From Halorubellus sp. JP-L1 (lineage in GTDB: Archaea > Halobacteriota > Halobacteria > Halobacteriales > Natrialbaceae), in assembly GCF_011440375.1 (NCBI RefSeq), contig NZ_JAAOIR010000001.1, positions 1,488,001 to 1,552,000 of the forward strand: a stretch of DNA of 64,000 nt, written 5' to 3'. The notes beneath the pieces were generated by a model that was given only the letters and a program-made list of their open reading frames with translations, was not told the origin of the DNA and did no database searches. A program made the translations under genes and the position numbers. Within the stretch, counting starts at the first letter, position 1. The number at the start of each line of letters is the position of its first letter. Positions 1 through 64,000 of the stretch are shown one piece after another.

Positions 1-69
1 GACCGCCGCACCGACGAGGAGATCGCGCCCGACCCCCACGGCGACGGGACGCTCAGCGTGGACTGGTAG
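1..69 (+). CDS. C-terminal fragment of an unidentified protein
   Basis: An open frame enters from the left edge and ends at a TAG after 22 codons. The visible tail is acidic and ends in Leu-Ser-Val-Asp-Trp. It is too short to assign to a family. No promoter or start is in the window. Confidence 0.55.
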   Translation, partial: DRRTDEEIAPDPHGDGTLSVDW

Positions 70-165
70 AGCGCTCGCTCGAGGGGGTCGGCCGACGGCA
101 GAAGGAGCGCTGTCGAGCGCTATAAGGAGAAACCGATTCGAGGAGAGAGCTCCGAGCGTGGAGCG

Positions 166-612
166 TCAGGCCGCGACCTTCGCTTCGGCCTCGACGAGGT
201 CCTTCGTGAGTTCGAGGCTCTGCGAGAACTGGCGCTTGTTGTACCGCTTGGCGACGGGTGCCACGATGCGGTCCCGGAGCCGGTCGCCGAACTCGTAGTC
301 GGCGCGCTGGACGACGGTCGTCCCGCTGGGCGTCTCGGCGTACTCGAAGTGGATGTCGCCGCTCATCCCGCCGTTCTCGAACGTCATGATGTGTTCGGTG
401 GGTTCGACGCGGCGCAGGGTGAGGCCGCCGTCGAGTTCCATACCGAGCATCCTGTACGTGGTGTCCATCCAGATGCCGTCGTCGGTCTCCTCGCCGACGT
501 CGACGGAGACGAGGCTGGGGTTCGTCCGGAGCCAGTTCTTGGGGTCGTCGTTGAACGCGAAGACTTGGTCGATGGGCGCTGCGATCTCGATCGTGTGCTC
601 GAATGTGGGCAT
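166..612 (-). CDS. SRPBCC (polyketide cyclase/dehydrase-like) family protein
   Basis: 148 aa protein beginning MPTFEHTIEIAAPIDQVFAF, the typical first strand and helix of a START/SRPBCC fold, in which a helix-grip cavity binds a hydrophobic ligand. The family includes polyketide cyclases, lipid-binding proteins and activators; no ligand can be predicted here. The frame stays open upstream to 693, but the ATG at 612 places the conserved N-terminal strand at the start, so it is preferred. No signal peptide or membrane segment is seen, so it is probably cytoplasmic. A TATTTAAG box lies about 100 bp upstream. It stands alone, with no obvious operon partner. The fold assignment is fairly secure and the function unknown. 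Confidence 0.8.
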   Translation of the reverse strand: MPTFEHTIEIAAPIDQVFAFNDDPKNWLRTNPSLVSVDVGEETDDGIWMDTTYRMLGMELDGGLTLRRVEPTEHIMTFENGGMSGDIHFEYAETPSGTTVVQRADYEFGDRLRDRIVAPVAKRYNKRQFSQSLELTKDLVEAEAKVAA

Positions 613-707
613 TGTGATTGCTCTGTACCAAACCGACTCGCGCAGTTCCCAGACGGTGGACGGATGCGAGAAAGGGAGTTGTACACCTACCAAGAGGAGC
701 CCTGAGA

Positions 708-720
708 ACTTAAATAGATA
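708..720 (-). promoter_or_regulatory. Putative TATA box for the SRPBCC gene
   Basis: In an AT-rich island (about 706-735), the minus strand reads TATTTAAGT, a good haloarchaeal TATA element. Transcription would be expected about 27 nt downstream, near 685, giving a leader of roughly 70 nt before the ATG at 612. The position is inferred from sequence only. Confidence 0.4.
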
Positions 721-792
721 CTACTCATAAGTTATCAAGTGGTTCTCGTTCGTTCTGCGGGACGATCATGCTGGCCACGGGCGCAATCGCGG

Positions 793-1338
793 TTACTCCT
801 CGCCGCTACCGTCGTCTCCGCGGTCTGCGGGCGGGTTCGACCCGTCGACCGTCGGTTCGTCGTCGGATTGTTCCGTCGTTTCGTCGGCGCGTGGCGACGG
901 CTCGTCGGTGTCGTCGGCGCGTGGCGACGGCTCGTCGGTGTCGTCGGCGCTCGAGTCGCCCTCCCTGCCGTCGCGATCGGCGCGGTCGTTCCGGGCGTTC
1001 GCGGCGTCGGCGCGACGAGGGTGGTCGTCGCCGCGATCGTGGCGGTCGCGGTGATCGCGACGGTCGTGTTCGTCGGTGCCGCCGGTCGCGATGGCGATGG
1101 CGCGCGCGATCACGTACATGAGGACGATCCCGGTGCCGACGGCGAGGACGAACTGGCCGACGACCCCGAAGACGAAGCCGATCCCGGAGGGGCCGAGGAG
1201 GAGCGCGAAGACGAACGGGACGACGGCGATGGCGACGAACAGCCCGACGAGTTTCGCGAGCCTGACGGCTTCGAGGAGGATCTGGTCGGTATCGAGCGTG
1301 TCGTCTCGACGGTCGACGAACGGCGTCTCGGAGGGCAT
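793..1338 (-). CDS. Two-helix membrane protein with long disordered acidic tail
   Basis: 181 aa. Residues about 30-55 and 58-85 form two hydrophobic membrane helices. The rest (from about residue 90) is a charged His/Arg/Asp/Ser-rich tail, probably disordered. The tail carries a perfect in-frame 30-bp duplication giving the unit DDTDEPSPRA twice. On the minus strand a CTTATGA box lies about 30 nt before the ATG, typical of a leaderless haloarchaeal promoter. No enzymatic motif was recognised. The reading frame is supported by the hydrophobic segments and the promoter position; the function is unknown. Confidence 0.65.
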   Translation of the reverse strand: MPSETPFVDRRDDTLDTDQILLEAVRLAKLVGLFVAIAVVPFVFALLLGPSGIGFVFGVVGQFVLAVGTGIVLMYVIARAIAIATGGTDEHDRRDHRDRHDRGDDHPRRADAANARNDRADRDGREGDSSADDTDEPSPRADDTDEPSPRADETTEQSDDEPTVDGSNPPADRGDDGSGEE

Positions 1339-1433
1339 CGACCACGTCTAATCAGTATGCTTTCATAAGCGCGGCGGTTGGGCGCCGGGGCAAGCGAAAC
1401 CGACTTGGCATCCGCGCCGGTAGCCGAGGGTGC

Positions 1434-1518
1434 GCGAGGGTGGCTGAGCCAGGCCAAAGGCGGCGGACTTAAGATCCGCTCTCGTAGGAGTTCGTGGGTT
1501 CGAATCCCTCCCCTCGCA
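1434..1518 (+). tRNA. tRNA-Leu (anticodon TAA)
   Basis: 85-nt type II tRNA. The 7-bp acceptor stem GCGAGGG/CCCTCGC is perfect, with discriminator A at 1518. The anticodon arm has stem GCGGA/TCCGC and loop CTTAAGA, giving anticodon TAA. There is a long variable arm of the Leu type and a T-loop GGTTCGAATCC. No intron is visible in the anticodon loop, and CCA is not encoded. Confidence 0.95.
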
Positions 1519-1624
1519 TCGCCGTCGCGAGCGGTGTCGGAAGGTGTATTTAAGTCTTCGGGCGAGTTGTTCGCTCGTCAGTCGTGAAGACCGGTTGAAG
1601 TATGTGTCGTCCGTTCGGTTGGAT

Positions 1625-2455
1625 ATGGAACGAATGCTCTCCAGACGGCGGCTGCTCGCGGGGACGGGAACGGCGCTTGCGGCGGCGCTCGCTGGCTGTA
1701 GCGGGTTGACGCCGTTCGTCGGGAAGCGTCAGGAGTCGAGTCGTAGCGTCGGCGTCGAGGGCGTGAGCGCGCTGTCGGCGGTCGTGGACGTCGGCGACGT
1801 CTCGGTTCGGTCCGCGGACCGCGATGACGTTCGCGTGGACGTGGTGAAGCAGTCGAGTTCGGTGAACGCGGACCTGTCGAAGCTCGAGTTCCGCGTGGAG
1901 CGCCCGAGCGACCGCGTGCGGTTGCGTGGCGAGTGGACGGGCGACAGCGGGTTGTCAGGGCAGCCGTCGCTGGATCTGGACGTCGTGGTGCCGCGGTCGC
2001 TCGCGGTGACGCGGGTGCGAACGGACGTCGGTGACGTGGACGTCGAGGACGTTCGCGGGGACGTTCGAGCGAGGACGTCGACGGGCGACGTGACGCTTCG
2101 GTCGGTGTCGGGCACGGCTCGTGCGGAGACGAGCACGGGCGACGTCGTCGTCGGTGACGTCGACGGGTTCGATGGCGCGGAGTCGAGTACGGGCGACGTC
2201 GACGTGGAGATTCCCTCGATAGACGGCGACACGACTGTCGAGACGAGTACCGGGGACGTCTCCGCGGCTATCGGCGCGGGCATGGACGCGGACGTGCGGG
2301 CGTCGACGAACACCGGCGACGTCGCGGTCGGCAATCTGGCGCTCGACGACGCGTCGGTCGGCGAGACGTCGGCGTCGGGGACGCTCGGCGGCGGCGGGCC
2401 GCTGCTGCGATTCGAGACGCGGACCGGCGACGTGCGGCTGGAGACGCTCGAGTAG
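1625..2455 (+). CDS. Tat-exported lipoprotein with DUF4097-like beta-repeat domain
   Basis: 276 aa. The N-terminus has twin arginines (RRRLLAG) followed by a hydrophobic stretch and a lipobox LAGC, indicating export by the Tat system and lipid attachment at the cell surface. The body consists of short beta-strand repeats built around (S/T)(S/N/R)TGDV, occurring at least six times, the pattern of DUF4097/adhesin-like beta-helix proteins. The frame is open to 1544, but the start at 1625 puts the RR signal at the N-terminus. A TTTAAGT box lies at about 1550. The molecular role is unknown; a structural surface role is a guess from the fold. Confidence 0.85.
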   Translation: MERMLSRRRLLAGTGTALAAALAGCSGLTPFVGKRQESSRSVGVEGVSALSAVVDVGDVSVRSADRDDVRVDVVKQSSSVNADLSKLEFRVERPSDRVRLRGEWTGDSGLSGQPSLDLDVVVPRSLAVTRVRTDVGDVDVEDVRGDVRARTSTGDVTLRSVSGTARAETSTGDVVVGDVDGFDGAESSTGDVDVEIPSIDGDTTVETSTGDVSAAIGAGMDADVRASTNTGDVAVGNLALDDASVGETSASGTLGGGGPLLRFETRTGDVRLETLE

Positions 2456-2474
2456 GCGGAGCGGCGGGTCGCTC

Positions 2475-2759
2475 TCAGGTGCCCTCGAGCGAGTAGAGGA
2501 TCGCGAGCAGGCCGGCGACGTTCGAGAGCATCACCGCGAGGAGTACCATCGCGTCCGAGAGCGCGAGGAGTGGCGTGAGGCCGTAGACGAGGACGCCGGG
2601 AAGGACGGCGATGCACGCGATGCCGACGGCGAGGTAGCGCATAGCCGCGCTGTCGTTCCGTCGGCCGCCGCGGTACGCGAGCCCGGCGACGACGCTGCCC
2701 GCGAGCGCAGTCGCGGCCGCGGAGAGCGCCGCCAGCGTCGCGACGTCAACGCCCGCCAT
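2475..2759 (-). CDS. Small three-helix membrane protein (DUF7521-like)
   Basis: 94 aa, nearly all hydrophobic, with about three membrane helices. It resembles the neighbouring protein encoded at 2874-3266 in layout (a YRGG/YRGY motif after helix one), so the two look like paralogues in an operon with the HTH regulator at 3263-3607. The ATG at 2759 is chosen because GGAGGTGG ends four nucleotides before it; this Shine-Dalgarno lies in the duplicated 64-bp segment. Pairing of an HTH protein with small membrane proteins of this type is common in Halobacteria. The function is unknown. Confidence 0.75.
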   Translation of the reverse strand: MAGVDVATLAALSAAATALAGSVVAGLAYRGGRRNDSAAMRYLAVGIACIAVLPGVLVYGLTPLLALSDAMVLLAVMLSNVAGLLAILYSLEGT

Positions 2760-2888
2760 AGACCACCTCCATCCAGGCGGAAACGGCCGCCCGGAGGCGG
2801 CCGTACGCTTCATCGTCCACCGTAGACCACCTCCATCCAGGCGGAAACGGCCGCCCGGAGGCGGCCGTACGCTTCATCGTCCACCGTA
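2759..2888 (-). repeat. 64-bp tandem duplication of a gene 3' end plus terminator hairpin
   Basis: Two complete 64-bp units (period exact, e.g. TAGACCACC at 2759, 2823 and 2887) plus the edge of a third. On the minus strand each unit holds the last codons and TGA of the upstream gene (Val-Tyr-Gly-Gly-Arg-stop), then a hairpin with arms ACGGCCGCC and GGCGGCCGT followed by TTTCC, and a GGAGGTGG that serves as the Shine-Dalgarno of the next gene. Hairpins occupy 2777-2808 and 2841-2872. Confidence 0.9.
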
Positions 2889-3266
2889 GACCACCCCCAG
2901 GATGAGAAGCAAGCCGGCGAGCTGGCTCGCGGTCACGGCGAGGATGCGGGTCGTTCCGGAGACGCCGGGCGTGGTCGCGAGCGCGACCCGGAGCGTCATC
3001 GGGACGGTCGTCAGGAGGACGAGGCCGACGCCGAGCACCGCCATCCCGGGTTCGCCGCCGTCCCGGTACCCGCGGTAGAGGCGAGCGGCGAGGTACAGCG
3101 AGAGCGCGGTCGCGACGAACAGCGCGGCGAGCGCGAGCACGACCACGACGGGGTCGCCGCCCGTCGTCGTCTGGAGTGGCGCGGCGCCCACGTCGCCGCC
3201 CGGCGTCGTCTGGAGCGGCGTGCCCGGCCCGATGGCGACGACGGGGAGTGCGGCGTCGGGCGTCAT
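2874..3266 (-). CDS. Small membrane protein with three helices (DUF7521-like)
   Basis: 130 aa. After a Gly/Pro/Thr-rich extracellular-looking N-terminus (which contains a short internal repeat, APLQTTTGGD / TPLQTTPGGD), three hydrophobic helices follow, with RLYRGYRDGG between the first and second. Its start overlaps the stop of the HTH gene at 3263-3607 by four bases (ATGA), indicating translational coupling. It is a probable partner or target of that regulator. Its 3' end has been tandemly duplicated (see the 64-bp repeat). No catalytic motif was seen. Confidence 0.8.
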   Translation of the reverse strand: MTPDAALPVVAIGPGTPLQTTPGGDVGAAPLQTTTGGDPVVVVLALAALFVATALSLYLAARLYRGYRDGGEPGMAVLGVGLVLLTTVPMTLRVALATTPGVSGTTRILAVTASQLAGLLLILGVVYGGR

Positions 3267-3607
3267 TTGAATCCCTCGTAGAGTCGCGTGAAGCGGTCGC
3301 TCGGTGCTTCGCGACGGTCGACCTCGACGTCGAACCCGTGTTCTTCGAGGTAGACGTGGACGGCGTCGAGGTTCGCGGCGTACACCTTGTAGTGGTGACC
3401 GTCAGGGTCCAGTACCTGATCGTCCGTCAGCAAGTCCGCCTCCTGGAGGCGTTCGACGCGCCGGTAGATCGTCGACGGGTCGGCGTCGCACGCGTCGCTG
3501 AGGGCGTCCACGGACTTCGCCTCGTTCCGCGTCTGGACGAGGATGCGCCACGCGTAGCCGTCGCTGAGGAGGTCGACGACGTCGTCGACTTCGGCCTCCT
3601 CGGGCAT
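3263..3607 (-). CDS. Winged helix-turn-helix transcription regulator
   Basis: 114 aa, consisting almost entirely of a winged HTH: about residues 15-85 with a recognition-helix region DADPSTIYRRVERLQEADLL, and a wing DPDGHHYKVYAA. It is an ArsR/MarR-like DNA-binding protein without a separate sensing domain. The frame is open further upstream, but that part is a repetitive low-complexity stretch; the ATG at 3607 starts directly before the HTH domain. It is the first gene of an operon with two small membrane proteins and is divergent from the sensor-domain gene at 3854. An inverted repeat at 3788-3810 is a candidate operator. Confidence 0.85.
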   Translation of the reverse strand: MPEEAEVDDVVDLLSDGYAWRILVQTRNEAKSVDALSDACDADPSTIYRRVERLQEADLLTDDQVLDPDGHHYKVYAANLDAVHVYLEEHGFDVEVDRREAPSDRFTRLYEGFK

Positions 3608-3787
3608 CGTTACGCGACTACTTGGACCGACGACAAAAGCGTCCGGGTCGCGAGCGCCGGCGGCTGCGTCGGCTGCGTCGCAAGTGCCGGCGGCTACGTC
3701 GCAAGTGCCGTCGCCTGCGTCGACCGAGGTGGTCGTGCGTTCCACACCGCGTCGACGTCGCGACCGGACCTCCACGTATCCCCGCGT

Positions 3788-3810
3788 CGAGTTGTCGCGT
3801 CGGCAACTCG
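3788..3810. promoter_or_regulatory. Candidate operator: inverted repeat CGAGTTG-N9-CAACTCG
   Basis: A perfect 7-bp inverted repeat with a 9-bp spacer lies between two divergent transcription units: the HTH regulator (start 3607) and the sensor-domain protein (start 3854). It sits about 10 bp upstream of a TTTATG TATA-like box at 3820-3825 serving the plus-strand gene. The placement suits binding by the adjacent regulator. This is inferred from position and symmetry only. Confidence 0.45.
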
Positions 3811-3853
3811 ACCCGAACGTTTATGCTCGAACTCCGGGCTGCGTTATATACGA

Positions 3854-4597
3854 ATGGTCGCGATGGCGTCCGCTCGGGTCCGCGAGTACGCCGGGGCGTT
3901 CCTCGCCGTGCCGGTGCGACAACAGACGTACCTGAACCTCCTCTACCTCTCGCTGTCGCTCCCGCTCGGGTTCGCGTACCTCCTGTTCGTCGCGCTCGGC
4001 GTCGGTCTCGGCGTCGGACTCGCCGTCGTGCTCGTCGGCGTCCCGCTCCTGCTCGGCGTGCTCGTCGTCGCACTCGGCCTCGGTTCGCTGGAGCGAGCGC
4101 TCGCGGCGTTCCTGCTCGACCTGGACGTCGAGGCTCGCGCGTTCGACGCGGACGCGTCGATCACGGAGCGCGCCGTCGCGCTCGCGACGGACGTCGGGAC
4201 GTGGAAGACCGTCGTCTACCTGCCGACGAAGTTCGCCCTCGGCCTGGCGACGCTCGTCGTCGGAACGGGCGTGATCGCGACGGGCGTCAGCATGCTGCTC
4301 GTCCCACTCTACTACCACGAACCGGGACTGTACGTCGGCGTGGTGAGCGACCGGCCCGTGGAGCTGCATCCGACGCTGTACGTCGCGTGGGACACGCTCC
4401 TCGTCGGGTTCGAGGCAGTGTGGACGCTCGGCGCGTGGCGCGTATCCACGCTCGCAGAGGCCGTCGTCGTCGCCGCCCTCGGCGCGCTCCTCCTCCTCGC
4501 CGGCCTGCACATCACGAACGCGCTCGCTCGCGTCTCGAAGTGGTACACCGCGTTCATGCTCGCCGACGCCTACGACGTCCTCGGCGTCGGCCGCTAG
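3854..4597 (+). CDS. Membrane protein with putative sensor domain
   Basis: 247 aa membrane protein. A short N-terminal cytoplasmic segment (VREYAGAFLAVPVRQQTYLNL) is followed by a long hydrophobic block near residues 28-75. A cytoplasmic linker, another pair of helices around residues 120-150 and a final pair near residues 195-230 follow. This arrangement, with the YLNLLYLSLSLPLG segment, matches the 'putative sensor' domain common in haloarchaeal and actinobacterial membrane proteins. The ATG at 3854 lies 34 nt after TTTATG, consistent with near-leaderless transcription. An ATG three codons later is an alternative start. The ligand is unknown. Confidence 0.75.
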   Translation: MVAMASARVREYAGAFLAVPVRQQTYLNLLYLSLSLPLGFAYLLFVALGVGLGVGLAVVLVGVPLLLGVLVVALGLGSLERALAAFLLDLDVEARAFDADASITERAVALATDVGTWKTVVYLPTKFALGLATLVVGTGVIATGVSMLLVPLYYHEPGLYVGVVSDRPVELHPTLYVAWDTLLVGFEAVWTLGAWRVSTLAEAVVVAALGALLLLAGLHITNALARVSKWYTAFMLADAYDVLGVGR

Positions 4598-4643
4598 GAA
4601 CCGAGAAGCGATTGCGTGATCGAATCGGTCGCGGCGGCAATCG

Positions 4644-4814
4644 TCAGATCGTCGTGATCTCCGAGCGGATGCGTCGCTCCATCTCGTCGTCCATCTCGAG
4701 GTCCGGGTGGTTCTCGCGGGCGTGCGCCTGTGCCTGTTCGACGATCGCGTCGTCGGTGTCGGCTTCGATGACGGCGTCGCAGCCGTCGACGATGCACTCG
4801 AAGTGTCGTGGCAT
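4644..4814 (-). CDS. DUF1059 small protein
   Basis: 56 aa: MPRHFECIVDGCDAVIEADT at the N-terminus, then an Ala/His/Asp-rich helix (AHARENHPDLEMD) and a short C-terminal helix. The Cys-x4-Cys spacing followed by His residues and the overall size match DUF1059, a small family thought to bind metal through Cys/His. The function is unknown. It is transcribed alone; the neighbouring sensor-domain gene is convergent, ending 46 bp away. Confidence 0.8.
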   Translation of the reverse strand: MPRHFECIVDGCDAVIEADTDDAIVEQAQAHARENHPDLEMDDEMERRIRSEITTI

Positions 4815-4958
4815 GACGCGAGGACGATGGCAGCGGGCGGGTATCGTTATGACCCTGTTTCGCGTGGAAACGTGACGTGAATCGCCCGCCTGAATCGACT
4901 TCGTGTCCCGAACGGGTCGCTCGCCGGCGAGTGCGCTCGAAGCCGGTCGATTGGTCGG

Positions 4959-5210
4959 TCAGGCGGCCGAGGTCGCGGGGGGCGTTCGGAGCGCGACCGC
5001 GAGGAAGGCGACGACCGCGGCGGCGGCGAGGAGCGCGTACCCGCGGAGGGTCCCGAAACTCCCGATCGAGTACGCGACGGTCGCGGCGGCGGTCGTCGCC
5101 CCGAGGACGTGCGGCACGGGCTCTGCAGTCGGCATCGGCGCCGTGCCCGTCTGAACGACGGCGACGAGCATCACGCCGAGGCCGGCGGCGACGAACAGGT
5201 CGAGAACCAT
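4959..5210 (-). CDS. Small three-helix membrane protein
   Basis: 83 aa, almost entirely hydrophobic, with helices around residues 4-20, 34-52 and 56-75. The protein begins MVLDLFVAAGLG at an ATG that trims a longer open frame lacking membrane character upstream. No conserved catalytic residues were seen. No operon partner: the flanking genes are more than 140 bp away. It is a conserved-looking haloarchaeal hypothetical of unknown function. Confidence 0.6.
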   Translation of the reverse strand: MVLDLFVAAGLGVMLVAVVQTGTAPMPTAEPVPHVLGATTAAATVAYSIGSFGTLRGYALLAAAAVVAFLAVALRTPPATSAA

Positions 5211-5448
5211 GCGTGAGGGACGCACGCGACGCGCAGAAAACGGTTCCGGTCGTAGCGAGGTCACCGCGTTCGAGGTCCCGTCGGCGCGTTCGGTGCTCGC
5301 CGTGGCGGTCGCTCGTCGAATCGTCTTGGCGGCCACCCGAAGTGGGCATGGCAGGGGTGACCGCCCGCAGTCGACGACCTGTGCCTGAATCGGTCGACGA
5401 CTGGGCCCCCGAATCCTCGAAGACCACGTGGACATGTTCGCCGAATGC

Positions 5449-5456
5449 AAGTAAAT
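5449..5456 (+). promoter_or_regulatory. TATA-like box for the zinc microprotein operon
   Basis: AAGTAAAT stands out in GC-rich surroundings about 30 nt upstream of the ATG at 5484, the spacing expected for a leaderless haloarchaeal promoter. This supports the reality of the 39-codon gene. Confidence 0.4.
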
Positions 5457-5483
5457 CTCTCGGTCGGGGGTCTCACCGGCCGA

Positions 5484-5603
5484 ATGCTTCGATTCCCTGG
5501 TGGTGGCAACCAGACGGACGAACGCAGCGAGTACGGCAACTGCGGCGAGTGCGGCCACGCGGCGGGTGGTTTTTGTCCGTGTAGCTGGATGGGGTCGATA
5601 TGA
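5484..5603 (+). CDS. 39-residue CPxC-type zinc microprotein
   Basis: A 39-codon gene. The protein starts MLRFPGGGNQTDERSEYGNC and carries two cysteine pairs: Cys-Gly-Glu-Cys (residues 20-23) and Cys-Pro-Cys (residues 31-33), a probable zinc-binding knuckle. Haloarchaea encode many such tiny Cys-rich 'mu-proteins'. Its TGA overlaps the ATG of the next gene (ATGA at 5600-5603), implying translational coupling. A TATA-like box sits about 30 nt upstream. The function is unknown; a role in regulation or protein-protein contact would be a guess. Confidence 0.7.
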   Translation: MLRFPGGGNQTDERSEYGNCGECGHAAGGFCPCSWMGSI

Positions 5604-5977
5604 CGACCCTGCTCGACGACGACGTCGCGGACCAGGTGGTGACCGCCGCGCGGACCGCGGTCGGCGACAGTCTCCGCTCGGTGACGTACTTCTCGCGGGA
5701 CGACTACGAGCAACTGTACCTCCGCGGGGACCTGGAGCGCGACGCCGACCTGGGGACGTTCGTCGGTCACGAGTGGCGCGAGTGGGAGACCACGCAGTCC
5801 GCGTACGCTGGCTCCGAGCTCGGCGCGCACGAGTACACGATCCGCGTCTTCGAGAACGGGTTCCTCGTCCGCGTCGCCGTCGACCGCGGCGGCGTGTTCG
5901 TCACCACGGACGGCCTCACGCTCAAGGACTTCGAGGAGGTCGCGGGTGCGCTCCGGGAAGTCCTCGACTCGCGGTGA
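5600..5977 (+). CDS. Haloarchaeal conserved protein (DUF7522-like)
   Basis: 125 aa soluble alpha/beta protein. It includes VTYFSRDDYEQLYLRGDLER near residues 28-47 and a beta-rich C-terminal half with RVFENGFLVRVAVDRGGVFV. This resembles a widespread haloarchaeal family without known function. It is translationally coupled to the zinc microprotein before it. Its last codons and stop are repeated just downstream (26-bp tandem duplication). Confidence 0.75.
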   Translation: MTTLLDDDVADQVVTAARTAVGDSLRSVTYFSRDDYEQLYLRGDLERDADLGTFVGHEWREWETTQSAYAGSELGAHEYTIRVFENGFLVRVAVDRGGVFVTTDGLTLKDFEEVAGALREVLDSR

Positions 5978-6013
5978 CCGCGGCCCACCTCGACTCGGTG
6001 TGACCGCGGGCGA
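5962..6013 (+). repeat. 26-bp tandem duplication spanning a stop codon
   Basis: CCTCGACTCGCGGTGACCGC at 5962 is followed 26 bp later by CCTCGACTCGGTGTGACCGC. The first copy contains the actual last codons and TGA of the preceding gene. Confidence 0.8.
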
Positions 6014-6085
6014 GCGCTCGCCGAGCCCGGCAGTGCCGGGTCCCGAACGCAACCTCCTTTCGGCCGCAGCCCGTACGCGGCATCG

Positions 6086-6667
6086 ATGACAGACACCGAC
6101 GACGCGACAGTGCCGGCCGCCGTCGCCGAGGCGTTCGAGCGCCACGAGGCGTTCGAACGCCACGAGGCGGTCGACCTCGAGGAGGCGGTCGCGGGCGACG
6201 GCGACGCGTACCGGCTGGATTCGACCGCGTTCGACGTCACAGTCACCGCGACGCCCGTCGACTCGGAGAAGGCGGCGGCGTTCGCGGTGGTCGTCCCCGT
6301 GCCGACGCTCTCGGCGACCGTCGCCGACCCCGACGACGTCGCGGCCGTCGTCGAGGACGGCTGGTTCGAGACGCTCGAACGGCGTCTCGAGGACGCGTTC
6401 GACGTCGCGAAGACGAGCTACGGCGACGACCCCGTCGTCGAACGGGACACCGACGTCGTCACCGTGACGCTATCCTACGAATCCTGGGACGCGAGCGAGG
6501 GCGTCGCGGACGCGAAGGCACTCGCCGAGTACGTCGAAGGAACGTGGGTCCAGGGACTCATCCCCGGGTACGACTACGTCGGCGTCGCCGCGGAACTGCG
6601 CTCGCAGGCCTCCCAGAACACCGCCGGCGACGACGGTGGGAGCGACCGAAGCGGCACGCCGCTGTAG
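6086..6667 (+). CDS. DUF5813 family protein
   Basis: 193 aa soluble acidic protein. A duplicated hexapeptide at residues 19-30 (FERHEAFERHEA) arises from an 18-bp tandem repeat. The core (residues about 45-165) has alternating beta strands (FDVTVTATPVDSEKAAAFAV), a conserved WFETLERRLEDAFDV helix, and an end motif GTWVQGLIPGYDYVGVAAEL, matching a haloarchaeal DUF. The C-terminus is a disordered Gly/Ser/Asp tail. It is transcribed alone. The function is unknown. Confidence 0.8.
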   Translation: MTDTDDATVPAAVAEAFERHEAFERHEAVDLEEAVAGDGDAYRLDSTAFDVTVTATPVDSEKAAAFAVVVPVPTLSATVADPDDVAAVVEDGWFETLERRLEDAFDVAKTSYGDDPVVERDTDVVTVTLSYESWDASEGVADAKALAEYVEGTWVQGLIPGYDYVGVAAELRSQASQNTAGDDGGSDRSGTPL

Positions 6668-6715
6668 GTCGTTCGCGGAGACGGCCCAAAACGTGTGGCT
6701 GACGGTCGCGCTCGG

Positions 6716-6949
6716 TCAGTCCATCGCGATGTACGTCTGCGTGTCCTCCACGCCCGCGATACCCTGTATCTTCGTCGCGGCGACGTCCTTGACCTCGCCC
6801 GGAGAGTCGACGCTGACCTTCGCGATGAGGTCGACGTCGCCCGCGACGATGTACGCGTGCTCGACGCCGTCGATGGCCTCGACGTCGTCCCTGAGTCGAT
6901 CCGCCTCGCCCGTGTTCGCCTTGATCATGATGTACGCGGTCACTGGCAT
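6716..6949 (-). CDS. Stand-alone RAM-domain protein (Lrp/AsnC ligand-binding)
   Basis: 77 aa, covering only the ligand-binding RAM fold of Lrp/AsnC regulators (VTAYIMIKANTGEADRLRDD..AYIVAGDVDLIAKV..TQTYIAMD), with no DNA-binding HTH. Such proteins usually form ring-shaped oligomers and sense amino acids or nucleotides. The ATG at 6949 is preferred over the in-frame GTG at 6958 because GGAGGTG lies six bases before the ATG. It directly follows trkA on the same strand (one base between trkA stop and this start), so the two are probably cotranscribed. It is a paralogue of the RAM protein at 7743-7973. Confidence 0.88.
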   Translation of the reverse strand: MPVTAYIMIKANTGEADRLRDDVEAIDGVEHAYIVAGDVDLIAKVSVDSPGEVKDVAATKIQGIAGVEDTQTYIAMD

Positions 6950-6950
6950 C

Positions 6951-7643
6951 TCAGACACCTCCTGGTGCGGTCTTCGCGCGGCCGCCGGCGTCGCCGACGA
7001 CGATCTGCCGGACGTCCCCGAGCACGTCGAAGTCCGCGAGGACGACGAGTCGGTCGCCGAGTTCGAGCGACTCGTCGGGGTCGGGGATCGTCACCGGCGA
7101 CCCTTCCTTCCCGAACGCGAGCACGGTCGCGTCCGCGGGGAGCTGGAGTTCGCTGATGGTGTAGCCCTTGACCGGCGACTCAGTCGTGATCGAGAGTTCG
7201 ACGATCTGGAGGTTCTGGGCGATGTCGGCGATCGCGCGGATGTCGCCGCCGAGCAGGGCGTTCTTCGCGCCGATGGCGCCGAGTCGCTCGGGGTAGACGA
7301 TCTCGTCGACGTCCTTGGCGTACTTCCGGTAGATGTTCTCGCGGTAGTCCTCGTCGATCCGCATGATGGTGCGGGCACCGTGGTGCTTCCCGATCATGCA
7401 CGCCGCGAAGTTCACGTTGAGGTCGCCGGTGAGCGCGCCGACGGCGTCGGCGTCGACGACGCCGGCTTCCTCGAGGACGTCCTCGCGCGAGCCGTCGCCC
7501 TCGACGACCGTGAATCCCTGCTCGCGGGCGCGGCTTGCCTTCCGGTCGTCGCGTTCGACGAGCGTCACCTCGTGACCTTCCTCGCGGAGGACGCGGGCCG
7601 TGCGAAGCCCGACTCGACCACCGCCTATGATAACGAACCGCAT
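6951..7643 (-). CDS. trkA: TrkA-family potassium uptake regulatory protein
   Basis: 230 aa. The N-terminus is a Rossmann NAD-binding RCK_N domain with VIIGGGRVG (residues about 4-12). It is followed by an RCK_C/TrkA_C domain from about residue 145 ([29 protein letters not shown]). TrkA proteins gate TrkH-type K+ channels in response to nucleotides; no trkH is in the window. K+ handling is central in salt-in halophiles. An AT-rich stretch (AACATTATTG) about 30 nt upstream of the ATG suggests leaderless transcription. Only about 100 bp separate it from the divergent RAM protein. Confidence 0.92.
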   Translation of the reverse strand: MRFVIIGGGRVGLRTARVLREEGHEVTLVERDDRKASRAREQGFTVVEGDGSREDVLEEAGVVDADAVGALTGDLNVNFAACMIGKHHGARTIMRIDEDYRENIYRKYAKDVDEIVYPERLGAIGAKNALLGGDIRAIADIAQNLQIVELSITTESPVKGYTISELQLPADATVLAFGKEGSPVTIPDPDESLELGDRLVVLADFDVLGDVRQIVVGDAGGRAKTAPGGV

Positions 7644-7742
7644 GGTATGGCGTACGGGGAGACCCCTCAATAATGTTACCCCGTCGCCGTCTCCCGGTCG
7701 AGGGGGAACCTTTTTGGCGTGCCACCGTGTACCACACCACCG

Positions 7743-7973
7743 ATGGTTCACGCGTTCATCATGGTCAAGACCGCCGCCGGCAAGTCCGAGGACCTCCTCG
7801 CGCAGATCCGCGACCTCGAACCCGTCCACGCCGCCCACATCGTCGCCGGGAACTACGACATCATCAGCGAAGTCGACGCCCCCGAAGTCTACGACGTCCT
7901 CCACACCGTCTCCGGCGAAATGCAGAAACTCGACGGCGTCGCCGACACCAAGACCTACATCTCGATGAACTAG
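7743..7973 (+). CDS. Stand-alone RAM-domain protein, paralogue
   Basis: 76 aa starting MVHAFIMVKTAAGKSEDLLA and ending TKTYISMN. Like its paralogue across trkA it has the beta-alpha-beta-beta-alpha-beta RAM core (HIVAGNYDIISEV) and no HTH. It probably oligomerises and binds a small effector, possibly acting with or on the TrkA system because trkA is flanked by both paralogues. A CTTTTT stretch about 30 nt upstream may be its promoter. Confidence 0.88.
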   Translation: MVHAFIMVKTAAGKSEDLLAQIRDLEPVHAAHIVAGNYDIISEVDAPEVYDVLHTVSGEMQKLDGVADTKTYISMN

Positions 7974-8022
7974 CACCGCCGAAGTCGAACCGCACTCGAC
8001 CACGACCGCCCGCCGCCCTCGC

Positions 8023-9072
8023 TCAGTGGTCGAGTTCCATCACGTCGTGCTCGGCAGCGAAGGCCTCCATGAACGCCTGCTGCTCGCGGAGACCGTCCGG
8101 GATCTCGTCGTAGACGTGCTCGAAGACGTCCGCGACCGTCTCCGCGTCCGCGCTCTCCGCGCGCTCGATCGCGTCGTCGAGTTCCTCGTCGGCCTCCTCG
8201 TAGATCGTCTCGATCCACTCGTCGGTGACCGCGTCCTGCTCGTAGAGGTACTCCTCGTACCGCTCGAGCGGGTCGCGGGTTCGCCACTCCGGGAGGTCCG
8301 CTTCCTCGTCGCGGTACCGCGACGGGTCGTCGCTCGTCGTGTGCGCGCCCTGCCGGTACGTGAGACTCTCCACGAGCACCGGCTCGCCGTTGCGCGCGGA
8401 CTCCAGCGCGCTCTCCGTGAACTCCCGGACCGCGAGCGGGTCGTTCCCGTCGACCTGCCCGCCCAGCATCCCGTACGCGTCGGCCTTCTGCGCGATCGAG
8501 TCCGCCGCCGTCTGGCGCTCCCGCGGCAGCGAGATCGCCCAGTTGTTGTTCTCGCAGAAGAACACGACGGGCGCCTCGAACACGCCCGCGAAGTTCAGGC
8601 CCTCGTGGAAGTCGCCCTCGGACGTCGCGCCGTCACCGAAGTAACACAGCGCCGCCTTCTCCTCCTCCCCGCGGTAGTTCATCGCCATCCCCGCGCCCGC
8701 AGCGTGCGGAATCTGCGTCGCGATCGGAACCGCCTGCGGGAAGTTCGGGACGTCGTGCCCGCTCTCGTACTCCGGGAACCCCCGCCGGAACAGGAGCACG
8801 TCACTCATCGGGACGTCCCGCGCGATCTGCATCCCGTTCGACCGATACGTCGGGAACAACCAGTCCGCCGCCGCCATCGCGTGCGCCGCCCCGACCTGCG
8901 ACGCCTCCTGGCCCTTGTACGGCGGATACCCACTCATCCACCCACGACGCTGGAGTGCCAACGCACGCTCGTCGAACCGCCGTGCTCGAACCATATCCCG
9001 ATAGAGCGCACGCGCCTCGTCCGCCGAAAACGGCGTCTCCGCGAGGTCGCGCTCGCCGATAACCCGGTGCAT
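8023..9072 (-). CDS. pdhA: Pyruvate dehydrogenase E1 component subunit alpha-like
   Basis: 349 aa thiamine-pyrophosphate enzyme subunit. It carries the TPP motif GDGATSEGDFHEGLNFAGVF ending in ENNNWAIS, and the family motifs FPTYRSNG, HTTSDDPSRYR and YKGQEASQVGAA. The alpha subunit binds TPP at the interface with E1-beta and decarboxylates a 2-oxoacid. No E1-beta, E2 or E3 gene adjoins it: both neighbours are on the other strand. It may therefore work with a partner encoded elsewhere or use another 2-oxoacid. The start ATG at 9072 gives MHRVIGERDL, a normal N-terminus. The upstream region has two perfect hairpins and T-runs. Confidence 0.9.
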   Translation of the reverse strand: MHRVIGERDLAETPFSADEARALYRDMVRARRFDERALALQRRGWMSGYPPYKGQEASQVGAAHAMAAADWLFPTYRSNGMQIARDVPMSDVLLFRRGFPEYESGHDVPNFPQAVPIATQIPHAAGAGMAMNYRGEEEKAALCYFGDGATSEGDFHEGLNFAGVFEAPVVFFCENNNWAISLPRERQTAADSIAQKADAYGMLGGQVDGNDPLAVREFTESALESARNGEPVLVESLTYRQGAHTTSDDPSRYRDEEADLPEWRTRDPLERYEEYLYEQDAVTDEWIETIYEEADEELDDAIERAESADAETVADVFEHVYDEIPDGLREQQAFMEAFAAEHDVMELDH

Positions 9073-9119
9073 ACGCAGCCATGCCCGCCCGCAAGAAAAG
9101 TCACTTCCGGTCGACGACA

Positions 9120-9215
9120 ACCTTTTTTCTGCGTCGGGTGCGCCTTCGGCGCACCGCTCCTTGAAAAAACGTTGATGAAAAAAGGCCGCTCGTGCGCCCG
9201 CTGGGCGCACTCGCG
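9120..9215 (-). promoter_or_regulatory. Two hairpins and T-runs upstream of pdhA
   Basis: Perfect hairpins lie at 9137-9155 (GGTGCGCC, loop TTC) and 9192-9210 (GTGCGCCC, loop GCT). Read towards pdhA (minus strand), the second hairpin is followed within about 7 nt by CTTTTTT, like an intrinsic terminator, and the two are linked by CATCAACGTTTTTTCAAGGAG. This may be a terminator, an attenuator in a long pdhA leader, or a remnant of a haloarchaeal intergenic repeat. Confidence 0.5.
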
Positions 9216-9290
9216 GTGGGTGCACTCGAACCGCGACCGCACCGCGACAGCGACCGCCCCCGCCACCGCACCGCGACAGCACCGCCCCGC

Positions 9291-9410
9291 CACCGCACCG
9301 CGCCCTGCCCTTCCCCTGCTCGCAGCGCGCGCGCAGTTCTGCGCGCGCTGCTCGCGGCCTGGTGGGTCGGCGAATGGAGCGTTCGAGCGCCGGCTGGCGT
9401 GCGGTGTCGG
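9291..9410. repeat. GC-rich structured dispersed element, copy A
   Basis: It contains an 11-bp stem GCAGCGCGCGC (9322-9332) pairing with 9341-9351, flanked by CACCGCGCCCTGCCC upstream and GCCGGCTGGCGTGCGGTGTC downstream. A clearly related copy lies at 53528-53660. The whole stretch 9073-9526 has no convincing gene. Confidence 0.6.
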
Positions 9411-9526
9411 GGTCCGAGTGGTGAGTGGCGGGTGGGCCGCGGGCGGGCCGCGGGCTGGCGGCCGCGAGTCGAGATCGGCGAGCGAGTGGCGACACGGGTT
9501 AGTTCACGGAGCCCTCACGCTCGGGT

Positions 9527-9850
9527 ATGGTCTCGACCGTCGGGCTCGTCGGCATCGTCGTGCTGGTGGTGGTGCATACCGCGCTCGCCGCCGTCGTCAC
9601 GCGACTCTGCAGGAACCGACTCGACACGGCGTGGGGCGGTGCGATCTACGCGGCACTCGGTGGTGGGTTCGTCCTGTTCGCGTCGACGCTCGTCCTCTCC
9701 GGAATCTTCGGCATCGGCGGCGACCTCGGGTCGCGGTACGCGACCGTGCTCGTCGTGATCGCGGCGCCACTCGTCCTCGGCATCACGGTCGACTACTTCT
9801 GGATGCCGTCGCCCGAGGAGGTCGACCTCCCCGAGTCGCTCGACTCGTAG
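9527..9850 (+). CDS. Three-helix small membrane protein
   Basis: 107 aa with hydrophobic helices near residues 3-24, 38-60 and 70-90. Between the first two is a positively charged loop RLCRNRLDTAWGG; the protein ends in an acidic tail PSPEEVDLPESLDS. The layout is typical of a conserved haloarchaeal family of unknown function. No membrane-enzyme motif was seen. It is convergent with tmk, which ends 31 bp away. Confidence 0.65.
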   Translation: MVSTVGLVGIVVLVVVHTALAAVVTRLCRNRLDTAWGGAIYAALGGGFVLFASTLVLSGIFGIGGDLGSRYATVLVVIAAPLVLGITVDYFWMPSPEEVDLPESLDS

Positions 9851-9880
9851 CCCATCCGAGAGAACGCGGTCGACCTCCAG

Positions 9881-10573
9881 TCAGGCGTCGGGGTCGCGGA
9901 CGCCGTCGCCGAGGCCGTCGCCGACGTCGTCGTGGGCGGCCTCGTCGCCGGCGTCGAGCGGGTCGTACCCCCGCGACGTCACCGGGTCGTGGGCGTCGAT
10001 CGCGCGTTCGAGCACGAACTCGACCTCGTCGAGGACGGCCTCCGGCGACTGGGTCGCGTCGACGCGCACGAACCGCTCGGGCATCCACTCCTGGAGTTGC
10101 TCGTAGTTCTCGCGGACCGCCGAGAGGTACTGGAACTGCTCGAACTTGTTCGTCGACCCCGAGCGGTCGACGGCCGTCTCCGGGTCGACGTCGAGATAGA
10201 TCGTCAGGTCCGGCTGGACCGTGAACGGCTGGTGGATGCCGCGAATGTACTCCACTGGACGGTCGACGACGCCGTCGAGCGACGCACCCTGGTACGCGCA
10301 GCGCGAGTCGACGTAGCGATCCGAGACGACCAGGTCGCCGTCGGCGAGCGCCGGGCGGACGACCCGCGAGAGGTGGTCGGCGTGGTCCGCGACGAAGGTG
10401 AACAGCTCCGCGAGCGGGTCGGCGTCGTCGTCCCCGATGGAGCGGGCGACGGCGTCGCCGTACCACGACTCCGTCGGTTCGCGCGTGAAGACCGCGTCCG
10501 GGTAGACGTCCCGTAGCGCCTCCCAGACGGTGGTCTTCCCGCTCCCGTCGAGGCCTTCGAGCGTGACGAGCAT
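9881..10573 (-). CDS. tmk: Thymidylate kinase
   Basis: 230 aa P-loop kinase that phosphorylates dTMP to dTDP. It has the P-loop GLDGSGKT at residues 7-14, FTREPTES, the [12 protein letters not shown] motif (DR-Y substrate binding) and a lid with [12 protein letters not shown]. The C-terminal 30 residues are an acidic Gly/Asp tail typical of halophile extensions. The ATG at 10573 gives the canonical [10 protein letters not shown] start. It is a single-gene unit. Confidence 0.95.
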
Positions 10574-10694
10574 GCGACGGGGTTGCGGGCGCGCCCACCT
10601 TACGCTTCCGCTCCCCGGCCGGCACTGTCCTCCTCCCCGGCCGGCGCCTGCTTCGCTCCCCGGGCCGGCGAGACTGGGCGTCTCGTTGGCCGTA

Positions 10695-10702
10695 GGTTTA
10701 TC
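10695..10702 (+). promoter_or_regulatory. TATA box for the epimerase-like gene
   Basis: GGTTTATCC occurs about 33 nt before the ATG at 10729, the spacing for leaderless transcription. The intergenic sequence before it contains three copies of a CCGGCCGGC/CCGGGCCGGC-like motif at about 10615-10670. Confidence 0.45.
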
Positions 10703-10728
10703 CGCTCGCCGCGAATAGTATTCGAGAT

Positions 10729-11646
10729 ATGAGAGTTATCGTCGCTGGCGGCACCGGGTACGTGGGACGGCACGTCTGTACGGAACTCGCCGACCGCGGC
10801 CACGACGTCACCGCGCTCGCGCGCAGCCCGGACGACGCCGACCTCCCGGACGTCGTCGACACCGCGATGGGGGACGTGACGGCGTACGACTCGATCGAAC
10901 CGCACTTCGAGGGGATGGACGCGGCGGTGAACCTCGTCGCGCTCTCCCCACTGTTCAAGCCGCCCAAGAATCTGACTCACGACCTCGTGCACACGCAGGG
11001 GACGCGGAACGTCGTCGACGCGTGCGAGCACCACGGGGTCGAGCACCTCGTCCAGCAGAGCGCGCTCGGCGCGGACCCGAACGGACTGACGTCGTACATC
11101 CGGTCGAAGGGCGAGGCCGAGCGGATCGTTCGAGATTCGGACCTGGCGTGGACGATCCTCCGGCCGTCGGTCATCTTCGGGGAGGGCGGCGAGTTCGTCG
11201 AGTTCACGAAGCAGCTGACGACCGGCGTCGTCGCGCCGCTGCCGGCGGGCGGGACGAACGAGTTCCAGCCGATCTGGATCGAGGACTTCGCGCCCCTAGT
11301 CGTCGACGCGATCGAGGACGACACCCACCGCGGCGAGATCTACGAGATTGGCGGCCCGGAGGTACTCACGATGCGGGAGGTGACGGAGCTCGCGTGGGCA
11401 GCGGAGGGGAAGCACCCGAAGATGGTGACGTTACCGATGTGGTTCATGCGGACTGGCCTCACCGTCGCCGGCCCGGTGCCGTTCTTCCCGTTCGGACCCG
11501 AGCAGGCGAAGGCGCTGAAGATCCAGAACACGGTCGACGAGAACGACGTCACCGCCTTCGGCGTCGACCCCGCGGAGATGCGGACGCTCGCGGACTACCT
11601 CGGCGTAGACGCCGACGCAGGCCGACCGGAAGCCGCGGCGGCGTGA
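10729..11646 (+). CDS. NAD(P)-binding epimerase-like protein (complex I NDUFA9-like)
   Basis: 305 aa extended SDR-type protein. The Rossmann motif GGTGYVG is at residues 6-12, and the fold continues with a catalytic-region [20 protein letters not shown] and [15 protein letters not shown]. These resemble the atypical SDR group that includes complex I subunit NDUFA9 and quinone-linked proteins. The usual Tyr-x3-Lys pair appears as YIRSK, so catalysis is possible but the substrate is unknown. It is transcribed alone with a leaderless-type promoter. Confidence 0.85.
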
Positions 11647-11908
11647 CGCCGACGCAACCCGTCTCGGGGTCGCTACAGGCCGTCGCTGGGGACGCTCGGG
11701 TCGGCTCGCGCCGGTAAGCGCACGTTATCTTAAATAGAGGTGGTTCTTGTCACGGAATTTTATCTATAATCTCCGCCTACGAATCGATTTACCCCGGCGC
11801 AGTCGCGTGTTTTCAGGCGTCGACGTGGCGTAGGATATGTATTCTCACCATCCAAAGCCTTATGTCGTTCTTCACTCTCTACTCAAGCCAACGGAGCCCC
11901 CTCAACCT

Positions 11909-13078
11909 ATGAAACTGGCGATGATTGGATTCGGTCAGGCAGGCGGGAAGATCGTGGACCGCTTCGTCCAATACGACGAGCGGACCGGGAGCGGCATCGT
12001 CCGTGCCGCCATCGCGGTGAACACCGCGAAGGCAGACCTGATGGGTCTGGAGAACATCGAGCAGGAGAACCGGGTACTCATCGGGCAGAGCCGCGTCAAA
12101 GGGCACGGCGTCGGTGCTGACAACGAACTCGGCGCGGAGATCGCCGAGGAGGACGTCGACGAGGTTCAGGGCGCGATCGACGCGATCCCGACCCACGAGG
12201 TCGACGCGTTCCTCGTCGTCGCCGGGATGGGCGGCGGGACGGGGTCGGGTGGTGCGCCGGTGCTCGCGAAGCACTTGAAGCGCATCTACACGATCCCCGT
12301 CTACGGGCTGGGCGTCCTCCCGGGAAGCGACGAGGGCGGCATCTACACGCTGAACGCCGCGCGCTCGTTCCAGACGTTCGTGCGCGAGGTCGACAACCTC
12401 CTCGTGTTCGACAACGACTCCTGGCGGCAGGCCGGCGAGTCCGTCGAGGGCGGGTACGACGACATCAACAAGGAGATCGTCACGCGCTTCGGCGTCCTCT
12501 TCGGCGCGGGCGAGGTCGGCGAGGGCGACGAGGTCGCCGAGAGCGTCGTCGACTCCAGCGAGATCATCAACACGCTCGCGGGCGGTGGCGTCTCGACGGT
12601 CGGGTACGCGAGCGAGGGCGTGGACGTGGACGACAGCGGCGGGCTGCTGTCGCGGTTCACGGGCAGCGAGGAGCAGGTCGACACCGCGCACACGACGAAC
12701 CGCATCACGAGCCTCGTCCGGAAGGCCGCGCTCGGCCGGCTGACGCTCCCCTGCGAGATCGAGGGCGCGGAGCGTGCGCTGCTCGTCATGAGCGGTCCGC
12801 CCAAGCACCTGAACCGGAAGGGGATAGAGCGCGGGCGGAAGTGGCTCGAGGAGCAGACGGGGTCGATGGAGGTCCGCGGTGGCGACTTCCCGGTGAACGA
12901 GCCGCAGGTCGCGGCGTGCATCCTGCTGTCGGGCGTGAACGACGTGCCCCGCATCAAGGAGCTCCAGCAGGTCGCGATCGAAGCGCAGGACAACATCGAG
13001 TCGATCCGGGAGGAGAGCGAAGATAATTTGGAGGACTTGGTGGAAGATGACGAAGATGAACTCGACCCGTTATTCTAA
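11909..13078 (+). CDS. cetZ: CetZ tubulin-like cytoskeletal GTPase
   Basis: 389 aa member of the tubulin/FtsZ superfamily. It begins MKLAMIGFGQAGGKIVDRFV and has the GTP-binding tubulin signature GGGTGSG at residues 108-114 (within VVAGMGGGTGSGGAP). The C-terminus is an acidic tail ending DELDPLF, characteristic of CetZ. CetZ proteins control cell shape and motility in haloarchaea rather than division. The frame is open to 11837, but the ATG at 11909 gives the family N-terminus. AT-rich stretches lie upstream (CTTAAATAG near 11730 and CTTATG near 11858). The downstream gene overlaps by 32 bp, so they form an operon. Confidence 0.93.
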   Translation: MKLAMIGFGQAGGKIVDRFVQYDERTGSGIVRAAIAVNTAKADLMGLENIEQENRVLIGQSRVKGHGVGADNELGAEIAEEDVDEVQGAIDAIPTHEVDAFLVVAGMGGGTGSGGAPVLAKHLKRIYTIPVYGLGVLPGSDEGGIYTLNAARSFQTFVREVDNLLVFDNDSWRQAGESVEGGYDDINKEIVTRFGVLFGAGEVGEGDEVAESVVDSSEIINTLAGGGVSTVGYASEGVDVDDSGGLLSRFTGSEEQVDTAHTTNRITSLVRKAALGRLTLPCEIEGAERALLVMSGPPKHLNRKGIERGRKWLEEQTGSMEVRGGDFPVNEPQVAACILLSGVNDVPRIKELQQVAIEAQDNIESIREESEDNLEDLVEDDEDELDPLF

Positions 13079-13874
13079 ACTGTTGACGTGCTGTCTGGTC
13101 GCGGTGCTCGCGCTGTCCGTCGCCGTCCCGGCGGCGGCCGTGAGCGTCGCCGAAGCAGACGTCCCGGAGGAGGCGGAGGTGGGCTCCGATTACTCGGCGA
13201 CGGTGACCTTCGAGGACCTCTACAGCCAGAACGACCAGTGGCAGGTGAACGCAACGACCGAACTGGAGAACCAGCCGCTGTGGACGCTCGAACTGATCGA
13301 CGACGGCGACGTCACGGACACCGTGACGTTGACCGGGCAGAACGTGACGTTCAGCGACACGACGATCTCGTCGCCCGTCGACAAGGTGCGGCTGACCGTC
13401 GAGGGCGAGGTGCCCGAGGTCGGGAACTACTCGTACGCGAACGAGGAGACGTTCGCGGCGATGTCGGTCGCGCAGGTGCCGGTGACGAGCGACGGGTCGA
13501 CGGGCGCACCGTCGACGGTCGAGTCGTACGAGGTCCATCACTTCACGGCGGACTCGCAGGAGGCCCGCGAAGCGATCGAGTCGGCCGAGGACGCCATCGC
13601 GAGCGCGGAGGACGCAGGGGCGGACGTCTCGCAGGCCGAGAGCGCGCTCGGTGACGCGAAGGCGTTCTACCGGAACGACGACTTCGACCAGGCGGTGACG
13701 AACGCCGAGGAGGCCGAGGAGCTCGCGAACGACGCGGTGAGTCAGCAGGAGTCGAGCCAGCAGACCCAGCAGCTGCTGATGTACGCGGGCGTCGGCATAG
13801 TCGTCCTCCTCCTCGTCGGTGGGGGCGTCTACTGGTACCGGCAGAACCAGCAGGACACCAGTCGTCTGGGCTGA
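13047..13874 (+). CDS. Secreted type I membrane protein encoded in overlap with cetZ
   Basis: 275 aa. There is an N-terminal signal peptide (hydrophobic core [17 protein letters not shown], cleavage after AAA). An extracellular beta-rich domain follows to about residue 150, then a helical Ala/Glu-rich segment about 170-235 with coiled-coil character. A single membrane helix ([19 protein letters not shown]) with a short basic/polar cytoplasmic tail ends it. The start lies inside cetZ (32-bp overlap); an in-frame ATG at 13056 is an alternative. The placement suggests a role linked to CetZ at the envelope, but this is inference. Confidence 0.82.
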
Positions 13875-13890
13875 ATCGAGGGGGCTTTTC

Positions 13891-14523
13891 GTGGACGTCG
13901 TCGTTCCGTTCTCGCCGACCGATCCGAAGTCGCGACTGTCGCCAGTACTGACGGCGCGCGAGCGCCGCGAGTTCGCTCGCGTGCTACTCGAGGACGTACT
14001 CTCCGCGCTCGCGGCGACGGCCGGCATTCCGGAGCCCACAGTCCTGTCGACGGCCGCGCTCGAGGTCGACCCGGGCGTGCCGGTGCGCGTGGACGACCGA
14101 GCGTTGACGCCGGCGGTGAACGACGCCCTCGCGTCGTCGAGCGACCCGGTGGCGGTGGTGATGGCGGACCTGGCGCTGGCGACGCCGGCGGCGCTCTCGC
14201 GGCTGTTCGCCCCGGACGCGGACGTGGTGCTGGCGCCGGGGCGGCGCGTGGGGACGAACGCGATCGTCGCCAGGCACCCCGCGTTCCGCGTCGACTACCA
14301 CGGCGCGTCGTTCCTCGACCACCGGGCGGCGGCGGCGTCGGTGGGCGCGGACGTCGCGGTCGTCGACTCGCATCGGCTGGCGACGGACGTGGACGAGCCA
14401 GCGGACCTCGTCGAGGTGCTGGCCCACGGCGAGGGGGCGGCCGCGGACTGGTTGCGCGACCACGGGTTCGAGGTCGGCGAGCGCGCTGACGGGACCGTGC
14501 ACGCGCGTCGACACGAGTCCTGA
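13891..14523 (+). CDS. cofC: 2-phospho-L-lactate guanylyltransferase CofC
   Basis: 210 aa nucleotidyltransferase of the CofC family, which couples GTP with 2-phospholactate (or a related phospho-acid) to make the activated side chain of coenzyme F420. Recognised features are the N-terminal [20 protein letters not shown], the [11 protein letters not shown] metal/nucleotide region and the [20 protein letters not shown] substrate loop. The start is GTG at 13891, preceded by GAGGGGG; the longer open frame upstream overlaps the previous gene and lacks homology. It lies 16 bp after the membrane-protein gene and 350 bp before cofG. Confidence 0.92.
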
Positions 14524-14528
14524 GTCGA

Positions 14529-14600
14529 CGCCGAGAACGACCCGCGACTCCGCGCCGGGAACGACCCGCGACTCCGCTCCGGGAACGACCCCCGAGACGG
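14529..14600 (+). repeat. 24-bp tandem repeat after cofC
   Basis: Three copies of a unit containing GGGAACGACCCGCGACTCCG (GAACGA at 14535, 14559 and 14583) directly follow the cofC stop. The rest of the gap to 14876 shows no gene; a CCTTTTGCCC stretch about 30 nt before cofG may be its promoter. Confidence 0.8.
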
Positions 14601-14876
14601 CGGGCGATTCAGGGCGTTGCTTGAAGGGGCTGTGTTCGAGACGACTAGTCGCGCGGAACGGTCGCGCACCGTCACCTTCCCTGCACGACGGCCGGCCCAC
14701 CGACCCGCTATCCCAAGGGGTGGGGTTCGGGGTGGCCGTCTGCGCTCACGACCGCGAGCGACGCGAACGACGAACTCGCAACGGGAGCGACGCACTCGCG
14801 AACGGGGAGCGAGAGAAGCCGGCGGTCGTCGCCGCGGTGAGTCATCCTTTTGCCCCCGCGTCACAGAGGACGCGGT

Positions 14877-16025
14877 ATGCTTCCGGGGGCCGACGAGTAC
14901 GACGTCGACGCGACCGTCAGCGAGCGCGACGTCGAGGCGGCGCTGTCGGTGACGCCCGCGGACGTCTCGCCCGCGTCGGAGTTGACGTTCGCGCGGAACG
15001 TGTTCCTGCCGTTGACGACGGCGTGCCGGTACACGTGCACGTACTGCACGTTCTTCGATCCGCCCGGCGAGGCGACGCTGATGGACGACGACGACGTGGA
15101 CGCGGTCCTCGAACGCGGCCGGGAGACGGGATGCACGGAGGCGCTGTTCACGTTCGGGGACGCGCCCGACGAGCGCTACGACGCGATCCACGACCAACTG
15201 GATGCGTGGGGGTACGACGGCATCCACGACTACCTCGCCGCGGTCTGCGAGTACACGCTCGACGCCGGCGTGCTCCCGCACTCGAACCCCGGCGATCAGA
15301 CCCGCGACGAGATGGCGGCGGTCGCGCCGTACAACGCGAGCATGGGCGTGATGCTGGAGACGACCGCGGACGTCGACGCGCACGCCGGGCCGCGCCGGAA
15401 GTCGCCCGCCCAGCGCGTGCGGACGATCGAGACGGCGGGCGAACTCCGCGTGCCGTTCACGACCGGCATCCTCGTCGGCGTCGGCGAGACGTGGCGGGAT
15501 CGCGCGGAGAGCCTGCTCGTCATCAGAGACCTCCACGAGCGCTACGGGCACGTCCAGGAGGTCATCGTGCAGCCGGTCGTGGAGAACGACCGCTGGTCGG
15601 GCGGGAGTCCCGACGTGGAGACGATGCGTCGCGTGACCGCGATGGCCCGGGCCGTCCTCCCAGAGACGGTGTCCGTGCAGGTGCCGCCGAACCTCGCGCC
15701 AGTCCGGGACCTGCTCGACTGCGGGATCGACGACCTCGGCGGCGTGTCGCCGGTGACGGACGACCACATCAACCCCGAGTACGAGTGGCCGGCGCTACGC
15801 GAACTGGAGGCGATCGCGAACGACGCCGGCGTCCCGCTCCGCGAGCGCCTGCCCGTTCACGAACGATACCTACCCGCGTCCCTCCGGCGCGACGACTTCG
15901 AGGGCACGCCCGCGCCCGGCGACGACTGGCTCGGCGACCCCGTGCTCGACGCCCTCCGCGCGGACGGTCCCGCCGGCGACCGCTACCGGCGCGTCCTCGC
16001 GGGCGAAGTCGTCGTCGCGCCGTAG
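14877..16025 (+). CDS. cofG: FO synthase subunit 1 CofG (radical SAM)
   Basis: 382 aa radical SAM enzyme. The [4Fe-4S] motif CRYTCTYC gives Cys50, Cys54 and Cys57. With CofH it builds 7,8-didemethyl-8-hydroxy-5-deazariboflavin, the chromophore of F420, from tyrosine and a riboflavin precursor. Family motifs present are FTFGDAPDERYDAIHDQL, LPHSNPGD, MGVMLETT and a C-terminal PRDxL-like region. The ATG at 14877 is used; an upstream ATG at 14850 adds nine unconserved residues. It is on the opposite strand from cofH, 1.4 kb away. Confidence 0.94.
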   Translation: MLPGADEYDVDATVSERDVEAALSVTPADVSPASELTFARNVFLPLTTACRYTCTYCTFFDPPGEATLMDDDDVDAVLERGRETGCTEALFTFGDAPDERYDAIHDQLDAWGYDGIHDYLAAVCEYTLDAGVLPHSNPGDQTRDEMAAVAPYNASMGVMLETTADVDAHAGPRRKSPAQRVRTIETAGELRVPFTTGILVGVGETWRDRAESLLVIRDLHERYGHVQEVIVQPVVENDRWSGGSPDVETMRRVTAMARAVLPETVSVQVPPNLAPVRDLLDCGIDDLGGVSPVTDDHINPEYEWPALRELEAIANDAGVPLRERLPVHERYLPASLRRDDFEGTPAPGDDWLGDPVLDALRADGPAGDRYRRVLAGEVVVAP

Positions 16026-16055
16026 CGCTGGGGTGGAGCGCCCTCGAAGAACCGG

Positions 16056-16724
16056 CTAGTCGGGGCAGTCGACGAACTGCGAGAACACGCGCTGTTCTGC
16101 CTTCCGGAGGTGCTCGCCGACCGTTCCCGGCGAGCACCCGACGGCGTCGGCGACGTCCTCCTGGGTCGCCTCGCGCGGATTCCGGTAGTATCCGAGTTCG
16201 ACCGCGGTCGCGACGACGTCCCCCTGGCGGTCGGTGAGCGAGTCGAACGCGTCCCGCCGCGTCGGCGTGTACTCGCCGGTCTCGAGGACGTCGAACGCCA
16301 CGTCGTACTCGGGGACCTCGCCGAACGTCTCCGCGAACGCCGCGTCCGTCCCGAGGTACGTCACCTCGAACGCGCCGGAGTCCCGGACGACGATCGGCAT
16401 GTCCATGACGACGCTCGTCTGGCGTCTGGCGCGGATCATCGCCGCCGCCCGCGGGTTCGTGTCGTGATGGACGTACACGAGTGCCGCCCCACCCCGTGGG
16501 TTCCTGACGGCGACGTCGTGCACGCGGTCGCACGCGCGGAGCGCGTCCGCCGCGGCGGTCTCGTCGCCACGCACGCACAGCAGTTCCGCGACGGTGTCGT
16601 CGTCGTGGAGTTCGACGCGATGCACGTACTCGCGAGTGACGCCCGTGGCGTCCGCGATCGCCTGCCCGCTCGCCTGGAACGCCTCCCCCGAGTCCGGATA
16701 GTACACCGCCGTGACGTACCGCAT
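16056..16724 (-). CDS. HTH_10 (bacterio-opsin activator type) regulator
   Basis: 222 aa. The N-terminal two thirds are a sensor-like region of unknown ligand. The C-terminal 55 residues form an HTH_10 domain (LTDRQGDVVATAVELGYYRN..TQEDVADAVGCSPGTVGEHLRKAE), the DNA-binding module of Bat-like haloarchaeal regulators. The ATG at 16724 gives MRYVTAVYYPDSGEAF, the usual family start. It lies between cofG and cofH, convergent with cofG. Targets are unknown. Confidence 0.88.
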   Translation of the reverse strand: MRYVTAVYYPDSGEAFQASGQAIADATGVTREYVHRVELHDDDTVAELLCVRGDETAAADALRACDRVHDVAVRNPRGGAALVYVHHDTNPRAAAMIRARRQTSVVMDMPIVVRDSGAFEVTYLGTDAAFAETFGEVPEYDVAFDVLETGEYTPTRRDAFDSLTDRQGDVVATAVELGYYRNPREATQEDVADAVGCSPGTVGEHLRKAEQRVFSQFVDCPD

Positions 16725-17017
16725 ACCCGGCACTCTCGGAGGTGCGGCGACTAAACTCCATCGGCAGGGGTACTTGAATGACCCTCGCATCCGGCGCAAC
16801 AACGTTACGCTCCTCCCAGCGGTACGGTTTGTCGTCGGGAGTGCCTCTGACGGCCCTGGCGTGGTTCGCCCGACCGCGCCCGTGGTTCGCGTACCCCGAC
16901 GCCTGTCCTGACACGGACGTTCGACCCCCCACCGCGGGGGGACGGCCCTCCACTTCGTTCGTCGCCGGAGTACCGGCGCCCGACTCCGCGATCGCCGTCG
17001 AGCAGGTCCGGCGCCAG

Positions 17018-17428
17018 CTAGCGCGACCGAACGACGAAGTGCCCGTCGCCCTCGTCGACGAGGACCGCGGGTTCGCGCATCCTGCAGACGTACCCCGTCG
17101 GGTTCTCCGCGGTCTCGCAGGCCGCGCGAACGCTCCCGAGTTCCCCGAGGAGTTGCGCTGACGGCGGCTTCTGGGCGGCGCCGCAGTCGTAGACGGTGAC
17201 GAGCTGGCCGGCGCGGTCGGTCTCGTGGGCACCGTCGCCGTCGCCCCCGTCGGTGTCGCTACCGTCGTCATCGTTGCCGTCGACGTCGTCGCGTTCGCGC
17301 TCGTAAACGACGATGTGGGCGTGCTTCGGGAGGAGGTACCGTTCGCCGTTGCCGTCGTCGTCGGCCGCGGATGCCGGCGCGAGGTGGTTCACGGTCGGAG
17401 TGACGGCGGCGAACGTCAAAGCCGCCAC
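17018..17428 (-). CDS. Hypothetical acidic protein downstream of cofH
   Basis: 136 aa if started at the GTG at 17428, which lies 32 bp after the cofH stop on the same strand. It has a beta-rich N-terminal part (RYLLPKHAHIVVYERERDDV), an Asp/Gly-rich low-complexity insert, and a C-terminal part with three cysteines (VYDCGAAQ, RAACETAENPTGYVCRM). There is no ATG near the beginning, so the start is uncertain. No family recognised. The remaining gap 16725-17017 shows no gene, only a CCCCC-N4-GGGGG-type hairpin near 16930. Confidence 0.5.
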   Translation of the reverse strand: MAALTFAAVTPTVNHLAPASAADDDGNGERYLLPKHAHIVVYERERDDVDGNDDDGSDTDGGDGDGAHETDRAGQLVTVYDCGAAQKPPSAQLLGELGSVRAACETAENPTGYVCRMREPAVLVDEGDGHFVVRSR

Positions 17429-17460
17429 GGTTCCCCCGCCCCGTGGCGTGTGACTCTCAG

Positions 17461-18855
17461 TCAGTCGTCTGCGGCCGCACCTGCGTCGTCCGCGCCCCCG
17501 TGGGCGAGCATCGGCGAACCGTCGGCCTGCGGACCGAGCGCGGGCCCGTGCGGGCCGTCGCCCTCGATGCGGCGACGCTGCCGGTAGTCCGTCGAGCGCT
17601 CGACTGGGACGCGCCCGATGGAGCGAATCATGCGGACGTAGTCGTCGAAGCTCCGGAACTCGCCGTACTCGCCGCCGGCGCGCTTCGTGATCTCCTCGCT
17701 GAGGATGGTCCCCATGAAGTCGTCCGCGCCGCAGTTGAGGTACTGGAGGCCGCGTTCGTCGCCGTACTTCACCCACGACGACTGCACGTGCTCGACGTTG
17801 TCCAGGTAGAGCCGGGCGACGGCGATCATGAGGGCGTCCTCGGCCGGACTGGCGCCGCCGTCGACGACGCCGCGCTCGAACAGCGGCGTCTGCTGGTGGA
17901 CGAACGAGAGCGGGACGAACTCGGTGATGGCGCCGTCGACGCGCTCCTGGAGGTCGCGAACGCGGTCGAGGTGGACGACGCGATGCGCGGCGTTGTCGAC
18001 GTGCCCGTACATGATCGTCGCGGTGAGGTCCAGGCCGACGTTCCCGGCGGCCTCCATCGCCGCGAGCCACTCGCCGGTGTCTATCTTCCCGGGACAGATC
18101 ACGTCCCGGACCTCGTCGACGAGGATCTCCGCCGCCGTCCCGGGCACCGAGTCGAGGCCGGCGTCGGCGAGGCGACCGTAGACGTCCTCGTACGACCAGT
18201 CCGTGCCGCGCTTCGCGTGATAGCCCTCCTCGGGCGTCATCGAGTGCAGGTGGACGTCGCCGACGCTCATCGCGTCCATCTGCTCGACGTACGTTCCCGG
18301 ATCCTTGGCGTAGCGCTCGGGTGGCTTGTAGTTCGTCTCCGTCCAGTCGCTCGCCGCGAGTATCTCGTGGTGCTCGTCGTCGAGCGCGAACGCCGGATGC
18401 AGCCCCGACACCGACGTCACCTCGTAGATCCCCATGTCCAGGGCGTCCGCGACGACCTCGCGGGACTCCGCGGGCGTCTGCGTGAACCCGTCCGTCTCGC
18501 CGTCGTAGTCGCTCTCGAACGTGTGCGCGGTGTCCTTGAAGTTACAGAACAGACAACCCGTGTTGCACGCCGTCGTGACGTTGTTGTTCAGGTTCGCGAC
18601 GAACGACACCTCCTCGCCGACGACGTCGCGACGGCGCTCGTCCGCCGCCTGCAGCACGCGCTCCATCCGCGAGCGGTCGATGCCCGCCGAGTCGGTTCCC
18701 GTCGTGATCAGTTCGATGCCGTCGTCGACCGAGAGGCGGTCGCCGGCGCGCGCCTTCGCCAGCGCGTTCTCGAAGGACTGCGTCGTCTCGGGGACGACGT
18801 CGAAGTCGAACTCGCCGTCGTCGGGCACCGCCGAGTCGTCGAACGCGCTCGTCAT
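17461..18855 (-). CDS. cofH: FO synthase subunit 2 CofH (radical SAM)
   Basis: 464 aa. The radical SAM motif CNTGCLFC gives Cys97, Cys101 and Cys104 and lies in the CofH context NLNNNVTTACNTGCLFCNFK. Other CofH/MqnC-like motifs are SVSGLHPAF, HLHSMTPEEG, PGTAAEIL and VQSSWVKYG. CofH joins tyrosine-derived radical chemistry to 5-amino-6-ribitylaminouracil in FO synthesis. The C-terminal 50 residues are an acidic, Gly/Ala-rich extension. The ATG at 18855 gives MTSAFDDSAV; longer in-frame extension is unsupported. It is divergent from purC. Confidence 0.94.
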   Translation of the reverse strand: MTSAFDDSAVPDDGEFDFDVVPETTQSFENALAKARAGDRLSVDDGIELITTGTDSAGIDRSRMERVLQAADERRRDVVGEEVSFVANLNNNVTTACNTGCLFCNFKDTAHTFESDYDGETDGFTQTPAESREVVADALDMGIYEVTSVSGLHPAFALDDEHHEILAASDWTETNYKPPERYAKDPGTYVEQMDAMSVGDVHLHSMTPEEGYHAKRGTDWSYEDVYGRLADAGLDSVPGTAAEILVDEVRDVICPGKIDTGEWLAAMEAAGNVGLDLTATIMYGHVDNAAHRVVHLDRVRDLQERVDGAITEFVPLSFVHQQTPLFERGVVDGGASPAEDALMIAVARLYLDNVEHVQSSWVKYGDERGLQYLNCGADDFMGTILSEEITKRAGGEYGEFRSFDDYVRMIRSIGRVPVERSTDYRQRRRIEGDGPHGPALGPQADGSPMLAHGGADDAGAAADD

Positions 18856-19006
18856 CGTCGAAACGCACGCGAGACGACGCCAAAAGCGTGATGGAACCGG
18901 CGGTCTCGCTCGTCCGACGACCGGCGCGCGACCAGTCATGAAAGTTGATTACCCCGCGTATCCGCGTTCGAAGTATGACCACCGCCGCAGCCGGAGGGTG
19001 TCAGGC

Positions 19007-20035
19007 GTGACGTCGGTGAAGGACTTCCGCGTCGAACAGGAGGCGACCGACGACGAACTCGGTCGCGGCGCGTTCGTGTTCACCGACGACTACTCGGTGT
19101 TCGACTGGGGGAAGATGCCCGACCGCATCCCCGACAAGGGCGCGAGCCTCTGCTCGATGGGCGCGTTCAACTTCGAACTCCTCGAAAAGTCGGGAGTCCC
19201 GACGCACTACCGCGGCGTCGTCGACGACGGCGACGTCGTTCCCCTCCGCGAGGCGACGTCGCCGCCGTGGGAGATGGCGATCGACCTCACGCAAGTCCCC
19301 GAGCTCCCCCACGACGGCCGGGACTACGACTACGACGCGTACCACGCGGACGCGGCCGAGAACTACCTCGTCCCGCTCGAGATCGTGTTCCGGAACCAAG
19401 TTCCAGTTGGGTCGAGCCTCCGCAGTCGGACGACGCCCGCGGACCACGACCTCGACCTCGAGGCGTGGCCGGACGAGGCCGTCGACCTCGCGGAGCCGAT
19501 CGTCGAGTTCTCCACGAAGTACGAGCGCTCGGACCGCTACCTCTCGCGCGAGGAAGCCGACCGCATCGCCGGCGTGGCGAGCGTCGAGGACCTCGAAGCG
19601 GTCGCACGCGACGTGAACGACGTCGTCACCGAGCAAGCGGCCTCGCAGCACCTCGATCACGAGGACGGGAAGATCGAGTGCCTCTACTACCAGGGCGAGA
19701 TCCGCGTCGCGGACGTCGTCGGGACGTTCGACGAGAACCGCTTCAGTTACGAGGGCACGCAGCTCTCGAAGGAAGTCATCCGCCAGTACCACAAGCGCAC
19801 CCAGCCCGAGTGGGTCGACGCCGTCCAAGCGGCCAAAGCCGAGGCGAAGGAGCGAGACGAAGCCGACTGGAAGGCGCTCTGCGACGTCGACCCCGAGCCA
19901 CTCGACGAGGACGTGCTCGAAGTCGCCCGCGACATGTACGCCGCTGGCACGAACGCGTACACCGGCATGGACCTGTTCGACGCACCGCCGCTGAGTTCGG
20001 CGGTCGGTGCCGTGCAGCGACTCGGCCGACAGTAG
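19007..20035 (+). CDS. purC: SAICAR synthetase
   Basis: 342 aa. It makes phosphoribosylaminoimidazole-succinocarboxamide from CAIR, aspartate and ATP in purine synthesis. It shows the haloarchaeal PurC motif FTDDYSVFDWGKMPDRIPDK near residues 22-41, then GASLCSMGAF, EIVFRNQVPVGSS and a C-terminal SKEVIRQYHKRTQPEW. The start is GTG at 19007, preceded by GGAGGG eight bases upstream; the upstream open frame has no homology. It belongs with purS and purQ, about 5 kb further on. Confidence 0.94.
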   Translation: MTSVKDFRVEQEATDDELGRGAFVFTDDYSVFDWGKMPDRIPDKGASLCSMGAFNFELLEKSGVPTHYRGVVDDGDVVPLREATSPPWEMAIDLTQVPELPHDGRDYDYDAYHADAAENYLVPLEIVFRNQVPVGSSLRSRTTPADHDLDLEAWPDEAVDLAEPIVEFSTKYERSDRYLSREEADRIAGVASVEDLEAVARDVNDVVTEQAASQHLDHEDGKIECLYYQGEIRVADVVGTFDENRFSYEGTQLSKEVIRQYHKRTQPEWVDAVQAAKAEAKERDEADWKALCDVDPEPLDEDVLEVARDMYAAGTNAYTGMDLFDAPPLSSAVGAVQRLGRQ

Positions 20036-20181
20036 GTCGCCGAGAGAGTCGGTCGCGACCGAGAGCGATCGCTCGCGGTCGCAGTCGACGAAACGCGACG
20101 ACGACGTCAGCGCGAGAGGACGAGAGAAAGAGGTGGGCGTTCGCGCGCCACCCGCGCGAAACTGGAGGGACTGGTTTCGGC

Positions 20182-20757
20182 TCAGCCCATGAGGAGGCGG
20201 AGCCAGCGGTTCTTCTCGACGACGTCGAGGTCCTCGAGGTAGCTGTCGACGCCGAGGATGCGGCCGGCGCCGATGGCGCCGAGGCCGAACAGGAGCAGCG
20301 CGTAGACGACGTGGTCGTCGATGACCCAGCCGTTCGCGAGCGGGAGCCCCTGCATGAGGCCGCCCTCGAGCGCCGCGGCCCAGAACATCATCATCATGAC
20401 GGCGCCCCAGAACGCGCTGAAGCGGACGAACGCGCCGACGACGAGCGCGAGCCCGGTGAGGGTGAGCCCCCACATGACGAGCATGTCGACGAGCGGGCTC
20501 CCGGCCATGTTCGCGAACACGCTCCCGAACGGGTTGCCTTCGGGGATGGCGTTCGCGAGGTAGCCGGCGGCCGTCCAGTTGGTCTCGGGGTTGCCGTCCA
20601 GGTACGTCACGAGCTTCGTGAGGCCCCCCTGGAGGAGGACCCAGCCCATGACGACCCGGAGGCCGACGAGGGCGTAGCCGATCCAGTGCTCGGAGTACTC
20701 GAAGTCGGTCTCGCGACCGAACAGTTCAGTTTCCAGTCGACGGGTTTGTGCGGACAT
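20182..20757 (-). CDS. DoxX family membrane protein
   Basis: 191 aa with four membrane helices. It has the DoxX-type first helix with YALVGLRVVMGWVLLQGGLTK, a middle region MWGLTLTGLALVVGAFVRFSA and HVVYALLLFGLGAIGAGRILG. DoxX proteins are quinone-linked or redox-stress membrane subunits; the exact role here is unknown. The ATG at 20757 is preceded by an AT-rich leader. It is transcribed alone. Confidence 0.85.
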   Translation of the reverse strand: MSAQTRRLETELFGRETDFEYSEHWIGYALVGLRVVMGWVLLQGGLTKLVTYLDGNPETNWTAAGYLANAIPEGNPFGSVFANMAGSPLVDMLVMWGLTLTGLALVVGAFVRFSAFWGAVMMMMFWAAALEGGLMQGLPLANGWVIDDHVVYALLLFGLGAIGAGRILGVDSYLEDLDVVEKNRWLRLLMG

Positions 20758-20942
20758 TATCGTGGCACCTCTACACCTACAGATACCGCGGAGAACCCCA
20801 TATAAACGGGTCGCGGTTCTCGGGGTCCAGAAACCGTTCTCAGGAATCGGGAATCGGTCGATTATGGCGAGGTGGCGACGGCACTCTATCGACCAGTGGC
20901 GGGACGGTACGCCTTTCCCCACGCGGGCGTTACCGGGGCGTA

Positions 20943-22886
20943 GTGACCGAGAGCGACACCGAGACGGAGGCGCTGTCCGTGGACCGGTTCTACGACGCGC
21001 TCGAGGACCACGGGCGGCCCGTCATCACGGCGACGGCGCTCGCGCGCCGCCTGGACGTCAGCCAGGAGCGCGCGATGCAGGCGCTGGATGCACTCGAAGA
21101 GCGCGGGGACGTCGAGCGCGCGAGCGTCGCTGAGGACCCGACGGTGTTCTACGCGAGCGACTGGGCGCGGATGGTCGAGCGCGAGCGCGTCGTGTTCTTC
21201 CCCGAACGCAGGGAGATCGTCGTCGACCAGCCCGAGCAGTTCACGCGAGCGCAGCTCGCGCAGTTCGCGCGCCTCAAAGACACCACGCGGACCGGCGGGT
21301 ACCTGTACGAGGTCCGCCGGGAGGACGTCTGGCAGGCGCCCTACGAGACCCACGAGGAGCTGGTCGCGACGATGAAGAGCGTGCTGCCGGTGTGGCCGTC
21401 GACGTTCGAGGACTGGGTGGTCGAGCAGTACAAGCGCGCGCATCGGTTCGAGCTCCGGACGCACGAGGACGGCTACGTCGTCCTCGTCGCGGCGAACGAA
21501 AGCCTGCTCGGGAACGTCGCCGAGCAGCGACTGCCCGAGGGCGCGCTCCGCGCGGTCATCTCCGACACGGAGGCGTGGGTGGCCGAGGACCGCGTCGCCG
21601 AGGTGAAGCGCGTGCTGTACGAGGCCGGCTATCCCGTCGAGGACGGCCGCGACCTCGAGTCCGGCGACGCGCTCGACGTCCACCTGCACCTGCGCTTGCG
21701 GGACTACCAGCAGGAGTGGGTGGACCGGTTCGAGGAGAAGGGCGCGGGCGTGCTCGTCGGCCCGCCGGGGAGCGGGAAGACGGTTGCGGCGATGGGCTGC
21801 ATCGAGGCCGTCGGCGGGGAGACGCTCGTGCTCGTCCCGAGTCGCGAACTCGCGACGCAGTGGCGCGAGGAACTCCTCGCCCACACCGACCTTACTGACT
21901 CCCAAGTAGGCGAGTACCACGGCGGCACGAAGCAGATTCGGCCCGTGACCATCGCGACGTACCAGACTGCGGGCATGGACCGCCATCGCCAGCTGTTCGA
22001 CGACCGCGAGTGGGGGCTCGTCGTTTACGACGAGGTGCATCACGTCCCCGCGCCCATCCACCGGCGGAGCGTCGACCTCCAGAGCAAGCACCGCCTCGGC
22101 CTCACTGCCTCGCCAGTACGCGGCGACGACCGCGAGGAGGAAATATTCACGCTGGTGGGGCCGCCGATCGGGACGGACTGGGACGCGTTATTCGACGCCG
22201 GGTTCGTGCAGGACCCCGACGTCGAGGTGCGGTACGTGCCGTGGGGGTCAGACGACGCCCAGGAGCGCCACGCGAAGCGCGACGGCCACGACAAGCGCCA
22301 GGCCGCAGCGGCGAATCCCGCGAAGATCGCGGAGACGACGCACGTCCTCGAGCGCGAGCACCCCGAGAAGAAGGCGCTCGTGTTCGTCGAGTACCTCGAC
22401 CACGGCACTGAACTCGCGGAGGCACTCGACGCCCCGTTCATCTCGGGCGACATGCCCCATAGCGAACGCGACCGCCTGTTCCGCGAGTTCCGGAACGGCG
22501 ACCGGCGCGTGCTCGTCGTCTCCCGGGTCGCCGACGAGGGCATCGACCTCCCGGACGCCGAGGTCGCGGTCGTCGCGTCCGGGTTAGGGGGGTCGCGCCG
22601 CCAGGGCACCCAGCGCGCGGGCCGCACGATGCGACCCGAGGGCTCGGCGCACGTCGTCGTGCTCGCCACTCGCGGCACGAACGAGGAGGAGTTCGCGCAG
22701 AACCAGCAACGCCACCTCGCCTCCAAGGGTATCAGCGTCCGCGACGGCGACGCGAGAGCGTTCGCGGACGCCGACAGCCTCGTCGCCAGCGACGACGACA
22801 CCACTCAGGATGACGACGGCGACGCGATCGCGGACGACGACGACGCGATCGCGGACGACGACGACGACGCTGACGGCGGCGAATAA
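20943..22886 (+). CDS. XPB/Rad25-like superfamily 2 DNA helicase
   Basis: 647 aa. The N-terminal region (about 1-250) includes a small HTH-like segment (ITATALARRLDVSQERAMQALDAL) and an XPB-type damage-recognition part. The helicase core follows: walker A GPPGSGKT near residue 277, DEVHH box (DEVH) near residue 362, LTASPVRG, and motif VI QRAGRTMRP. The C-terminus is a repetitive acidic tail (DDDDAIA repeated). XPB-like helicases open DNA in repair or transcription; archaeal versions pair with nuclease Bax1, not seen nearby. The start is GTG at 20943 giving TESDTETEALSVDRF. Confidence 0.9.
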   Translation: MTESDTETEALSVDRFYDALEDHGRPVITATALARRLDVSQERAMQALDALEERGDVERASVAEDPTVFYASDWARMVERERVVFFPERREIVVDQPEQFTRAQLAQFARLKDTTRTGGYLYEVRREDVWQAPYETHEELVATMKSVLPVWPSTFEDWVVEQYKRAHRFELRTHEDGYVVLVAANESLLGNVAEQRLPEGALRAVISDTEAWVAEDRVAEVKRVLYEAGYPVEDGRDLESGDALDVHLHLRLRDYQQEWVDRFEEKGAGVLVGPPGSGKTVAAMGCIEAVGGETLVLVPSRELATQWREELLAHTDLTDSQVGEYHGGTKQIRPVTIATYQTAGMDRHRQLFDDREWGLVVYDEVHHVPAPIHRRSVDLQSKHRLGLTASPVRGDDREEEIFTLVGPPIGTDWDALFDAGFVQDPDVEVRYVPWGSDDAQERHAKRDGHDKRQAAAANPAKIAETTHVLEREHPEKKALVFVEYLDHGTELAEALDAPFISGDMPHSERDRLFREFRNGDRRVLVVSRVADEGIDLPDAEVAVVASGLGGSRRQGTQRAGRTMRPEGSAHVVVLATRGTNEEEFAQNQQRHLASKGISVRDGDARAFADADSLVASDDDTTQDDDGDAIADDDDAIADDDDDADGGE

Positions 22887-22936
22887 TTGCCGGCCCCCGG
22901 TCGTTCAAGCCACTCCACCGCATCCACTCGGACAGC

Positions 22937-23116
22937 ATGGTCGACCCTACGTCCGACGTCGGCGACGTGAACGCCGACGACGCCCCAGAGTGCACCGAGT
23001 GCGGTGCACCCGTGACGGGCGACAGCCACCGCGTCCGCTCCCGAATCGTCGACGGCGACACCGAACACGAACACTTCTGCGACGACGACTGTCTCGCGGC
23101 CTGGGAGAACGAGTAG
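22937..23116 (+). CDS. 59-residue Cys-rich zinc-binding microprotein
   Basis: 59 aa: an acidic N-terminal tail, then Cys-Thr-Glu-Cys (residues 19-22) and Cys-Asp-Asp-Asp-Cys (residues 49-53), with HEHF just before the second pair. This spacing resembles small haloarchaeal DUF7576/TRASH-like zinc fingers. It starts 50 bp after the helicase stop and may be cotranscribed. The function is unknown. Confidence 0.75.
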   Translation: MVDPTSDVGDVNADDAPECTECGAPVTGDSHRVRSRIVDGDTEHEHFCDDDCLAAWENE

Positions 23117-23159
23117 GTGACAGCAAGGAAGTGACAGCGAGTAGCGGCCGACGGACCGG

Positions 23160-24119
23160 CTAGTCGTCGCCGACGACGTCGCCGAGGCCGTCGACGGGCC
23201 GGTCGGGGTTCGCGCGGTCGGCCGCGTCGGGGAGGCCGAGCTGGTAGGATTCCTCGTGGTCCTCCCGCAACCGCGTGCGGCCGCGGTGGACGCTCACCTC
23301 GTCGTTCAGGTGGAGGCGCACCGCTTCGAGGAGGGCTTCTGCTTCGAGCGGCTGGCCGCGCTCCCGGACGTCCTCGATGCCGGCGTCGTCGGGGACGTCG
23401 AACGCGCGCTGCGTGATGATCGGGCCCTGGTCGAGGTCCGTCGTCACGTAGTGCGCGGTGACGCCAGCTATCCGCACGCCGTCCTCGAGGGCCTGTCGAT
23501 AGGCTTTCGCGCCGGGGAACGCGGGGAGGAGGCTCGGATGGATGTTGATGATGCGGTCCTCGTACCGGAACACGACGTCCGGGCTGAGGATGCGCATGTA
23601 CCGCGCGAGCACGATCAGGTCCGCGTCGTACTCCGCGAGCAAGTCCAGGAGTTCGCCCTCGTCGGGCGTGCCCTTCTCGTCGCCGACGTCGTGGAACGGC
23701 ACCTCGTACTTCGCGGCGAGCGGTTCGAGGTCGTCGTGGTTCCCGATGACGACGCTGATGTCGGCGCCGAGGTCGCCGCTCGCCCACGCCTGGAAGAGCC
23801 GTTCGAGGCAGTGGGATTCCTGCGTGACGAGCACCGCGATCTGCTGGGTCTCGCGGTCCTCCGGGTATCGTACCTGGACGTCCACGCCGAGTTCGTCGCC
23901 GAGGTCGTGGAGGTCCTCGCGGAGTTTCGCCTGCGTGCACACCATCTCGTCGGTGTCCGCGGATAGCGTCATCCGGAAGACGTCCTCGCGGACCGCCTGG
24001 TCCAGGTCCTCGATGTTGATTCCGCGCTCGAACAGCAGGGAGGTGACGCGCGCGATGAGTCCGGTCTTGTCTCCTCCGACGACCGTGATCTCGGCGAGGT
24101 CACTGGTCAACGGGACCAC
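23160..24119 (-). CDS. purU: Formyltetrahydrofolate deformylase
   Basis: 319 aa. An N-terminal ACT domain (LAEITVVGGDKTGLIARVTSLL, residues 7-85) is fused to a formyl-transferase-like catalytic domain with VLVTQESHCLERLFQAW, LARYMRILSP, and the signature IINIHPSLLPAFPGAKAYRQA with the conserved Asn/His, plus TAHYVTTDLDQGPII. PurU hydrolyses 10-formyl-THF to formate and THF; in archaea it may instead serve one-carbon supply for purine synthesis. The start is GTG at 24119 (MVPLTSDLAEI). The C-terminal 40 residues are an acidic tail. Confidence 0.92.
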   Translation of the reverse strand: MVPLTSDLAEITVVGGDKTGLIARVTSLLFERGINIEDLDQAVREDVFRMTLSADTDEMVCTQAKLREDLHDLGDELGVDVQVRYPEDRETQQIAVLVTQESHCLERLFQAWASGDLGADISVVIGNHDDLEPLAAKYEVPFHDVGDEKGTPDEGELLDLLAEYDADLIVLARYMRILSPDVVFRYEDRIINIHPSLLPAFPGAKAYRQALEDGVRIAGVTAHYVTTDLDQGPIITQRAFDVPDDAGIEDVRERGQPLEAEALLEAVRLHLNDEVSVHRGRTRLREDHEESYQLGLPDAADRANPDRPVDGLGDVVGDD

Positions 24120-24239
24120 CTCCGACTGCTGGTCGAGAGAGACATCGATGGAATCTCAGACGACGCGCGAGCAAAAGGGTTCCCTTCGCCGCAACGCCGT
24201 GGCTTTCGTCCGCGGTCGGTCCGTCACGAGGGCGGCGTC

Positions 24240-24290
24240 GTCACGCGAAGGCGGCGTCGTCACGCGAAGGCGGCGGCGTCACGCGAGGTC
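24240..24290 (-). repeat. 19-bp tandem repeat containing the SOUL gene stop codon
   Basis: Units GTCACGCGAAGGCGGCGTC begin at 24240, 24259 and 24278, with a degenerate copy at 24221. The 24278 copy contains the true stop (TCA on the plus strand at 24279-24281). Confidence 0.8.
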
Positions 24291-24905
24291 GACGACGAGT
24301 TCGTTCCGTCGCTGCCACGGCGGCGTCCGCGGGTCGTCGTACCGGTGGAGTTCGCGTCTGCCCGCGGGCTCCAGGCGGTGGTCGTCGAGCGCGCGGTCGA
24401 GTCGTCGCCGCGCCCGGTCGACGAGCGCGTCCGTCGTCACCCACGAGAACCGGTACGCCGCGACGCGCCGATGCTCGACGACGTCCAGTTCCACGCGGTC
24501 GTCCCGCGGCGTCGGCGCGCTCTCGAGCGTGTACTTCGACGGCAGGAAGAACGCCATCTCCACGCCCGACTCGACGGGCGTCGTCGACACCGGCGCCGTC
24601 ATCGCCAGGTCCACGCCCGCCGTCGTCGACACCGGCGCCGTCATCGAGACGTCCCGCCCGGCCTCGTTCGCCCCGTCGATGTACGCGAACAGTCGCCGGA
24701 ACGCCTCCCGCTCGCTCTCCGCCACCGTCCGCGCTACCACCACGTCCGGGTACTCCCGTACCTCGAACGGCCCGTCCCGTTCGACGACGGTGTACGGCAC
24801 GTGCTCGACGTCCGCCTGCACGAACCGCCCCCACGCATCCCAGGCCGCGACTGCACCCGCCCCGACGCCGATCGCGCCACCGAGAATCCGCAGGACTCGA
24901 CTCAT
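24279..24905 (-). CDS. SOUL heme-binding family protein
   Basis: 208 aa. A short N-terminal membrane-anchor-like helix (ILGGAIGVGAGAVAAWDAW) is followed by the SOUL domain: PYTVVERDGPFEVREYPDVV near residues 36-55, RRLFAYIDGANEAG and MTAPV. The MTAPVSTT motif is present twice through an internal in-frame duplication (MTAPVSTTAGVDLA then MTAPVSTTPVESG), which lengthens a loop. SOUL/HEBP proteins bind heme or fatty acids. The ATG at 24905 is chosen over upstream starts because it leads straight into the hydrophobic anchor. It is divergent from purS. Confidence 0.85.
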   Translation of the reverse strand: MSRVLRILGGAIGVGAGAVAAWDAWGRFVQADVEHVPYTVVERDGPFEVREYPDVVVARTVAESEREAFRRLFAYIDGANEAGRDVSMTAPVSTTAGVDLAMTAPVSTTPVESGVEMAFFLPSKYTLESAPTPRDDRVELDVVEHRRVAAYRFSWVTTDALVDRARRRLDRALDDHRLEPAGRRELHRYDDPRTPPWQRRNELVVDLA

Positions 24906-25062
24906 ATCACGGGGTTCGACCGCCGCCCGCATAAGCACGTTCATCGGTACCGTGTCACAGAGACGACAGGGGACCGGACCGGTCTCACACCGCCACCGCT
25001 TCGCGGCCCTCCCTCCGCTCACCGCTCGTATCCAACGTGGCTCCCGTCGGCCGCCACGCTCC

Positions 25063-25114
25063 GCGGGTCGCAGGAGCGACCCGCTTCGCTACGAGGCGTC
25101 AACGAGACGCCTCG
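25063..25114. promoter_or_regulatory. Twin perfect hairpins upstream of purS
   Basis: Two perfect 9-bp stems occur in series: GCGGGTCGC-AGGA-GCGACCCGC (25063-25084) and CGAGGCGTC-AACGA-GACGCCTCG (25092-25114), seven bases apart. They lie between the divergent SOUL gene and purS-purQ. AGAGTTTTTGACC about 30 nt before purS may be the promoter, which would place the hairpins upstream of it as DNA elements rather than leader RNA. Confidence 0.5.
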
Positions 25115-25184
25115 CCTATCCACAATCGTGTATCACGACGGGATTGCACAAGAGTTTTTGACCACGAACGCGCGTTTGCAGTCG

Positions 25185-25442
25185 ATGACCGCGTACACCG
25201 CCACGGTGACCGTTCGCCTGAAGCACGGGGTGCTCGATCCGGAGGCCGAGACCACCCAGCAGGCCCTGGACCGCCTCGGGTTCGAACTGGAGGACCTGCG
25301 GGCCGCCGACCAGTTCGAGGTCGACCTCGACGCCGAGAGCGCCGACGCCGCGAGCGAGCGCGCCAGCGAGATGGCCGAGCGACTGCTCGCGAACCCGACC
25401 ATCCACGACTACGAGGTCGTGGTCGCCGAACGCGAGGACTGA
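25185..25442 (+). CDS. purS: FGAM synthase subunit PurS
   Basis: 85 aa. It is the small structural subunit of phosphoribosylformylglycinamidine synthase, bridging PurL and PurQ. It has the PurS motif YTATVTVRLKHGVLDPEAET, followed by QQALDRLGFELEDLRAADQF and ending YEVVVAERED. Its TGA shares one base with the ATG of purQ (TGATG), so they are translationally coupled. purL is not in the window. Confidence 0.94.
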   Translation: MTAYTATVTVRLKHGVLDPEAETTQQALDRLGFELEDLRAADQFEVDLDAESADAASERASEMAERLLANPTIHDYEVVVAERED

Positions 25443-26140
25443 TGACCGTCGCAATCGTCCGCTTCGGCGGATCGAACTGCGACCGCGACGCACTCCGCGC
25501 GCTCGAGGACGTCGGCGTCGACGCGGAGATCGTCTGGCACGAGGACGGCCTCCCCGAGGACGTCTCCGGCGTCGTGCTCCCCGGCGGGTTCTCGTACGGC
25601 GACTACCTCCGCGCCGGCGCGATGGCCGCCCGCTCCCCAATCATGCAGGACGTCCGCGACGCCGCGAGCGACGACGTCCCCGTCCTCGGCGTCTGTAACG
25701 GCGCGCAGGTCGGGTGCGAGTCCGGGCTCACCGAGGGCGCGTTCACGACGAACGAGAGCGCGCGCTTCCAGTGCGAGCACGTCCGCCTCCGCGTCGAGAA
25801 CGCCGACACGCCCTGGACCGCCGGCTACGAGGAGGGCGAGGTCGTCGAACTCCCGATCGCGCACGGCGAAGGCCGCTACGAGATCGACGACGACCGCCTC
25901 ACGCAACTGGAGACGAACGAGCGCGTGCTGTTCCGGTACTGCGACGCGGACGGTGAGCCGTCCGTCGACGCGAACCCGAACGGCTCGAAGCACAACGTCG
26001 CCGGCGTCCTCGGCGAACGCGACACGACCGCCGTCCTGATGCCCCACCCCGAGCGCGCCGCGCTCGACGACGTCGGCGGGACCGACGGCCGCCCGCTCCT
26101 CCGCGGGTTCGCTCGCGCCGCCAGCGCCGAAAGTCGCTGA
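25442..26140 (+). CDS. purQ: FGAM synthase glutaminase subunit PurQ
   Basis: 232 aa class I glutamine amidotransferase. The catalytic Cys lies in GVCNGAQVGCESG near residue 87, and the His-Glu pair is in LMPHPERA near the C-terminus. The N-terminal FGGSNCDRD and VLPGGFSYGDYLRAGA are PurQ hallmarks. It releases ammonia from glutamine for PurL. It overlaps purS by one base. Confidence 0.95.
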   Translation: MTVAIVRFGGSNCDRDALRALEDVGVDAEIVWHEDGLPEDVSGVVLPGGFSYGDYLRAGAMAARSPIMQDVRDAASDDVPVLGVCNGAQVGCESGLTEGAFTTNESARFQCEHVRLRVENADTPWTAGYEEGEVVELPIAHGEGRYEIDDDRLTQLETNERVLFRYCDADGEPSVDANPNGSKHNVAGVLGERDTTAVLMPHPERAALDDVGGTDGRPLLRGFARAASAESR

Positions 26141-26178
26141 CGGCCCGCCGACGAGTGGCCGTGCGACACTGCCTCAAA

Positions 26179-26186
26179 GTTTAAAC
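26179..26186 (+). promoter_or_regulatory. TATA box for the large histidine kinase
   Basis: GTTTAAAC lies about 35 nt upstream of the GTG start at 26215, a strong haloarchaeal TATA element for leaderless or near-leaderless transcription. Confidence 0.55.
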
Positions 26187-26214
26187 CGTGGGCTGACCGT
26201 ATGAGAAACGAATA

Positions 26215-29200
26215 GTGGTGGGATCGGACGAGCGAGCGGACGTGGGCGAGAGACGACTCCTGTACGTGGACGCGACGTCCCAGGAGAGCGTAGCCGCTGT
26301 CCTCTCCGGCGCCGTCACGGTCGTCGAGAGCGACGCCGCCGCACGCGACGCGCTCGCGTCGGCGTCGTTCGACTGCGTCGTCAGCGAGTACGACCTCCCG
26401 GACGCACCAGCAGGCGACGGCGGCAGCGCCGCGCTCTGCGAGTACGTCGAGCGCGTCGCCCCCGGGACGCCGTTCGTCGTCTACACGGACGCAGGTGACG
26501 AACGCGCCGCCGGCCGCCTCGTCGACGCGGGCGTGGACGGGTACGTGTCGAAGGCCGAAGGCGTGGACGTGCTCGTCGAACGCGTCGAGCGCGCGCTCGA
26601 TGACGCCACGCCGACGGCCGAGTCCGCTCCAGGCGATTCGCCGACGGCCGAGTCCGCTCCAGGCGATTCGCCGACGGCCGAGTCCGCTCCAGGCGATTCG
26701 CCGACGGCCGAGTCCGCTCCAGGCGATTCGCCGACGGCCGAGTCCGCTCCAGGCGATTCGCCGATGGCCGAGTCCGCTCCAGGCGACCCGCCGACGGTCC
26801 TCGAGGCCGCGCCGATGGCGCTCGTCGAGGTGGACGCCGACAACGTCGTCGTACGCTGGAATCGCGGCGCGGAGTCGCTGTTCGGGTACGCGAAGGCCGA
26901 GGCGCTCGGCGAGAACCTCGTCGACCTCGTCGTCCCCGCCGCCGAACGCGACGCCGTCGAGGCGGTCTGTCGGAGAGCGCTGTCGACGACCGGGACCGTC
27001 GAGAACGTCAACCGGAACGTTCGCAAGGACGGCTCCGTCCTCACGTGCGAGTGGCACAGTACGGGCGTCACCGACGACGCGGGCGAGGTCGTCAGTTCCG
27101 TGTCGCTCGTCCACGACGTCACCGACCGCGAGCAACGCAAGGAGACGATCGACCAGTTGCGGTCCGTGACGCGCGAACTCGTGCGCGCGGACACGAAAGC
27201 GTCGGTCGCGGAGGGCGTCGTCGGCGCAGCCAAAGACATCCTCGGCCAGCAGTACTCGGCGGTGTACCTCGCGGACGACGGCGGCGACCTGGCCCTGGCG
27301 GCCCGAACGGAGTCGTTCGAGGACGTACCCCCGCTCGTGCCCGGCGAGAGCGCGACGCTCCGGGCGTTCGAGCGCAACGAGGAGATCCTCGTCGACGAGG
27401 GCGTCTCAGAGCACACGACGGTGTCGGCCGACCACCCCATCGAGAGCGTGTTCGTCGTCCCGCTCGGCGACCACGGGACGCTGACGTTCGGGTCGCCCGC
27501 GGAAGGCGCGTTCGACGAGACCGACGCACAGCTGGCGAGCATCCTCGCGTCCGCGACCACCGCGGCGCTCGACCGAACGAACCGCGAGCGGGAACTACGA
27601 CTGCACGAGACGATCGTCGACACCGTCGGCGCGGGCGTGTTCGCGCTCGACGGCGACGGCTACCTCCAGACCGCCAACGAGACGCTCGCGGCCCTCACGG
27701 GCTACGACCGCTGCGACCTCGTCGGCGAGCACGCGACGCTGCTCGTCGACGACGCGACGTTCGAACTGGCGACCGAACAGGTCGGTGCGCTCGCGGACGG
27801 CGACTCGTCGCTCGGCGAGGTGCTGACGTACGAGGTCGACCTGCGAACCGCCGACGGCGACGCAGTACCGTGCGAAGTGAACCTCGCACTCCTCTCGCGC
27901 GGCGACGGCCGGGACTTCGAGGGCGTCGCGGGCGTCGTCCGCGACGTCCGGGAACGCAAACGCATCCAGTCCGAACTCGGCGACAAGCGCCGGAAGATCG
28001 AGAACCTCCACGACATCGCGTCGCTCCTGGACGACTGCGGGACGCGCGAGGACATCTGGCGGTTGACCGTCGAAGCGGCCGAAGGCATCCTCGACTTCGA
28101 CGTCTGCGGGATCGACGAGGTCCGCGGCGAGTACCTCCACTCCGTCGGGTTGTCCTCGGAGATCGAACCGCAGGGGTACAAGCAGCGAGCGCACGTGAGC
28201 GACGGGCTCGCCGGGAAGACCCACCGGACGGGCGAGTCCTACCTCGTGGACGACGTCCAGGGGGAGAACGACGCGACGCCGGAGAACCGCGAGTACCGGT
28301 CGCTCATCTCGGTCCCGATCGGCGAGTACGGCGTGTTTCAGGCGGTCCACGAGGAAGTCGGTGGGTTCGACGAGGACGACCTCGAGCTCGCGGAGCTCCT
28401 GATGCGGCACGTCGAGGACGCACTGGAGCGCATCGAGTTCGAGACCCGGCTCCGCGGGGAGCGCGACCGGTTCGCGGCGCTGTTCGAGAACGTCCCCGAC
28501 CCGGTCGTCCAGACTCGCCACACCGACGACGGTGCGATCGTGGACGCCGTGAATCCGGCGTTCGAGTGCGTGTTCGGGTACGAGAGCGAGGACATCGTGG
28601 GCGGGAACCTGAACGAGTTCGTGGTGCCGTTGGATCGCCTGGCGGAAGCCCAGCGGATCGACCGGGCGGGCCGCGAGGGTCAGGTCGTCGAGCAGGAGGT
28701 CAAGCGGCAGACGACCGACGGCCTCCGGGACTTCCAGCTGACGGCGGTCCCGGTCGACGCGGACGCGGCGGAGCCGTCGACGTTCTTCGTGTACACGGAC
28801 ATCACGCAGCGCAAGGAGCGCCAGAAGCGCGTGGAGATCCTGAATCGCGTCCTCCGGCACGACCTCCGGAACGGCATGAACATCATCAAGGGGTCCGCGG
28901 AGATGCTGCAGGACGCCGTGACCGACTCGGCGGCGGTCGGGTACGCGGACCAGGTGATAGAGCGCGCGGACGACCTGCTCGGGCTCGCGGAGAAGACGCG
29001 CGCGGTCGAACGGACGCTCGACCGGGATTCGGAGGCGACGGGGCCGGTGAGCGTGACGGAGAGCGTGGAGACGAGCGCGGCCCGCATCCGCGAGGAGTAC
29101 CCGAACGCACGCATCGAGACGGACCTGACGGCTGACGTGGCGGTGCACGCCGACGACATGCTCCGTACCGCGATCTATCACGTCATGGAGAACGCGGTCC

Positions 29201-29511
29201 AGCACAACGACCGCGCGGAGCCGTCGGTGCGCGTCACCGCGAACTACGGCGGAGAGCACGAGGACATGCTCGAACTCGAGGTCGCGGACGACGGCCCCGG
29301 CATCCCGGCGACCGAGCGCGAACTCATCGGCGAGGAACGCGAGATAACCCAGCTCCGGCACGCGAGCGGCCTCGGCCTCTGGCTCGTCGATTGGGTGGTG
29401 AGTCAATCAGGCGGGAGCGTCTCCTTCGATGAGAACGACCCGCGCGGCACCGTCGTCACGCTCTCGGTCCCGATCGCGAGCGAGAAAGGCGTCGTCAAAG
29501 CCGACGACTGA
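26215..29511 (+). CDS. Large sensor histidine kinase with receiver-like, PAS and GAF domains
   Basis: 1098 aa, no membrane helices, so a soluble sensor. Order: a receiver-like domain (about 13-130), six copies of a ten-residue Pro/Thr/Ala/Glu/Ser linker unit (133-192), PAS (about 193-315), GAF (about 316-460), PAS (about 460-580), GAF (about 600-740), PAS (about 750-870), histidine-acceptor helix with His882 in VLRHDLRNGMNIIKGSAEML, and an HATPase domain with DDGPGIP and GLGLWLVDW. In the receiver, the phospho-acceptor position is Glu58 (VVSEYDLP) instead of Asp, while Lys113 is kept; this may mimic constant phosphorylation or mark lost phosphotransfer. The start is GTG at 26215. The cognate response regulator is unknown. 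Confidence 0.9.
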   Translation: MVGSDERADVGERRLLYVDATSQESVAAVLSGAVTVVESDAAARDALASASFDCVVSEYDLPDAPAGDGGSAALCEYVERVAPGTPFVVYTDAGDERAAGRLVDAGVDGYVSKAEGVDVLVERVERALDDATPTAESAPGDSPTAESAPGDSPTAESAPGDSPTAESAPGDSPTAESAPGDSPMAESAPGDPPTVLEAAPMALVEVDADNVVVRWNRGAESLFGYAKAEALGENLVDLVVPAAERDAVEAVCRRALSTTGTVENVNRNVRKDGSVLTCEWHSTGVTDDAGEVVSSVSLVHDVTDREQRKETIDQLRSVTRELVRADTKASVAEGVVGAAKDILGQQYSAVYLADDGGDLALAARTESFEDVPPLVPGESATLRAFERNEEILVDEGVSEHTTVSADHPIESVFVVPLGDHGTLTFGSPAEGAFDETDAQLASILASATTAALDRTNRERELRLHETIVDTVGAGVFALDGDGYLQTANETLAALTGYDRCDLVGEHATLLVDDATFELATEQVGALADGDSSLGEVLTYEVDLRTADGDAVPCEVNLALLSRGDGRDFEGVAGVVRDVRERKRIQSELGDKRRKIENLHDIASLLDDCGTREDIWRLTVEAAEGILDFDVCGIDEVRGEYLHSVGLSSEIEPQGYKQRAHVSDGLAGKTHRTGESYLVDDVQGENDATPENREYRSLISVPIGEYGVFQAVHEEVGGFDEDDLELAELLMRHVEDALERIEFETRLRGERDRFAALFENVPDPVVQTRHTDDGAIVDAVNPAFECVFGYESEDIVGGNLNEFVVPLDRLAEAQRIDRAGREGQVVEQEVKRQTTDGLRDFQLTAVPVDADAAEPSTFFVYTDITQRKERQKRVEILNRVLRHDLRNGMNIIKGSAEMLQDAVTDSAAVGYADQVIERADDLLGLAEKTRAVERTLDRDSEATGPVSVTESVETSAARIREEYPNARIETDLTADVAVHADDMLRTAIYHVMENAVQHNDRAEPSVRVTANYGGEHEDMLELEVADDGPGIPATERELIGEEREITQLRHASGLGLWLVDWVVSQSGGSVSFDENDPRGTVVTLSVPIASEKGVVKADD
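26611..26790 (+). repeat. Six in-frame 30-bp tandem repeats in the kinase linker
   Basis: Six consecutive 30-bp units (each CCGACGGCCGAGTCCGCTCC plus AGGCGATTCG), the first five identical and the sixth slightly changed. They encode PTAESAPGDS repeats between the receiver-like domain and the first PAS domain. Near-perfect identity means recent expansion and likely length variation between strains. Confidence 0.95.
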
Positions 29512-29577
29512 CCGCGGTCACGGCGGGCGTCGGGCCGTCGTTCGGTCGACACGCCGGGACGGCTTCGGGTCGGTGTG

Positions 29578-30234
29578 TCAGTACCCGAGTTGGTCGCGGA
29601 CGAGGACGACGGTCGTGCGGCCGTCCTCCATCTCCTTCCGGAAGACGAGTTGCTTCGCGATGGCGGACCCGACGCCGTAGGCTTCCTGCGCGCGCTCGTT
29701 CTCGAGGGGGTACGCGACGGATTCGAGACGGTCGAAGGCGTCGTCGAGCGTCGGGACGACCTTGTTCGTCCCGGAGACGATGACGACGTTCCCGGCGGCG
29801 AAGGGGTACGCGCCGATGCGGCTCCCGGACATGTCGGCGGCGACGAGTTCGCCGGTCGACGCGATGGCGTTGATGCCGCCGAGGAAGTAGTCCGCGGTCT
29901 GGGCGTCGCGGCGCGCGGCCTGGCGTTCTTCGTCGTCGTCGATGCTCCAGACCTGGTCGGGGAGGCTCTCCCAGTCGTGGTCGCCGGAGCCGAGGTAGTC
30001 CTCGAACCCGATCTCCTCGAGCGTCGTCGAGTGGCCGTTCATCACGGACGCGCCTGCGGGGATCTGGGACTGGACGGCGTCGAGCGCTTCGTCGGCGGTG
30101 TCGACGACGACGACCTCGAACCCGTTCGCTTCGAGGTTCGCGACGGTCTCCTCGAGCGTCTCGTCGTCGGGGTGGTCGTCGAGTCCTGTGTCGATTTCTG
30201 TGTCGTCTACGTAATCCGCTTTCTGTTGGGACAT
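29578..30234 (-). CDS. LUD (LutC/YkgG-type) domain protein
   Basis: 218 aa. Its LUD domain spans about residues 25-215: ANLEANGFEVVVVDTADEAL, SVMNGHSTTLEEIGF, DYFLGGINAIASTGELVAAD and GNVVIVSGTNKVV, the core found in lactate-utilisation proteins LutB/LutC. It lacks the ferredoxin part of LutB. No lutA or lutB neighbour is present, so a role in lactate oxidation is uncertain. The ATG at 30234 has a CGTTAAGTACGG stretch about 40 nt upstream as promoter candidate. Confidence 0.85.
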   Translation of the reverse strand: MSQQKADYVDDTEIDTGLDDHPDDETLEETVANLEANGFEVVVVDTADEALDAVQSQIPAGASVMNGHSTTLEEIGFEDYLGSGDHDWESLPDQVWSIDDDEERQAARRDAQTADYFLGGINAIASTGELVAADMSGSRIGAYPFAAGNVVIVSGTNKVVPTLDDAFDRLESVAYPLENERAQEAYGVGSAIAKQLVFRKEMEDGRTTVVLVRDQLGY

Positions 30235-30361
30235 GATGAAGTACGCTTCACCGCACCGTAGCCGCCTGCCGTACTTAACGAGACGCGGACACCGGTGTTA
30301 CCGGGTTACGCCGACGCCACCGCGGTGCACGCTACCACGCGACGCCCCCACGATCGTGGGA

Positions 30362-30450
30362 CCACCCCGCACGGTCCTTTAAGTCGTTCTGGTCGCAATG
30401 GTTCATGGTGAGGAGGTCGACGCCGACGTGGTCGGCGTCAGACGCGTTTC
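30362..30450 (+). repeat. Promoter-hairpin cassette, copy 1
   Basis: An 88-nt conserved block: CACCCCGCACGG, TATA box TTTAAGT (30378-30384), GTCGCAATGG, the SD-like GAGGAGGT (30410-30417), a perfect 9-bp hairpin GACGCCGAC-GTG-GTCGGCGTC (30419-30439), then a short T-run. Copies 2 and 3 keep exact internal spacing (TATA to ATG 20 nt, TATA to GTG 30 nt, ATG to GAGGAGGT 12 nt). Possible products are a ~45-nt RNA, or a leaderless peptide from GTG at 30408 (27 codons, MRRSTPTWSASDAF...). No known RNA family recognised. The rest of 30235-30512 shows no gene. Confidence 0.6.
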
Positions 30451-30512
30451 TGTGGCTGGTTTGCTCGGGTAGCTACGGCGTCTACCGCTGACGGAGAACG
30501 GCGCGTCGCTCG

Positions 30513-31382
30513 CTAGCCGTCCGCGGCGACGTACTCGATTGGGAACGTGCGGTCGTCGGCGGCGCCGTTCCACCCGTAGCGGAGGTCGTGGTCGCCGTCG
30601 TCGAGTTGGTCGTCGGGCACGCGAAAGCCGCTGATGCCACCGGTGTAGCTCGTGCGTTCGGTCGCGCCGGCGTCGACGAGGATCGAGAATCGCTTCGCGG
30701 GAATCGAGGCGACGCGTGGCCCGTACCGATTCAGGCCGGCGACGAACCGCCCGGGCACGGTGCCGTCGTTCGTCACGGCGACGTCGAACGTCGGGGACTC
30801 CCCCTGGGCGAGGGTGTCCGGCGCGTCGATCGACACCGAGAACGCGGGTGCGTCCGCACGGAGGCGCTCCCGGAGGCCGGCGCGCAGTCGGTGTTCGCCG
30901 CCCGGCCACGTGACGGCCGCGTCGCTCGTCGAGTCGAACCCGCTCGCGGGGAGTTCGAACAGCAGGAGGCCGCCCAGGTCCGACTCGAACGCGCTGTCGG
31001 ACTGGTAGACGCGCCAGAGTCGGGACACCGTCCGCCCGTCGTCCGGCCCGTACTCGGTGCCGTCGACCCGCAGGGCGACGTCGCGTCGGTCCACGCGGCC
31101 CTCGGAGACGAATGCGTTCGCGAGCAGGTACCGGCCGTCGCCGCCGGTCGTGCTCAGGTAGTCGGTCTCGAGGAACACCAGCGCCTGCTGGAGGGTCGCC
31201 TCGGTGACGTCGAGGGTCGCGCTCGCCGTCGTCGTCGCGTTCGTCGTCGTGGCGGTCGTCGCTTCGGTGCTCGCGGTCGTGGTCGTCGTCGTTCCCGTCG
31301 CGTCGTCGCCGTCGTCGATGCCGAGGCAGCCGGCGGTCCCGAGGGCGAGGCCGGCGGTCGCGAGGAGGCGGCGGCGCTGCAT
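30513..31382 (-). CDS. Tat-exported lipoprotein, unknown function
   Basis: 289 aa. N-terminus MQRRRLLATAGLALGTAGCL: twin arginines and a lipobox TAGC, so Tat export and lipid anchoring at the cell surface. A Thr-rich linker (about 25-60), probably glycosylated, precedes a globular domain. That domain is beta-rich and includes VDGTEYGPDDGRTVSRLWRV and a late DVAVTNDGTVPGRF segment resembling an immunoglobulin-like/CARDB strand pair. No enzyme motif recognised. It lies between cassette copies 1 and 2, which are on the other strand. The ATG at 31382 is chosen because it begins the RR signal. Confidence 0.8.
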   Translation of the reverse strand: MQRRRLLATAGLALGTAGCLGIDDGDDATGTTTTTTASTEATTATTTNATTTASATLDVTEATLQQALVFLETDYLSTTGGDGRYLLANAFVSEGRVDRRDVALRVDGTEYGPDDGRTVSRLWRVYQSDSAFESDLGGLLLFELPASGFDSTSDAAVTWPGGEHRLRAGLRERLRADAPAFSVSIDAPDTLAQGESPTFDVAVTNDGTVPGRFVAGLNRYGPRVASIPAKRFSILVDAGATERTSYTGGISGFRVPDDQLDDGDHDLRYGWNGAADDRTFPIEYVAADG

Positions 31383-31471
31383 ACGAGGGACGCGCTCGCC
31401 TCGCGGCATGAGTCTTCTGCAGACTGGTACGCGCGTCGTGACCGTCGACTAGTCGCGGTCAGGAATCGATC

Positions 31472-31567
31472 CACCCCGAATCCCGCAGTTCTTTAAGTCG
31501 GTCTGGTCGCAATGGATCATAGTGAGGAGGTTGACGCCGGGGCGGTCGGCGTCGCACGCGCTTTTCG
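31472..31567 (+). repeat. Promoter-hairpin cassette, copy 2
   Basis: TTTAAGT at 31492-31498, GAGGAGGT at 31524-31531, hairpin GACGCCG...CGGCGTC at 31533-31553 (7 bp), then CTTTTCG (T-run 31562-31565). Spacing equals copies 1 and 3. An ATG-started frame at 31512 gives 24 codons like copy 1. A GTG-started frame at 31522 gives 53 codons and ends in a TAG that overlaps the GTG of copy 3 (TAGTG). Confidence 0.6.
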
Positions 31568-31636
31568 CTGGTGTTCAATTCGGTAGTCGCGTTACAGTTT
31601 CGTCTCGTTCTGGACCGACCAGCCCTCTCCGTGACA

Positions 31637-31729
31637 GCACCCCGCACGGTTCTTTAAGTCGTTCTGGTCGCAATGGGTCGTAGTGAGGAGGTTGACGCCG
31701 GGGCGGTCGGCGTCGGACGCGTTTTTTGA
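31637..31729 (+). repeat. Promoter-hairpin cassette, copy 3
   Basis: CACCCCGCACGGTTC, TTTAAGT (31653-31659), GAGGAGGT (31685-31692), hairpin 31694-31714, then six T's (31722-31727). Upstream and downstream flanks differ from copy 1 outside the block, so the unit has sharp borders. The ATG frame (31673) has 18 codons; the GTG frame at 31683 stays open to 31958 but becomes Arg-rich and runs antisense into the RaSEA gene. No other gene is seen in 31383-31836. Confidence 0.6.
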
Positions 31730-31836
31730 CGCCACTCAGCTCCGTAGTCGTGACGCTGTTCGTCGTTGCGAGGAACGTTCGGTCGGGAGACGCGATCGGT
31801 CAGGAGACGCGTTCGGTCGCGACGGTTCGGGGCGCG

Positions 31837-32931
31837 TCAGTCGACGAGCGGGGCGTTGTACTCGGTCTCGCGTTCGAGGACCGTCTCCCAGGTCGCTTCG
31901 CACTCGCAGGACACTTGCTCGAACACCGACGGGTCCTGGCGGAGGTCGAAGTCCTTGATCGCGGTCTGGACGTTGTCGTCGCACTCGCCGCAGTTGTGCG
32001 GGCCGCGGTCGCTCCCGTGCCCGACGGGGTCGCTGACGACGATGACGTCCTCGTCGGCGGTGGATTCGAGGACGTCTGCGACCGACCAGAGCCACGGCGG
32101 CCGATAGCCCCCGCGGAAGTAGAGTTCGTCGACCATCGTGTACCGCTGGACGTTGCAGGGGTTCATCGAGACGGTGTGACAGCCCTCGACGCTCGCGCAC
32201 TTGCGGACGCTCGCCTTCATGTCTTCGAGCGCCTCGGGTTCCGTGAGGAACGGCGGCTTCATGAGGAGGTACGCCTTCACGCCCGCACCCGCCTCCTTCG
32301 CGGCCATCGCGGCGTCCTCGAAGTCCTCGAAGTCGAAGTACTTGTTCACGCAGTCGTGACGCACGCGGTCGGTCGCGGTCTCCAATCCGACGGCGACGTC
32401 GACGTCCAGGCCGTGCTCGGTGAAGTCCCCGACCTTCTCGGCGTCCACGAAGTCCGGGAGGCTCTCGACGACGATGCGCTCGCGGTCCCCGAACGCCTTC
32501 GCGATCGCCTGCCGAGTCTCGGCGCCGACCTCGCGCTCGTCGAGGAAGCTCCCCGACGTGTAGATCTTGATGAGGCCCGCGCGCTCGTCGTCCTCGCCGG
32601 GCTCGCCGAGGTTCTCGCGCTCGTGCTCGAGGCAGGCGTCGATCTGGTCCATGAGCGCGTCGTGCGCGACGCTCCCGCCCTCGACGGACTCGGCGACGTA
32701 CCCGCACATCGTGCAACCGCCGGCGCGCGCCCACCGACACCCGCCCGTGTTGAGGATGATGGTGAGGCTGTCGTAGACGCCACCTGGCGTGTTGTCCTCG
32801 TCGAGCCACACGCGCGTCGGCTCGTGGGGGTCGTACGTCTCGTTCTTCTCCGCGCGGATGGACCGCATCACCTCGTTGTGGGCGTCCATGCCGCGTCCCC
32901 GCTCGTAGACCTCGGGACTCGGTTCGCTCAT
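31837..32931 (-). CDS. Archaeosine biosynthesis radical SAM protein RaSEA
   Basis: 364 aa. Its unusual radical SAM cluster GCRWARAGGCTMCGY has a Cys-x7-Cys-x2-Cys spacing (Cys65, Cys73, Cys76), the mark of this family. Also seen: IKIYTSGSFLD, VESLPDFV, GLETATD, NPCNVQRYTMVDELYFRGGYRPPWLW. RaSEA completes archaeosine at tRNA position 15 by converting the lysine adduct that ArcS forms on preQ0 into the amidine. arcS and tgtA are within 6 kb on the same strand, supporting the assignment. The ATG at 32931 gives MSEPSPEVYERGRG. Confidence 0.92.
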   Translation of the reverse strand: MSEPSPEVYERGRGMDAHNEVMRSIRAEKNETYDPHEPTRVWLDEDNTPGGVYDSLTIILNTGGCRWARAGGCTMCGYVAESVEGGSVAHDALMDQIDACLEHERENLGEPGEDDERAGLIKIYTSGSFLDEREVGAETRQAIAKAFGDRERIVVESLPDFVDAEKVGDFTEHGLDVDVAVGLETATDRVRHDCVNKYFDFEDFEDAAMAAKEAGAGVKAYLLMKPPFLTEPEALEDMKASVRKCASVEGCHTVSMNPCNVQRYTMVDELYFRGGYRPPWLWSVADVLESTADEDVIVVSDPVGHGSDRGPHNCGECDDNVQTAIKDFDLRQDPSVFEQVSCECEATWETVLERETEYNAPLVD

Positions 32932-33075
32932 TACCGGCACCAGGGCGCGCACGCTCAAATCCCCTTCGAGTGCCCCGGCCCGCACGCGAGACGGTGCAGC
33001 GGTCGGCGTCGCCGACGACCGGCCCGAAGCACGTTGGGTGGGTCACTTCCCGTCTCGGCCCCTTCGGTCGGTGTA

Positions 33076-33624
33076 ATGACGCAAGTCATCGCTGACCTCA
33101 CCGTATCGGTGGAACGCACGTACGACGTCGACGCGAGCACGCTGTTCGACGGCCTCGCGGACCCGGAGACGCTCGGCGACGTCGAGCGCGCGACGACGGG
33201 CGAGCGCGAGAGCACGAGCGACCACGCGACGGCGACGGACGACCACCCGGCGTCGACTGACGACCACGCGGCGGCGACGGGGCCGCCACCTCGTCTCTCG
33301 CCGGGCGAGACGTACGTCGGCGACGTCGACGTCCCGATCGGTGCGGACGTGGTGTCGTTCGAGTCGTACTTCACGGTCGAGAAGCGCGAGGCGGACCGAC
33401 TCGTGCTGGCCGGTGGCGGGGACGCGGACGCCGGGTCGTTCGACGCGCGCGTCGTCGTCGCCATCGCCGACGTTCCCGAGGGCGCCGTCGTGCGCGTCGA
33501 CGCGCACCTGGACGTCGCCGGCGACGTCGCGGCCGTGGGGTCGCGGAGCGTACGGGACGGGATAACGCGCGTCCTCGAACGCTACCTCTCGGGCGTCGAG
33601 CGAGTGGTCGCGCGACCGTCGTAG
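33076..33624 (+). CDS. SRPBCC/CoxG-like protein
   Basis: 182 aa soluble protein. N-terminus QVIADLTVSVERTYDVDAST and DGLADPETLG resemble the start of CoxG/SRPBCC lipid- or cofactor-binding folds. A His/Asp/Thr-rich low-complexity insert follows (DDHPASTDDHAA), then beta strands and a C-terminal amphipathic helix (ITRVLERYLSGVERV). The family match is moderate. Its 3' end overlaps the convergent VanZ-like gene by 43 bp. Confidence 0.7.
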   Translation: MTQVIADLTVSVERTYDVDASTLFDGLADPETLGDVERATTGERESTSDHATATDDHPASTDDHAAATGPPPRLSPGETYVGDVDVPIGADVVSFESYFTVEKREADRLVLAGGGDADAGSFDARVVVAIADVPEGAVVRVDAHLDVAGDVAAVGSRSVRDGITRVLERYLSGVERVVARPS

Positions 33625-33971
33625 CGACGGTACGCGCCCACGGCGCCGACGACGACCGCCGCGCCGACGACCGCGCCGGCGAGGTTCGCGACGGCGTCCA
33701 GCGCGCTCGCGGACCGATAGGGGACGCCGGCCTGGAGGAGTTCGACGAGGACGCCGTACGCGACGGCGGCCGCGACGCCGACGACCCCGCGGCCGTCCGC
33801 GTACGTCACCGCGCCGGCGAGCGTCGCGTACGCGACGCCGTGCAGCCACTTGTCGAGCCCGACGAGACCGAGCGGGCCGGCAGCCAGCCGGCCGCTTCCC
33901 GGGACGAGCGACGCGACGAGCACCCCGAGTGCGAGGACGGCCACGACGGCCCAGCGAGTGCGAGCGCTCAC
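33582..33971 (-). CDS. VanZ-like family membrane protein
   Basis: 129 aa with four membrane helices. It carries the VanZ-like pattern DKWLHGVAYATLAGAVTY and YGVLVELLQAGVPYRSASALDAVANLAGAVVG. Conserved His in the second helix and the Glu/Gln pair in the third are visible. VanZ-like proteins are membrane proteins of unknown mechanism, named from teicoplanin resistance; no such role is implied here. The start is GTG at 33971. It overlaps the gene on the other strand at its 3' end. Confidence 0.82.
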   Translation of the reverse strand: MSARTRWAVVAVLALGVLVASLVPGSGRLAAGPLGLVGLDKWLHGVAYATLAGAVTYADGRGVVGVAAAVAYGVLVELLQAGVPYRSASALDAVANLAGAVVGAAVVVGAVGAYRRYDGRATTRSTPER

Positions 33972-34087
33972 ACCCGCACGTCTCGACCGATCGACAAAGC
34001 TCCGGTGGTCGACAGCACCGACCCGCGGCCCCGGAATCAGCCGCCGGGCCCGGAACCGACTTCCGTTCCCGGGACGGAATCCGGAGC

Positions 34088-34498
34088 GTGACCGGTGGCA
34101 CGTACTCGCTCGTCCTCGACGTCGCGCGGGACGCCACCGTCGACGTCGGCGCCCTCGGCGCGCTCAAGATACCGGCCGGGACGTACGCGTACACGGGGAA
34201 CGCGTTCGGCCCGGGCGGATTCGGCAGGGTCGACCGGCACCGCGAACTCGCCGCCGGCGACCGCGACACCACGCACTGGCACGTCGACTACCTCCTCGCG
34301 CACGACGCCGCCAGCGTCCGCGACGTCGTCACGACCCCAGGAGCCGACGTCGAGTGCGCGGTCGCGAAACGCCTCCCAGCGGGGCCCGGCGACGGCTTCG
34401 GCGCGTCGGACTGCGCGTGCGACGGCCACCTCGCCGCCGGCGTGACGCGCGACGCCGTCGCCGCCGCGCACCGCGACGCGCTCGACGACGTCGAGTGA
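34088..34498 (+). CDS. DUF123 (GIY-YIG-like) protein
   Basis: 136 aa. It begins with GGTYSLVLDVARDATVDVGA, followed by IPAGTYAYTGNAFGPGGFGRV, matching DUF123, an archaeal family related to the GIY-YIG nuclease fold. It continues with THWHVDYLL and the Cys-rich GFGASDCACDGHL near the end. DUF123 proteins may bind or cut DNA, but activity is unproven. The start is GTG at 34088 because the homology begins there; the upstream frame overlaps the VanZ gene's promoter region. Confidence 0.85.
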   Translation: MTGGTYSLVLDVARDATVDVGALGALKIPAGTYAYTGNAFGPGGFGRVDRHRELAAGDRDTTHWHVDYLLAHDAASVRDVVTTPGADVECAVAKRLPAGPGDGFGASDCACDGHLAAGVTRDAVAAAHRDALDDVE

Positions 34499-34511
34499 TC
34501 GACCCGCGCGG

Positions 34512-34877
34512 TCAGGACGTGGTCTTGTCGACGACGACGCAGTCCGCATCGTCGAGCGCGGTCGTGAACTCGTCGCGGCGACCGACGCCAGCGCCGAGTT
34601 CCACGAGCAGGCGGGCGTGCGCAGACCGGGTCGCGTCGACCGCACCCGGCTCGAACCCGAGCCGGTCCGCGATCGCCGCCCAGCGGTCGCCGTCGACGAA
34701 GAAAGCCACCAGGCGGTCGTCCTCGTACGCGCACTCGCACTCGTCGCGGTACGTCTCGAGACGTAGCGAGAGGTCGGCCTGCACGACCGACAGCAACTCC
34801 GCCAGTCGCTCCGCGCGGACGACGCCCGCGTTCGCCGTGCCCGACAGCACCGGCTCCGGGAAGGGGTGGTCCTTCAC
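34512..34877 (-). CDS. Conserved haloarchaeal hypothetical protein
   Basis: 121 aa if started at GTG 34877 (KDHPFPEPVLSGTANAGVVR). Soluble, with a helix RLAELLSVVQADLSLRLETY, a short Cys pair (CECAYEDD), a strand RLVAFFVDGDRW and an Ala/Arg-rich C-terminus. No catalytic motif recognised. There is no ATG near this point, so the start is uncertain. It is convergent with the DUF123 gene (13 bp gap). Confidence 0.6.
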   Translation of the reverse strand: MKDHPFPEPVLSGTANAGVVRAERLAELLSVVQADLSLRLETYRDECECAYEDDRLVAFFVDGDRWAAIADRLGFEPGAVDATRSAHARLLVELGAGVGRRDEFTTALDDADCVVVDKTTS

Positions 34878-34998
34878 CCGCGCACCCCCGGGCTCGGCGT
34901 GGATGGCGCCACGTCCAGAAGCATACCACGACGTCGGTCTCGTGGACGGATAAAGACGCCAGGCAACAGGTTCGTCCCCGGAGAGTGGTTCGCTGCCG

Positions 34999-35074
34999 GA
35001 GCGCAGACGAGTCGTCGGAGCGCAGACGAGTCGTCGGAGCGCAGACGAGTCGTCGGAGCGCAGACGAGTCGTCG
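34999..35074 (-). repeat. 19-bp tandem repeat at the 3' side of arcS
   Basis: Four exact copies of GAGCGCAGACGAGTCGTCG, starting at 34999, 35018, 35037 and 35056, just beyond the arcS stop (35078-35080 on the plus strand). Confidence 0.95.
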
Positions 35075-35077
35075 CCG

Positions 35078-36859
35078 TCAGCGCTCCTCGACGTGCCGGA
35101 TCGAGCACGCCTCGCCGCGGGTCGCCGCGACCATCGCGGAGCCGTGCATCTGTGCGCGCCCGACCGCGAACGCCTTCGGGCCGGAAACGACGACCTCGTC
35201 GCCCTCGCGGATGTCGGCGTCGGCGTCGACGACGCCCGGCGCGAGCACGCTCCCGTGGGGCACGAACTCGTCGATCTCGACGCGCTTCGTCGGCACGTCG
35301 CCCTCGACCCACCGGTGCGCGCCGTCGAGCGTGAGCGAGAGCGTCCCGTAGTTCGGGACCATCGTCGCGAGCTGCGGCGCGGCGTTCTGTTCGTCGCCCG
35401 CCGACGGCGGTTCGTCCGCGCGCACCTGGAGCTTCGGGTACCGGCTCGTCGTCTTGAACTCTCCGAGGAGGTCGTCGCCCGCGCCCGCACCGAACTGGTA
35501 GTCCGCGATGGCGCGAATCGTGTTGTGCTGGCGTTCGCGCTTCCGGTACGCGCGCTCGCCCTCGAGCGCCGCCCCGAGGTTCGCGAGGCTCTCGTCGGTC
35601 GTCGGGTGGTCCGCGACCGTGAACTCCACTGGCAGGTCGGGGTGAGCCTCCAGCGCGCGGTCGACGATCTCGCGGTAATCCGCGGGGACGTGCGCGATCA
35701 CTCGCGGGTAGTCGTTCGCGTCCAGGTACCGCTTCAGGACCTCCGCGACGAACTCGATCTCGCCCGCGGTCCACTCACCGGTGACGACCGTATCGTAGTG
35801 CTGGGCGGGGTACGTGAGCTCGAGCTCTTGCGGGACGACGCCGATCGGCGACGTGATAGACGCGACGTGCGCGCGGTACTGGATGACTTCGTGGAACTGG
35901 TAGTGGCTCTGGGAGTCGCTGTAGGGCTTCGTCGCCGAGCACGGGACGAGGACGAGCGGCCGGTCGAACCGGCACTCGTAGCGTTCGGTGACGCGCTGCG
36001 CGAACCGCTGGATCTCCACGCGATTGAGGGTGTCCTCGGTCGTGGCGTCCATGTGCGCGTTCCGGTAGATCGGCGTCCGGGCCTCGAGGTAGCCGTACTG
36101 CTGGTCGAGTTCGCGGACGAGCGCGGTCAGCCACTGGTCCTGGCGCGCCTGCCCCTCGACGTAGTCCCGGAGGCGGCCGTCGCGGATGCGCTTGCGGACC
36201 CGTGCCAGTTCCGCTTCGAGGACGGCGACGTTGTGGTCGACGCAATCCTGGCGGTCGAACTCGTCGCGCGGCTGCCGGCACGCCTCGCACGCACAGGGGA
36301 GTTCGTCGAGTTCGTCGAGCCGGTGGTTCTCGTCCGTCGTCAGGTACCGTCCCTGGGTGCCGGCGGCGACGGCGCGGTCGGCGTCGAACAGGTCGACGCC
36401 GGCGTACGCGAGCACCGCGACGTTCCGCGGGGTCGCCGCACCCGACAGGTAGACCGCGGCGTCCTCCGGAACGGCGTCCTTGACGGCGAGGATGGCCTCG
36501 GCGAACCCGCGGCCGTGCCCGAGGAACCCCTGGACGTCCGAGAGGACGTACGCGTCGGCACCGCAGTCCTGGACGTGCTCGGAGTGGACGACGACGGCGC
36601 TCGGGTAGTCGACGTCCGGATAGGAGACGGCGAACGACTCCGCGACCTCGTCGGCGGTCCCCGCTGGGAGCCCGCGATGGGGGAGGACGGTGAGGGCGCC
36701 GTCGTCGCCGTCGGGGACGTCGCGATGCTCGGGCCACAGGCCGCCGGCGTCCTCGACGACGTCGTCGACGAGCGCGGGCGTCCGGACGGGGTCGGCGAGG
36801 CGCAGGGTGGCGACTCTCGCGGCGCCGTCGCGCGAGAGCACCTCGAAGTACTCGGTCAT
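35078..36859 (-). CDS. arcS: Archaeosine synthase subunit alpha (ArcS/TgtA2)
   Basis: 593 aa. A degenerate TGT-like N-terminal part keeps the zinc site (CACEAC..C..H region: ELPCACEACRQP..CVDHN), followed by the ArcS-specific core with VLVPCSATKPYSDSQSHYQF, VVPQELELTYPAQHYD and VTGEWTAGEIEFV. A C-terminal PUA domain (VVDADADIREGDEVVVSG..FAVGRAQM) binds tRNA. ArcS attaches lysine to preQ0 at tRNA G15, and RaSEA then converts it to archaeosine. The ATG at 36859 opens MTEYFEVLSRDGAARVATL. It lies between RaSEA and tgtA, all on the minus strand. Confidence 0.94.
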   Translation of the reverse strand: MTEYFEVLSRDGAARVATLRLADPVRTPALVDDVVEDAGGLWPEHRDVPDGDDGALTVLPHRGLPAGTADEVAESFAVSYPDVDYPSAVVVHSEHVQDCGADAYVLSDVQGFLGHGRGFAEAILAVKDAVPEDAAVYLSGAATPRNVAVLAYAGVDLFDADRAVAAGTQGRYLTTDENHRLDELDELPCACEACRQPRDEFDRQDCVDHNVAVLEAELARVRKRIRDGRLRDYVEGQARQDQWLTALVRELDQQYGYLEARTPIYRNAHMDATTEDTLNRVEIQRFAQRVTERYECRFDRPLVLVPCSATKPYSDSQSHYQFHEVIQYRAHVASITSPIGVVPQELELTYPAQHYDTVVTGEWTAGEIEFVAEVLKRYLDANDYPRVIAHVPADYREIVDRALEAHPDLPVEFTVADHPTTDESLANLGAALEGERAYRKRERQHNTIRAIADYQFGAGAGDDLLGEFKTTSRYPKLQVRADEPPSAGDEQNAAPQLATMVPNYGTLSLTLDGAHRWVEGDVPTKRVEIDEFVPHGSVLAPGVVDADADIREGDEVVVSGPKAFAVGRAQMHGSAMVAATRGEACSIRHVEER

Positions 36860-37020
36860 GCCGCGTCGTCGGTCCCGCTCGCTCCTGTATCTTCCCTTCT
36901 CCGCGCCCGCCGGGAGCGCCCCGGTCGTCGGTCGAGACGAGGAATCGATCCGCTCGGCGACGGCGACGGTACCAGCGTCTCGTCGACCGGTTCCTCGAGG
37001 CTGTCCCTCCAGTCACTCGC

Positions 37021-37142
37021 CGCCGTCTAGACGGCGATCTCCCAAGGCACCGCCTCAGTCGGCCCATTTCGCGACTCACCTCTGCCCAAAAGTTGATTAG
37101 GCGGTACTCCCTCCTGTAACGTGGATGCCGAGGTGGGCATCC
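37021..37142. other. arcS-tgtA intergenic region with two perfect hairpins
   Basis: Within the 458-bp gap 36860-37317 are CGCCGTC-TA-GACGGCG (37021-37036) and GGATGCC-N6-GGCATCC (37123-37142). A TTGATTAGG AT-rich patch at about 37093 is a promoter candidate. No convincing gene is seen in the gap. They may be a terminator or leader structures for arcS (minus strand). Confidence 0.45.
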
Positions 37143-37231
37143 GTGTGTCAGAGGCATTCCCTCTTTCACTTCCCCCATTCCCCCCCTTTCGAACGCCCAC
37201 CAGCACCGCGGCCACCGGTCCCGTCCACCCT

Positions 37232-37324
37232 TCGCCGCACTCGCCACCCGAACAGTCAGTCCTCGCCGCACTCGCTACCCGAACAGTCAGTCCTCGCCGC
37301 GCTCCCCACCCGAACAGTCAGTAC
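37232..37324 (-). repeat. 31-bp tandem repeat overlapping the tgtA stop codon
   Basis: Three copies with period 31 (TCGCCGCAC at 37232, TCGCCGCA at 37263, TCGCCGCG at 37294), each containing ACCCGAACAGTCAGT. The last copy contains the tgtA stop (TCA at 37318-37320 on the plus strand), so the gene's 3' end is repeated. Confidence 0.88.
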
Positions 37325-38799
37325 TCAGCGTGCTCGCGTCCGTGGAGATTCACGAGCGAGACGTCGTCGGGGACGCCGTCGAGCGCGCGCTCGGGCCAGT
37401 CGCGGTGCGCGAGCGTGAACGACGCGCTCGCGCCGTCGACGAGCGCGGCGACGCCGTCGGCGGCCGCTGCGAACGCCGCCTCGTCGAGCCGCTCCGGGAG
37501 CTCCGCCGTCAGCGGGTACGTGTTCCGGAGGTCGCGCGGGAACGGCCCGAACGGCGGCTCGACCGTCCACGACGCGTCGAACGCGTCGTCGTTGTCGCCC
37601 TCCGTCAGGAGCACGTCGCCCTCGGGCGCGAGGCGGTCGAGGCGCTCGTGGTGCCGGCGGACCTCCGGCCGGCGCGCGCTCTCGCTCGAGAGGTAGAAGA
37701 ACGTGTCCTTCGACGCCGAGTCCGTGCGCTCCAGCTGGTCGGCGTGCGCGAGCGCCGCGCGGTAGCCGTCGAGCATCGCCGGATGCGCACGGGCACGCGA
37801 CTCGACGAGCTCGAGCAGCGAGCCGGTGCGGATGGCCTGCCGGACGCGTCGCATCTCCGCGAACGACACGTGGAGGTTGTGCGCCGCGAGTTCGTCGCCG
37901 CGCTCGCGCTCGCCGAGCGCGCGCAGCTCCGCGGGCGTGTGCTCCGTGCAGACGGGGCACGGACACGGCAGGTGCTCGAGGTCGTCGAGGTGCTTCGTCC
38001 CGCGCACCGTCAGGTAGCGGTCGTCCCGCGCGTACAGCGCGTACGCCGCCGAGTCGAAGAGGTCACAGCCCAGTGCAGCGGCGAGCGCGAACATCATCGG
38101 GTGCCCGGCGCCGAACAGGTGCACCGGACAGTCCTGGTCGAGGCCGCGCTTCGCCGCGGCGACGACGTCCACCATGTCCCCGTACCGGTAGTCGTTCATC
38201 AGCGGGACGACCGCACCGACCGGGAACACGTCCAGGTCCGTCGCCGCCGCCTGCCGGCCGGCGTCCTCGCGGAGGTCGACGTGCGTCGACCCCTGCACGG
38301 GCGCGTTCACGAGCATGTCGCCGACGTCGACGCCCTCCGCTATCGCGAGGCGCTCCTGGGTCGTACGGAGTTCCTCCTCCGCTTGCTCGTGGCTCGCGTC
38401 CGGCGGCGTCGGGATGTCCACGGGCGTCCCGACGTCGCTGCCAATGTCGTACTGGAACTGGAGGATCTCCTCGGTCGTCACGTCGATGTCGCCGTACTCC
38501 GCGAGCTGGAACGACCCCGAGTCCGTCATGATCGCGCCGTCGAACTCGAGCAAGTCGTGCAGGCCCTCCTCGAGCGCGCGCTCCCGGAGCCCGTCGCTGG
38601 TCTTGATGATGTAACTGTTCGTGATGAGGATCTGCGCACCGAACTCCTCGCGCATCCGCCTGGGTTCGAGCGTCTGGATGTTCGGGTTGACGACCGGCAG
38701 GAGCGCGGGCGTCTCCACGGTCACGCCCGCTCGCGGCACGTCGAGCCGGCCGACGCGGCCCGCGGCGTCCCAGTCGCGAGCCTCGAAGTGCTCTCTCAT
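37318..38799 (-). CDS. tgtA: tRNA-guanine(15) transglycosylase
   Basis: 493 aa TIM-barrel enzyme that swaps guanine 15 in the D-loop of archaeal tRNAs for preQ0, the first step to archaeosine. Seen: [40 protein letters not shown] with the active-site Asp93, [20 protein letters not shown], the [10 protein letters not shown] region, and the zinc site CPCPVCTEH. It lacks the C-terminal PUA part, which ArcS carries. The length fits haloarchaeal TgtA. ATG at 38799. Confidence 0.95.
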
Positions 38800-38865
38800 T
38801 GGCCGCGAGTTCGCCGGGCGCGTCGGTAAGGGTGTCGTCTCGCGGCCGCGACGCGTACAGCGGCG

Positions 38866-39834
38866 CTACAGGAGGAGCGCGAGCGCGTCCACCGCGGCTG
38901 CGGCTGCGGCGCCGCCGTCGGGCTGCGCGCTCTCCGGCGCGAACGTGAGCGCGACGTAGAGGAGCCCGAAGAGGACGGCGTCGTAGAGCCCGTGCACGAG
39001 CGCGGTGACGGTGACGTTCTTCGTGTACTCGTAGAGGACGCCGAACACGAGCGCGGGGAAGAACAGGATGCTGATGGTGACCGCCATCGCCGCGAGGTTC
39101 CCGATGAGCGCGACGACGTGCGCCGCGGCGAACAGCGCGCTCGCGGCGACGATGGCGACGGGCGCGGACGCGACCTCGCGGAGTCGCCGCTGGACGACGC
39201 CGCGGAACAGCAGTTCCTCGCACGGTCCGATGACGAAGATGGCGACCGGAATGAGCAGGAGGAGCGACGACGGCACCTCCTGTGCGGCCGCACCCGTCGA
39301 GTTCTCGGCGGCGGGGAGCCCGAACGTCTGCACGAGGATACTCGCCGTGAACGCGATGACGAGCGCGGCGACGGTTCCGACGACGACGAGCAGGCTCCCG
39401 CGGAGGTCCGGGACCGCGACGCCGATCGCGGAGAGCGATTCGCCGCGCCATCGCAGGTACGCGAACCCACCGATGGCGAGCCCGGCCTGCGTCCCGAGCA
39501 GCGACCCGATGAGCACCGGTATCGACGTGATCTCGTAGCCGGCGAAGAAGAGCGCGATCCCGATGCCGATCGCGAGCGCGAACGCGGCGACGAACGACAG
39601 GACGACCGTCACGAGCACCTCGCCGCTCGCCCGCGCCAGCCCGCCCGATCCGCGACCCGTCTGCCAGGGCGGGACGTCCGCGTCGATGCCCGCGTCGGGC
39701 GTCCGCACCGCGCCGTCCCCGCCCGTCGCCGCCGTATCGGCCGGCGACGTCGAGTCGACCGGCGACGTCGAGCGACCACTGCGATCGCCGCCGTCGCGGC
39801 GGTCGGCGTTTCGGTCGTCGCGGTCGTCGCTCAC
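38866..39834 (-). CDS. CPBP-family intramembrane protease
   Basis: 322 aa. A disordered acidic N-terminus (about 1-65) is followed by about eight membrane helices. The CPBP/Abi motifs are present: EELLFRG (EExxxR) near residue 212, FAAAHVVAL and HGLYDAVLFG. CPBP proteases cleave substrates within membranes or process CAAX-like proteins; the target is unknown. The start is GTG at 39834, overlapping the stop of the upstream NUDIX gene by four bases, so they are coupled. Confidence 0.88.
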   Translation of the reverse strand: MSDDRDDRNADRRDGGDRSGRSTSPVDSTSPADTAATGGDGAVRTPDAGIDADVPPWQTGRGSGGLARASGEVLVTVVLSFVAAFALAIGIGIALFFAGYEITSIPVLIGSLLGTQAGLAIGGFAYLRWRGESLSAIGVAVPDLRGSLLVVVGTVAALVIAFTASILVQTFGLPAAENSTGAAAQEVPSSLLLLIPVAIFVIGPCEELLFRGVVQRRLREVASAPVAIVAASALFAAAHVVALIGNLAAMAVTISILFFPALVFGVLYEYTKNVTVTALVHGLYDAVLFGLLYVALTFAPESAQPDGGAAAAAAVDALALLL

Positions 39835-40469
39835 GTTCCCTCACCTCCCGGCGTCGCGGCCGGCTCGTCTTCGGCGGCTGCGTCGACGCTCGAAGCGCCG
39901 TCGAGGACGCACTCGAGCGCGTACCGCGTGACGGCGACGTGCGTGCGGCCGTCGCGGATCTCGCCGTCGCGGACTGCTTCGAGGAGGTCGGCGAACGCGG
40001 CGGTGTCGACGCGGATGCTCTCGTCGAAGTCGAGGTCCTGTTCGCCCGCGTGCTCGCACCCGGTGGCGACGTAGACGTGATGCACGCTGTCGAGGAGACC
40101 GTTCGCGGGCTCGACCGTGCAGAGGTGCGAGACGTCGCCCGCGTCGTACCCGGTCTCCTCGCGGAGTTCGCGCCGGGCGGCGACCGCGAGGTCGTCGTCG
40201 TCGGCCTCCGTGGATCCGGCGGGCAACCCGCGGTTCACCCGGGAGACCGCTTGCCGCCACTCCTCGATGACGACCACGTCGTCGTCGCGGCCGCCGTCGC
40301 CGACGAACGGCAGGACGACGACCGCGGGCGGCTCGGTGAGGTAGTCGAAGTCCGTGTCGGTGCCGTCGGGGAGGCGGACGTCCTGGTGGACGACCTCGAA
40401 CCCGGGACAGGTGTAGGCGACCTCGCTGGCGCGAGTCTCCCACGCCAGCGGATCGGCGTCGGCTGTCAT
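39831..40469 (-). CDS. NUDIX hydrolase, ADP-ribose pyrophosphatase-like
   Basis: 212 aa. The NUDIX box is GLPAGSTEADDDDLAVAARR continuing with ELREETGYDAG, matching Gx5Ex7REUxEExGU. The N-terminal strand FEVVHQDVRLPDGTDTDFDYL and VVVIEEWRQAVSRV resemble ADP-ribose pyrophosphatases. It hydrolyses nucleoside diphosphate-linked substrates. The ATG at 40469 is preferred to an in-frame GTG at 40493. It forms a two-gene operon with the CPBP protease. Confidence 0.88.
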   Translation of the reverse strand: MTADADPLAWETRASEVAYTCPGFEVVHQDVRLPDGTDTDFDYLTEPPAVVVLPFVGDGGRDDDVVVIEEWRQAVSRVNRGLPAGSTEADDDDLAVAARRELREETGYDAGDVSHLCTVEPANGLLDSVHHVYVATGCEHAGEQDLDFDESIRVDTAAFADLLEAVRDGEIRDGRTHVAVTRYALECVLDGASSVDAAAEDEPAATPGGEGT

Positions 40470-40521
40470 ACCCGGGGGTTCGATGTCGTCCACCTTACCG
40501 TTTGGTGTCGAGCGTGCCGTC

Positions 40522-40605
40522 GCGTCGGCGCTATCGTTCGCAGTCGGTCGCGTCGGCGCTATCGTTCGCAGTCGGTCGCGTCGGCGCTATCGTTCGCAGT
40601 CGGTC
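40522..40605 (-). repeat. 28-bp tandem repeat 3' of the hydrolase gene
   Basis: Three copies of GCGTCGGCGCTATCGTTCGC plus AGTCGGTC (starts 40522, 40550, 40578), just downstream of the stop of the alpha/beta hydrolase (minus strand) and upstream of the NUDIX promoter. Confidence 0.92.
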
Positions 40606-40630
40606 GCGTCTTCTCGACGAACGCGACCGG

Positions 40631-41650
40631 TCACGCCGACTCGGGTTCGAAGTGCGCGAGCAGTTCGTCGCTCGCGCGCTCGGGCGCGTCGAGTTGCACC
40701 CAGTGGCCGGCGTCGGGGATGCGTTCGACGCGCAGGTCCGACACCCAGCGGTCGAGGCCGTCGAGGTTCGCGGGGACGAGCGCCTCGTCGCGCTCGCCCC
40801 ACGCGACGACCGTCGGCGCGTCCACGACGCCGTCGGGCATCGGGATCGACGCCGAGACGAACGGGAGCTGGTCCCTGATACCTTCGCGCACGGACGACCG
40901 GTAGTAGTTCAGGGCCGCGCTCGCCGCCCCCGGCCGCAGGAGCGCCTGCCGGTAGTGCCGGAGTTCGCGCTCGGGCATCGCATCGGCGAACACGTCCTCG
41001 AGGAGTGCGGCGTCCTTCCGCGTCAGCCCGTACTCCGGAAGTCGGGGAAGCTGGAAGTAGAACATGTACCACGAGCGCTTCAGCTGTGCCGGCGTCCGCA
41101 AGAGTTCGCGGAACCGCTCGGGGTGGGGCGCGTTCAGGACCCCAAGTCGGTCGACGACGTCCGGGCGTCGGATGGCGGTCGCCCACGCGACCCCACCACC
41201 CCAGTCGTGGCCGACGACGTGCGCCCTCGCCGTCTCGGGGTCTGCGTCCGCGCCGTCGCCATCGCGATCCGCGTCCGCGCCGTCGCCATCGCGATCCGCG
41301 TCCGCGCCGTCATCGCCCGGGCTCTCGCCGTCGTCACTGGCGTAGTGCTCGACGAGCGCGGCGACGTCCGCGACGAGGCGGTCGATCCGGTACTGGTCGA
41401 CGCCGCGGGGCTTCTCGCTCTCGTTGTACCCCCGCATGTCCGGGACGACGACGCGATACCCCGCGTCCGCGAGCGCCGGAATCTGCTCGCGCCACGAGTA
41501 CCAGAACTCCGGGAACCCGTGCAGGAGCACGACGACGTCGCCGTCTTCGGGCCCGGCGGTGACGACGTGCAACCGGACGTCGTCGGCGACGACGTGCTCG
41601 CGCTCGAGGTCCGCGTCGACGTCGCGCGCGAGCGTCTCGAAACTCGCCAT
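40631..41650 (-). CDS. Alpha/beta hydrolase, epoxide hydrolase-like
   Basis: 339 aa. The fold motifs include the oxyanion region LLHGFPEFWYSWREQIP, VPDMRGYNES, the nucleophile elbow VGHDWGGGVAW (Asp nucleophile) and the catalytic His in DAGHWVQLDAPERASDELL. HGFPEFW and GHDWGG are typical of soluble epoxide hydrolases and haloalkane dehalogenases. An Asp/Gly-rich repeat DGADADRDGDGADADRDGDG is inserted at about residues 110-135, before the nucleophile elbow, from a DNA tandem repeat. ATG at 41650. The substrate is unknown. Confidence 0.86.
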   Translation of the reverse strand: MASFETLARDVDADLEREHVVADDVRLHVVTAGPEDGDVVVLLHGFPEFWYSWREQIPALADAGYRVVVPDMRGYNESEKPRGVDQYRIDRLVADVAALVEHYASDDGESPGDDGADADRDGDGADADRDGDGADADPETARAHVVGHDWGGGVAWATAIRRPDVVDRLGVLNAPHPERFRELLRTPAQLKRSWYMFYFQLPRLPEYGLTRKDAALLEDVFADAMPERELRHYRQALLRPGAASAALNYYRSSVREGIRDQLPFVSASIPMPDGVVDAPTVVAWGERDEALVPANLDGLDRWVSDLRVERIPDAGHWVQLDAPERASDELLAHFEPESA

Positions 41651-41687
41651 GGGTGGCGTTTCGGACGGCGGGCGTGTAATTCCTCCG

Positions 41688-42494
41688 TCACTCCGTCAGG
41701 CCGTAGCCGCGCTTGACGAGCGCGACGTCGATCGCGAACACGACCGCGGTCGCGCCGGCGAGCACGCCCAGGGAGAGCCACGGGTGGAGGACGTTCGAGT
41801 CGAGGAAGCCGTAGCGGACGGCGTCGACCGTGAACACCATCGGGTTGAGGAAGGAGAGCGTGTACGCGATGCCGTCGAGGGCGTCGAGCGGGTAGAAGAC
41901 GCCACCGAAGAAGACGAGCGGGCGGATGAGGAACTGGTTGAGGACGGTGAGGTAGTCGAAGTCCCGCGCCCAGAGTCCGCCGACGACGCCGAAGCACGCG
42001 AACAGCGCGGCGACGAGCGTGAGCGCGACGGCGAGGTAGACTGGGTGCGCGACGGAGACGAGCGAGTACGCGGGGTGCGCGACGGTGAACGCGACGCCGA
42101 CGATCGCGATGATGACGCCGACGAGGACGCCGCGGAGGGTGCTGGCGGCGACGTACGCGAACGTGATCTGCCCGTAACTCAGCGGACTCGTGAGGACCTC
42201 GTGGATGTACTCGTTCCAGCGCCCGTGGAATATCGAGAACGAGGCGTTCTCGAAGCCGTTCGAGACCGCGCCGAGGACGACGAGGCCGGGGAGCACGAAC
42301 AGGATGTACGGGATGCCGTCGCCGTAGCTCCCGATGCGTTCGCCGAGGATGACGCCGAACACCGCGAAGTAGAGGACGTTGTTCACGAACGGCGGCAGGA
42401 ACGTGTTCCGGGGGCGGCGGACGTACCGGAGGATCTCGCGGCGCACGAGCGTCACCGTCCCCGTGGAGAGGCCGGGGACGCGTTCGACGCCCAT
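41688..42494 (-). CDS. ABC-2 type transporter permease
   Basis: 268 aa with six membrane helices, including NTFLPPFVNNVLYFAVFGVI, YILFVLPGLVVLGAVSNGFE and the ABC-2 pattern FFGGVFYPLDALDGIAYTLS. It pairs with the ATPase encoded just upstream: its ATG shares a base with the ATPase stop (TGATG). Drug- or lipid-export complexes of this type move hydrophobic compounds outward; the substrate is unknown. Confidence 0.9.
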   Translation of the reverse strand: MGVERVPGLSTGTVTLVRREILRYVRRPRNTFLPPFVNNVLYFAVFGVILGERIGSYGDGIPYILFVLPGLVVLGAVSNGFENASFSIFHGRWNEYIHEVLTSPLSYGQITFAYVAASTLRGVLVGVIIAIVGVAFTVAHPAYSLVSVAHPVYLAVALTLVAALFACFGVVGGLWARDFDYLTVLNQFLIRPLVFFGGVFYPLDALDGIAYTLSFLNPMVFTVDAVRYGFLDSNVLHPWLSLGVLAGATAVVFAIDVALVKRGYGLTE

Positions 42495-43492
42495 CACGCT
42501 CGCGTCACCTCCGCGTCCTCGGCGGACGACGAATCGCCGGACTCGTCGGCGTCGCCGCGCGTGGTGCTGGCGTCTTCGCCGGTCATCTGGACGAAGATCT
42601 CCTCGAGGCTCGTCCGCGAGACGTCGAGGTCGACGACGGTGTGACCGGTCGCCTGGAGGTTCGAGACGACGTCCGCGACCGCGCGCCCGCCGTCCTCGAC
42701 GCGGACGGTGAGTCGGTCGCCCTCGATCGAGGTGTCGAGGACGGCGTCTGTGTCGAACGTCGGCACCTCGGCTGGGGCGTCCGCGAGCGTGACCGTGATC
42801 GTGTCCGTGCCGCGACTCATGAGGTCCTCGGGCGTCGCCACGTCGAGCTTCTTCCCCTCGTCCATGACGGCGACGCGGTCGCAGAGGCGTTCGGCCTCCT
42901 CGATGTAGTGCGTCGTCAGGAGGACGGTCGTCCCGCTCTCGTTGAGTTCACGGACGACGCGCCAGAGGTCGCGGCGGAGCTGGACGTCGACGCCCGCGGT
43001 CGGTTCGTCGAGGATGAGGAGGTCCGGGTCGGTGACGAGCGCGCGAGCGAGCAAGAGCCGGCGCTTCATGCCGCCGGAGAGCCAGTCGAAGCGCTCGTCG
43101 CGCTTGTCGTAGATGCCGACCCGTTTGAGAGCCTCGTCCGCGCGCTCGCCGGCTTCCTCGGGCGGGATGCCGTGGTAGCCGGCCTTGTGCTCCAGCACTT
43201 CGCGGATCGGGAAGAACCGGTCGACGTTGTACTCCTGGGGCGCGAGCCCGATGGCGTCCCTGGCGTCTCGGTAGTCGTCGACGACGTCGTGCCCGAACAC
43301 CTCAGCGCGCCCGTCGGTCTTCCGCGTGAGGCCGACGAGGATCTCGATGAACGTCGTCTTCCCCGCGCCGTTCGGTCCGAGGAGCCCGAAGAACTCGCCG
43401 TCCTCGACGCGGAGGTCGAGGCCGTCGAGCGCCCGGAGGTCGCCGTACTCCTTCACGAGGCCCTCGACCTCGATGGCGGGCGTAGCAGTCAT
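42494..43492 (-). CDS. ABC transporter ATP-binding protein
   Basis: 332 aa. Walker A GPNGAGKT (near residue 39), Q-loop with PQEYNVD, ABC signature LSGGMKRRLLLARAL and Walker B LLILDEPTAGVD, followed by a C-terminal regulatory segment about 90 residues long and an acidic Ser/Asp/Glu-rich tail. Typical DrrA/CcmA-type ATPase energising the ABC-2 permease that follows. ATG at 43492. The frame continues far upstream antisense to thrC, but that part has no homology. Confidence 0.94.
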   Translation of the reverse strand: MTATPAIEVEGLVKEYGDLRALDGLDLRVEDGEFFGLLGPNGAGKTTFIEILVGLTRKTDGRAEVFGHDVVDDYRDARDAIGLAPQEYNVDRFFPIREVLEHKAGYHGIPPEEAGERADEALKRVGIYDKRDERFDWLSGGMKRRLLLARALVTDPDLLILDEPTAGVDVQLRRDLWRVVRELNESGTTVLLTTHYIEEAERLCDRVAVMDEGKKLDVATPEDLMSRGTDTITVTLADAPAEVPTFDTDAVLDTSIEGDRLTVRVEDGGRAVADVVSNLQATGHTVVDLDVSRTSLEEIFVQMTGEDASTTRGDADESGDSSSAEDAEVTRA

Positions 43493-43602
43493 TGTCAGTA
43501 CTCGGCGATTGCGACGCAAAAGGCCCGCGGAACGCGACCGCGGCCGTGAGCGATGACGACGAGGCTGCGAGCACGGAGACGGCTCCCTGCCGGTGGGGCG
43601 TC

Positions 43603-43609
43603 GCTTAAG
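43603..43609 (+). promoter_or_regulatory. TATA box for thrC
   Basis: GCTTAAGTC sits about 30 nt before the ATG at 43634, giving a leaderless-type promoter. It supports the short start over the longer open frame. Confidence 0.5.
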
Positions 43610-43633
43610 TCGCGGTCGCCCGATTCGACTCGT

Positions 43634-44875
43634 ATGACCATGGACCACGTCGACGCGCTCGAGTGCACGCTGTGCGGGGCCGAGTACGACCCGGACCAGG
43701 TGATCTACACGTGCCCCGAGCACGAGGGCGTGAAGGGCATCCTGGAGGTGACGTACGACTACGACGTCGTCCACGACCGCTTCGACGCGCCGCTCGACGG
43801 CGTCGTCGACAGCCAGTGGAAGTACGCGGCGTTCCTGCCCGTGCACGACGACGCGGAGGTGGTGACGCTCGACGAGGGCGGCACCGACCTGTTCGACGCG
43901 CCGAACCTGAGCGACGCGCTCGGCGTGGAGACGCTCGTGAAGGACGACGGCCGGAACCCCACGGGGTGCTTCAAGGACCGCGCCAGTTCCATCGCGGTGA
44001 CGAAGGCCAAGCACGCGGGCAGAGACGTCGTGACGTGTGCGTCGACGGGGAACGCGGCGGCATCGCTCGCGGGGTACGCCGCCCGGGGCGGCCTCGACGC
44101 GCGCATCTTCGTCCCCGGCGACGCCCCGACGGGGAAGCTCGCGCAGCCGCTCGTCTACGGTGCGGACGTGCTCGCCGTCGACGGGTCCTACGACGAGGCG
44201 TACGACCTGAGCGTCGACGTGACCGACGAGTACGGCTGGTACAACCGGAACGCCGCCATCAATCCGTTCCAGGTCGAGGGGAAGCGCACGGTCGGGCACG
44301 AACTCGCCGGCCAGACGAGCGCGCGCGGCGACGTCCCGGACTGGCTCGTCTTCTCGATGGGCGACGGCTGCACGATCGCGGGCGCGTGGAAGGGCTTCCG
44401 CGAGTTCCGCGACCTCGGGTACGTCGACGACGCGCCGAAGATGCTCGGCGTACAGGCGACCGGCGCGTCCAGCATCCACGACGCGTTCCACGGGCACGAC
44501 GACGTCGACGACGTCGCGGACACGCTCGCCGACAGCATCGCCGTCGGCCGACCCCGGAACACGGTGAAGGCGTGCCGGGCGCTCGAGGAGAGCGGCGGCA
44601 CGGCACTGCTCGTCGACGACGACGACATCCTCGACGCGCAGACGCTCCTCGGCCGCACCGAGGGCATCTACTCGGAGCCCGCGGGCGCGACGGCGCTCGC
44701 CGGTCTCCAGCGCGCGCTCGCGGAGGACGTCGTCGAGCGCGACGAGACCGTCGTCGTCTGCTCGACCGGGTTCGGCCTGAAGGACACCGAGAGCGCGCTC
44801 GACGCGACGGACGGCGTCACTGCCATCGACCCGCGGATGGAGGACGTCCGGGACCTGTACGGGAGCGCCGAGTAG
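43634..44875 (+). CDS. thrC: Threonine synthase
   Basis: 413 aa PLP enzyme converting O-phosphohomoserine to threonine. An N-terminal zinc-ribbon-like ECTLCGAEYDPDQVIYTCPE (residues about 8-27) precedes the PLP fold: NPTGCFKDRASS with the Schiff-base lysine, then CASTGNAAASLAGYAARGG and GDGCTIAGAWKGF. MTMDHVDALE is the chosen start, 31 nt after a TATA box. It is transcribed alone. Confidence 0.93.
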   Translation: MTMDHVDALECTLCGAEYDPDQVIYTCPEHEGVKGILEVTYDYDVVHDRFDAPLDGVVDSQWKYAAFLPVHDDAEVVTLDEGGTDLFDAPNLSDALGVETLVKDDGRNPTGCFKDRASSIAVTKAKHAGRDVVTCASTGNAAASLAGYAARGGLDARIFVPGDAPTGKLAQPLVYGADVLAVDGSYDEAYDLSVDVTDEYGWYNRNAAINPFQVEGKRTVGHELAGQTSARGDVPDWLVFSMGDGCTIAGAWKGFREFRDLGYVDDAPKMLGVQATGASSIHDAFHGHDDVDDVADTLADSIAVGRPRNTVKACRALEESGGTALLVDDDDILDAQTLLGRTEGIYSEPAGATALAGLQRALAEDVVERDETVVVCSTGFGLKDTESALDATDGVTAIDPRMEDVRDLYGSAE

Positions 44876-44977
44876 GACGCGAAGCGAGCGCTCGCCACCG
44901 TCGCGGCCGCCCTCGCCGCCGCGGCAGCACTCGTCGACGCCCGAACGGTAATGGGCTCCCGGCGGATTCCTTCCCGC

Positions 44978-46210
44978 ATGAGCAAGGTCACCCTCGACGA
45001 GCGTCGGTTCCGCGAGCGCTTCGAGGAGTTCAACGAGATCGGTGCGACAGCGGCCGGCGGCGTCGACCGGCCCGCGCTCTCGGACGAGAACCGGGCGGCG
45101 CGGGACCTGCTCGTCGAGTGGTTCCGCGACGCCGGCCTCGAGGTCCGCATCGACGAGATGGGCAATATCTTCGGACGACGCGAGGGCCGAGAGCCGGACG
45201 CCGACCCCGTACTGTTCGGGTCGCACGTCGACAGCCAGTACAACGGCGGGCGGTTCGACGGCGTCGTCGGCGTGCTCGGCGCGCTCGAGGTCGTCCAGGC
45301 GCTGGACGACGCCGGCGTCGTCACCGACCGCCCCCTCGAGGTCGTGTCCTGGAGCAACGAGGAGGGCGTGCGCTTCCAGCCGGACATGCTCGGGAGCGGC
45401 GTCTACGCGGGCCAGTTCGACCTCGAGTACGCCCTCGGCGTCGAGGACGACGACGGCAGGACGTTCGGTGACGAACTCGAACGCATCGGGTACGACGGCG
45501 ACGCGCCCTGCGAGGCCGACGGCGTCCACTGTTACTTCGAACTGCACGTCGAACAGGGACCCTACTTGGAGGACGCGGGCCTGAGCGTCGGCGTCGTCGA
45601 GGGCGTGTTCGGGTTCTCGTGGATGAACGTCGCGTTCGAGGGGCAGGCGAACCACGCCGGACCGACGCCGATGGACATGCGCCAGGACGCGTTCGTCGCG
45701 ACCGCGGACGTGACGAAGGCGGTGCGCGAGCTGACGGCGACCGGCGGCGAGGACCTCGTCGGCACCGTCGGGAGCGTCGACGTCTGGCCGAACGCGATCA
45801 ACGTCATCCCCGAGCGCGTCGAGTTCACGGTCGACGTCCGCTCGTACGACGACGACGTCGTCGACCGGGCCGTCGACCGCGTCCGCGAGGAGGTCGCGTG
45901 GGCGGCCGACCGCGAAGGCCTCGAGTTCGCGTTCGAGGAGATCATGCGCCTCGACGCGAGCGCGTTCGACGACGACTGCATCGAGACGATAGCCGCGGCC
46001 GCCGCGGACGCGGGCTACGAGTACGAGCGCCTCGTCAGCGGCGCCGGCCACGACGCGAGCTATCTCAACGCGATCGCGCCGACGGGCATGATCTTCGTCC
46101 CGAGCGTCGACGGCGTCAGCCACCGCGAGAGCGAGTTCACCGAGTGGGCGGACGTCGTCGCCGGCACCGAGGTGCTCCTTCGTGCGGTCCGGGAGCAAGC
46201 GACGGTCTGA
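44978..46210 (+). CDS. M20-family Zn-dependent hydrolase (allantoate/N-carbamoyl amidohydrolase type)
   Basis: 410 aa. Metal-ligand motifs include GSHVDSQYNGGRFDGVVGVL, WSNEEGVRF and ELHVEQGPYLEDAG; the dimerisation domain has NHAGPTPMDMRQDAF, and there is a late AGHDASYLN metal region. This pattern matches hydantoinase/carbamoylase-type amidases (allantoate amidohydrolase, beta-ureidopropionase). It probably hydrolyses ureido or N-carbamoyl compounds; the exact substrate is unclear. ATG at 44978; an upstream ATG at 44951 adds nine residues without homology. Confidence 0.88.
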   Translation: MSKVTLDERRFRERFEEFNEIGATAAGGVDRPALSDENRAARDLLVEWFRDAGLEVRIDEMGNIFGRREGREPDADPVLFGSHVDSQYNGGRFDGVVGVLGALEVVQALDDAGVVTDRPLEVVSWSNEEGVRFQPDMLGSGVYAGQFDLEYALGVEDDDGRTFGDELERIGYDGDAPCEADGVHCYFELHVEQGPYLEDAGLSVGVVEGVFGFSWMNVAFEGQANHAGPTPMDMRQDAFVATADVTKAVRELTATGGEDLVGTVGSVDVWPNAINVIPERVEFTVDVRSYDDDVVDRAVDRVREEVAWAADREGLEFAFEEIMRLDASAFDDDCIETIAAAAADAGYEYERLVSGAGHDASYLNAIAPTGMIFVPSVDGVSHRESEFTEWADVVAGTEVLLRAVREQATV

Positions 46211-46228
46211 GCGAACGACGGAGCGGAG

Positions 46229-46492
46229 TCACTCGAAGACGCGGCTCTCCTCGCGGAGCGCGTTCGCCTCGTCGAGTACGTCCGCGAACTGGTCGGCGAG
46301 CATCGCGACCTGCACCTCGTTCCCCTCGTCGTCCTCGGCGACGAACTTCACCTGGCTGTCGCCGAACTCCCGGACTTCCGCGTCGGCGACGTCGAACAGC
46401 TTCGCCTCCGCGGACTTGTTCGGCGCGCCGACGTTCTTGATGGAGCCGTCCTTGAGTTCGATCATGAAGTCGGAGACGTTGATGTTGAGCAC
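46229..46492 (-). CDS. Small conserved hypothetical protein
   Basis: 87 aa. It begins MLNINVSDFMIELKDGSIKN and has beta strands with a repeated pattern (VKFVAEDDEGNEVQVAML) and a C-terminal helix (DQFADVLDEANALREESRV). It is compact and acidic with a normal amino-acid composition, so it is probably real. Function unknown. Transcribed alone, convergent with the hydrolase gene (18 bp gap). Confidence 0.7.
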   Translation of the reverse strand: MLNINVSDFMIELKDGSIKNVGAPNKSAEAKLFDVADAEVREFGDSQVKFVAEDDEGNEVQVAMLADQFADVLDEANALREESRVFE

Positions 46493-46622
46493 GCTCGCCG
46501 GTTGCGCGCAGTCGGTGAAAAAGGTGCGAGTCCCCGAGTCCGGCTCTTCGCCGGGACTCCAGCACTCGTCGAAGAGCCGAGAGTGAGTCGACCCGCGAGA
46601 TTCGTCTGCGCATTGTGCCTGA

Positions 46623-46629
46623 TTTAATA
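46623..46629 (+). promoter_or_regulatory. TATA box for the polytopic membrane protein
   Basis: GATTTAATACG lies about 30 nt before the ATG at 46655, typical leaderless spacing. Confidence 0.5.
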
Positions 46630-46654
46630 CGTGTCGGCTCGTCGATTGGAGTAT

Positions 46655-47692
46655 ATGGCTCCGATATACGCGCTGGAGGACATCGAGGACGCGTTCGAGT
46701 TGACGCGAGCGCTCCTCACGCCGTTCGACCGGTCGCAGTGGCTCCGACTCGCGCTCGTCGCGTTCTTCGTCGGTGGCGCGGGTTCGGCCGCGAACCCGTT
46801 CCAGTGGCTGTTCAGCGGCGGCAACGGTGGCAGCACCGACGTCGGCGGGTCGCCCGGAACGGGCGGGTTCGACGTGACGACCGAGCTACTCTTGCTCGTC
46901 GCCGTGATCGTCGTGGCGTTCCTCGCGATAGCGCTCGCGTTCGCGTTCGTCGGCGCCGTCATGGAGTTCGTGTTCGTCGAGTCGCTCCGCGAGCGCGAGG
47001 TCCACGTCCGCGAGTACGCGAGCGCGCACTGGCGGCGCGGCCTGCGGCTGTTCGGGTTCCGCGTCGCAGTCGGGCTCCTCGCGCTCGCGGGCGTCGCCGT
47101 GCTCGTCGCACCGCTCGTCTTCGCCGCACTCGACCCCGGCTCGTTCGCCGGTGGACTGTTCGTCCTCTCGATATTCGTCCTGTTCGCCGGCGGGTTCGCG
47201 CTCGCGCTCGTCCTCGGCCTCGTCAGCGGGTTCACGACCGCGTTCGTCGTTCCCGTGATGCTCGTCGACGACTGCGGCGTCCTCGCCGGCTGGAAGCGAC
47301 TCCTGTCGTCGATCCGTAGCGACCCCATCCAGTACGTCGCGTACGCGCTCGCCGGCGTGTTCCTCGGCATCGGCGCGAGCACGTTCGTCGCGTTCGCCGC
47401 CGGCATGCTCGTCCTCGTGCTCCTCGTGCCGTTCGCGGTCCTGTTCGGGATCGGATTCGCGGTGCTCGCAGCCGGCCCCGACCTCCTCGGCCTCGCACTG
47501 CTCGTCGTCGTCGGCGTCCTGTTCGCGCTCGCCGTCGCCGTCACGTTCGCACTCGTTCAGGTCCCCGTCGTGACCTTCCTCCGGTACTACGCGCTGCTCG
47601 TGCTCGGCGACGTCACCCCCGACCTCGACGCCATCCCCGACCAGCGCGCGAGCGTGCGCGAACCAGAACCGACCGAGTCGACGGCGACGTAG
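46655..47692 (+). CDS. Polytopic membrane protein (DUF7544-like)
   Basis: 345 aa. N-terminus YALEDIEDAFELTRALLTPF is cytoplasmic-looking; about six membrane helices follow, including two Gly/Ala/Val-rich long ones, and FVVPVMLVDDCGVLAGWKRL, a motif shared by haloarchaeal DUF4013/DUF7544-like proteins. The C-terminus carries YYALLVLGDVTPDLDAIPDQ and a polar tail. The function is unknown; such proteins may be membrane chaperones or transport subunits. ATG at 46655 with a TATA box 30 nt before. Confidence 0.82.
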   Translation: MAPIYALEDIEDAFELTRALLTPFDRSQWLRLALVAFFVGGAGSAANPFQWLFSGGNGGSTDVGGSPGTGGFDVTTELLLLVAVIVVAFLAIALAFAFVGAVMEFVFVESLREREVHVREYASAHWRRGLRLFGFRVAVGLLALAGVAVLVAPLVFAALDPGSFAGGLFVLSIFVLFAGGFALALVLGLVSGFTTAFVVPVMLVDDCGVLAGWKRLLSSIRSDPIQYVAYALAGVFLGIGASTFVAFAAGMLVLVLLVPFAVLFGIGFAVLAAGPDLLGLALLVVVGVLFALAVAVTFALVQVPVVTFLRYYALLVLGDVTPDLDAIPDQRASVREPEPTESTAT

Positions 47693-47749
47693 CACCGTCC
47701 GACGACCACTCGATGGCAGTCGCGGCCGCCAGTCGCTACCGAGCGAGCA

Positions 47750-48019
47750 CTAGAACGCGGAGTCGCCCACGGTCTCGAGGTAGACGGCAGTCCCGGTGTG
47801 CGCGTCGTCGTCGAAGCCGGTGACGCGGCAGCGCACGCGCTTGTCGACGAGGCCCGGGTCGGCGTCCTCCAGGCGGATGATGCTGTCGCCGACGCGGACG
47901 ACGGGCGTCCCGTCGTCGTCGACGCCGGTGACGAACGCGGAGAGCTCCTCGCCGACGTCGAACGACGGCGTGTGCGTGCGGAACCCCCAGCCCTTCGCGT
48001 ACTTTTCGAGGAGGCTCAT
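47750..48019 (-). CDS. Small OB-fold (TRAM-like) protein coupled to the antiporter
   Basis: 89 aa. After MSLLEKYAKGWGFRTHTPSF, it has five-stranded OB/TRAM-like spacing (ELSAFVTGVDDDGTPVVRVG, DSIIRLED, RVRCRVTGFDDDAHTGTAVYL). TRAM folds often bind RNA. The ATG overlaps the stop of the upstream antiporter gene by four bases (ATGA), so the two are cotranslated. It is a conserved haloarchaeal family; the link to ion transport is inference from context. Confidence 0.78.
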   Translation of the reverse strand: MSLLEKYAKGWGFRTHTPSFDVGEELSAFVTGVDDDGTPVVRVGDSIIRLEDADPGLVDKRVRCRVTGFDDDAHTGTAVYLETVGDSAF

Positions 48020-49611
48020 ACGCGCGCCACCTCATCGGCCTCGCGGTCGGTCGTGTACTCCAGCCCGAACCCGGTGAGTGCCGAGAAGAGGAACACGCCG
48101 ACGAGCAGCCAGCCGTGGAAGACGTACGGGAACACGTCAGCGGGATTGACGACCATCGCTTGCGTGAACCACTCGTACTGGCCGGGGAGCTCCGTGAGCG
48201 TCGCGTACCCGACGAGGAGGCCGCCCGACCACGGGAAGATGTACCCGAGCGCGGACGTGTTCGCGTCGAGGATGTTCGCGCGCCGGTAGCCGTTGATGTT
48301 GAAGCGCTCGCCGAGGCGCGCGATGTACGGCGCGATCGCGATCTCGGCGGCGGTGTTGATCGTGATCATCGCGTTCACGAGCGCGGTGCCGAGCACCATC
48401 GTCGTCTCCGCGCGCCGGACGGAGGTGGCGACCGACTCCAGCAGCCAGTCCTGGATCGCCTGGAATCCGCCGCCGCGGATCATGATCTGCGCGCCAGCGA
48501 CGATGAGGAGCACGAGCACGATGAGCGGGAAGAACCCGGCCGCGCCCGAGTAGATGCTCCCGCCGACGCCCGCGCTCACGCCCTCCCGGGAGACGTCGAC
48601 GAGTTCGACGAACGGAAGGAACGAGAGCGTCTGTGCGGCCGCGAGGTCCTCGGACGCGCGGAAGACGAGCATCTCCGAGACGGGCGCGAGTCCGAGCGCG
48701 ACGTTGAACGCGACCGCGACGACGAGCCCCCACGAGATCGCTTCGACGATGTGCCGGCCGCTCACGGCGGTCCCGATGACGGCGAGCATCGACGCGAGGT
48801 GGACGAGCCCGAGCGGGTCGCTGTTCTCGACGAACAGCGACTGCGCTTGCCCGGACACCTCGACGCCCGTCATGAGCTGGCCGGCGACGACGTACGCGAC
48901 GAACGCGACCACGGCCGCCGTGATCGCGTACTTGAATCGCGACGCGACGACGCCGCCGATGTCGGCGTCCTGTGTGACCGCGCTCACGATGGTGGTGTCC
49001 GAGACCGGCGCGAGGTTGTCGCCGAACACCGCGCCGGAGAGGATCGCTCCGAACAGGAGGACCGGGTTGGCGCCGAGGAGGACGCCGGCGGGGAAGAACA
49101 GCGCGCTGAACGCCACCGTGGCGCCGTACCCGGTGCCGATGCCGGTTGCGAGGAGCGCACAGAGGACGAACGTGGCTGCAGGGAACAGGGCCGCGCCGAG
49201 GCCGGCGGCGTCGGCCGCCCACACGAGGCCACCGACGAACCCGCCGGCCTGAATGGTCGCGGCGAACATGCCCGCCCAGAGCCACGCGACGACCGCGGTC
49301 GCGGCGACCCGGCGCGTCATCCCCTGGAAGATCGTGTTCGCGTACGTCGCCCACGAACCCTCCACGAAGAACAGGCCGAGGACGAGGCCGACGAGCATTC
49401 CGGCGACGAGTCCGGTGGTGTCGCCGATCCGTAGGACGCCGCTCTGGACGATCGCCCAGAGCACGAAGAACGCGAGCGGGAGCGCGCTCAGCCACTTCCC
49501 GCCGCGGAACTCGATGTCGGGGTCGTCGCCCGCACTGGCGGCGAGGTCCGCCCGCACGTCGTCGTCGAGGGCGGTCTCGTCCGAGGTCGGTCGGTCGCGA
49601 TCGTGAGGCAT
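48016..49611 (-). CDS. Na+/H+ antiporter NhaC family protein
   Basis: 531 aa, about 11-12 membrane helices. A hydrophilic acidic N-terminal 30 residues is typical of halophiles. Diagnostic segments: FRGGKWLSALPLAFFVLWAI, GYGATVAFSALFFPAG, GAVFGDNLAPVSDTTIVSAV (the GDN-P-SDTT motif of NhaC-type exchangers) and NAMITINTAAEIAIAPYIAR. It exchanges Na+ for H+, or moves small organic acids in relatives. ATG at 49611. It is in an operon with the OB-fold protein. Confidence 0.9.
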   Translation of the reverse strand: MPHDRDRPTSDETALDDDVRADLAASAGDDPDIEFRGGKWLSALPLAFFVLWAIVQSGVLRIGDTTGLVAGMLVGLVLGLFFVEGSWATYANTIFQGMTRRVAATAVVAWLWAGMFAATIQAGGFVGGLVWAADAAGLGAALFPAATFVLCALLATGIGTGYGATVAFSALFFPAGVLLGANPVLLFGAILSGAVFGDNLAPVSDTTIVSAVTQDADIGGVVASRFKYAITAAVVAFVAYVVAGQLMTGVEVSGQAQSLFVENSDPLGLVHLASMLAVIGTAVSGRHIVEAISWGLVVAVAFNVALGLAPVSEMLVFRASEDLAAAQTLSFLPFVELVDVSREGVSAGVGGSIYSGAAGFFPLIVLVLLIVAGAQIMIRGGGFQAIQDWLLESVATSVRRAETTMVLGTALVNAMITINTAAEIAIAPYIARLGERFNINGYRRANILDANTSALGYIFPWSGGLLVGYATLTELPGQYEWFTQAMVVNPADVFPYVFHGWLLVGVFLFSALTGFGLEYTTDREADEVARV

Positions 49612-49705
49612 CTGTAGCGGGGCGAAATGCGTGCGCGGACAAGAACCTGCCCTTGCAGAGCCGCTGCGCGTGAATACTTCTGATCGACCCGGACGGCGTC
49701 TCTTC

Positions 49706-49822
49706 GACGCTGGCGGTCGCGACAGACCGCACTCCTTTGACGCTGGCGGTCGCGACAGACCGGACCCCTTCGACGCTGGCGGTCGCGACAGACCGCACTC
49801 CTTTGACGCTGGCGGTCGTTCC
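49706..49822 (+). repeat. 33-bp tandem repeat between the antiporter and the dioxygenase gene
   Basis: GACGCTGGCGGTCGCGACAG starts at 49706, 49739 and 49772, with a fourth partial copy at 49805 ending eight bases before the ATG at 49830. The units alternate in their last bases (ACTCCTTT / ACCCCTTC). Confidence 0.9.
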
Positions 49823-49829
49823 ACGGGAC

Positions 49830-50849
49830 ATGCTCCCCGACACGCCCGGCATCCACCACGTCACGTCGATGGTGGGCGACCCGCAGGCGAACGTCGACTT
49901 CTACGCGGACGTCCTCGGCCTCCGCCTCGTCAAGCGAACCGTCAACCACGAGGACGTCCTCCGGTACCACCTCTACTACGGGAACGACCGTGGCGACCTC
50001 GGTACCGTCTACACGTGCTTCCCGTATCCGAACGAGCCGCCGGGGCGAGTCGGGCCACCCCAGATTGCAGCCGCGTCGTTCGCGGTCCCACCGGCGTCGC
50101 TCCCCTACTGGCGGGACCGCCTCGAAGCTAGCGGCGTCGACGTCGAGCGCCGCGAGCGCTTCGACGAGACCGTCCTCCAGTTCGTCGACCCCGCCGGGAC
50201 GCGCCTGGAACTCGTCGGCGCGCACGCGCCCGTCGACCCCTACGCGGCCGGCCCGATCCCCGCCGAGCACGGCATCCGTGGCGTCCACGGCGTCACCGCG
50301 CTCCCCGTCGACCCGTTCCAGACCGCGAGCGTCCTCGAGACGCTCGGCCTCGACGCCGTCGGGCAGGACGGCGACCGCGTCCGCTACCGCGCCGACGGCC
50401 CGCACGCGACCGTCGTCGACGTCCTCGACCGCGGCGCCGCGAGTGCCAGCGACGACGACGCCGCCGAGAACGACGACGACGCACCCGCGGACGCCGGTCG
50501 CGTCGGCGGCGTTGCGTTCGGGCGCGAGGGCGTCGGTACCATCCACCACGTCGCCGTGCGCGTTCCCGACGAGGACGCGCTGTTCGCGTACCACGACCTG
50601 TTCCGCGAGCGCGACGTGCAGGTGTCCCGCGTCCGCGACCGCCACTACTACCGGTCGGTGTACGTCCGCGAGCCCGGCGGCATCCTGATCGAGCTCGCGA
50701 CCGAGGACCCCGGCCTCGCCGTCGACGAGCCCATCGAAGCGCTCGGTTCCTCGCTCGTGCTGCCGCCGTGGGCCGCCGAGGACCGCGAGATGATCGAATC
50801 CCAGCTCCCGGCCGTCGACTTCCCGGACCAGCCCGGCGGTGGTGAGTAG
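49830..50849 (+). CDS. VOC ring-cleaving dioxygenase (MhqO-like)
   Basis: 339 aa with two VOC (glyoxalase/extradiol dioxygenase) modules. Metal ligands appear in PGIHHVTSMVGDPQANVDFY (His), in the second module TIHHVAVRVPDEDALF (His) and in GGILIELATEDPGL (Glu). MhqO-type enzymes open hydroquinone-like rings after quinone stress. An acidic insert (SASDDDAAENDDDAPAD) lies in the centre. ATG at 49830. It is six bases upstream of the esterase gene, forming an MhqO/MhqD-like pair. Confidence 0.88.
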   Translation: MLPDTPGIHHVTSMVGDPQANVDFYADVLGLRLVKRTVNHEDVLRYHLYYGNDRGDLGTVYTCFPYPNEPPGRVGPPQIAAASFAVPPASLPYWRDRLEASGVDVERRERFDETVLQFVDPAGTRLELVGAHAPVDPYAAGPIPAEHGIRGVHGVTALPVDPFQTASVLETLGLDAVGQDGDRVRYRADGPHATVVDVLDRGAASASDDDAAENDDDAPADAGRVGGVAFGREGVGTIHHVAVRVPDEDALFAYHDLFRERDVQVSRVRDRHYYRSVYVREPGGILIELATEDPGLAVDEPIEALGSSLVLPPWAAEDREMIESQLPAVDFPDQPGGGE

Positions 50850-50855
50850 TCCGCG

Positions 50856-51578
50856 ATGACGACCGACGACGGCGAATCGCCGACCGCGGCCGCGCCGGCG
50901 CCCCACGGCGGCCGGTCGGTCGTCACCGCCGGCGCACCGCGCGGCGGGACCGAGGTCGTCGTCCTCGCGCTCCACGGCCGCGGCGCGACCGCGCAGGGCG
51001 TCGTGAACCTGCTCGACCCCGTGTATCGCCACGGCGTCACGTTCCTCGCCCCCGACGCGCACCGCAGCCGCTGGTACCCCTACGCCGCGACCGCCGGCCG
51101 CGAGCGCAACGACCCCGACCTGTCGTCGGCGATCGCCGTCGTCGACGCGCTCGTCGCCCACGCCACCAGCGCGTTCGACGTGCCCAGGGAGCGCGTCGTC
51201 CTCGCCGGGTTCTCGCAGGGCGCCGTCGTCGCCGCCGAGTACGCCCTCCAGCACCCCGCGCGGTACGGCGCCGTCGTCTGCCTCGCCGGCGCCGCCATCG
51301 ATCCCGAGCGCGACTTCATCGAACGCCACGGCGAAGACGCGGCCGCGGCGAGCGAGGACGCGACCGCAGGTTCGTTCGCTGGCACGCCCGCGTACTTCGC
51401 CGTCGGTCGCGACGACCCGCACGTCCCCATTTCTCGCGTCGAAGCGACCGCCGACGCGTTCCGCGCACGCGGCGCCGACGTCACCGTCGACGTCTTCGAC
51501 GACACCGGCCACGAAGTCACCGACGCCGCGTTCGACCACGTCCGCGCACTCCTCGACGGCATCGTCGACGGCGACTAG
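50856..51578 (+). CDS. Phospholipase/carboxylesterase (MhqD-like)
   Basis: 240 aa alpha/beta hydrolase. The core motif VVLAGFSQGAVVAAEYALQH holds the nucleophile Ser in GFSQG; LHGRGATAQGVVNLL is the oxyanion region, and a catalytic Asp/His lie in GRDDPHVPISRV and DDTGHEVTDAAF. With the dioxygenase it would hydrolyse ring-cleavage products in quinone detoxification. ATG at 50856. Confidence 0.88.
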   Translation: MTTDDGESPTAAAPAPHGGRSVVTAGAPRGGTEVVVLALHGRGATAQGVVNLLDPVYRHGVTFLAPDAHRSRWYPYAATAGRERNDPDLSSAIAVVDALVAHATSAFDVPRERVVLAGFSQGAVVAAEYALQHPARYGAVVCLAGAAIDPERDFIERHGEDAAAASEDATAGSFAGTPAYFAVGRDDPHVPISRVEATADAFRARGADVTVDVFDDTGHEVTDAAFDHVRALLDGIVDGD

Positions 51579-51769
51579 ATCGTCGACGCTCGAACGCTCG
51601 CCATCTCGCACGGAGACGAGTCTCTACTCGTCGTTGTGAAGTGGAGTGAAGTGGAGTGAGATAGACCGGCGCGAATTCGGATGCGGACGAGACGTTCCGG
51701 GTCGCTCCAGTCGGTCGCTTCCCGGGCGTGCGACTCGTCGCTCCCCGCTCGCTGCGCTCGCGGGGACGC

Positions 51770-51919
51770 GGTTACGGCCACCCGAAGGCCGTCGCTGGGA
51801 AAGGAAGAATGCGGGAGAAGTGGGCCGGCACGAATTTGAATCGTGGTTACGGCCACCCGAAGGCCGTCGCTGGGAAAGGAAGAATGCGGGAGAAGTGGGC
51901 CGGCACGAATTTGAATCGT
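51770..51919 (-). repeat. Tandem 75-bp repeats of the tRNA-Pro 3' half
   Basis: Period exactly 75 (GGTTACGGCCACCCGAAGGC at 51770, 51845 and 51920). Each complete unit holds, on the minus strand, anticodon arm, T-arm, acceptor strand and trailer; the copy next to the gene belongs to the real tRNA. The left-most unit retains only the anticodon arm. The copies lack the 5' half, so they cannot make a tRNA. Confidence 0.93.
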
Positions 51920-51968
51920 GGTTACGGCCACCCGAAGGCCGAAGGATACCAAGCTACCCCACCGGCCC
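51896..51968 (-). tRNA. tRNA-Pro (anticodon CGG)
   Basis: 73 nt on the minus strand. Acceptor stem GGGCCGG/CCGGCCC with discriminator A at 51896; D arm GGGT..ATCC; anticodon stem CGGCC/GGCCG with loop TTCGGGT, anticodon CGG; T arm CACGA/TCGTG with loop TTCAAAT. CCA is not encoded and no intron was seen. Its 3' half is duplicated downstream (see repeat). No other gene is seen in 51579-52042. Confidence 0.93.
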
Positions 51969-52042
51969 GCGTGTCTACGTAGGTCGTGGGTCGTCTTTAA
52001 GGCTTCCGAAAGTTCGAGCGCGCGTGCGGTTCCGTGACGCCG

Positions 52043-52384
52043 TCAGGCGTCGTCGATGACGGTGACGACGCCGACGTACTCCTTCTCGTTGCCGGCGGTG
52101 AGGCGCGTGGCGCGGACCTGGCCGGTGGTGTAGGATTCGGCGAGGCGGTAGCGGTCGTCGTCGTCGGCGTCGACGACGGCCTGACTGGCGCCGAGGGCGT
52201 CGGTGGTGGCGCGGTCGACGGCGCCCGTGAACTCGTAGCGTTCGCCCGCTCGCGGGCCTTCGTCGCCGAACTCGGTGCGGAAGTGGATGCCGTCGCCGTC
52301 GCCGAGCGCGCCGAGTGCGTCGCGCACGGACTGGGGCGTGTCTGGCGTCGCGCCGTCGGCCTCGCCGCTGGGGAGGTCTGACAT
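52043..52384 (-). CDS. Hypothetical acidic beta-rich protein
   Basis: 113 aa. MSDLPSGEADGATPDTPQSV begins an acidic disordered start. A beta-rich domain follows (GIHFRTEFGDEG, RYEFTGAVDRATTDALGASQ, RYRLAESYTTGQVRATRL, EYVGVVTVIDD). No family recognised. Well-formed composition and an ATG directly after a TTAAT-rich promoter patch (AATTAAGACCC on the minus strand) support it as a real gene. Confidence 0.7.
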   Translation of the reverse strand: MSDLPSGEADGATPDTPQSVRDALGALGDGDGIHFRTEFGDEGPRAGERYEFTGAVDRATTDALGASQAVVDADDDDRYRLAESYTTGQVRATRLTAGNEKEYVGVVTVIDDA

Positions 52385-52460
52385 GGCGGGAGGTAGGACG
52401 ACCCGGGTCTTAATTTCTCGCCTCTCGTGACGTGAAACACCAGTGACTGGTCGGGGGCGA

Positions 52461-52517
52461 GTCGGTTAGAGCGACGAAGGTCGGTTAGAGCGACGGGCGT
52501 CGGTTAGAGCGACGGGT
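52461..52517 (-). repeat. 19-bp tandem repeat 3' of trmY
   Basis: Three copies of GTCGGTTAGAGCGACG starting at 52461, 52480 and 52499. They lie just downstream of the trmY stop (minus strand). Confidence 0.88.
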
Positions 52518-52528
52518 CGCGTGGGCGG

Positions 52529-53125
52529 CTAGAAGTCGCTGTAGGCGTCGGTGTCGCAGTAGTGATGCGCGACCGTGATGGCGTGGTCGGCGTGCAGGAC
52601 TTCCGGCCCGAGACGGAGGCGGACGTCGGTCGCGTCGTCGAGCACGCGCGCTTCGGCGTCCCTGAAGTCCCGGTGGTCCGAGAGCACGAACACGGGGTGC
52701 GCGGGCGGTTCGCGCTCGTTCGCGGGCTCGCCGTCCTCGTGGAGCGCGACGACCGTTCCGTCGCGAGCGAGCCGGTCGAGCGTCGCCTCGAAGCCCATCC
52801 GGTACACCTCGATGCCGGGCGAGGGCTCGGCGGGCTGATGGCCGATCGCGTCGTCGCGGGCTTCCAGGGCCGACCGGACGAGCGCCGCGATCGAGCGCTC
52901 GTCCGGGTGGAGGTTCCGCACCGATCCACCGTCGACGCTCACCGTGAACTCGCCGCCGAGGACGAGATGCACGCGCGCGTCCTCGCGGATGCCGTGACTC
53001 GACAACAGTCCGGCGTTCAGGCAGCGAGCGAGCAAGTCCATGCGGCCCGCGTCGCTCCCGAGCGCGTCCAGCGAGAACTCCGGGGTCGTGGGGGCGTCGT
53101 GCGCGACGACGACGAACTGACGCAT
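52529..53125 (-). CDS. trmY: tRNA pseudouridine54 N1-methyltransferase TrmY
   Basis: 198 aa SPOUT-fold methyltransferase that converts pseudouridine 54 of tRNA to N1-methylpseudouridine. Seen: [20 protein letters not shown] at the start, [36 protein letters not shown] and the C-terminal knot segment [13 protein letters not shown] at 53125. The pus10 gene, whose product can make pseudouridine 54, is divergent about 1 kb away. Confidence 0.92.
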
Positions 53126-53280
53126 ATCACCCTCGAAGTCACCAACGGCGAAAAACACCCCGGAAGTACGGCCATCGACCACCGCGTGGACCGACGGGTG
53201 CGTTGCCAGGAACGAACCCACCACGACGACCACCAAGAAAGCCCCAGTCCGCTCGCGACCCCTCTCCATACCGCACACCG

Positions 53281-53410
53281 CGAACACGCAGAAAGCCCCG
53301 CCCCACTCACCGTTCCACGACACCAACCGCATCGCGAACACGCAGAAAGCCCCGCCCCACTCACCGTTCCATGACACCAACCGCATCGCGAACACGCAGA
53401 AAGCCCTGAC
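53281..53410 (-). repeat. 54-bp tandem repeats upstream of trmY
   Basis: CGAACACGCAGAAAGCCC recurs at 53281, 53335 and 53389 (period 54); a degenerate AAGAAAGCCCC lies at 53236. The middle unit is nearly identical to the first (one base difference seen). Confidence 0.9.
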
Positions 53411-54117
53411 ACGCTCGCCCGACGTCACTCGCTGCGCGCTTCGTCGCTCCCTTCGGTCGTTCCTCCAGTGCTTGCGTCGCGACGCCGGGCGACCGCGCCG
53501 CCCCTTTCAGTCCCACCCCCAGCAACGACCGCACCGCAACCGCGACCCACCGCGCCCCGCCCTCCCCCTGCTCGAAGCGCGCGCCGTTCCGCGCGCGCTT
53601 CGAGCGGCCCGGTCGCTGGTCGAATCGAACGTTCGACGACCGGCTGGCGCGCGGTGTCGTAGCCGCGCGAGCGAAGGCGAGCGCGGCTGCGTCGATACCG
53701 TGCGAGGGCTGACGAACGAGCGAAGCGAGTGAGGAGGCGGCTGGGGAGGACGAGGTGTGGAGCGGTCGCGGTGGGGTGGGAGTGAACGGGGCCGCGCGCT
53801 CGACCCCGCCCGGACCCGTCAAGCACCGCAGGCGAACGGAGCGAGCCGAGGAGCGCAGTTGGGTCCCGGCGGGTCGAGCGGGTGGGGGCGTTCTGGCTGT
53901 CGTGTCGGGCGGACTCCACGCCTGCGGTCGTCAAGGAGCGGGCGGGTGCGTTCTGGCTGTCGTGTCGTGCGGGCTCCCCAGTTGCTGTCCTAACCGAGCG
54001 GGTCGAGCGTATGGGGGGGTTCCAGGGGGTCGCGTTCGAGGATTCGTGGAGGATTACGGAAGTGGAGGTGGGTCGAGATGGCAAGGAACTAACGCCGTGA
54101 ACGCTTCTACTCTGTCA
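53411..54117. other. Non-coding region between trmY and pus10
   Basis: About 700 bp of GC-rich sequence with no convincing gene. It holds CCCCTTTCAGTCCCACCC (53504), the structured element copy B (53528-53660), CTGACGAACGAGCGAAGCGA-type sequence (about 53710), and a diverged 60-bp tandem pair (53881 and 53941: GCGTTCTGGCTGTCGTGTCG in both). The pus10 promoter is not obvious. Confidence 0.6.
53528..53660. repeat. GC-rich structured dispersed element, copy B
   Basis: A perfect 15-bp stem GCTCGAAGCGCGCGC (53570-53584), loop CGTTCC, pairing with 53591-53605. Flanks CACCGCGCCCCGCCC upstream and GACCGGCTGGCGCGCGGTGT downstream match copy A at 9291-9410. Where copy A has C-G in the stem, copy B has A-T, a compensatory change. 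Confidence 0.65.
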
Positions 54118-55431
54118 ATGGACGTACTCGCTGTCGCTCGCGACTTGCTCGCGTCGGGGCCGTTGTGCGATGCGTGTCTCGGGCGGCCGTTCGCGGATCG
54201 GAGTTTCGGGCTGACGAACGACGAGCGCGGGAAGAGCCTCCGGGTCGCGGTCGCGCTCGACGACGACGAGCCGTTCGAGCCGCCCGAGCGCGACGCGTGC
54301 TGGGTGTGCGAGGGGCTCACGGGCGAGTACGAGACGTACGCCGAACTCGCCGCCGAATCGGTGGACAGAGTCGACTTCGAGACGTATCAGGTCGGGACGC
54401 GGACGCCGCCGCTCGTCGAGGAGAACGACCGCCTGCTGCGGGAGGACGCCGGCCTCGACGCGGACGCCGGCGAGCTGTTCAAGTCCGAGTTCAACCGCGA
54501 GGTCGGGAAGCGCTTCGGCCAGTTGACGGGCACCGAAGTCGACTTCGACCGGCCGGACGTGCTCGCGCTCGTCGACCTGGACGCCGCCGACGCGGACCCG
54601 TCGACGCACGCGGTCGACGTCCAGGTGAACCCCGCGTTCGTCTACGGCCGATACAAGAAGTTAGAGCGCGACATCCCGCAGACGGAGTGGCCGTGCCGCG
54701 AGTGCGGCGCGAGCGGGAAGCAACTCGGCGACGACGGCGAGGAGCCCTGCGACCACTGCGGCGGCAGCGGGTACCTCTACGACGACAGCGTCGAGGGGTA
54801 CGTCGCGCCGCACGTCGAGGAGGCGATGGACGGCACGGAGGCGGTGTTCCACGGCGCCGGCCGCGAAGACGTCGACGCGCTGATGCTCGGGGACGGCCGG
54901 CCGTTCGTCGCCGAAGTAAAGCACCCCGGCGAGCGCTCGCCGGACGTCGACGCCCTCGAAGCGCGCATCAACGACGACGCCGACGGCGCCGTCGCCGTGC
55001 AGGACCTCGCGCTCGCGACTCACGAGATGGTCGAGCGCGTGAAGGAACTCGACGCCTCGAAGACGTACCGCGCCGAGGTCGAGTTCTCCGACCCCGTCGG
55101 CGCCGACGCACTCCAGCGCGCACTCGACGAACTCGAGGGCGCGACGATCACGCAGCACACGCCCCAGCGCGTCGACCATCGTCGCGCGAGCATCGACCGC
55201 ACCCGCACCGTGTACGCCGCCAGCGGCCACTCCGTCGACGAAACGCACGCGACAGTGGACGTCCACGGCGAAGGCGGCCTCTACATCAAGGAACTCGTGA
55301 GCGGCGACGACGGCCGAACGAAACCGAGTCTCGCCGGCCTCCTCGACGTCGACGCCACCGTCACCGCACTCGACGTCCTGAGCGTCGCGGGCGAGGACGA
55401 GGCGTTCGCAACCGACGACTACCTCCAATAG
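54118..55431 (+). CDS. pus10: tRNA pseudouridine synthase Pus10
   Basis: 437 aa. The N-terminal zinc site has CDACLGRPFADRSFG and CWVC, typical of archaeal Pus10; a THUMP-like region follows. A second Cys-rich knuckle (CRECGASGKQ..CDHCGGSG) lies near 200-222, then the catalytic domain with GREDVDALMLGDGRPFVAEV, which carries the active-site Asp. C-terminal HATVDVHGEGGLYIKELVSG is the substrate-binding end. Pus10 makes pseudouridine 54 and 55 in archaeal tRNA; TrmY then methylates 54. ATG at 54118 after CTGTCAATGG. Confidence 0.93.
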   Translation: MDVLAVARDLLASGPLCDACLGRPFADRSFGLTNDERGKSLRVAVALDDDEPFEPPERDACWVCEGLTGEYETYAELAAESVDRVDFETYQVGTRTPPLVEENDRLLREDAGLDADAGELFKSEFNREVGKRFGQLTGTEVDFDRPDVLALVDLDAADADPSTHAVDVQVNPAFVYGRYKKLERDIPQTEWPCRECGASGKQLGDDGEEPCDHCGGSGYLYDDSVEGYVAPHVEEAMDGTEAVFHGAGREDVDALMLGDGRPFVAEVKHPGERSPDVDALEARINDDADGAVAVQDLALATHEMVERVKELDASKTYRAEVEFSDPVGADALQRALDELEGATITQHTPQRVDHRRASIDRTRTVYAASGHSVDETHATVDVHGEGGLYIKELVSGDDGRTKPSLAGLLDVDATVTALDVLSVAGEDEAFATDDYLQ

Positions 55432-55515
55432 CCGAACCGGCCACCTCCAGGAGCCGGCGCGACCACCGCCGCGAGTTCGCCCGCGAGACGGCCACGCAAG
55501 CGAGCGAGAACGCGG

Positions 55516-56304
55516 TCAGGGCCGCGGGAGCGATTCGAGCGCCCGTAGCGGCGTGGCCTCGCGCCACACGCTCTCGAAGAGTCGGTCGCCCCAGGCACGC
55601 GCGCGGTCGGTGCGCGCGAGCAGCGCCTCCGCGAGGTCGTGGCTGCTGTCCTCGCGCGGGAGCGAGAGCACCATCGCCTCGTCGGTCGCGAGCACGGTAC
55701 AGCCGGGGTCGGCGACGCGAACCCCCAGGCCGTCGGCGTTCCAGTTCGCGTCCGCGCGGCCCGCAGCCGTCTCGATGACGGCCGGCGCGAGCGCGAAGCG
55801 GACGTCCGCACTCCGTGCCGCGCGTTCGAGTGCGGTCGCGTACCGGTCGTGGTAGACCGGCGTCGCGAGCGCGACGCGGTCCGCGCGCTCGACGACGTCG
55901 ACGACGCTACTCGCCGCAGGGAGCGATTCGGTCTCCGACGACGACGATGACGACACTCGTTCCGCACCCGCGAGCGCGCCCAGCGACGCCCGGAACGGCT
56001 CCGGAAGCACGCTCGCGTCGTGATCCCGCCAGTACGAGGCGTGCGCGGAGAGGACGTCGTCTGTCCGCCGGCGGTCGGCGACGTAGTCCGCCACGAGGTC
56101 GCCCAGGCAAGTGGTCTCCCAGCGCCGCGTCCGGCCTTCGCGGAGGAGGTCGCGGTCGCGGAGTTCGTTCAGCGCGTCGTACACCGCCGACTTGCTCGCG
56201 TCGACGTCGTCGAGGAGGGCCCGTCGCTGCCGCGGTCGGTCGCGTAACTCCAGGAGGACGGTCTGGCGGACCGACGACGCGAAGACGACATCGAACACGC
56301 CCAT
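55516..56304 (-). CDS. Winged-HTH regulator with FilR1-like C-terminal domain
   Basis: 262 aa. The N-terminal HTH (about 12-70: RQTVLLELRDRPRQRRALLD, VDASKSAVYDALNELRDRDLL) is followed by a larger ligand-binding-like region with VALATPVYHDRYATALERAA and LGVRVADPGCTVLATDEAMVLSL, the arrangement of haloarchaeal TrmB/FilR1-type regulators. A stretch of Ser residues (SSSSSSETES) links the parts. A CTTAATT box about 30 nt before the ATG indicates leaderless transcription. Targets unknown. It is divergent from rnhB. Confidence 0.84.
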   Translation of the reverse strand: MGVFDVVFASSVRQTVLLELRDRPRQRRALLDDVDASKSAVYDALNELRDRDLLREGRTRRWETTCLGDLVADYVADRRRTDDVLSAHASYWRDHDASVLPEPFRASLGALAGAERVSSSSSSETESLPAASSVVDVVERADRVALATPVYHDRYATALERAARSADVRFALAPAVIETAAGRADANWNADGLGVRVADPGCTVLATDEAMVLSLPREDSSHDLAEALLARTDRARAWGDRLFESVWREATPLRALESLPRP

Positions 56305-56330
56305 ATACGTTCGGTACAGTTCGTGGAAGA

Positions 56331-56338
56331 AATTAAGT
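56331..56338 (-). promoter_or_regulatory. TATA box for the FilR1-like regulator
   Basis: On the minus strand ACTTAATTTC lies about 30 nt upstream of the ATG at 56304, the usual leaderless promoter spacing. Confidence 0.5.
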
Positions 56339-56456
56339 CTATCCCAAAATGCGACCGGTTCGACGCGGACGAGAAGCGCTCGATTCCGTGAGAACGGTCG
56401 CGGCTCGCCCGATCGTTGGGGAACGGTCAAGGCCCTCCCGGTCCGAGGACGGCACG

Positions 56457-57098
56457 ATGCGAATCGGCGTCGACGAAGCAGGCAAGGGCCCCGTCCTCGG
56501 GTCGATGTTCGCGGCCGCCGTCGCCGTCACCGACCCAAAAGTCCTCCCCGACGGCGTCGACGACTCCAAGCGCCTCGCCCCCGAAACCCGCGAGCGCCTC
56601 GACGACCGCTTGCGCGGCGACGACCGCGTCCAGGTCGCCGTCGCGGAGATCACGCCCGCGCGCATCGACGACCCCGCGACCGACATGAACGCGCTCACCG
56701 TCGCCGCCCACGCCAACGCCATCTCCCGGCTCGCGGCCGACGGCGACGACGTCGTCGTCGACGCCGGCGACGTCAGCGAATCGCGGTTCGCGCGTCGGGT
56801 GCGAACAGCGGCGACCGCCGACGTCGACGTCACCGCCGAACACGGCGCCGACGAGACCCACCCCGTCGTCGCCGCCGCGAGCGTCGTCGCGAAGGTCGCA
56901 CGCGACGCCCAGATGACAGCGCTCGCGAGCGAACACGGCGCCGTCGGCTCCGGCTACCCGAGCGACCCAACCACGCGCGAGTTCCTCGCCACCCACGTCG
57001 CCGACCACGGCCAACTCCCCGCGTTCGCCCGCGAATCCTGGAGCACGAGCGCGGACGTCCTCGCCGCCGCCGAACAGTCCGGGCTCGACGACTTCTGA
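56457..57098 (+). CDS. rnhB: Ribonuclease HII
   Basis: 213 aa. It removes RNA from RNA-DNA hybrids. Catalytic acidic residues are in GVDEAGKGPVLGS (Asp6, Glu7) and in VVVDAGD, and the Asp in HPVVAAASVVAKVARDAQ. Also VDDSKRLAPETRERL. The C-terminal FARESWSTSADVL is typical of archaeal RNase HII. ATG at 56457, the family N-terminus. Confidence 0.95.
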   Translation: MRIGVDEAGKGPVLGSMFAAAVAVTDPKVLPDGVDDSKRLAPETRERLDDRLRGDDRVQVAVAEITPARIDDPATDMNALTVAAHANAISRLAADGDDVVVDAGDVSESRFARRVRTAATADVDVTAEHGADETHPVVAAASVVAKVARDAQMTALASEHGAVGSGYPSDPTTREFLATHVADHGQLPAFARESWSTSADVLAAAEQSGLDDF

Positions 57099-57165
57099 CC
57101 GCAACGCGACCACGTCGCGAACGACCTCGTAGCGACCGCTGTCGGAGACGAATACCGAATCGAAG

Positions 57166-57210
57166 AGCGAACCACGACTCCAAAAGCGAACCGCGACTCC
57201 GGAAGCGAAG
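57166..57210 (-). repeat. 19-bp tandem repeat 3' of secD
   Basis: AGCGAACCACGACTCCAAA (57166) and AGCGAACCGCGACTCCGGA (57185), then a third partial unit. It lies just beyond the secD stop (57226) in its 3' region. On the minus strand the units carry T-rich GCTTTTGG, possibly terminator-like. Confidence 0.75.
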
Positions 57211-57225
57211 CCCGACAGCGCGCGA

Positions 57226-58818
57226 CTACTTGTCGCCCGTGACGAACGACCGGAGGATGTCCCCGTACGCCGGACGCGTCACGAGCACGCCGAGGAGGAC
57301 ACCGAGGATCGTGATGATCGCGAACCCGCGGAGGTCACCGAGACTCAGGACCGCGAGCGGACTCATCGCGATGATCGTCGTCGCCGCCGCCGCCCCGATC
57401 ACCCAGAACGCCTTCCGGAACCGCGACTGGAAGACGCGCTGGCTGTTCACCTCCTCGGCCATCACCTCGTCCGCGATGATGATGAGGTCGTCCACCCCCG
57501 TCCCGATGACCGCGATGAACCCAGCGATGTGTGAGAGATCGAGCGGCAGGCCGACGACCGACGCGAACCCGAGGAGGAGCACCACCTCCGAGAGCGCGGT
57601 GACGACCATCGGCGCCGCGACCGTCACGTTCCGATACCGGATGTACACCGTGAACGACACCGCAAGCACCGCGACGATCGCCGTGATGAGCGCGTTCCCC
57701 TTGAACTGATCCGCGAGCGCGCCCTCCAGCGCGAACGTCTGGCGCTGGTCGAGGTCGAGCGGCGCCGGGAGCGCACCCGCCTCCAGGTTCGTCTGGATGT
57801 TCTGCGCGTCGCTCTGATTGCCCGCGGTGAAGAAGAACCGCGGGTCGTCGTCGAACTGCCCGCTCCGGATCGTGCGCGCGAGCTGCGGGTCCATCGAGAA
57901 CGCACCCTTCACGTCGCCGTTCACGATCGTCAACAGACAGTACCCCTGGTCGTTCCGCGTCGACGTCGCCGACGCGTTCTGCGGACAGGACCGATAGTTC
58001 CCCTCCTCCGTGAACCCGACGCCGTTCAGCGTCTGCTGGAAGCGTTCACCGCCCCGTTGCGTGAGCTTCACCGGCACCTGCCACGACCGCGCGTTCTCCG
58101 GGTTCCGCGGCGGGTCGACCGTCCGGATGTCGTCCGCGTCCGCGATCACGCGCTCCTCCATCGTCCCGTTCGCCGGATACCGCACCGTAAGCGTCACCAG
58201 CCCGCGCTCGTCGAGCAGTTCCACGAGCGCCTCCGGCTGCCGGTTCGGTGCCTCGACGACGACGTACCGCTGGCCGCTCGCCGAGGACGCCACCGTCGCC
58301 GTCCCACCGGTCAGGCCCGTCGCGTCCAGCTTCGACTGGATCGAGCTCGCCATCCGCTCGTAGGTCTCCGGTGACGGATCGTCACGGACGTGCTGCGCCG
58401 ACACTTGCGTCCCGTCGACGCGCTGGATGTTCTCCTCGCGGAGCGCGTCCACGAACGCCGACCGGTCCACGGACTCGTTGAACACCTCCACGACGTGCCC
58501 CTGGTCGGTCCGACAGTCGACGCCCGAAGCCTCGCAGTCCCGGACCGCGACGTCGATACGTGGCACCCCGAGTCGCTCGGAGACGTTCGTCACTACCGCG
58601 CTATCCTCCTGCTGCACGTCCAGTTGGGTCGCACTCATCCCGACGACCGGCGACCGGATGCGCGTCCCACCGTCCAGCTCGAGGCCGTACTGGAGGTTCG
58701 TCGCACCCGTCACCTCGCCCGAGCTCAGCGACGCGGACGGCACGAACAGCGCCACGCCACTGGCCGCGAGCATCACGACGAGCAGGATGATCCGCCAGTT
58801 CCCGCGGAGGTCCGCCAT
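57226..58818 (-). CDS. secD: Preprotein translocase subunit SecD
   Basis: 530 aa. N-terminal membrane helix (IILLVVMLAASGVALFVPSA), a long extracellular P1 domain (YGLELDGGTRIRSPVVG onwards) and five further membrane helices with DQFKGNALITAIVAVLAVSF and GFIAVIGTGVDDLIIIADEV, the conserved SecD RND-like segment. With SecF it uses the ion gradient to help secretion at the Sec translocon. It overlaps secF by one base (TGATG). Confidence 0.95.
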   Translation of the reverse strand: MADLRGNWRIILLVVMLAASGVALFVPSASLSSGEVTGATNLQYGLELDGGTRIRSPVVGMSATQLDVQQEDSAVVTNVSERLGVPRIDVAVRDCEASGVDCRTDQGHVVEVFNESVDRSAFVDALREENIQRVDGTQVSAQHVRDDPSPETYERMASSIQSKLDATGLTGGTATVASSASGQRYVVVEAPNRQPEALVELLDERGLVTLTVRYPANGTMEERVIADADDIRTVDPPRNPENARSWQVPVKLTQRGGERFQQTLNGVGFTEEGNYRSCPQNASATSTRNDQGYCLLTIVNGDVKGAFSMDPQLARTIRSGQFDDDPRFFFTAGNQSDAQNIQTNLEAGALPAPLDLDQRQTFALEGALADQFKGNALITAIVAVLAVSFTVYIRYRNVTVAAPMVVTALSEVVLLLGFASVVGLPLDLSHIAGFIAVIGTGVDDLIIIADEVMAEEVNSQRVFQSRFRKAFWVIGAAAATTIIAMSPLAVLSLGDLRGFAIITILGVLLGVLVTRPAYGDILRSFVTGDK

Positions 58819-59723
58819 CAGTTACTCACCTCCCCGAGCTGGTACCAGCGAAGCAGACTCAAGTTCAGCATGTACGTGTTCATCAGGTCGGTCGCGAGCC
58901 CGAGCACGAGCACGAGCCCGATCGACGCCATCAGCTCGATCCCGAACAGGTACGCGGTGACCGCCATCACCGCCATCGCGGACAGCGACGTGAGCGTCAT
59001 CGTCACACCGGTCCGCATCGCGCGCCGCGTGCTCTCGTAGAACCCACCCTCGCGTCGGAGGATGTGATTGTTCAGGAGGATGTCGGAGTCGACCGAGTAC
59101 CCGATCAGCATCAGGAGCGCGGCGACCGTCCCCAGCGAGAGCTTGATCCCGAGCACGCCCATGAGCGCCAGCGGGATCACGATGTCGGAGAACGCCGAGA
59201 TGACGATCGCGACCGAAGGCACGAACGTCCGGAAGAACGCGAACGCGAGCACGCTCATCCCGGCGAACGCCAGCCCGATCCCGAGGAACGCGGTCTGCTG
59301 GGCCGAGGACGCGAACCGGGGCGTCGTCGACTGCTGGGACTGCACGACCGCGCAGTTATCCGCGTTCGAGCACGTCGGTTCCAGGTTCTCACGCGCCTGG
59401 CTGGCGAGCTCGCTCCCGCTCGCGCTGTCGCCGGTGTCGGCGAACGTCACGATGTACTGCGGCGACTCCGTCCCGGCTGTCCCCTGGATACTCACCGGTT
59501 CCTCGCTGAACGCCGCCGCGAGTTCGTCTCGGGGCGTGTCCGTCTGCACCGTCAGTTCGGTCCCTCCTGTGAAGTCGATGCCGAGTGGTACCGGCGATCC
59601 GGTAGTGACGTACAAGCCGGCGAGAACCACCAGCGCCACCACGAGAATCCCGACTGGGATGGCGGCGAGCTGGCGGTTCGTGTACCGCTCGTAGTCGATC
59701 TCCGGTACCTCGAACTTGCTCAT
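58818..59723 (-). CDS. secF: Preprotein translocase subunit SecF
   Basis: 301 aa. N-terminal cytoplasmic part (SKFEVPEIDYERYTNRQLAA), the first membrane helix, an extracellular segment starting with GIDFTGGTELTVQTDT, and five further helices including LLMLIGYSVDSDILLNNHIL, the SecF signature. A cysteine pair (EPTCSNADNCAV) lies in the outer loop. ATG at 59723. It is the first gene of the secF-secD operon. Confidence 0.95.
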   Translation of the reverse strand: MSKFEVPEIDYERYTNRQLAAIPVGILVVALVVLAGLYVTTGSPVPLGIDFTGGTELTVQTDTPRDELAAAFSEEPVSIQGTAGTESPQYIVTFADTGDSASGSELASQARENLEPTCSNADNCAVVQSQQSTTPRFASSAQQTAFLGIGLAFAGMSVLAFAFFRTFVPSVAIVISAFSDIVIPLALMGVLGIKLSLGTVAALLMLIGYSVDSDILLNNHILRREGGFYESTRRAMRTGVTMTLTSLSAMAVMAVTAYLFGIELMASIGLVLVLGLATDLMNTYMLNLSLLRWYQLGEVSN

Positions 59724-59857
59724 GCCGCCCGGTCCGCCTCGGCGGCAAGTAAGCCTTCTTATCTCTCGTTCGCCAGCGACGGGGCGGGGCACGCTCTGTG
59801 CTGCGCGGGGCTCCCCCACGGCGCAGGCTTTTGCCGCCCGAAACCGTACGCGTTCGT

Positions 59858-60187
59858 ATGCCAGCCGCAACGCGCGTCGTGCTCTCGTACCCGAAGGACC
59901 TCTCGGACTGGAGTCGCAAACAGGTCGACACCGACCACTTCCACGCGTGGCTGCGTCGCGTCCACGACGACGTCGAGCGCGGCGACACGTGGACGGAGTT
60001 CGTCGACATCGGGTGCTGCGGGAGCACGTACGACGTCCCGCTCCGCGTCGAGGAGGTCCAGGGCGGCGACCGCATGGGTCCCGAGACCGAGATCGAGTAC
60101 ACCGTCCGCGAGGCCTGCGGCCTCGAGGGCGGCTGGAAGGTCCAGAGCGCGGACGGCCCCGCGCCGTACGCGAGCGACGGCGACTGA
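59858..60187 (+). CDS. Conserved haloarchaeal protein (DUF7968-like)
   Basis: 109 aa soluble protein. TRVVLSYPKDLSDWSRKQVD at the N-terminus, then WLRRVHDDVERGDTWTEFVD, Cys-Cys (GCCGSTYDVPLRVEEVQGGD) and EYTVREACGLEGGWKVQ. Matches a small haloarchaeal family without known function. ATG at 59858. It is followed by a doubled terminator hairpin. Confidence 0.78.
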   Translation: MPAATRVVLSYPKDLSDWSRKQVDTDHFHAWLRRVHDDVERGDTWTEFVDIGCCGSTYDVPLRVEEVQGGDRMGPETEIEYTVREACGLEGGWKVQSADGPAPYASDGD

Positions 60188-60285
60188 ACCGACTCATCCA
60201 GCGTACGGCCGCCGACAGGCGGCCGTTTCCACTCGGACCGACTCATCCAGCGTACGGCCGCCGACAGGCGGCCGTTTCCGCCCGA
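60188..60285 (+). terminator. Tandemly doubled terminator-like hairpin
   Basis: Two 49-bp copies (60188 and 60237) each hold GCGTACGGCCGCC-GACA-GGCGGCCGTTTCC, a perfect hairpin followed by TTT. They follow the stop of the gene ending at 60187. The same 13- and 15-nt arms occur on the minus strand near 2.8 kb (loop TCCG). Confidence 0.8.
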
Positions 60286-60306
60286 ACCGACTGCCAGCGA
60301 CGGCGG

Positions 60307-60783
60307 TCAGTCCGGGAGGTAGCGGACGTTCAGCACGCCCGCGTCCGGGTCCCGACGCACTTCGACGCGAACCGCACCGACGCGTCCGGCGCGCGCGATC
60401 GTCTCCTCGTCCTCGAGTACGTCCCGAGCGGCCTGCTCGGTCTCCGCCGGTGGGACCGAGAGCACGTGCAGTTCGCCCGTGCCCTCGCGCTCGATGCGCT
60501 CGACCTCGCCGACATCGAGGTCTGCAGCAACCTCCATCGCTTGCGTCGTCGGCGACAGGTCCGTGTCGACGACGTCGACGCGATGCACGTAGTCCGTCTC
60601 GACGACCTCGTAGACGACGTCCATCGGCGGTACCGGCGCGACCGTCGCCCCGATGATCGTGCCCGCCTCGAACTCGGCGTCGTTGTCCGCGAGCGTGTAC
60701 ACCTGGCCGGCGTCGACGTCCCGGAGCACCGCGCTGTCGGCGTCGGCCTCCGTCACGAGGAACGTCGCAGTCGTCTCCGTCAT
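60307..60783 (-). CDS. DUF5812 family protein
   Basis: 158 aa soluble acidic protein. It starts ETTATFLVTEADADSAVLRD, then VYTLADNDAEFEAGTIIGAT, VVYEVVETDYVHRVDVVDTD and VERIEREGTGELHVLSVPPA, matching a haloarchaeal DUF with alternating strands. No catalytic motif is evident. ATG at 60783. Convergent with the preceding gene, with the doubled hairpin between them. Confidence 0.8.
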   Translation of the reverse strand: MTETTATFLVTEADADSAVLRDVDAGQVYTLADNDAEFEAGTIIGATVAPVPPMDVVYEVVETDYVHRVDVVDTDLSPTTQAMEVAADLDVGEVERIEREGTGELHVLSVPPAETEQAARDVLEDEETIARAGRVGAVRVEVRRDPDAGVLNVRYLPD

Positions 60784-60852
60784 ACGCCCCGGTAACGCCT
60801 CGGCGGCCTTCCGGGTTTCGTCATCGGACGCCGCGCCAGCCTTCTGGGTTCG

Positions 60853-61464
60853 TCACCGGTCGCCGTGCCGCCGGTCCAGTACGTACATCGCGAGGCCGAC
60901 GACCGTGGGCGGCAGCAGGCTCGACAGCGGCGGCATCGCGTACAGTACCGAGACGACCGGCGCGAAGAGGCCGCTGGGGGCGGGACGGGTCACCGTCTCG
61001 CCGTCGAGCGTGAACGACGGCGGCATCGAGATGACCGCCGCCGCGTAGAGCGCGAGGAAGTACGCGAACCCGAGGACGGCCATCCGGCGGTCGTAGACGG
61101 CGTCGCCGCGAGCCCGGCGGTGCTCGCGCGCGACGAACAAGACGGGACCGACGACGGGCGCGACCACGCCGAACGCGACGAACACGTAGAACGACCGGAC
61201 GAACGTGAACGACCCACCGGCGGCGCCGAGCGTGTTCGACACCGCGACCGCGACCGCCGCCGCGAAGTAGAACGCGAGCACGAGCGAGAGCAGGCCGCTC
61301 GCGGTCGCGTACAGCTTGAACAGCCGCGAGTCGCTCTCCCGGAGCGCGTACGGGAACGCCGTCAAGAGGCCGCCGTACGTGCTGTCGTCGGCGTCGTCGT
61401 CGCTCGCCTCCTCTCCCGTGCGGGCGTCCTCCGGGGCCGCGGTCGCGACGCCGTCGTCTGTCAT
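60853..61464 (-). CDS. Four-to-five-helix membrane protein, unknown
   Basis: 203 aa. A polar acidic N-terminus (about 1-45) is followed by membrane helices: LYATASGLLSLVLAFYFAAA, SFYVFVAFGVVAPVVGPVLF, GFAYFLALYAAAVISM, GLFAPVVSVLYAMPPLSSLL and VVGLAMYVLD. No known transporter motif. ATG at 61464, chosen since the upstream part is basic and unconserved. Function unknown. Confidence 0.7.
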   Translation of the reverse strand: MTDDGVATAAPEDARTGEEASDDDADDSTYGGLLTAFPYALRESDSRLFKLYATASGLLSLVLAFYFAAAVAVAVSNTLGAAGGSFTFVRSFYVFVAFGVVAPVVGPVLFVAREHRRARGDAVYDRRMAVLGFAYFLALYAAAVISMPPSFTLDGETVTRPAPSGLFAPVVSVLYAMPPLSSLLPPTVVGLAMYVLDRRHGDR

Positions 61465-61607
61465 CGCTCGAGCGTTGGGGCGAGTCGGGCAAAAGCGGCG
61501 TGGTTGCTCGCGGTGGCGACCCACGCACCAGCGCCCCTGCCAGCGGTCGTCGCGAGGCCCGAATCACCAAACGACTTAGTTTCGGCCCCGCAAGGCGTAC
61601 GTATCTC

Positions 61608-63479
61608 ATGACAGGTACGAGCGGCGGGCCGCCACCCGCGGACGGCGACGATCCTCACCGGGATCGCGTCGACGACGTCCTCACGGACCAGTTCTCGACC
61701 GACGAGGTCTACCAGCGCGTGGTCGCCGACGCCGACCACGAGGTGACCTCCGGCGCGCGCGAACTGTTCTTCAGCGCGCTCGCCGCCGGGTTCGCGATCA
61801 CCGTCACGTTCCTCCTGTACGCCTCGGTCACGGCGACGACGGACGCCAAGTTCGTCGGCGTCCTCCTCTACCCGCTCGGGTTCGTCTACATCATCATCGG
61901 CGGCTACCAGCTCTACACCGAGAACACGCTCCCGCCGGTGGCGCTCACGCTCGAGCGACTCGCGTCGGTACCGACGCTGTTCCGGCACTGGCTGATCGTG
62001 CTCGCGGGGAACTTCGTCGGCGGCGGCCTCGGCGCGGTCGCACTCGCCTACGGCGGCGTGTTCGACGACGCCACCGCGAACGTCGCGATCGGATTCGCCG
62101 AGAAGGGCATCGCCACGCCAGCCACCGACCTCTTCTTCAAGGCGGCGTTCGCCGGTCTGATCGTCGCCGGCGTCGTCTGGATCAACTTCGCCGCCAAGGA
62201 CACGATCTCCCGGCTGGCCGTCGTCTACCTCGCGTTCCTCGCCATCCCCATGGGGAACCTGTTCCACGTCGTGGTGTCGTTCACCGAAGTGGTCTACCTG
62301 GCGCTCGTCACCGGCGTCAACCCTGGTCCAGCGCTCGTCGGATTCGTGCTCCCGGTCCTCCTCGGGAACACGCTCGGCGGCGTCGTGCTCGTCACGGTCG
62401 TGAACTACTATCAGACGTCCGACCAGCGCCTCCAGATCGACCGCTTCCAGAACGTCCGCCGGCTCTCGCTCCGCGAGTGGCTCGCCGGCTCGCTCGCCGG
62501 CCGCTCGTACGTCCCCGTGATCGACACCCTCGAGGAGTTCGTCCGCGACCCGGAGGCCTACCGCGTCCTCGTCCCCATCGCCAATCCCCGGACCGAGACG
62601 GGCGTGGTGCGCCTCGCCTGCCAGATCGCGAGCAGTCGCCAGAAGGGGAAGGTTCACGTCGTCCACGTCGTGCAGGCACCCCGACGGTGGACGACGGACG
62701 ACGAAGGCCTCCAGCGCGAACGCATCACGCGCGAGTCCGACCGCCTCCTCGAGGACGCCCGCCGCATCGGCGGCGAGCACGACGTGACCCTGGAGACCTC
62801 GACCGTCGTCACGCCGCGATCGTTCGAGGAGGTGTTCGCGCTCGCACGCCGGACCAGTCCGGACCTCGTGACGATGGACTGGGAGGAACGCGGCCTGTGG
62901 AACTCGGCTCGCGCCGAGCGGCCGCTCGCCGAACTGACCAACCGACTCCCCTGCGACTTCCTGATAGCGAACGGCCCCGAGCTCGATCCGTCGCGGATCG
63001 TGCTGCCGACGGCCGGCGGCCCGGACTCGGACCTGACCGCCGAAGTCGCAGGGGCACTCGAGTCGGTGGCGAACGCCAGGGTCGAGTTACTCCACGTCGT
63101 CGACGACGAGGCCAACGTAGCCGCGGGCGAGGCGTTCCTCCGCGACTGGGCCGAAAAGCACGACCTAGAGGACGCGGAGATCACCGTCGACTCGGGCGAC
63201 GTCGAGTCCGCGATCGTCAGGGCGTCCACCGAGTGTACGTTGCTCATGCTCGGCGCGACCGAACAGGGCCTGCTCTCTCGACTCGTCCAGGACTCGCTAC
63301 ACACGGACATCATCGACGACGTCGATTGCTCGGTGCTGCTCGCCGAACGGCCGACCGAGCGGTCGCTGCGCGAGCGACTGTTCGGCGACCCGGTCCGGGA
63401 CCGCCATCCCGCGCTCGCGTTCCGCGACCGCGTCGACGACGCCGAGGGGACCGATCGGGCCGAGCCCGGCGACGAGTGA
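61608..63479 (+). CDS. Formate/nitrite-type channel fused to two UspA domains
   Basis: 623 aa. An N-terminal polar segment precedes a six-helix FNT channel domain (about 35-285): ELFFSALAAGFAITVTFLLY, GNFVGGGLGAVALAYGGVF and NTLGGVVLVTVVNYYQTSDQ, which is the fold of pentameric formate/nitrite/acetate channels. The C-terminal part has two universal-stress (UspA) domains: VLVPIANPRTETGVVRLACQ (about 325-465) and RIVLPTAGGPDSDLTAEVAG (about 465-600), the second ending near LLMLGATEQGLLSRLVQDSL. The fusion implies nucleotide-linked gating of the channel. ATG at 61608. The 3' end is repeated in tandem. Confidence 0.86.
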   Translation: MTGTSGGPPPADGDDPHRDRVDDVLTDQFSTDEVYQRVVADADHEVTSGARELFFSALAAGFAITVTFLLYASVTATTDAKFVGVLLYPLGFVYIIIGGYQLYTENTLPPVALTLERLASVPTLFRHWLIVLAGNFVGGGLGAVALAYGGVFDDATANVAIGFAEKGIATPATDLFFKAAFAGLIVAGVVWINFAAKDTISRLAVVYLAFLAIPMGNLFHVVVSFTEVVYLALVTGVNPGPALVGFVLPVLLGNTLGGVVLVTVVNYYQTSDQRLQIDRFQNVRRLSLREWLAGSLAGRSYVPVIDTLEEFVRDPEAYRVLVPIANPRTETGVVRLACQIASSRQKGKVHVVHVVQAPRRWTTDDEGLQRERITRESDRLLEDARRIGGEHDVTLETSTVVTPRSFEEVFALARRTSPDLVTMDWEERGLWNSARAERPLAELTNRLPCDFLIANGPELDPSRIVLPTAGGPDSDLTAEVAGALESVANARVELLHVVDDEANVAAGEAFLRDWAEKHDLEDAEITVDSGDVESAIVRASTECTLLMLGATEQGLLSRLVQDSLHTDIIDDVDCSVLLAERPTERSLRERLFGDPVRDRHPALAFRDRVDDAEGTDRAEPGDE

Positions 63480-63625
63480 CCGCCCAGGGCCCGATGCCGG
63501 CGACGAGTGACCGCCCAGGGCCCGATGCCGGCGACGAGTGACCGCCCAGGGCCCGATGCCGGCGACGAGTGACCGCCCAGGGCCCGATGCCGGCGACGAG
63601 TGACCACCGAGGGCCCGGTGTCGCC
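63471..63625 (+). repeat. 31-bp tandem repeats containing the channel gene stop
   Basis: GACGAGTGACCGCCCAGGGC plus CCGATGCCGGC recurs at 63471, 63502, 63533, 63564 and, degenerate, 63595 (period 31). The first copy contains the true TGA (63477-63479) of the FNT-Usp gene. Confidence 0.95.
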
Positions 63626-63696
63626 GACCGGTCGACAGCGGAGCGCCGCGACCGGTGATGGCAAGACCCTTGTCGCCGCCGGGCGCGCGTTCGTCC

Positions 63697-64000
63697 ATGC
63701 ACGTGGACATCGCGAACGCACTCGCGGCGACCGCTTCGCCGGGGGTCTCGCGGGCCGCGCTGGAGCGTCTCGACGACCAGGTCGCTACGGCGCACGACCG
63801 CATCGAGCGCGGTATCGACGCCCGCGAGCACGGCTACGCGGCGCTCGCACTCCCCGAGGACGTCGACCTCGAAGAGATCCGAGAGACGACGCGCGCGTTC
63901 CCGGACACGGAGACGCTCCTGAACGTCGGCATCGGCGGGAGTGCGCTCGGCGCCGCGACCATCACGGACGCGCTCGACGCCGAGTCGGGCGTGGACGCGC
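63697..64000 (+). CDS. pgi: Glucose-6-phosphate isomerase, partial
   Basis: The first 101 residues run off the right edge. MHVDIANALAATASPGVSRA opens the protein, and TLLNVGIGGSALGAATITDA is the sugar-isomerase (SIS/PGI) signature. PGI interconverts glucose-6-phosphate and fructose-6-phosphate in gluconeogenesis and the Entner-Doudoroff variants of haloarchaea. ATG at 63697. Confidence 0.85.
   Translation, partial: MHVDIANALAATASPGVSRAALERLDDQVATAHDRIERGIDAREHGYAALALPEDVDLEEIRETTRAFPDTETLLNVGIGGSALGAATITDALDAESGVDA

Follow-up and report, generated by a model that had tools for sequence, protein, structure and literature searches.

Three repeat units in a Halorubellus genome

The window, by which we mean the whole 64-kb stretch of Halorubellus sp. 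JP-L1 DNA that was analysed, carries on its plus strand three copies of one repeat, which align in register without gaps as a 102-nt family of 74-85% identity. A BLAST search of copy 3 against the whole genome recovered copy 2 with E = 7e-29 and copy 1 with E = 2e-27, far beyond chance, and a relaxed pattern of the element found no site in the window beyond these three. The copies and their neighbouring genes are as follows, with E values for the core promoters from the model R2 described below.

29578..30234, minus strand: gene with a LUD domain (PF02589, E 5e-37), a conserved neighbour that flanks the array in both species of Halorubellus and lies outside the element
30378..30415, plus strand: core promoter of copy 1, with TTTAAGT at 30378-30384 and the conserved TCTGGTCGCAATGG at 30388-30401 (R2 E 1.1e-13)
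30408..30455, plus strand: predicted short RNA of copy 1, with a 9-bp hairpin (30419-30427/30431-30439) and a weak T-rich end; fold z -2.8; 3' end putative
30513..31409, minus strand: lipoprotein-like gene between copies 1 and 2, with lipobox LGTAGC; its protein begins MQRRRLLATAGLALGTAGCLG
31492..31529, plus strand: core promoter of copy 2, with TTTAAGT at 31492-31498 and TCTGGTCGCAATGG at 31502-31515 (R2 E 2.0e-13)
31522..31569, plus strand: predicted short RNA of copy 2, with a hairpin (31533-31539/31547-31553); fold z -1.4; 3' end putative
31653..31690, plus strand: core promoter of copy 3, with TTTAAGT at 31653-31659 and TCTGGTCGCAATGG at 31663-31676 (R2 E 1.3e-14)
31683..31727, plus strand: predicted short RNA of copy 3, with a hairpin (31694-31700/31708-31714) and a T-run (31722-31727); fold z -1.3; 3' end putative
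31837..32985, minus strand: gene for the archaeosine radical SAM enzyme RaSEA (TIGR01210, E 9e-134), conserved beside the array on its other side and likewise outside the element

The original prediction described three plus-strand blocks with identical internal spacing, and this description is accurate: in every copy a GTG begins exactly 30 nt downstream of the T that opens TTTAAGT (30408, 31522 and 31683). From the spacing to the TATA box, transcription of copy 1 would be expected to start at about 30408. The hairpin lengths given for the copies, a perfect 9 bp in copy 1 and 7 bp in copies 2 and 3, are also right. Two details that had been ascribed to all three copies hold for some of them: the T-run is clean in copy 3 only, copy 1 having TTTCT and copy 2 CTTTTC, and CACCCCGCACGG occurs in copy 1 (at 30363) and copy 3, while copy 2 reads CACCCCGAATCCCGCAG.

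The placement of the blocks around a surface lipoprotein gene, part of the same description, proved incidental. The protein of this gene has no match in Pfam or NCBIfam. The sister species Halorubellus salinus has five copies of the element, of which three are orthologues of the window array and stand adjacent to one another between the LUD-domain and RaSEA genes. No lipoprotein gene lies among them, and the gene is therefore not part of the element. The fourth H. salinus copy adjoins PspAB, as does a copy on contig C5 of our own genome, and the fifth lies upstream of the gene for an RNA polymerase subunit, epsilon, to which we return below. Our own genome has six copies in total, the three beyond the window (two on C5, one on C4) having been missed earlier; one C5 copy was found by BLAST of copy 3, and the second C5 copy and the C4 copy by a covariance model built from ten copies. 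The sequence-only model returns exactly these six, with a clean gap below them (E 1.7e-7, next 0.1).

A core promoter element conserved across Halobacteriales

Model searches extend the family well beyond this genome. Model R1, representing window-type copies with the hairpin, matches 68 of 392 genomes of the order Halobacteriales. Model R2 uses sequence only and was built from 38 diverse copies from several families, whose alignment, A2, is free of gaps; at E <= 1e-3 it finds the element in 173 of the 392 genomes, with one to nine copies in each. Copies in other haloarchaea, whose absence would have told against the original prediction, are plentiful. Positions invariant across all 38 aligned copies are TTTAAGT...TCT.G....AA.GG......GT, and the conserved core is a gap-free 38 nt, TTTAAGT-N3-TCT[G/C]G[T/C][C/G][A/G][C/T]AA...GG, that begins at the TATA box and ends a little beyond the expected start. 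The spacing between the TATA box and TCT[GC]G....AA is fixed across the family.

The limits of conservation were examined in 342 distinct copies, drawn from fetched loci and weighted toward Natrialbaceae. Conservation begins at the bases flanking the TATA box, is near maximal across TTTAAGT-N3-TCT[G/C]G[T/C][C/G][A/G][C/T]AA, and extends across the expected start site to about position +37, counted from the first T, beyond which it is at background. As judged from these alignments, the pattern is that of a core promoter and not of an RNA or a protein. One reading put forward originally, a duplicated promoter with a 5' fragment of a lost gene, thus keeps its first half; the lost gene is wrong, because the 342 copies share no conserved downstream sequence.

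Copies tend to stand in head-to-tail arrays, typically at 110-140 bp: of 173 pairs of neighbours on one strand, 102 are separated by less than 200 bp, mostly by 100-150 bp. One Natrialbaceae genome has an unusually regular array of five consecutive elements at a spacing of 118-121 bp, far from epsilon (L256, 2186-2663). In named GTDB genomes, a scan for the exact pattern turned up 104 stretches; those listed are all haloarchaeal (Natrialbaceae genera, Halorubellus, Haloarchaeobius, Halapricum, Halosimplex, Haladaptatus, Halopiger and others) except one, from a Lachnospiraceae metagenome-assembled genome. At three Haloarchaeobius loci (L245-L247), elements unlinked to epsilon flank a gene for a Tat-signal protein (MTDEHTTGLTRRRILGG...), near genes for ribosomal protein S10 and elongation factors; the lipoprotein gene flanked by window copies may be compared with it.

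Downstream of the promoter, the features of the window copies do not extend to the family. Another of the original readings was an RNA that exposes a Shine-Dalgarno-like (anti-16S) motif and is ended by a terminator hairpin. Its promoter half stands; neither the motif nor an order-wide hairpin does. The motif, GAGGAGGT, is replaced by GAGGCAGT, GAGGCGGT or GAGGAAGT within the genus and by GAGCCTTC, AAGCGGAG or GAAGGGC outside it, and the region that comprises GTG and GAGGAGGT reads GTAAGCGGAG, GTGAGCCTTC, ACGAAGGGC, ACGACGGGA and others elsewhere; a conserved anti-16S motif was rejected accordingly. The hairpin, which follows GTGAGG, is found in nearly all Halorubellus copies, with 95% of cells paired across ten copies and modest fold scores; one of its pairs shows double changes, and the covariation score was equalled in 19 of 500 shuffles. 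On this comparison of copies it is a genus-level feature. A general hairpin RNA family was rejected, 200 copies folding like their dinucleotide shuffles (mean z +0.21); in 28-nt windows across the family the mean folding excess is at most -0.44 kcal/mol. Rfam covariance models at gathering score gave no match in the window array and only a tRNA at 12 array loci. The elements probably give rise to short non-coding transcripts.

The epsilon gene beside the arrays

Clustering of open reading frames around 111 loci brought out one protein, encoded at 52 of them and, in nearly all maps, on the same strand as the adjoining array. Its plasmid homologues are annotated as DNA-directed RNA polymerase subunit epsilon. 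At 30 epsilon loci from 30 genomes, a same-strand element lies no more than 450 nt upstream of the gene in 26, and an element of the strict pattern lies within about 1.1 kb in 29; the thirtieth locus is that of our own genome, where the element is a TTCAAGT variant detected by R2. In one family (f17), elements also aim at the epsilon gene from the opposite side. The gene has a separate TATA-like sequence of its own, downstream of the last element, and because this promoter lacks the element, there is no sign of simple autoregulation by way of a shared promoter type.

The epsilon subunit is present in Halobacterium salinarum and in a subset of other haloarchaea, and for Haloferax volcanii no rpoeps is listed (PMC8305020). 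It was described in 1983 as a component enabling transcription of native DNA (Madon & Zillig 1983, as cited in PMC8305020), and polymerase containing it transcribes native templates efficiently, its biological relevance being called "enigmatic" (PMC8305020).

Many Natrialbaceae arrays (L111, 5081-6124; L133, L148, L149, L190 and others) contain within them a gene for a nucleotidyltransferase of the RlaP type, an RNA-repair family (PF10127), with a gene for an MptA-type GTP cyclohydrolase divergent upstream. The inserted RlaP gene accounts for a spacing of about 1.05 kb between copies. The nucleotidyltransferase was considered as a partner of the element and rejected, its presence in the array being mainly a feature of Natrialbaceae.

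A search of the 392 genomes with an epsilon alignment found a full-length gene in 180 and distant relatives only in 14. Element and full-length epsilon occur together in 172 genomes, the element without epsilon in one, epsilon without the element in eight, and neither in 211 (Fisher P 1.8e-100, computed without correction for shared ancestry). The single exception among the 173 genomes with the element is an 87% complete draft in 210 contigs. Seven of the eight epsilon-only genomes show a weaker element at relaxed thresholds or by eye, the weakest of them with E 0.13 at a site that adjoins its epsilon gene. Contrasts are also seen within genera: one genus (g11) has both in two genomes and neither in three others, and a second (g42) has both in two and neither in one. 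When filters were relaxed for 27 genomes that lack full-length epsilon, the best match to the element had only E 0.019.

This co-occurrence is partly trivial, because the arrays are physically linked to the epsilon gene; independent support comes only from unlinked copies, from loci of epsilon paralogues and from plasmid loci. Of 126 copies located in 59 genomes, 40 are unlinked, being either on a different contig from epsilon or separated from it by more than 12 kb. These 40 are spread over 25 genomes, each of which carries epsilon; the copies in the window are likewise unlinked.

Paralogue loci came to light through chance-level matches, among them the strongest below threshold, in three genomes that lack full-length epsilon (E 0.019 in one; 0.089, twice, in another; 0.63 in the third); each match immediately follows a distant epsilon-like gene that is 29% identical to rpoeps. 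The sequence TTTAAGT..CTTGCGACAATATGCG follows distant epsilon-like genes at nine loci in eight genomes, and at those loci it reads TTTAAGTAYTYCYTGCGACAATATGCG and then continues into a strongly folded RNA. Eight loci (L315, L318, L322-L325, L344, L345) have one element and a folded RNA of about 65 nt directly after the epsilon-like gene, the stem being GUCGUC/GACGGC around CGCC-AUAA-GGCG in some and of other letters in others, apparently a separate family of structured RNAs. A recognisable element is missing at about half of the loci with a distant epsilon-like gene. Our own genome has a second, distant epsilon-like gene (C2:157301-157867) with no recognisable element nearby.

Plasmid epsilon loci lay outside the discovery set. 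An element is found near the epsilon or epsilon-like gene at four of six (two in Halorussus, one each in Halococcus and Halobacterium hubeiense), and two of the six have none that is recognisable. On the H. hubeiense plasmid pSTJ003, an epsilon-like gene of 32% identity (100209-101123) is encoded near a TBP gene, and the element lies about 230 nt upstream of it. At two plasmid loci, L330 (~3352) and L331 (~3402), elements on the minus strand lie downstream of the epsilon genes, and the predicted short RNAs end in a perfect hairpin and U-run, like a terminator. A viral origin of epsilon was rejected, viral contigs having no match to it.

A proposed promoter class for epsilon-containing polymerase

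In archaeal initiation, the DNA at about -20 to -9 is the site of TFIIB-type proteins and of the upstream edge of the transcription bubble. With the TATA box at about -30, the second conserved block of the element falls here. Each copy would be a complete small transcription unit with a special core promoter, in which a TATA box is followed by TCT[G/C]G[T/C][C/G][A/G][C/T]AA between about -20 and -9 and then by a start region that is fixed as well. Polymerase containing epsilon would read or open the element downstream of the TATA box and start short non-coding RNAs of about 40-80 nt from it. Arrays before the epsilon gene could couple the level of epsilon to its own activity, whether by transcription toward its promoter or by titration, and dispersed copies, including those of the window, would be further members of the same promoter class. 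The genome comparisons show the family, its constant promoter layout, its position next to epsilon genes, a near-perfect co-occurrence with epsilon and a presence beside distant paralogues; we infer from them that the transcripts are made, that epsilon recognises the element and that the arrays act in feedback. Taken as a whole, an epsilon-polymerase promoter class for short non-coding RNAs, with the arrays as a feedback or titration loop, is probably the right explanation, though a DNA-binding protein other than epsilon that is distributed in the same way may be what reads the element.

A more specific version would make epsilon a sigma-like, TFIIB-like specificity factor that provides many haloarchaea with a second holoenzyme for short non-coding RNA arrays, with distant paralogues paired with their own versions of the element. 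AlphaFold predicts a helical core for epsilon (pLDDT 81), and in a fold search the top four PDB matches of this model are all Brf2, which is TFIIB-related, with TFIIB lower and none significant (Foldseek E 0.56); over all fold searches the best matches are cyclins, Brf2 and TFIIB at E 0.4-1. Profile comparison with the cyclin repeats of TFIIB by hhalign was likewise not significant (E 0.48 and 0.053), and homology of epsilon to TFB at the sequence level was rejected after Pfam, NCBIfam, PDB sequence and hhalign searches gave no support. Epsilon may, on the modelled structure, be a helical protein with a TFIIB-like fold. We hold the specificity-factor version tentatively, with slightly more doubt than belief.

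The best surviving alternative is that the element is an operator between the TATA box and the start site for some other regulator, which would control the epsilon locus and scattered small transcripts, epsilon being only a regulated neighbour; in that case the system would more fairly be described as a regulator and its operator. Archaeal repressor sites are indeed often found between TATA box and start, and the usual neighbour of the element is the epsilon gene. The array, however, does not overlap the promoter of that gene, no other gene is found at the locus in all families (genes for RlaP, MptA and TrmB occur at part of the loci only), and distant epsilon paralogues in other families have the element too. 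We regard an operator as unlikely.

A second alternative takes the units as a multicopy small RNA family that acts by base pairing through a shared 5' end, the promoter being kept for expression, which needs epsilon. Copies within a genus do share their first 6-12 nt (GUGAGGAGG in Halorubellus; CGAAGGGCUUUUCGCGG and ACGACGGGA in Natrialbaceae), the units linked to paralogues have a clearly structured RNA, and some units end in a hairpin and U-run. The shared 5' end changes between genera, however, and the body of the RNA has no family-wide conservation of sequence or folding energy, so that we give base pairing as the common function a small probability only, below that of an operator. Such RNAs are compatible with an epsilon promoter class.

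That the copies are functionless mobile or decaying repeats, whether MITE-like or promoter fragments of a lost gene, is very improbable: they are multiple, scattered and tandemly expanded, as such repeats might be, but constraint extends exactly from TATA box to start site across the order, copies are syntenic between species, orientation toward epsilon is fixed, and presence is tied to epsilon. Inverted repeats near the copies are the internal hairpins and simple GC matches, which led us to reject a MITE or IS end; viral contigs have no match to the element, and a plasmid origin of the window block was also rejected, with one short Streptomyces match only. Leaderless GTG micro-ORFs (MRRLTPGRSAS...), the remaining original reading, are favoured by the GTG that each window copy has where transcription should start. 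They are effectively excluded by the sixth copy of our own genome, on C4, whose frame meets TAG as its fourth codon (GTG AGG AAG TAG), and, in other families, by GTA or ACG at the GTG position and the lack of any conserved peptide.

Returning to the epsilon promoter class, we found no description of the element in searchable papers, whose coverage leaves out most subscription journals, and none of a promoter element, regulon or small RNA for epsilon in the same papers. We know of no archaeal polymerase subunit with its own promoter class. Since the element is almost confined to genomes with epsilon, it provides a defined template and a short list of candidate targets in each genome, and the role of epsilon becomes directly testable. 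Beyond this, the arrays represent a widespread and undescribed class of candidate units of non-coding transcription in haloarchaea.

The nearest known counterpart is rpoeps itself (OE_1279R of Halobacterium salinarum): homologues of the array-adjacent gene are so annotated, and both show the same patchy haloarchaeal distribution (PMC8305020). Head-to-tail sibling units that share a 5' end recall tandem multicopy small RNA families such as LhrC of Listeria and OmrA/B of enterobacteria; in the haloarchaeal element, by contrast, it is the promoter that is conserved and not the RNA, which has no Rfam match. Promoter classes specific to TFB or TBP paralogues likewise pair a variant general factor with a promoter subtype, and the BREd of TFIIB promoters likewise consists of conserved bases directly downstream of the TATA box, at a place where TFIIB is able to contact DNA, a parallel that a TFIIB-like fold of epsilon, which is possible, would deepen. 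The element differs from these in its reach, to about -9, in its much greater specificity and in its co-occurrence with epsilon, and epsilon has no significant sequence similarity to TFB. If our reading is right, the closest functional analogue would be a bacterial alternative sigma factor, which is also a dispensable polymerase factor with its own promoter sequence near the melting point, although there is no homology, the archaeal TATA box is kept, and the targets are short non-coding arrays and not protein genes. Should epsilon indeed read the element, archaea would have a dedicated pair of polymerase subunit and promoter that resembles the sigma factors of bacteria.
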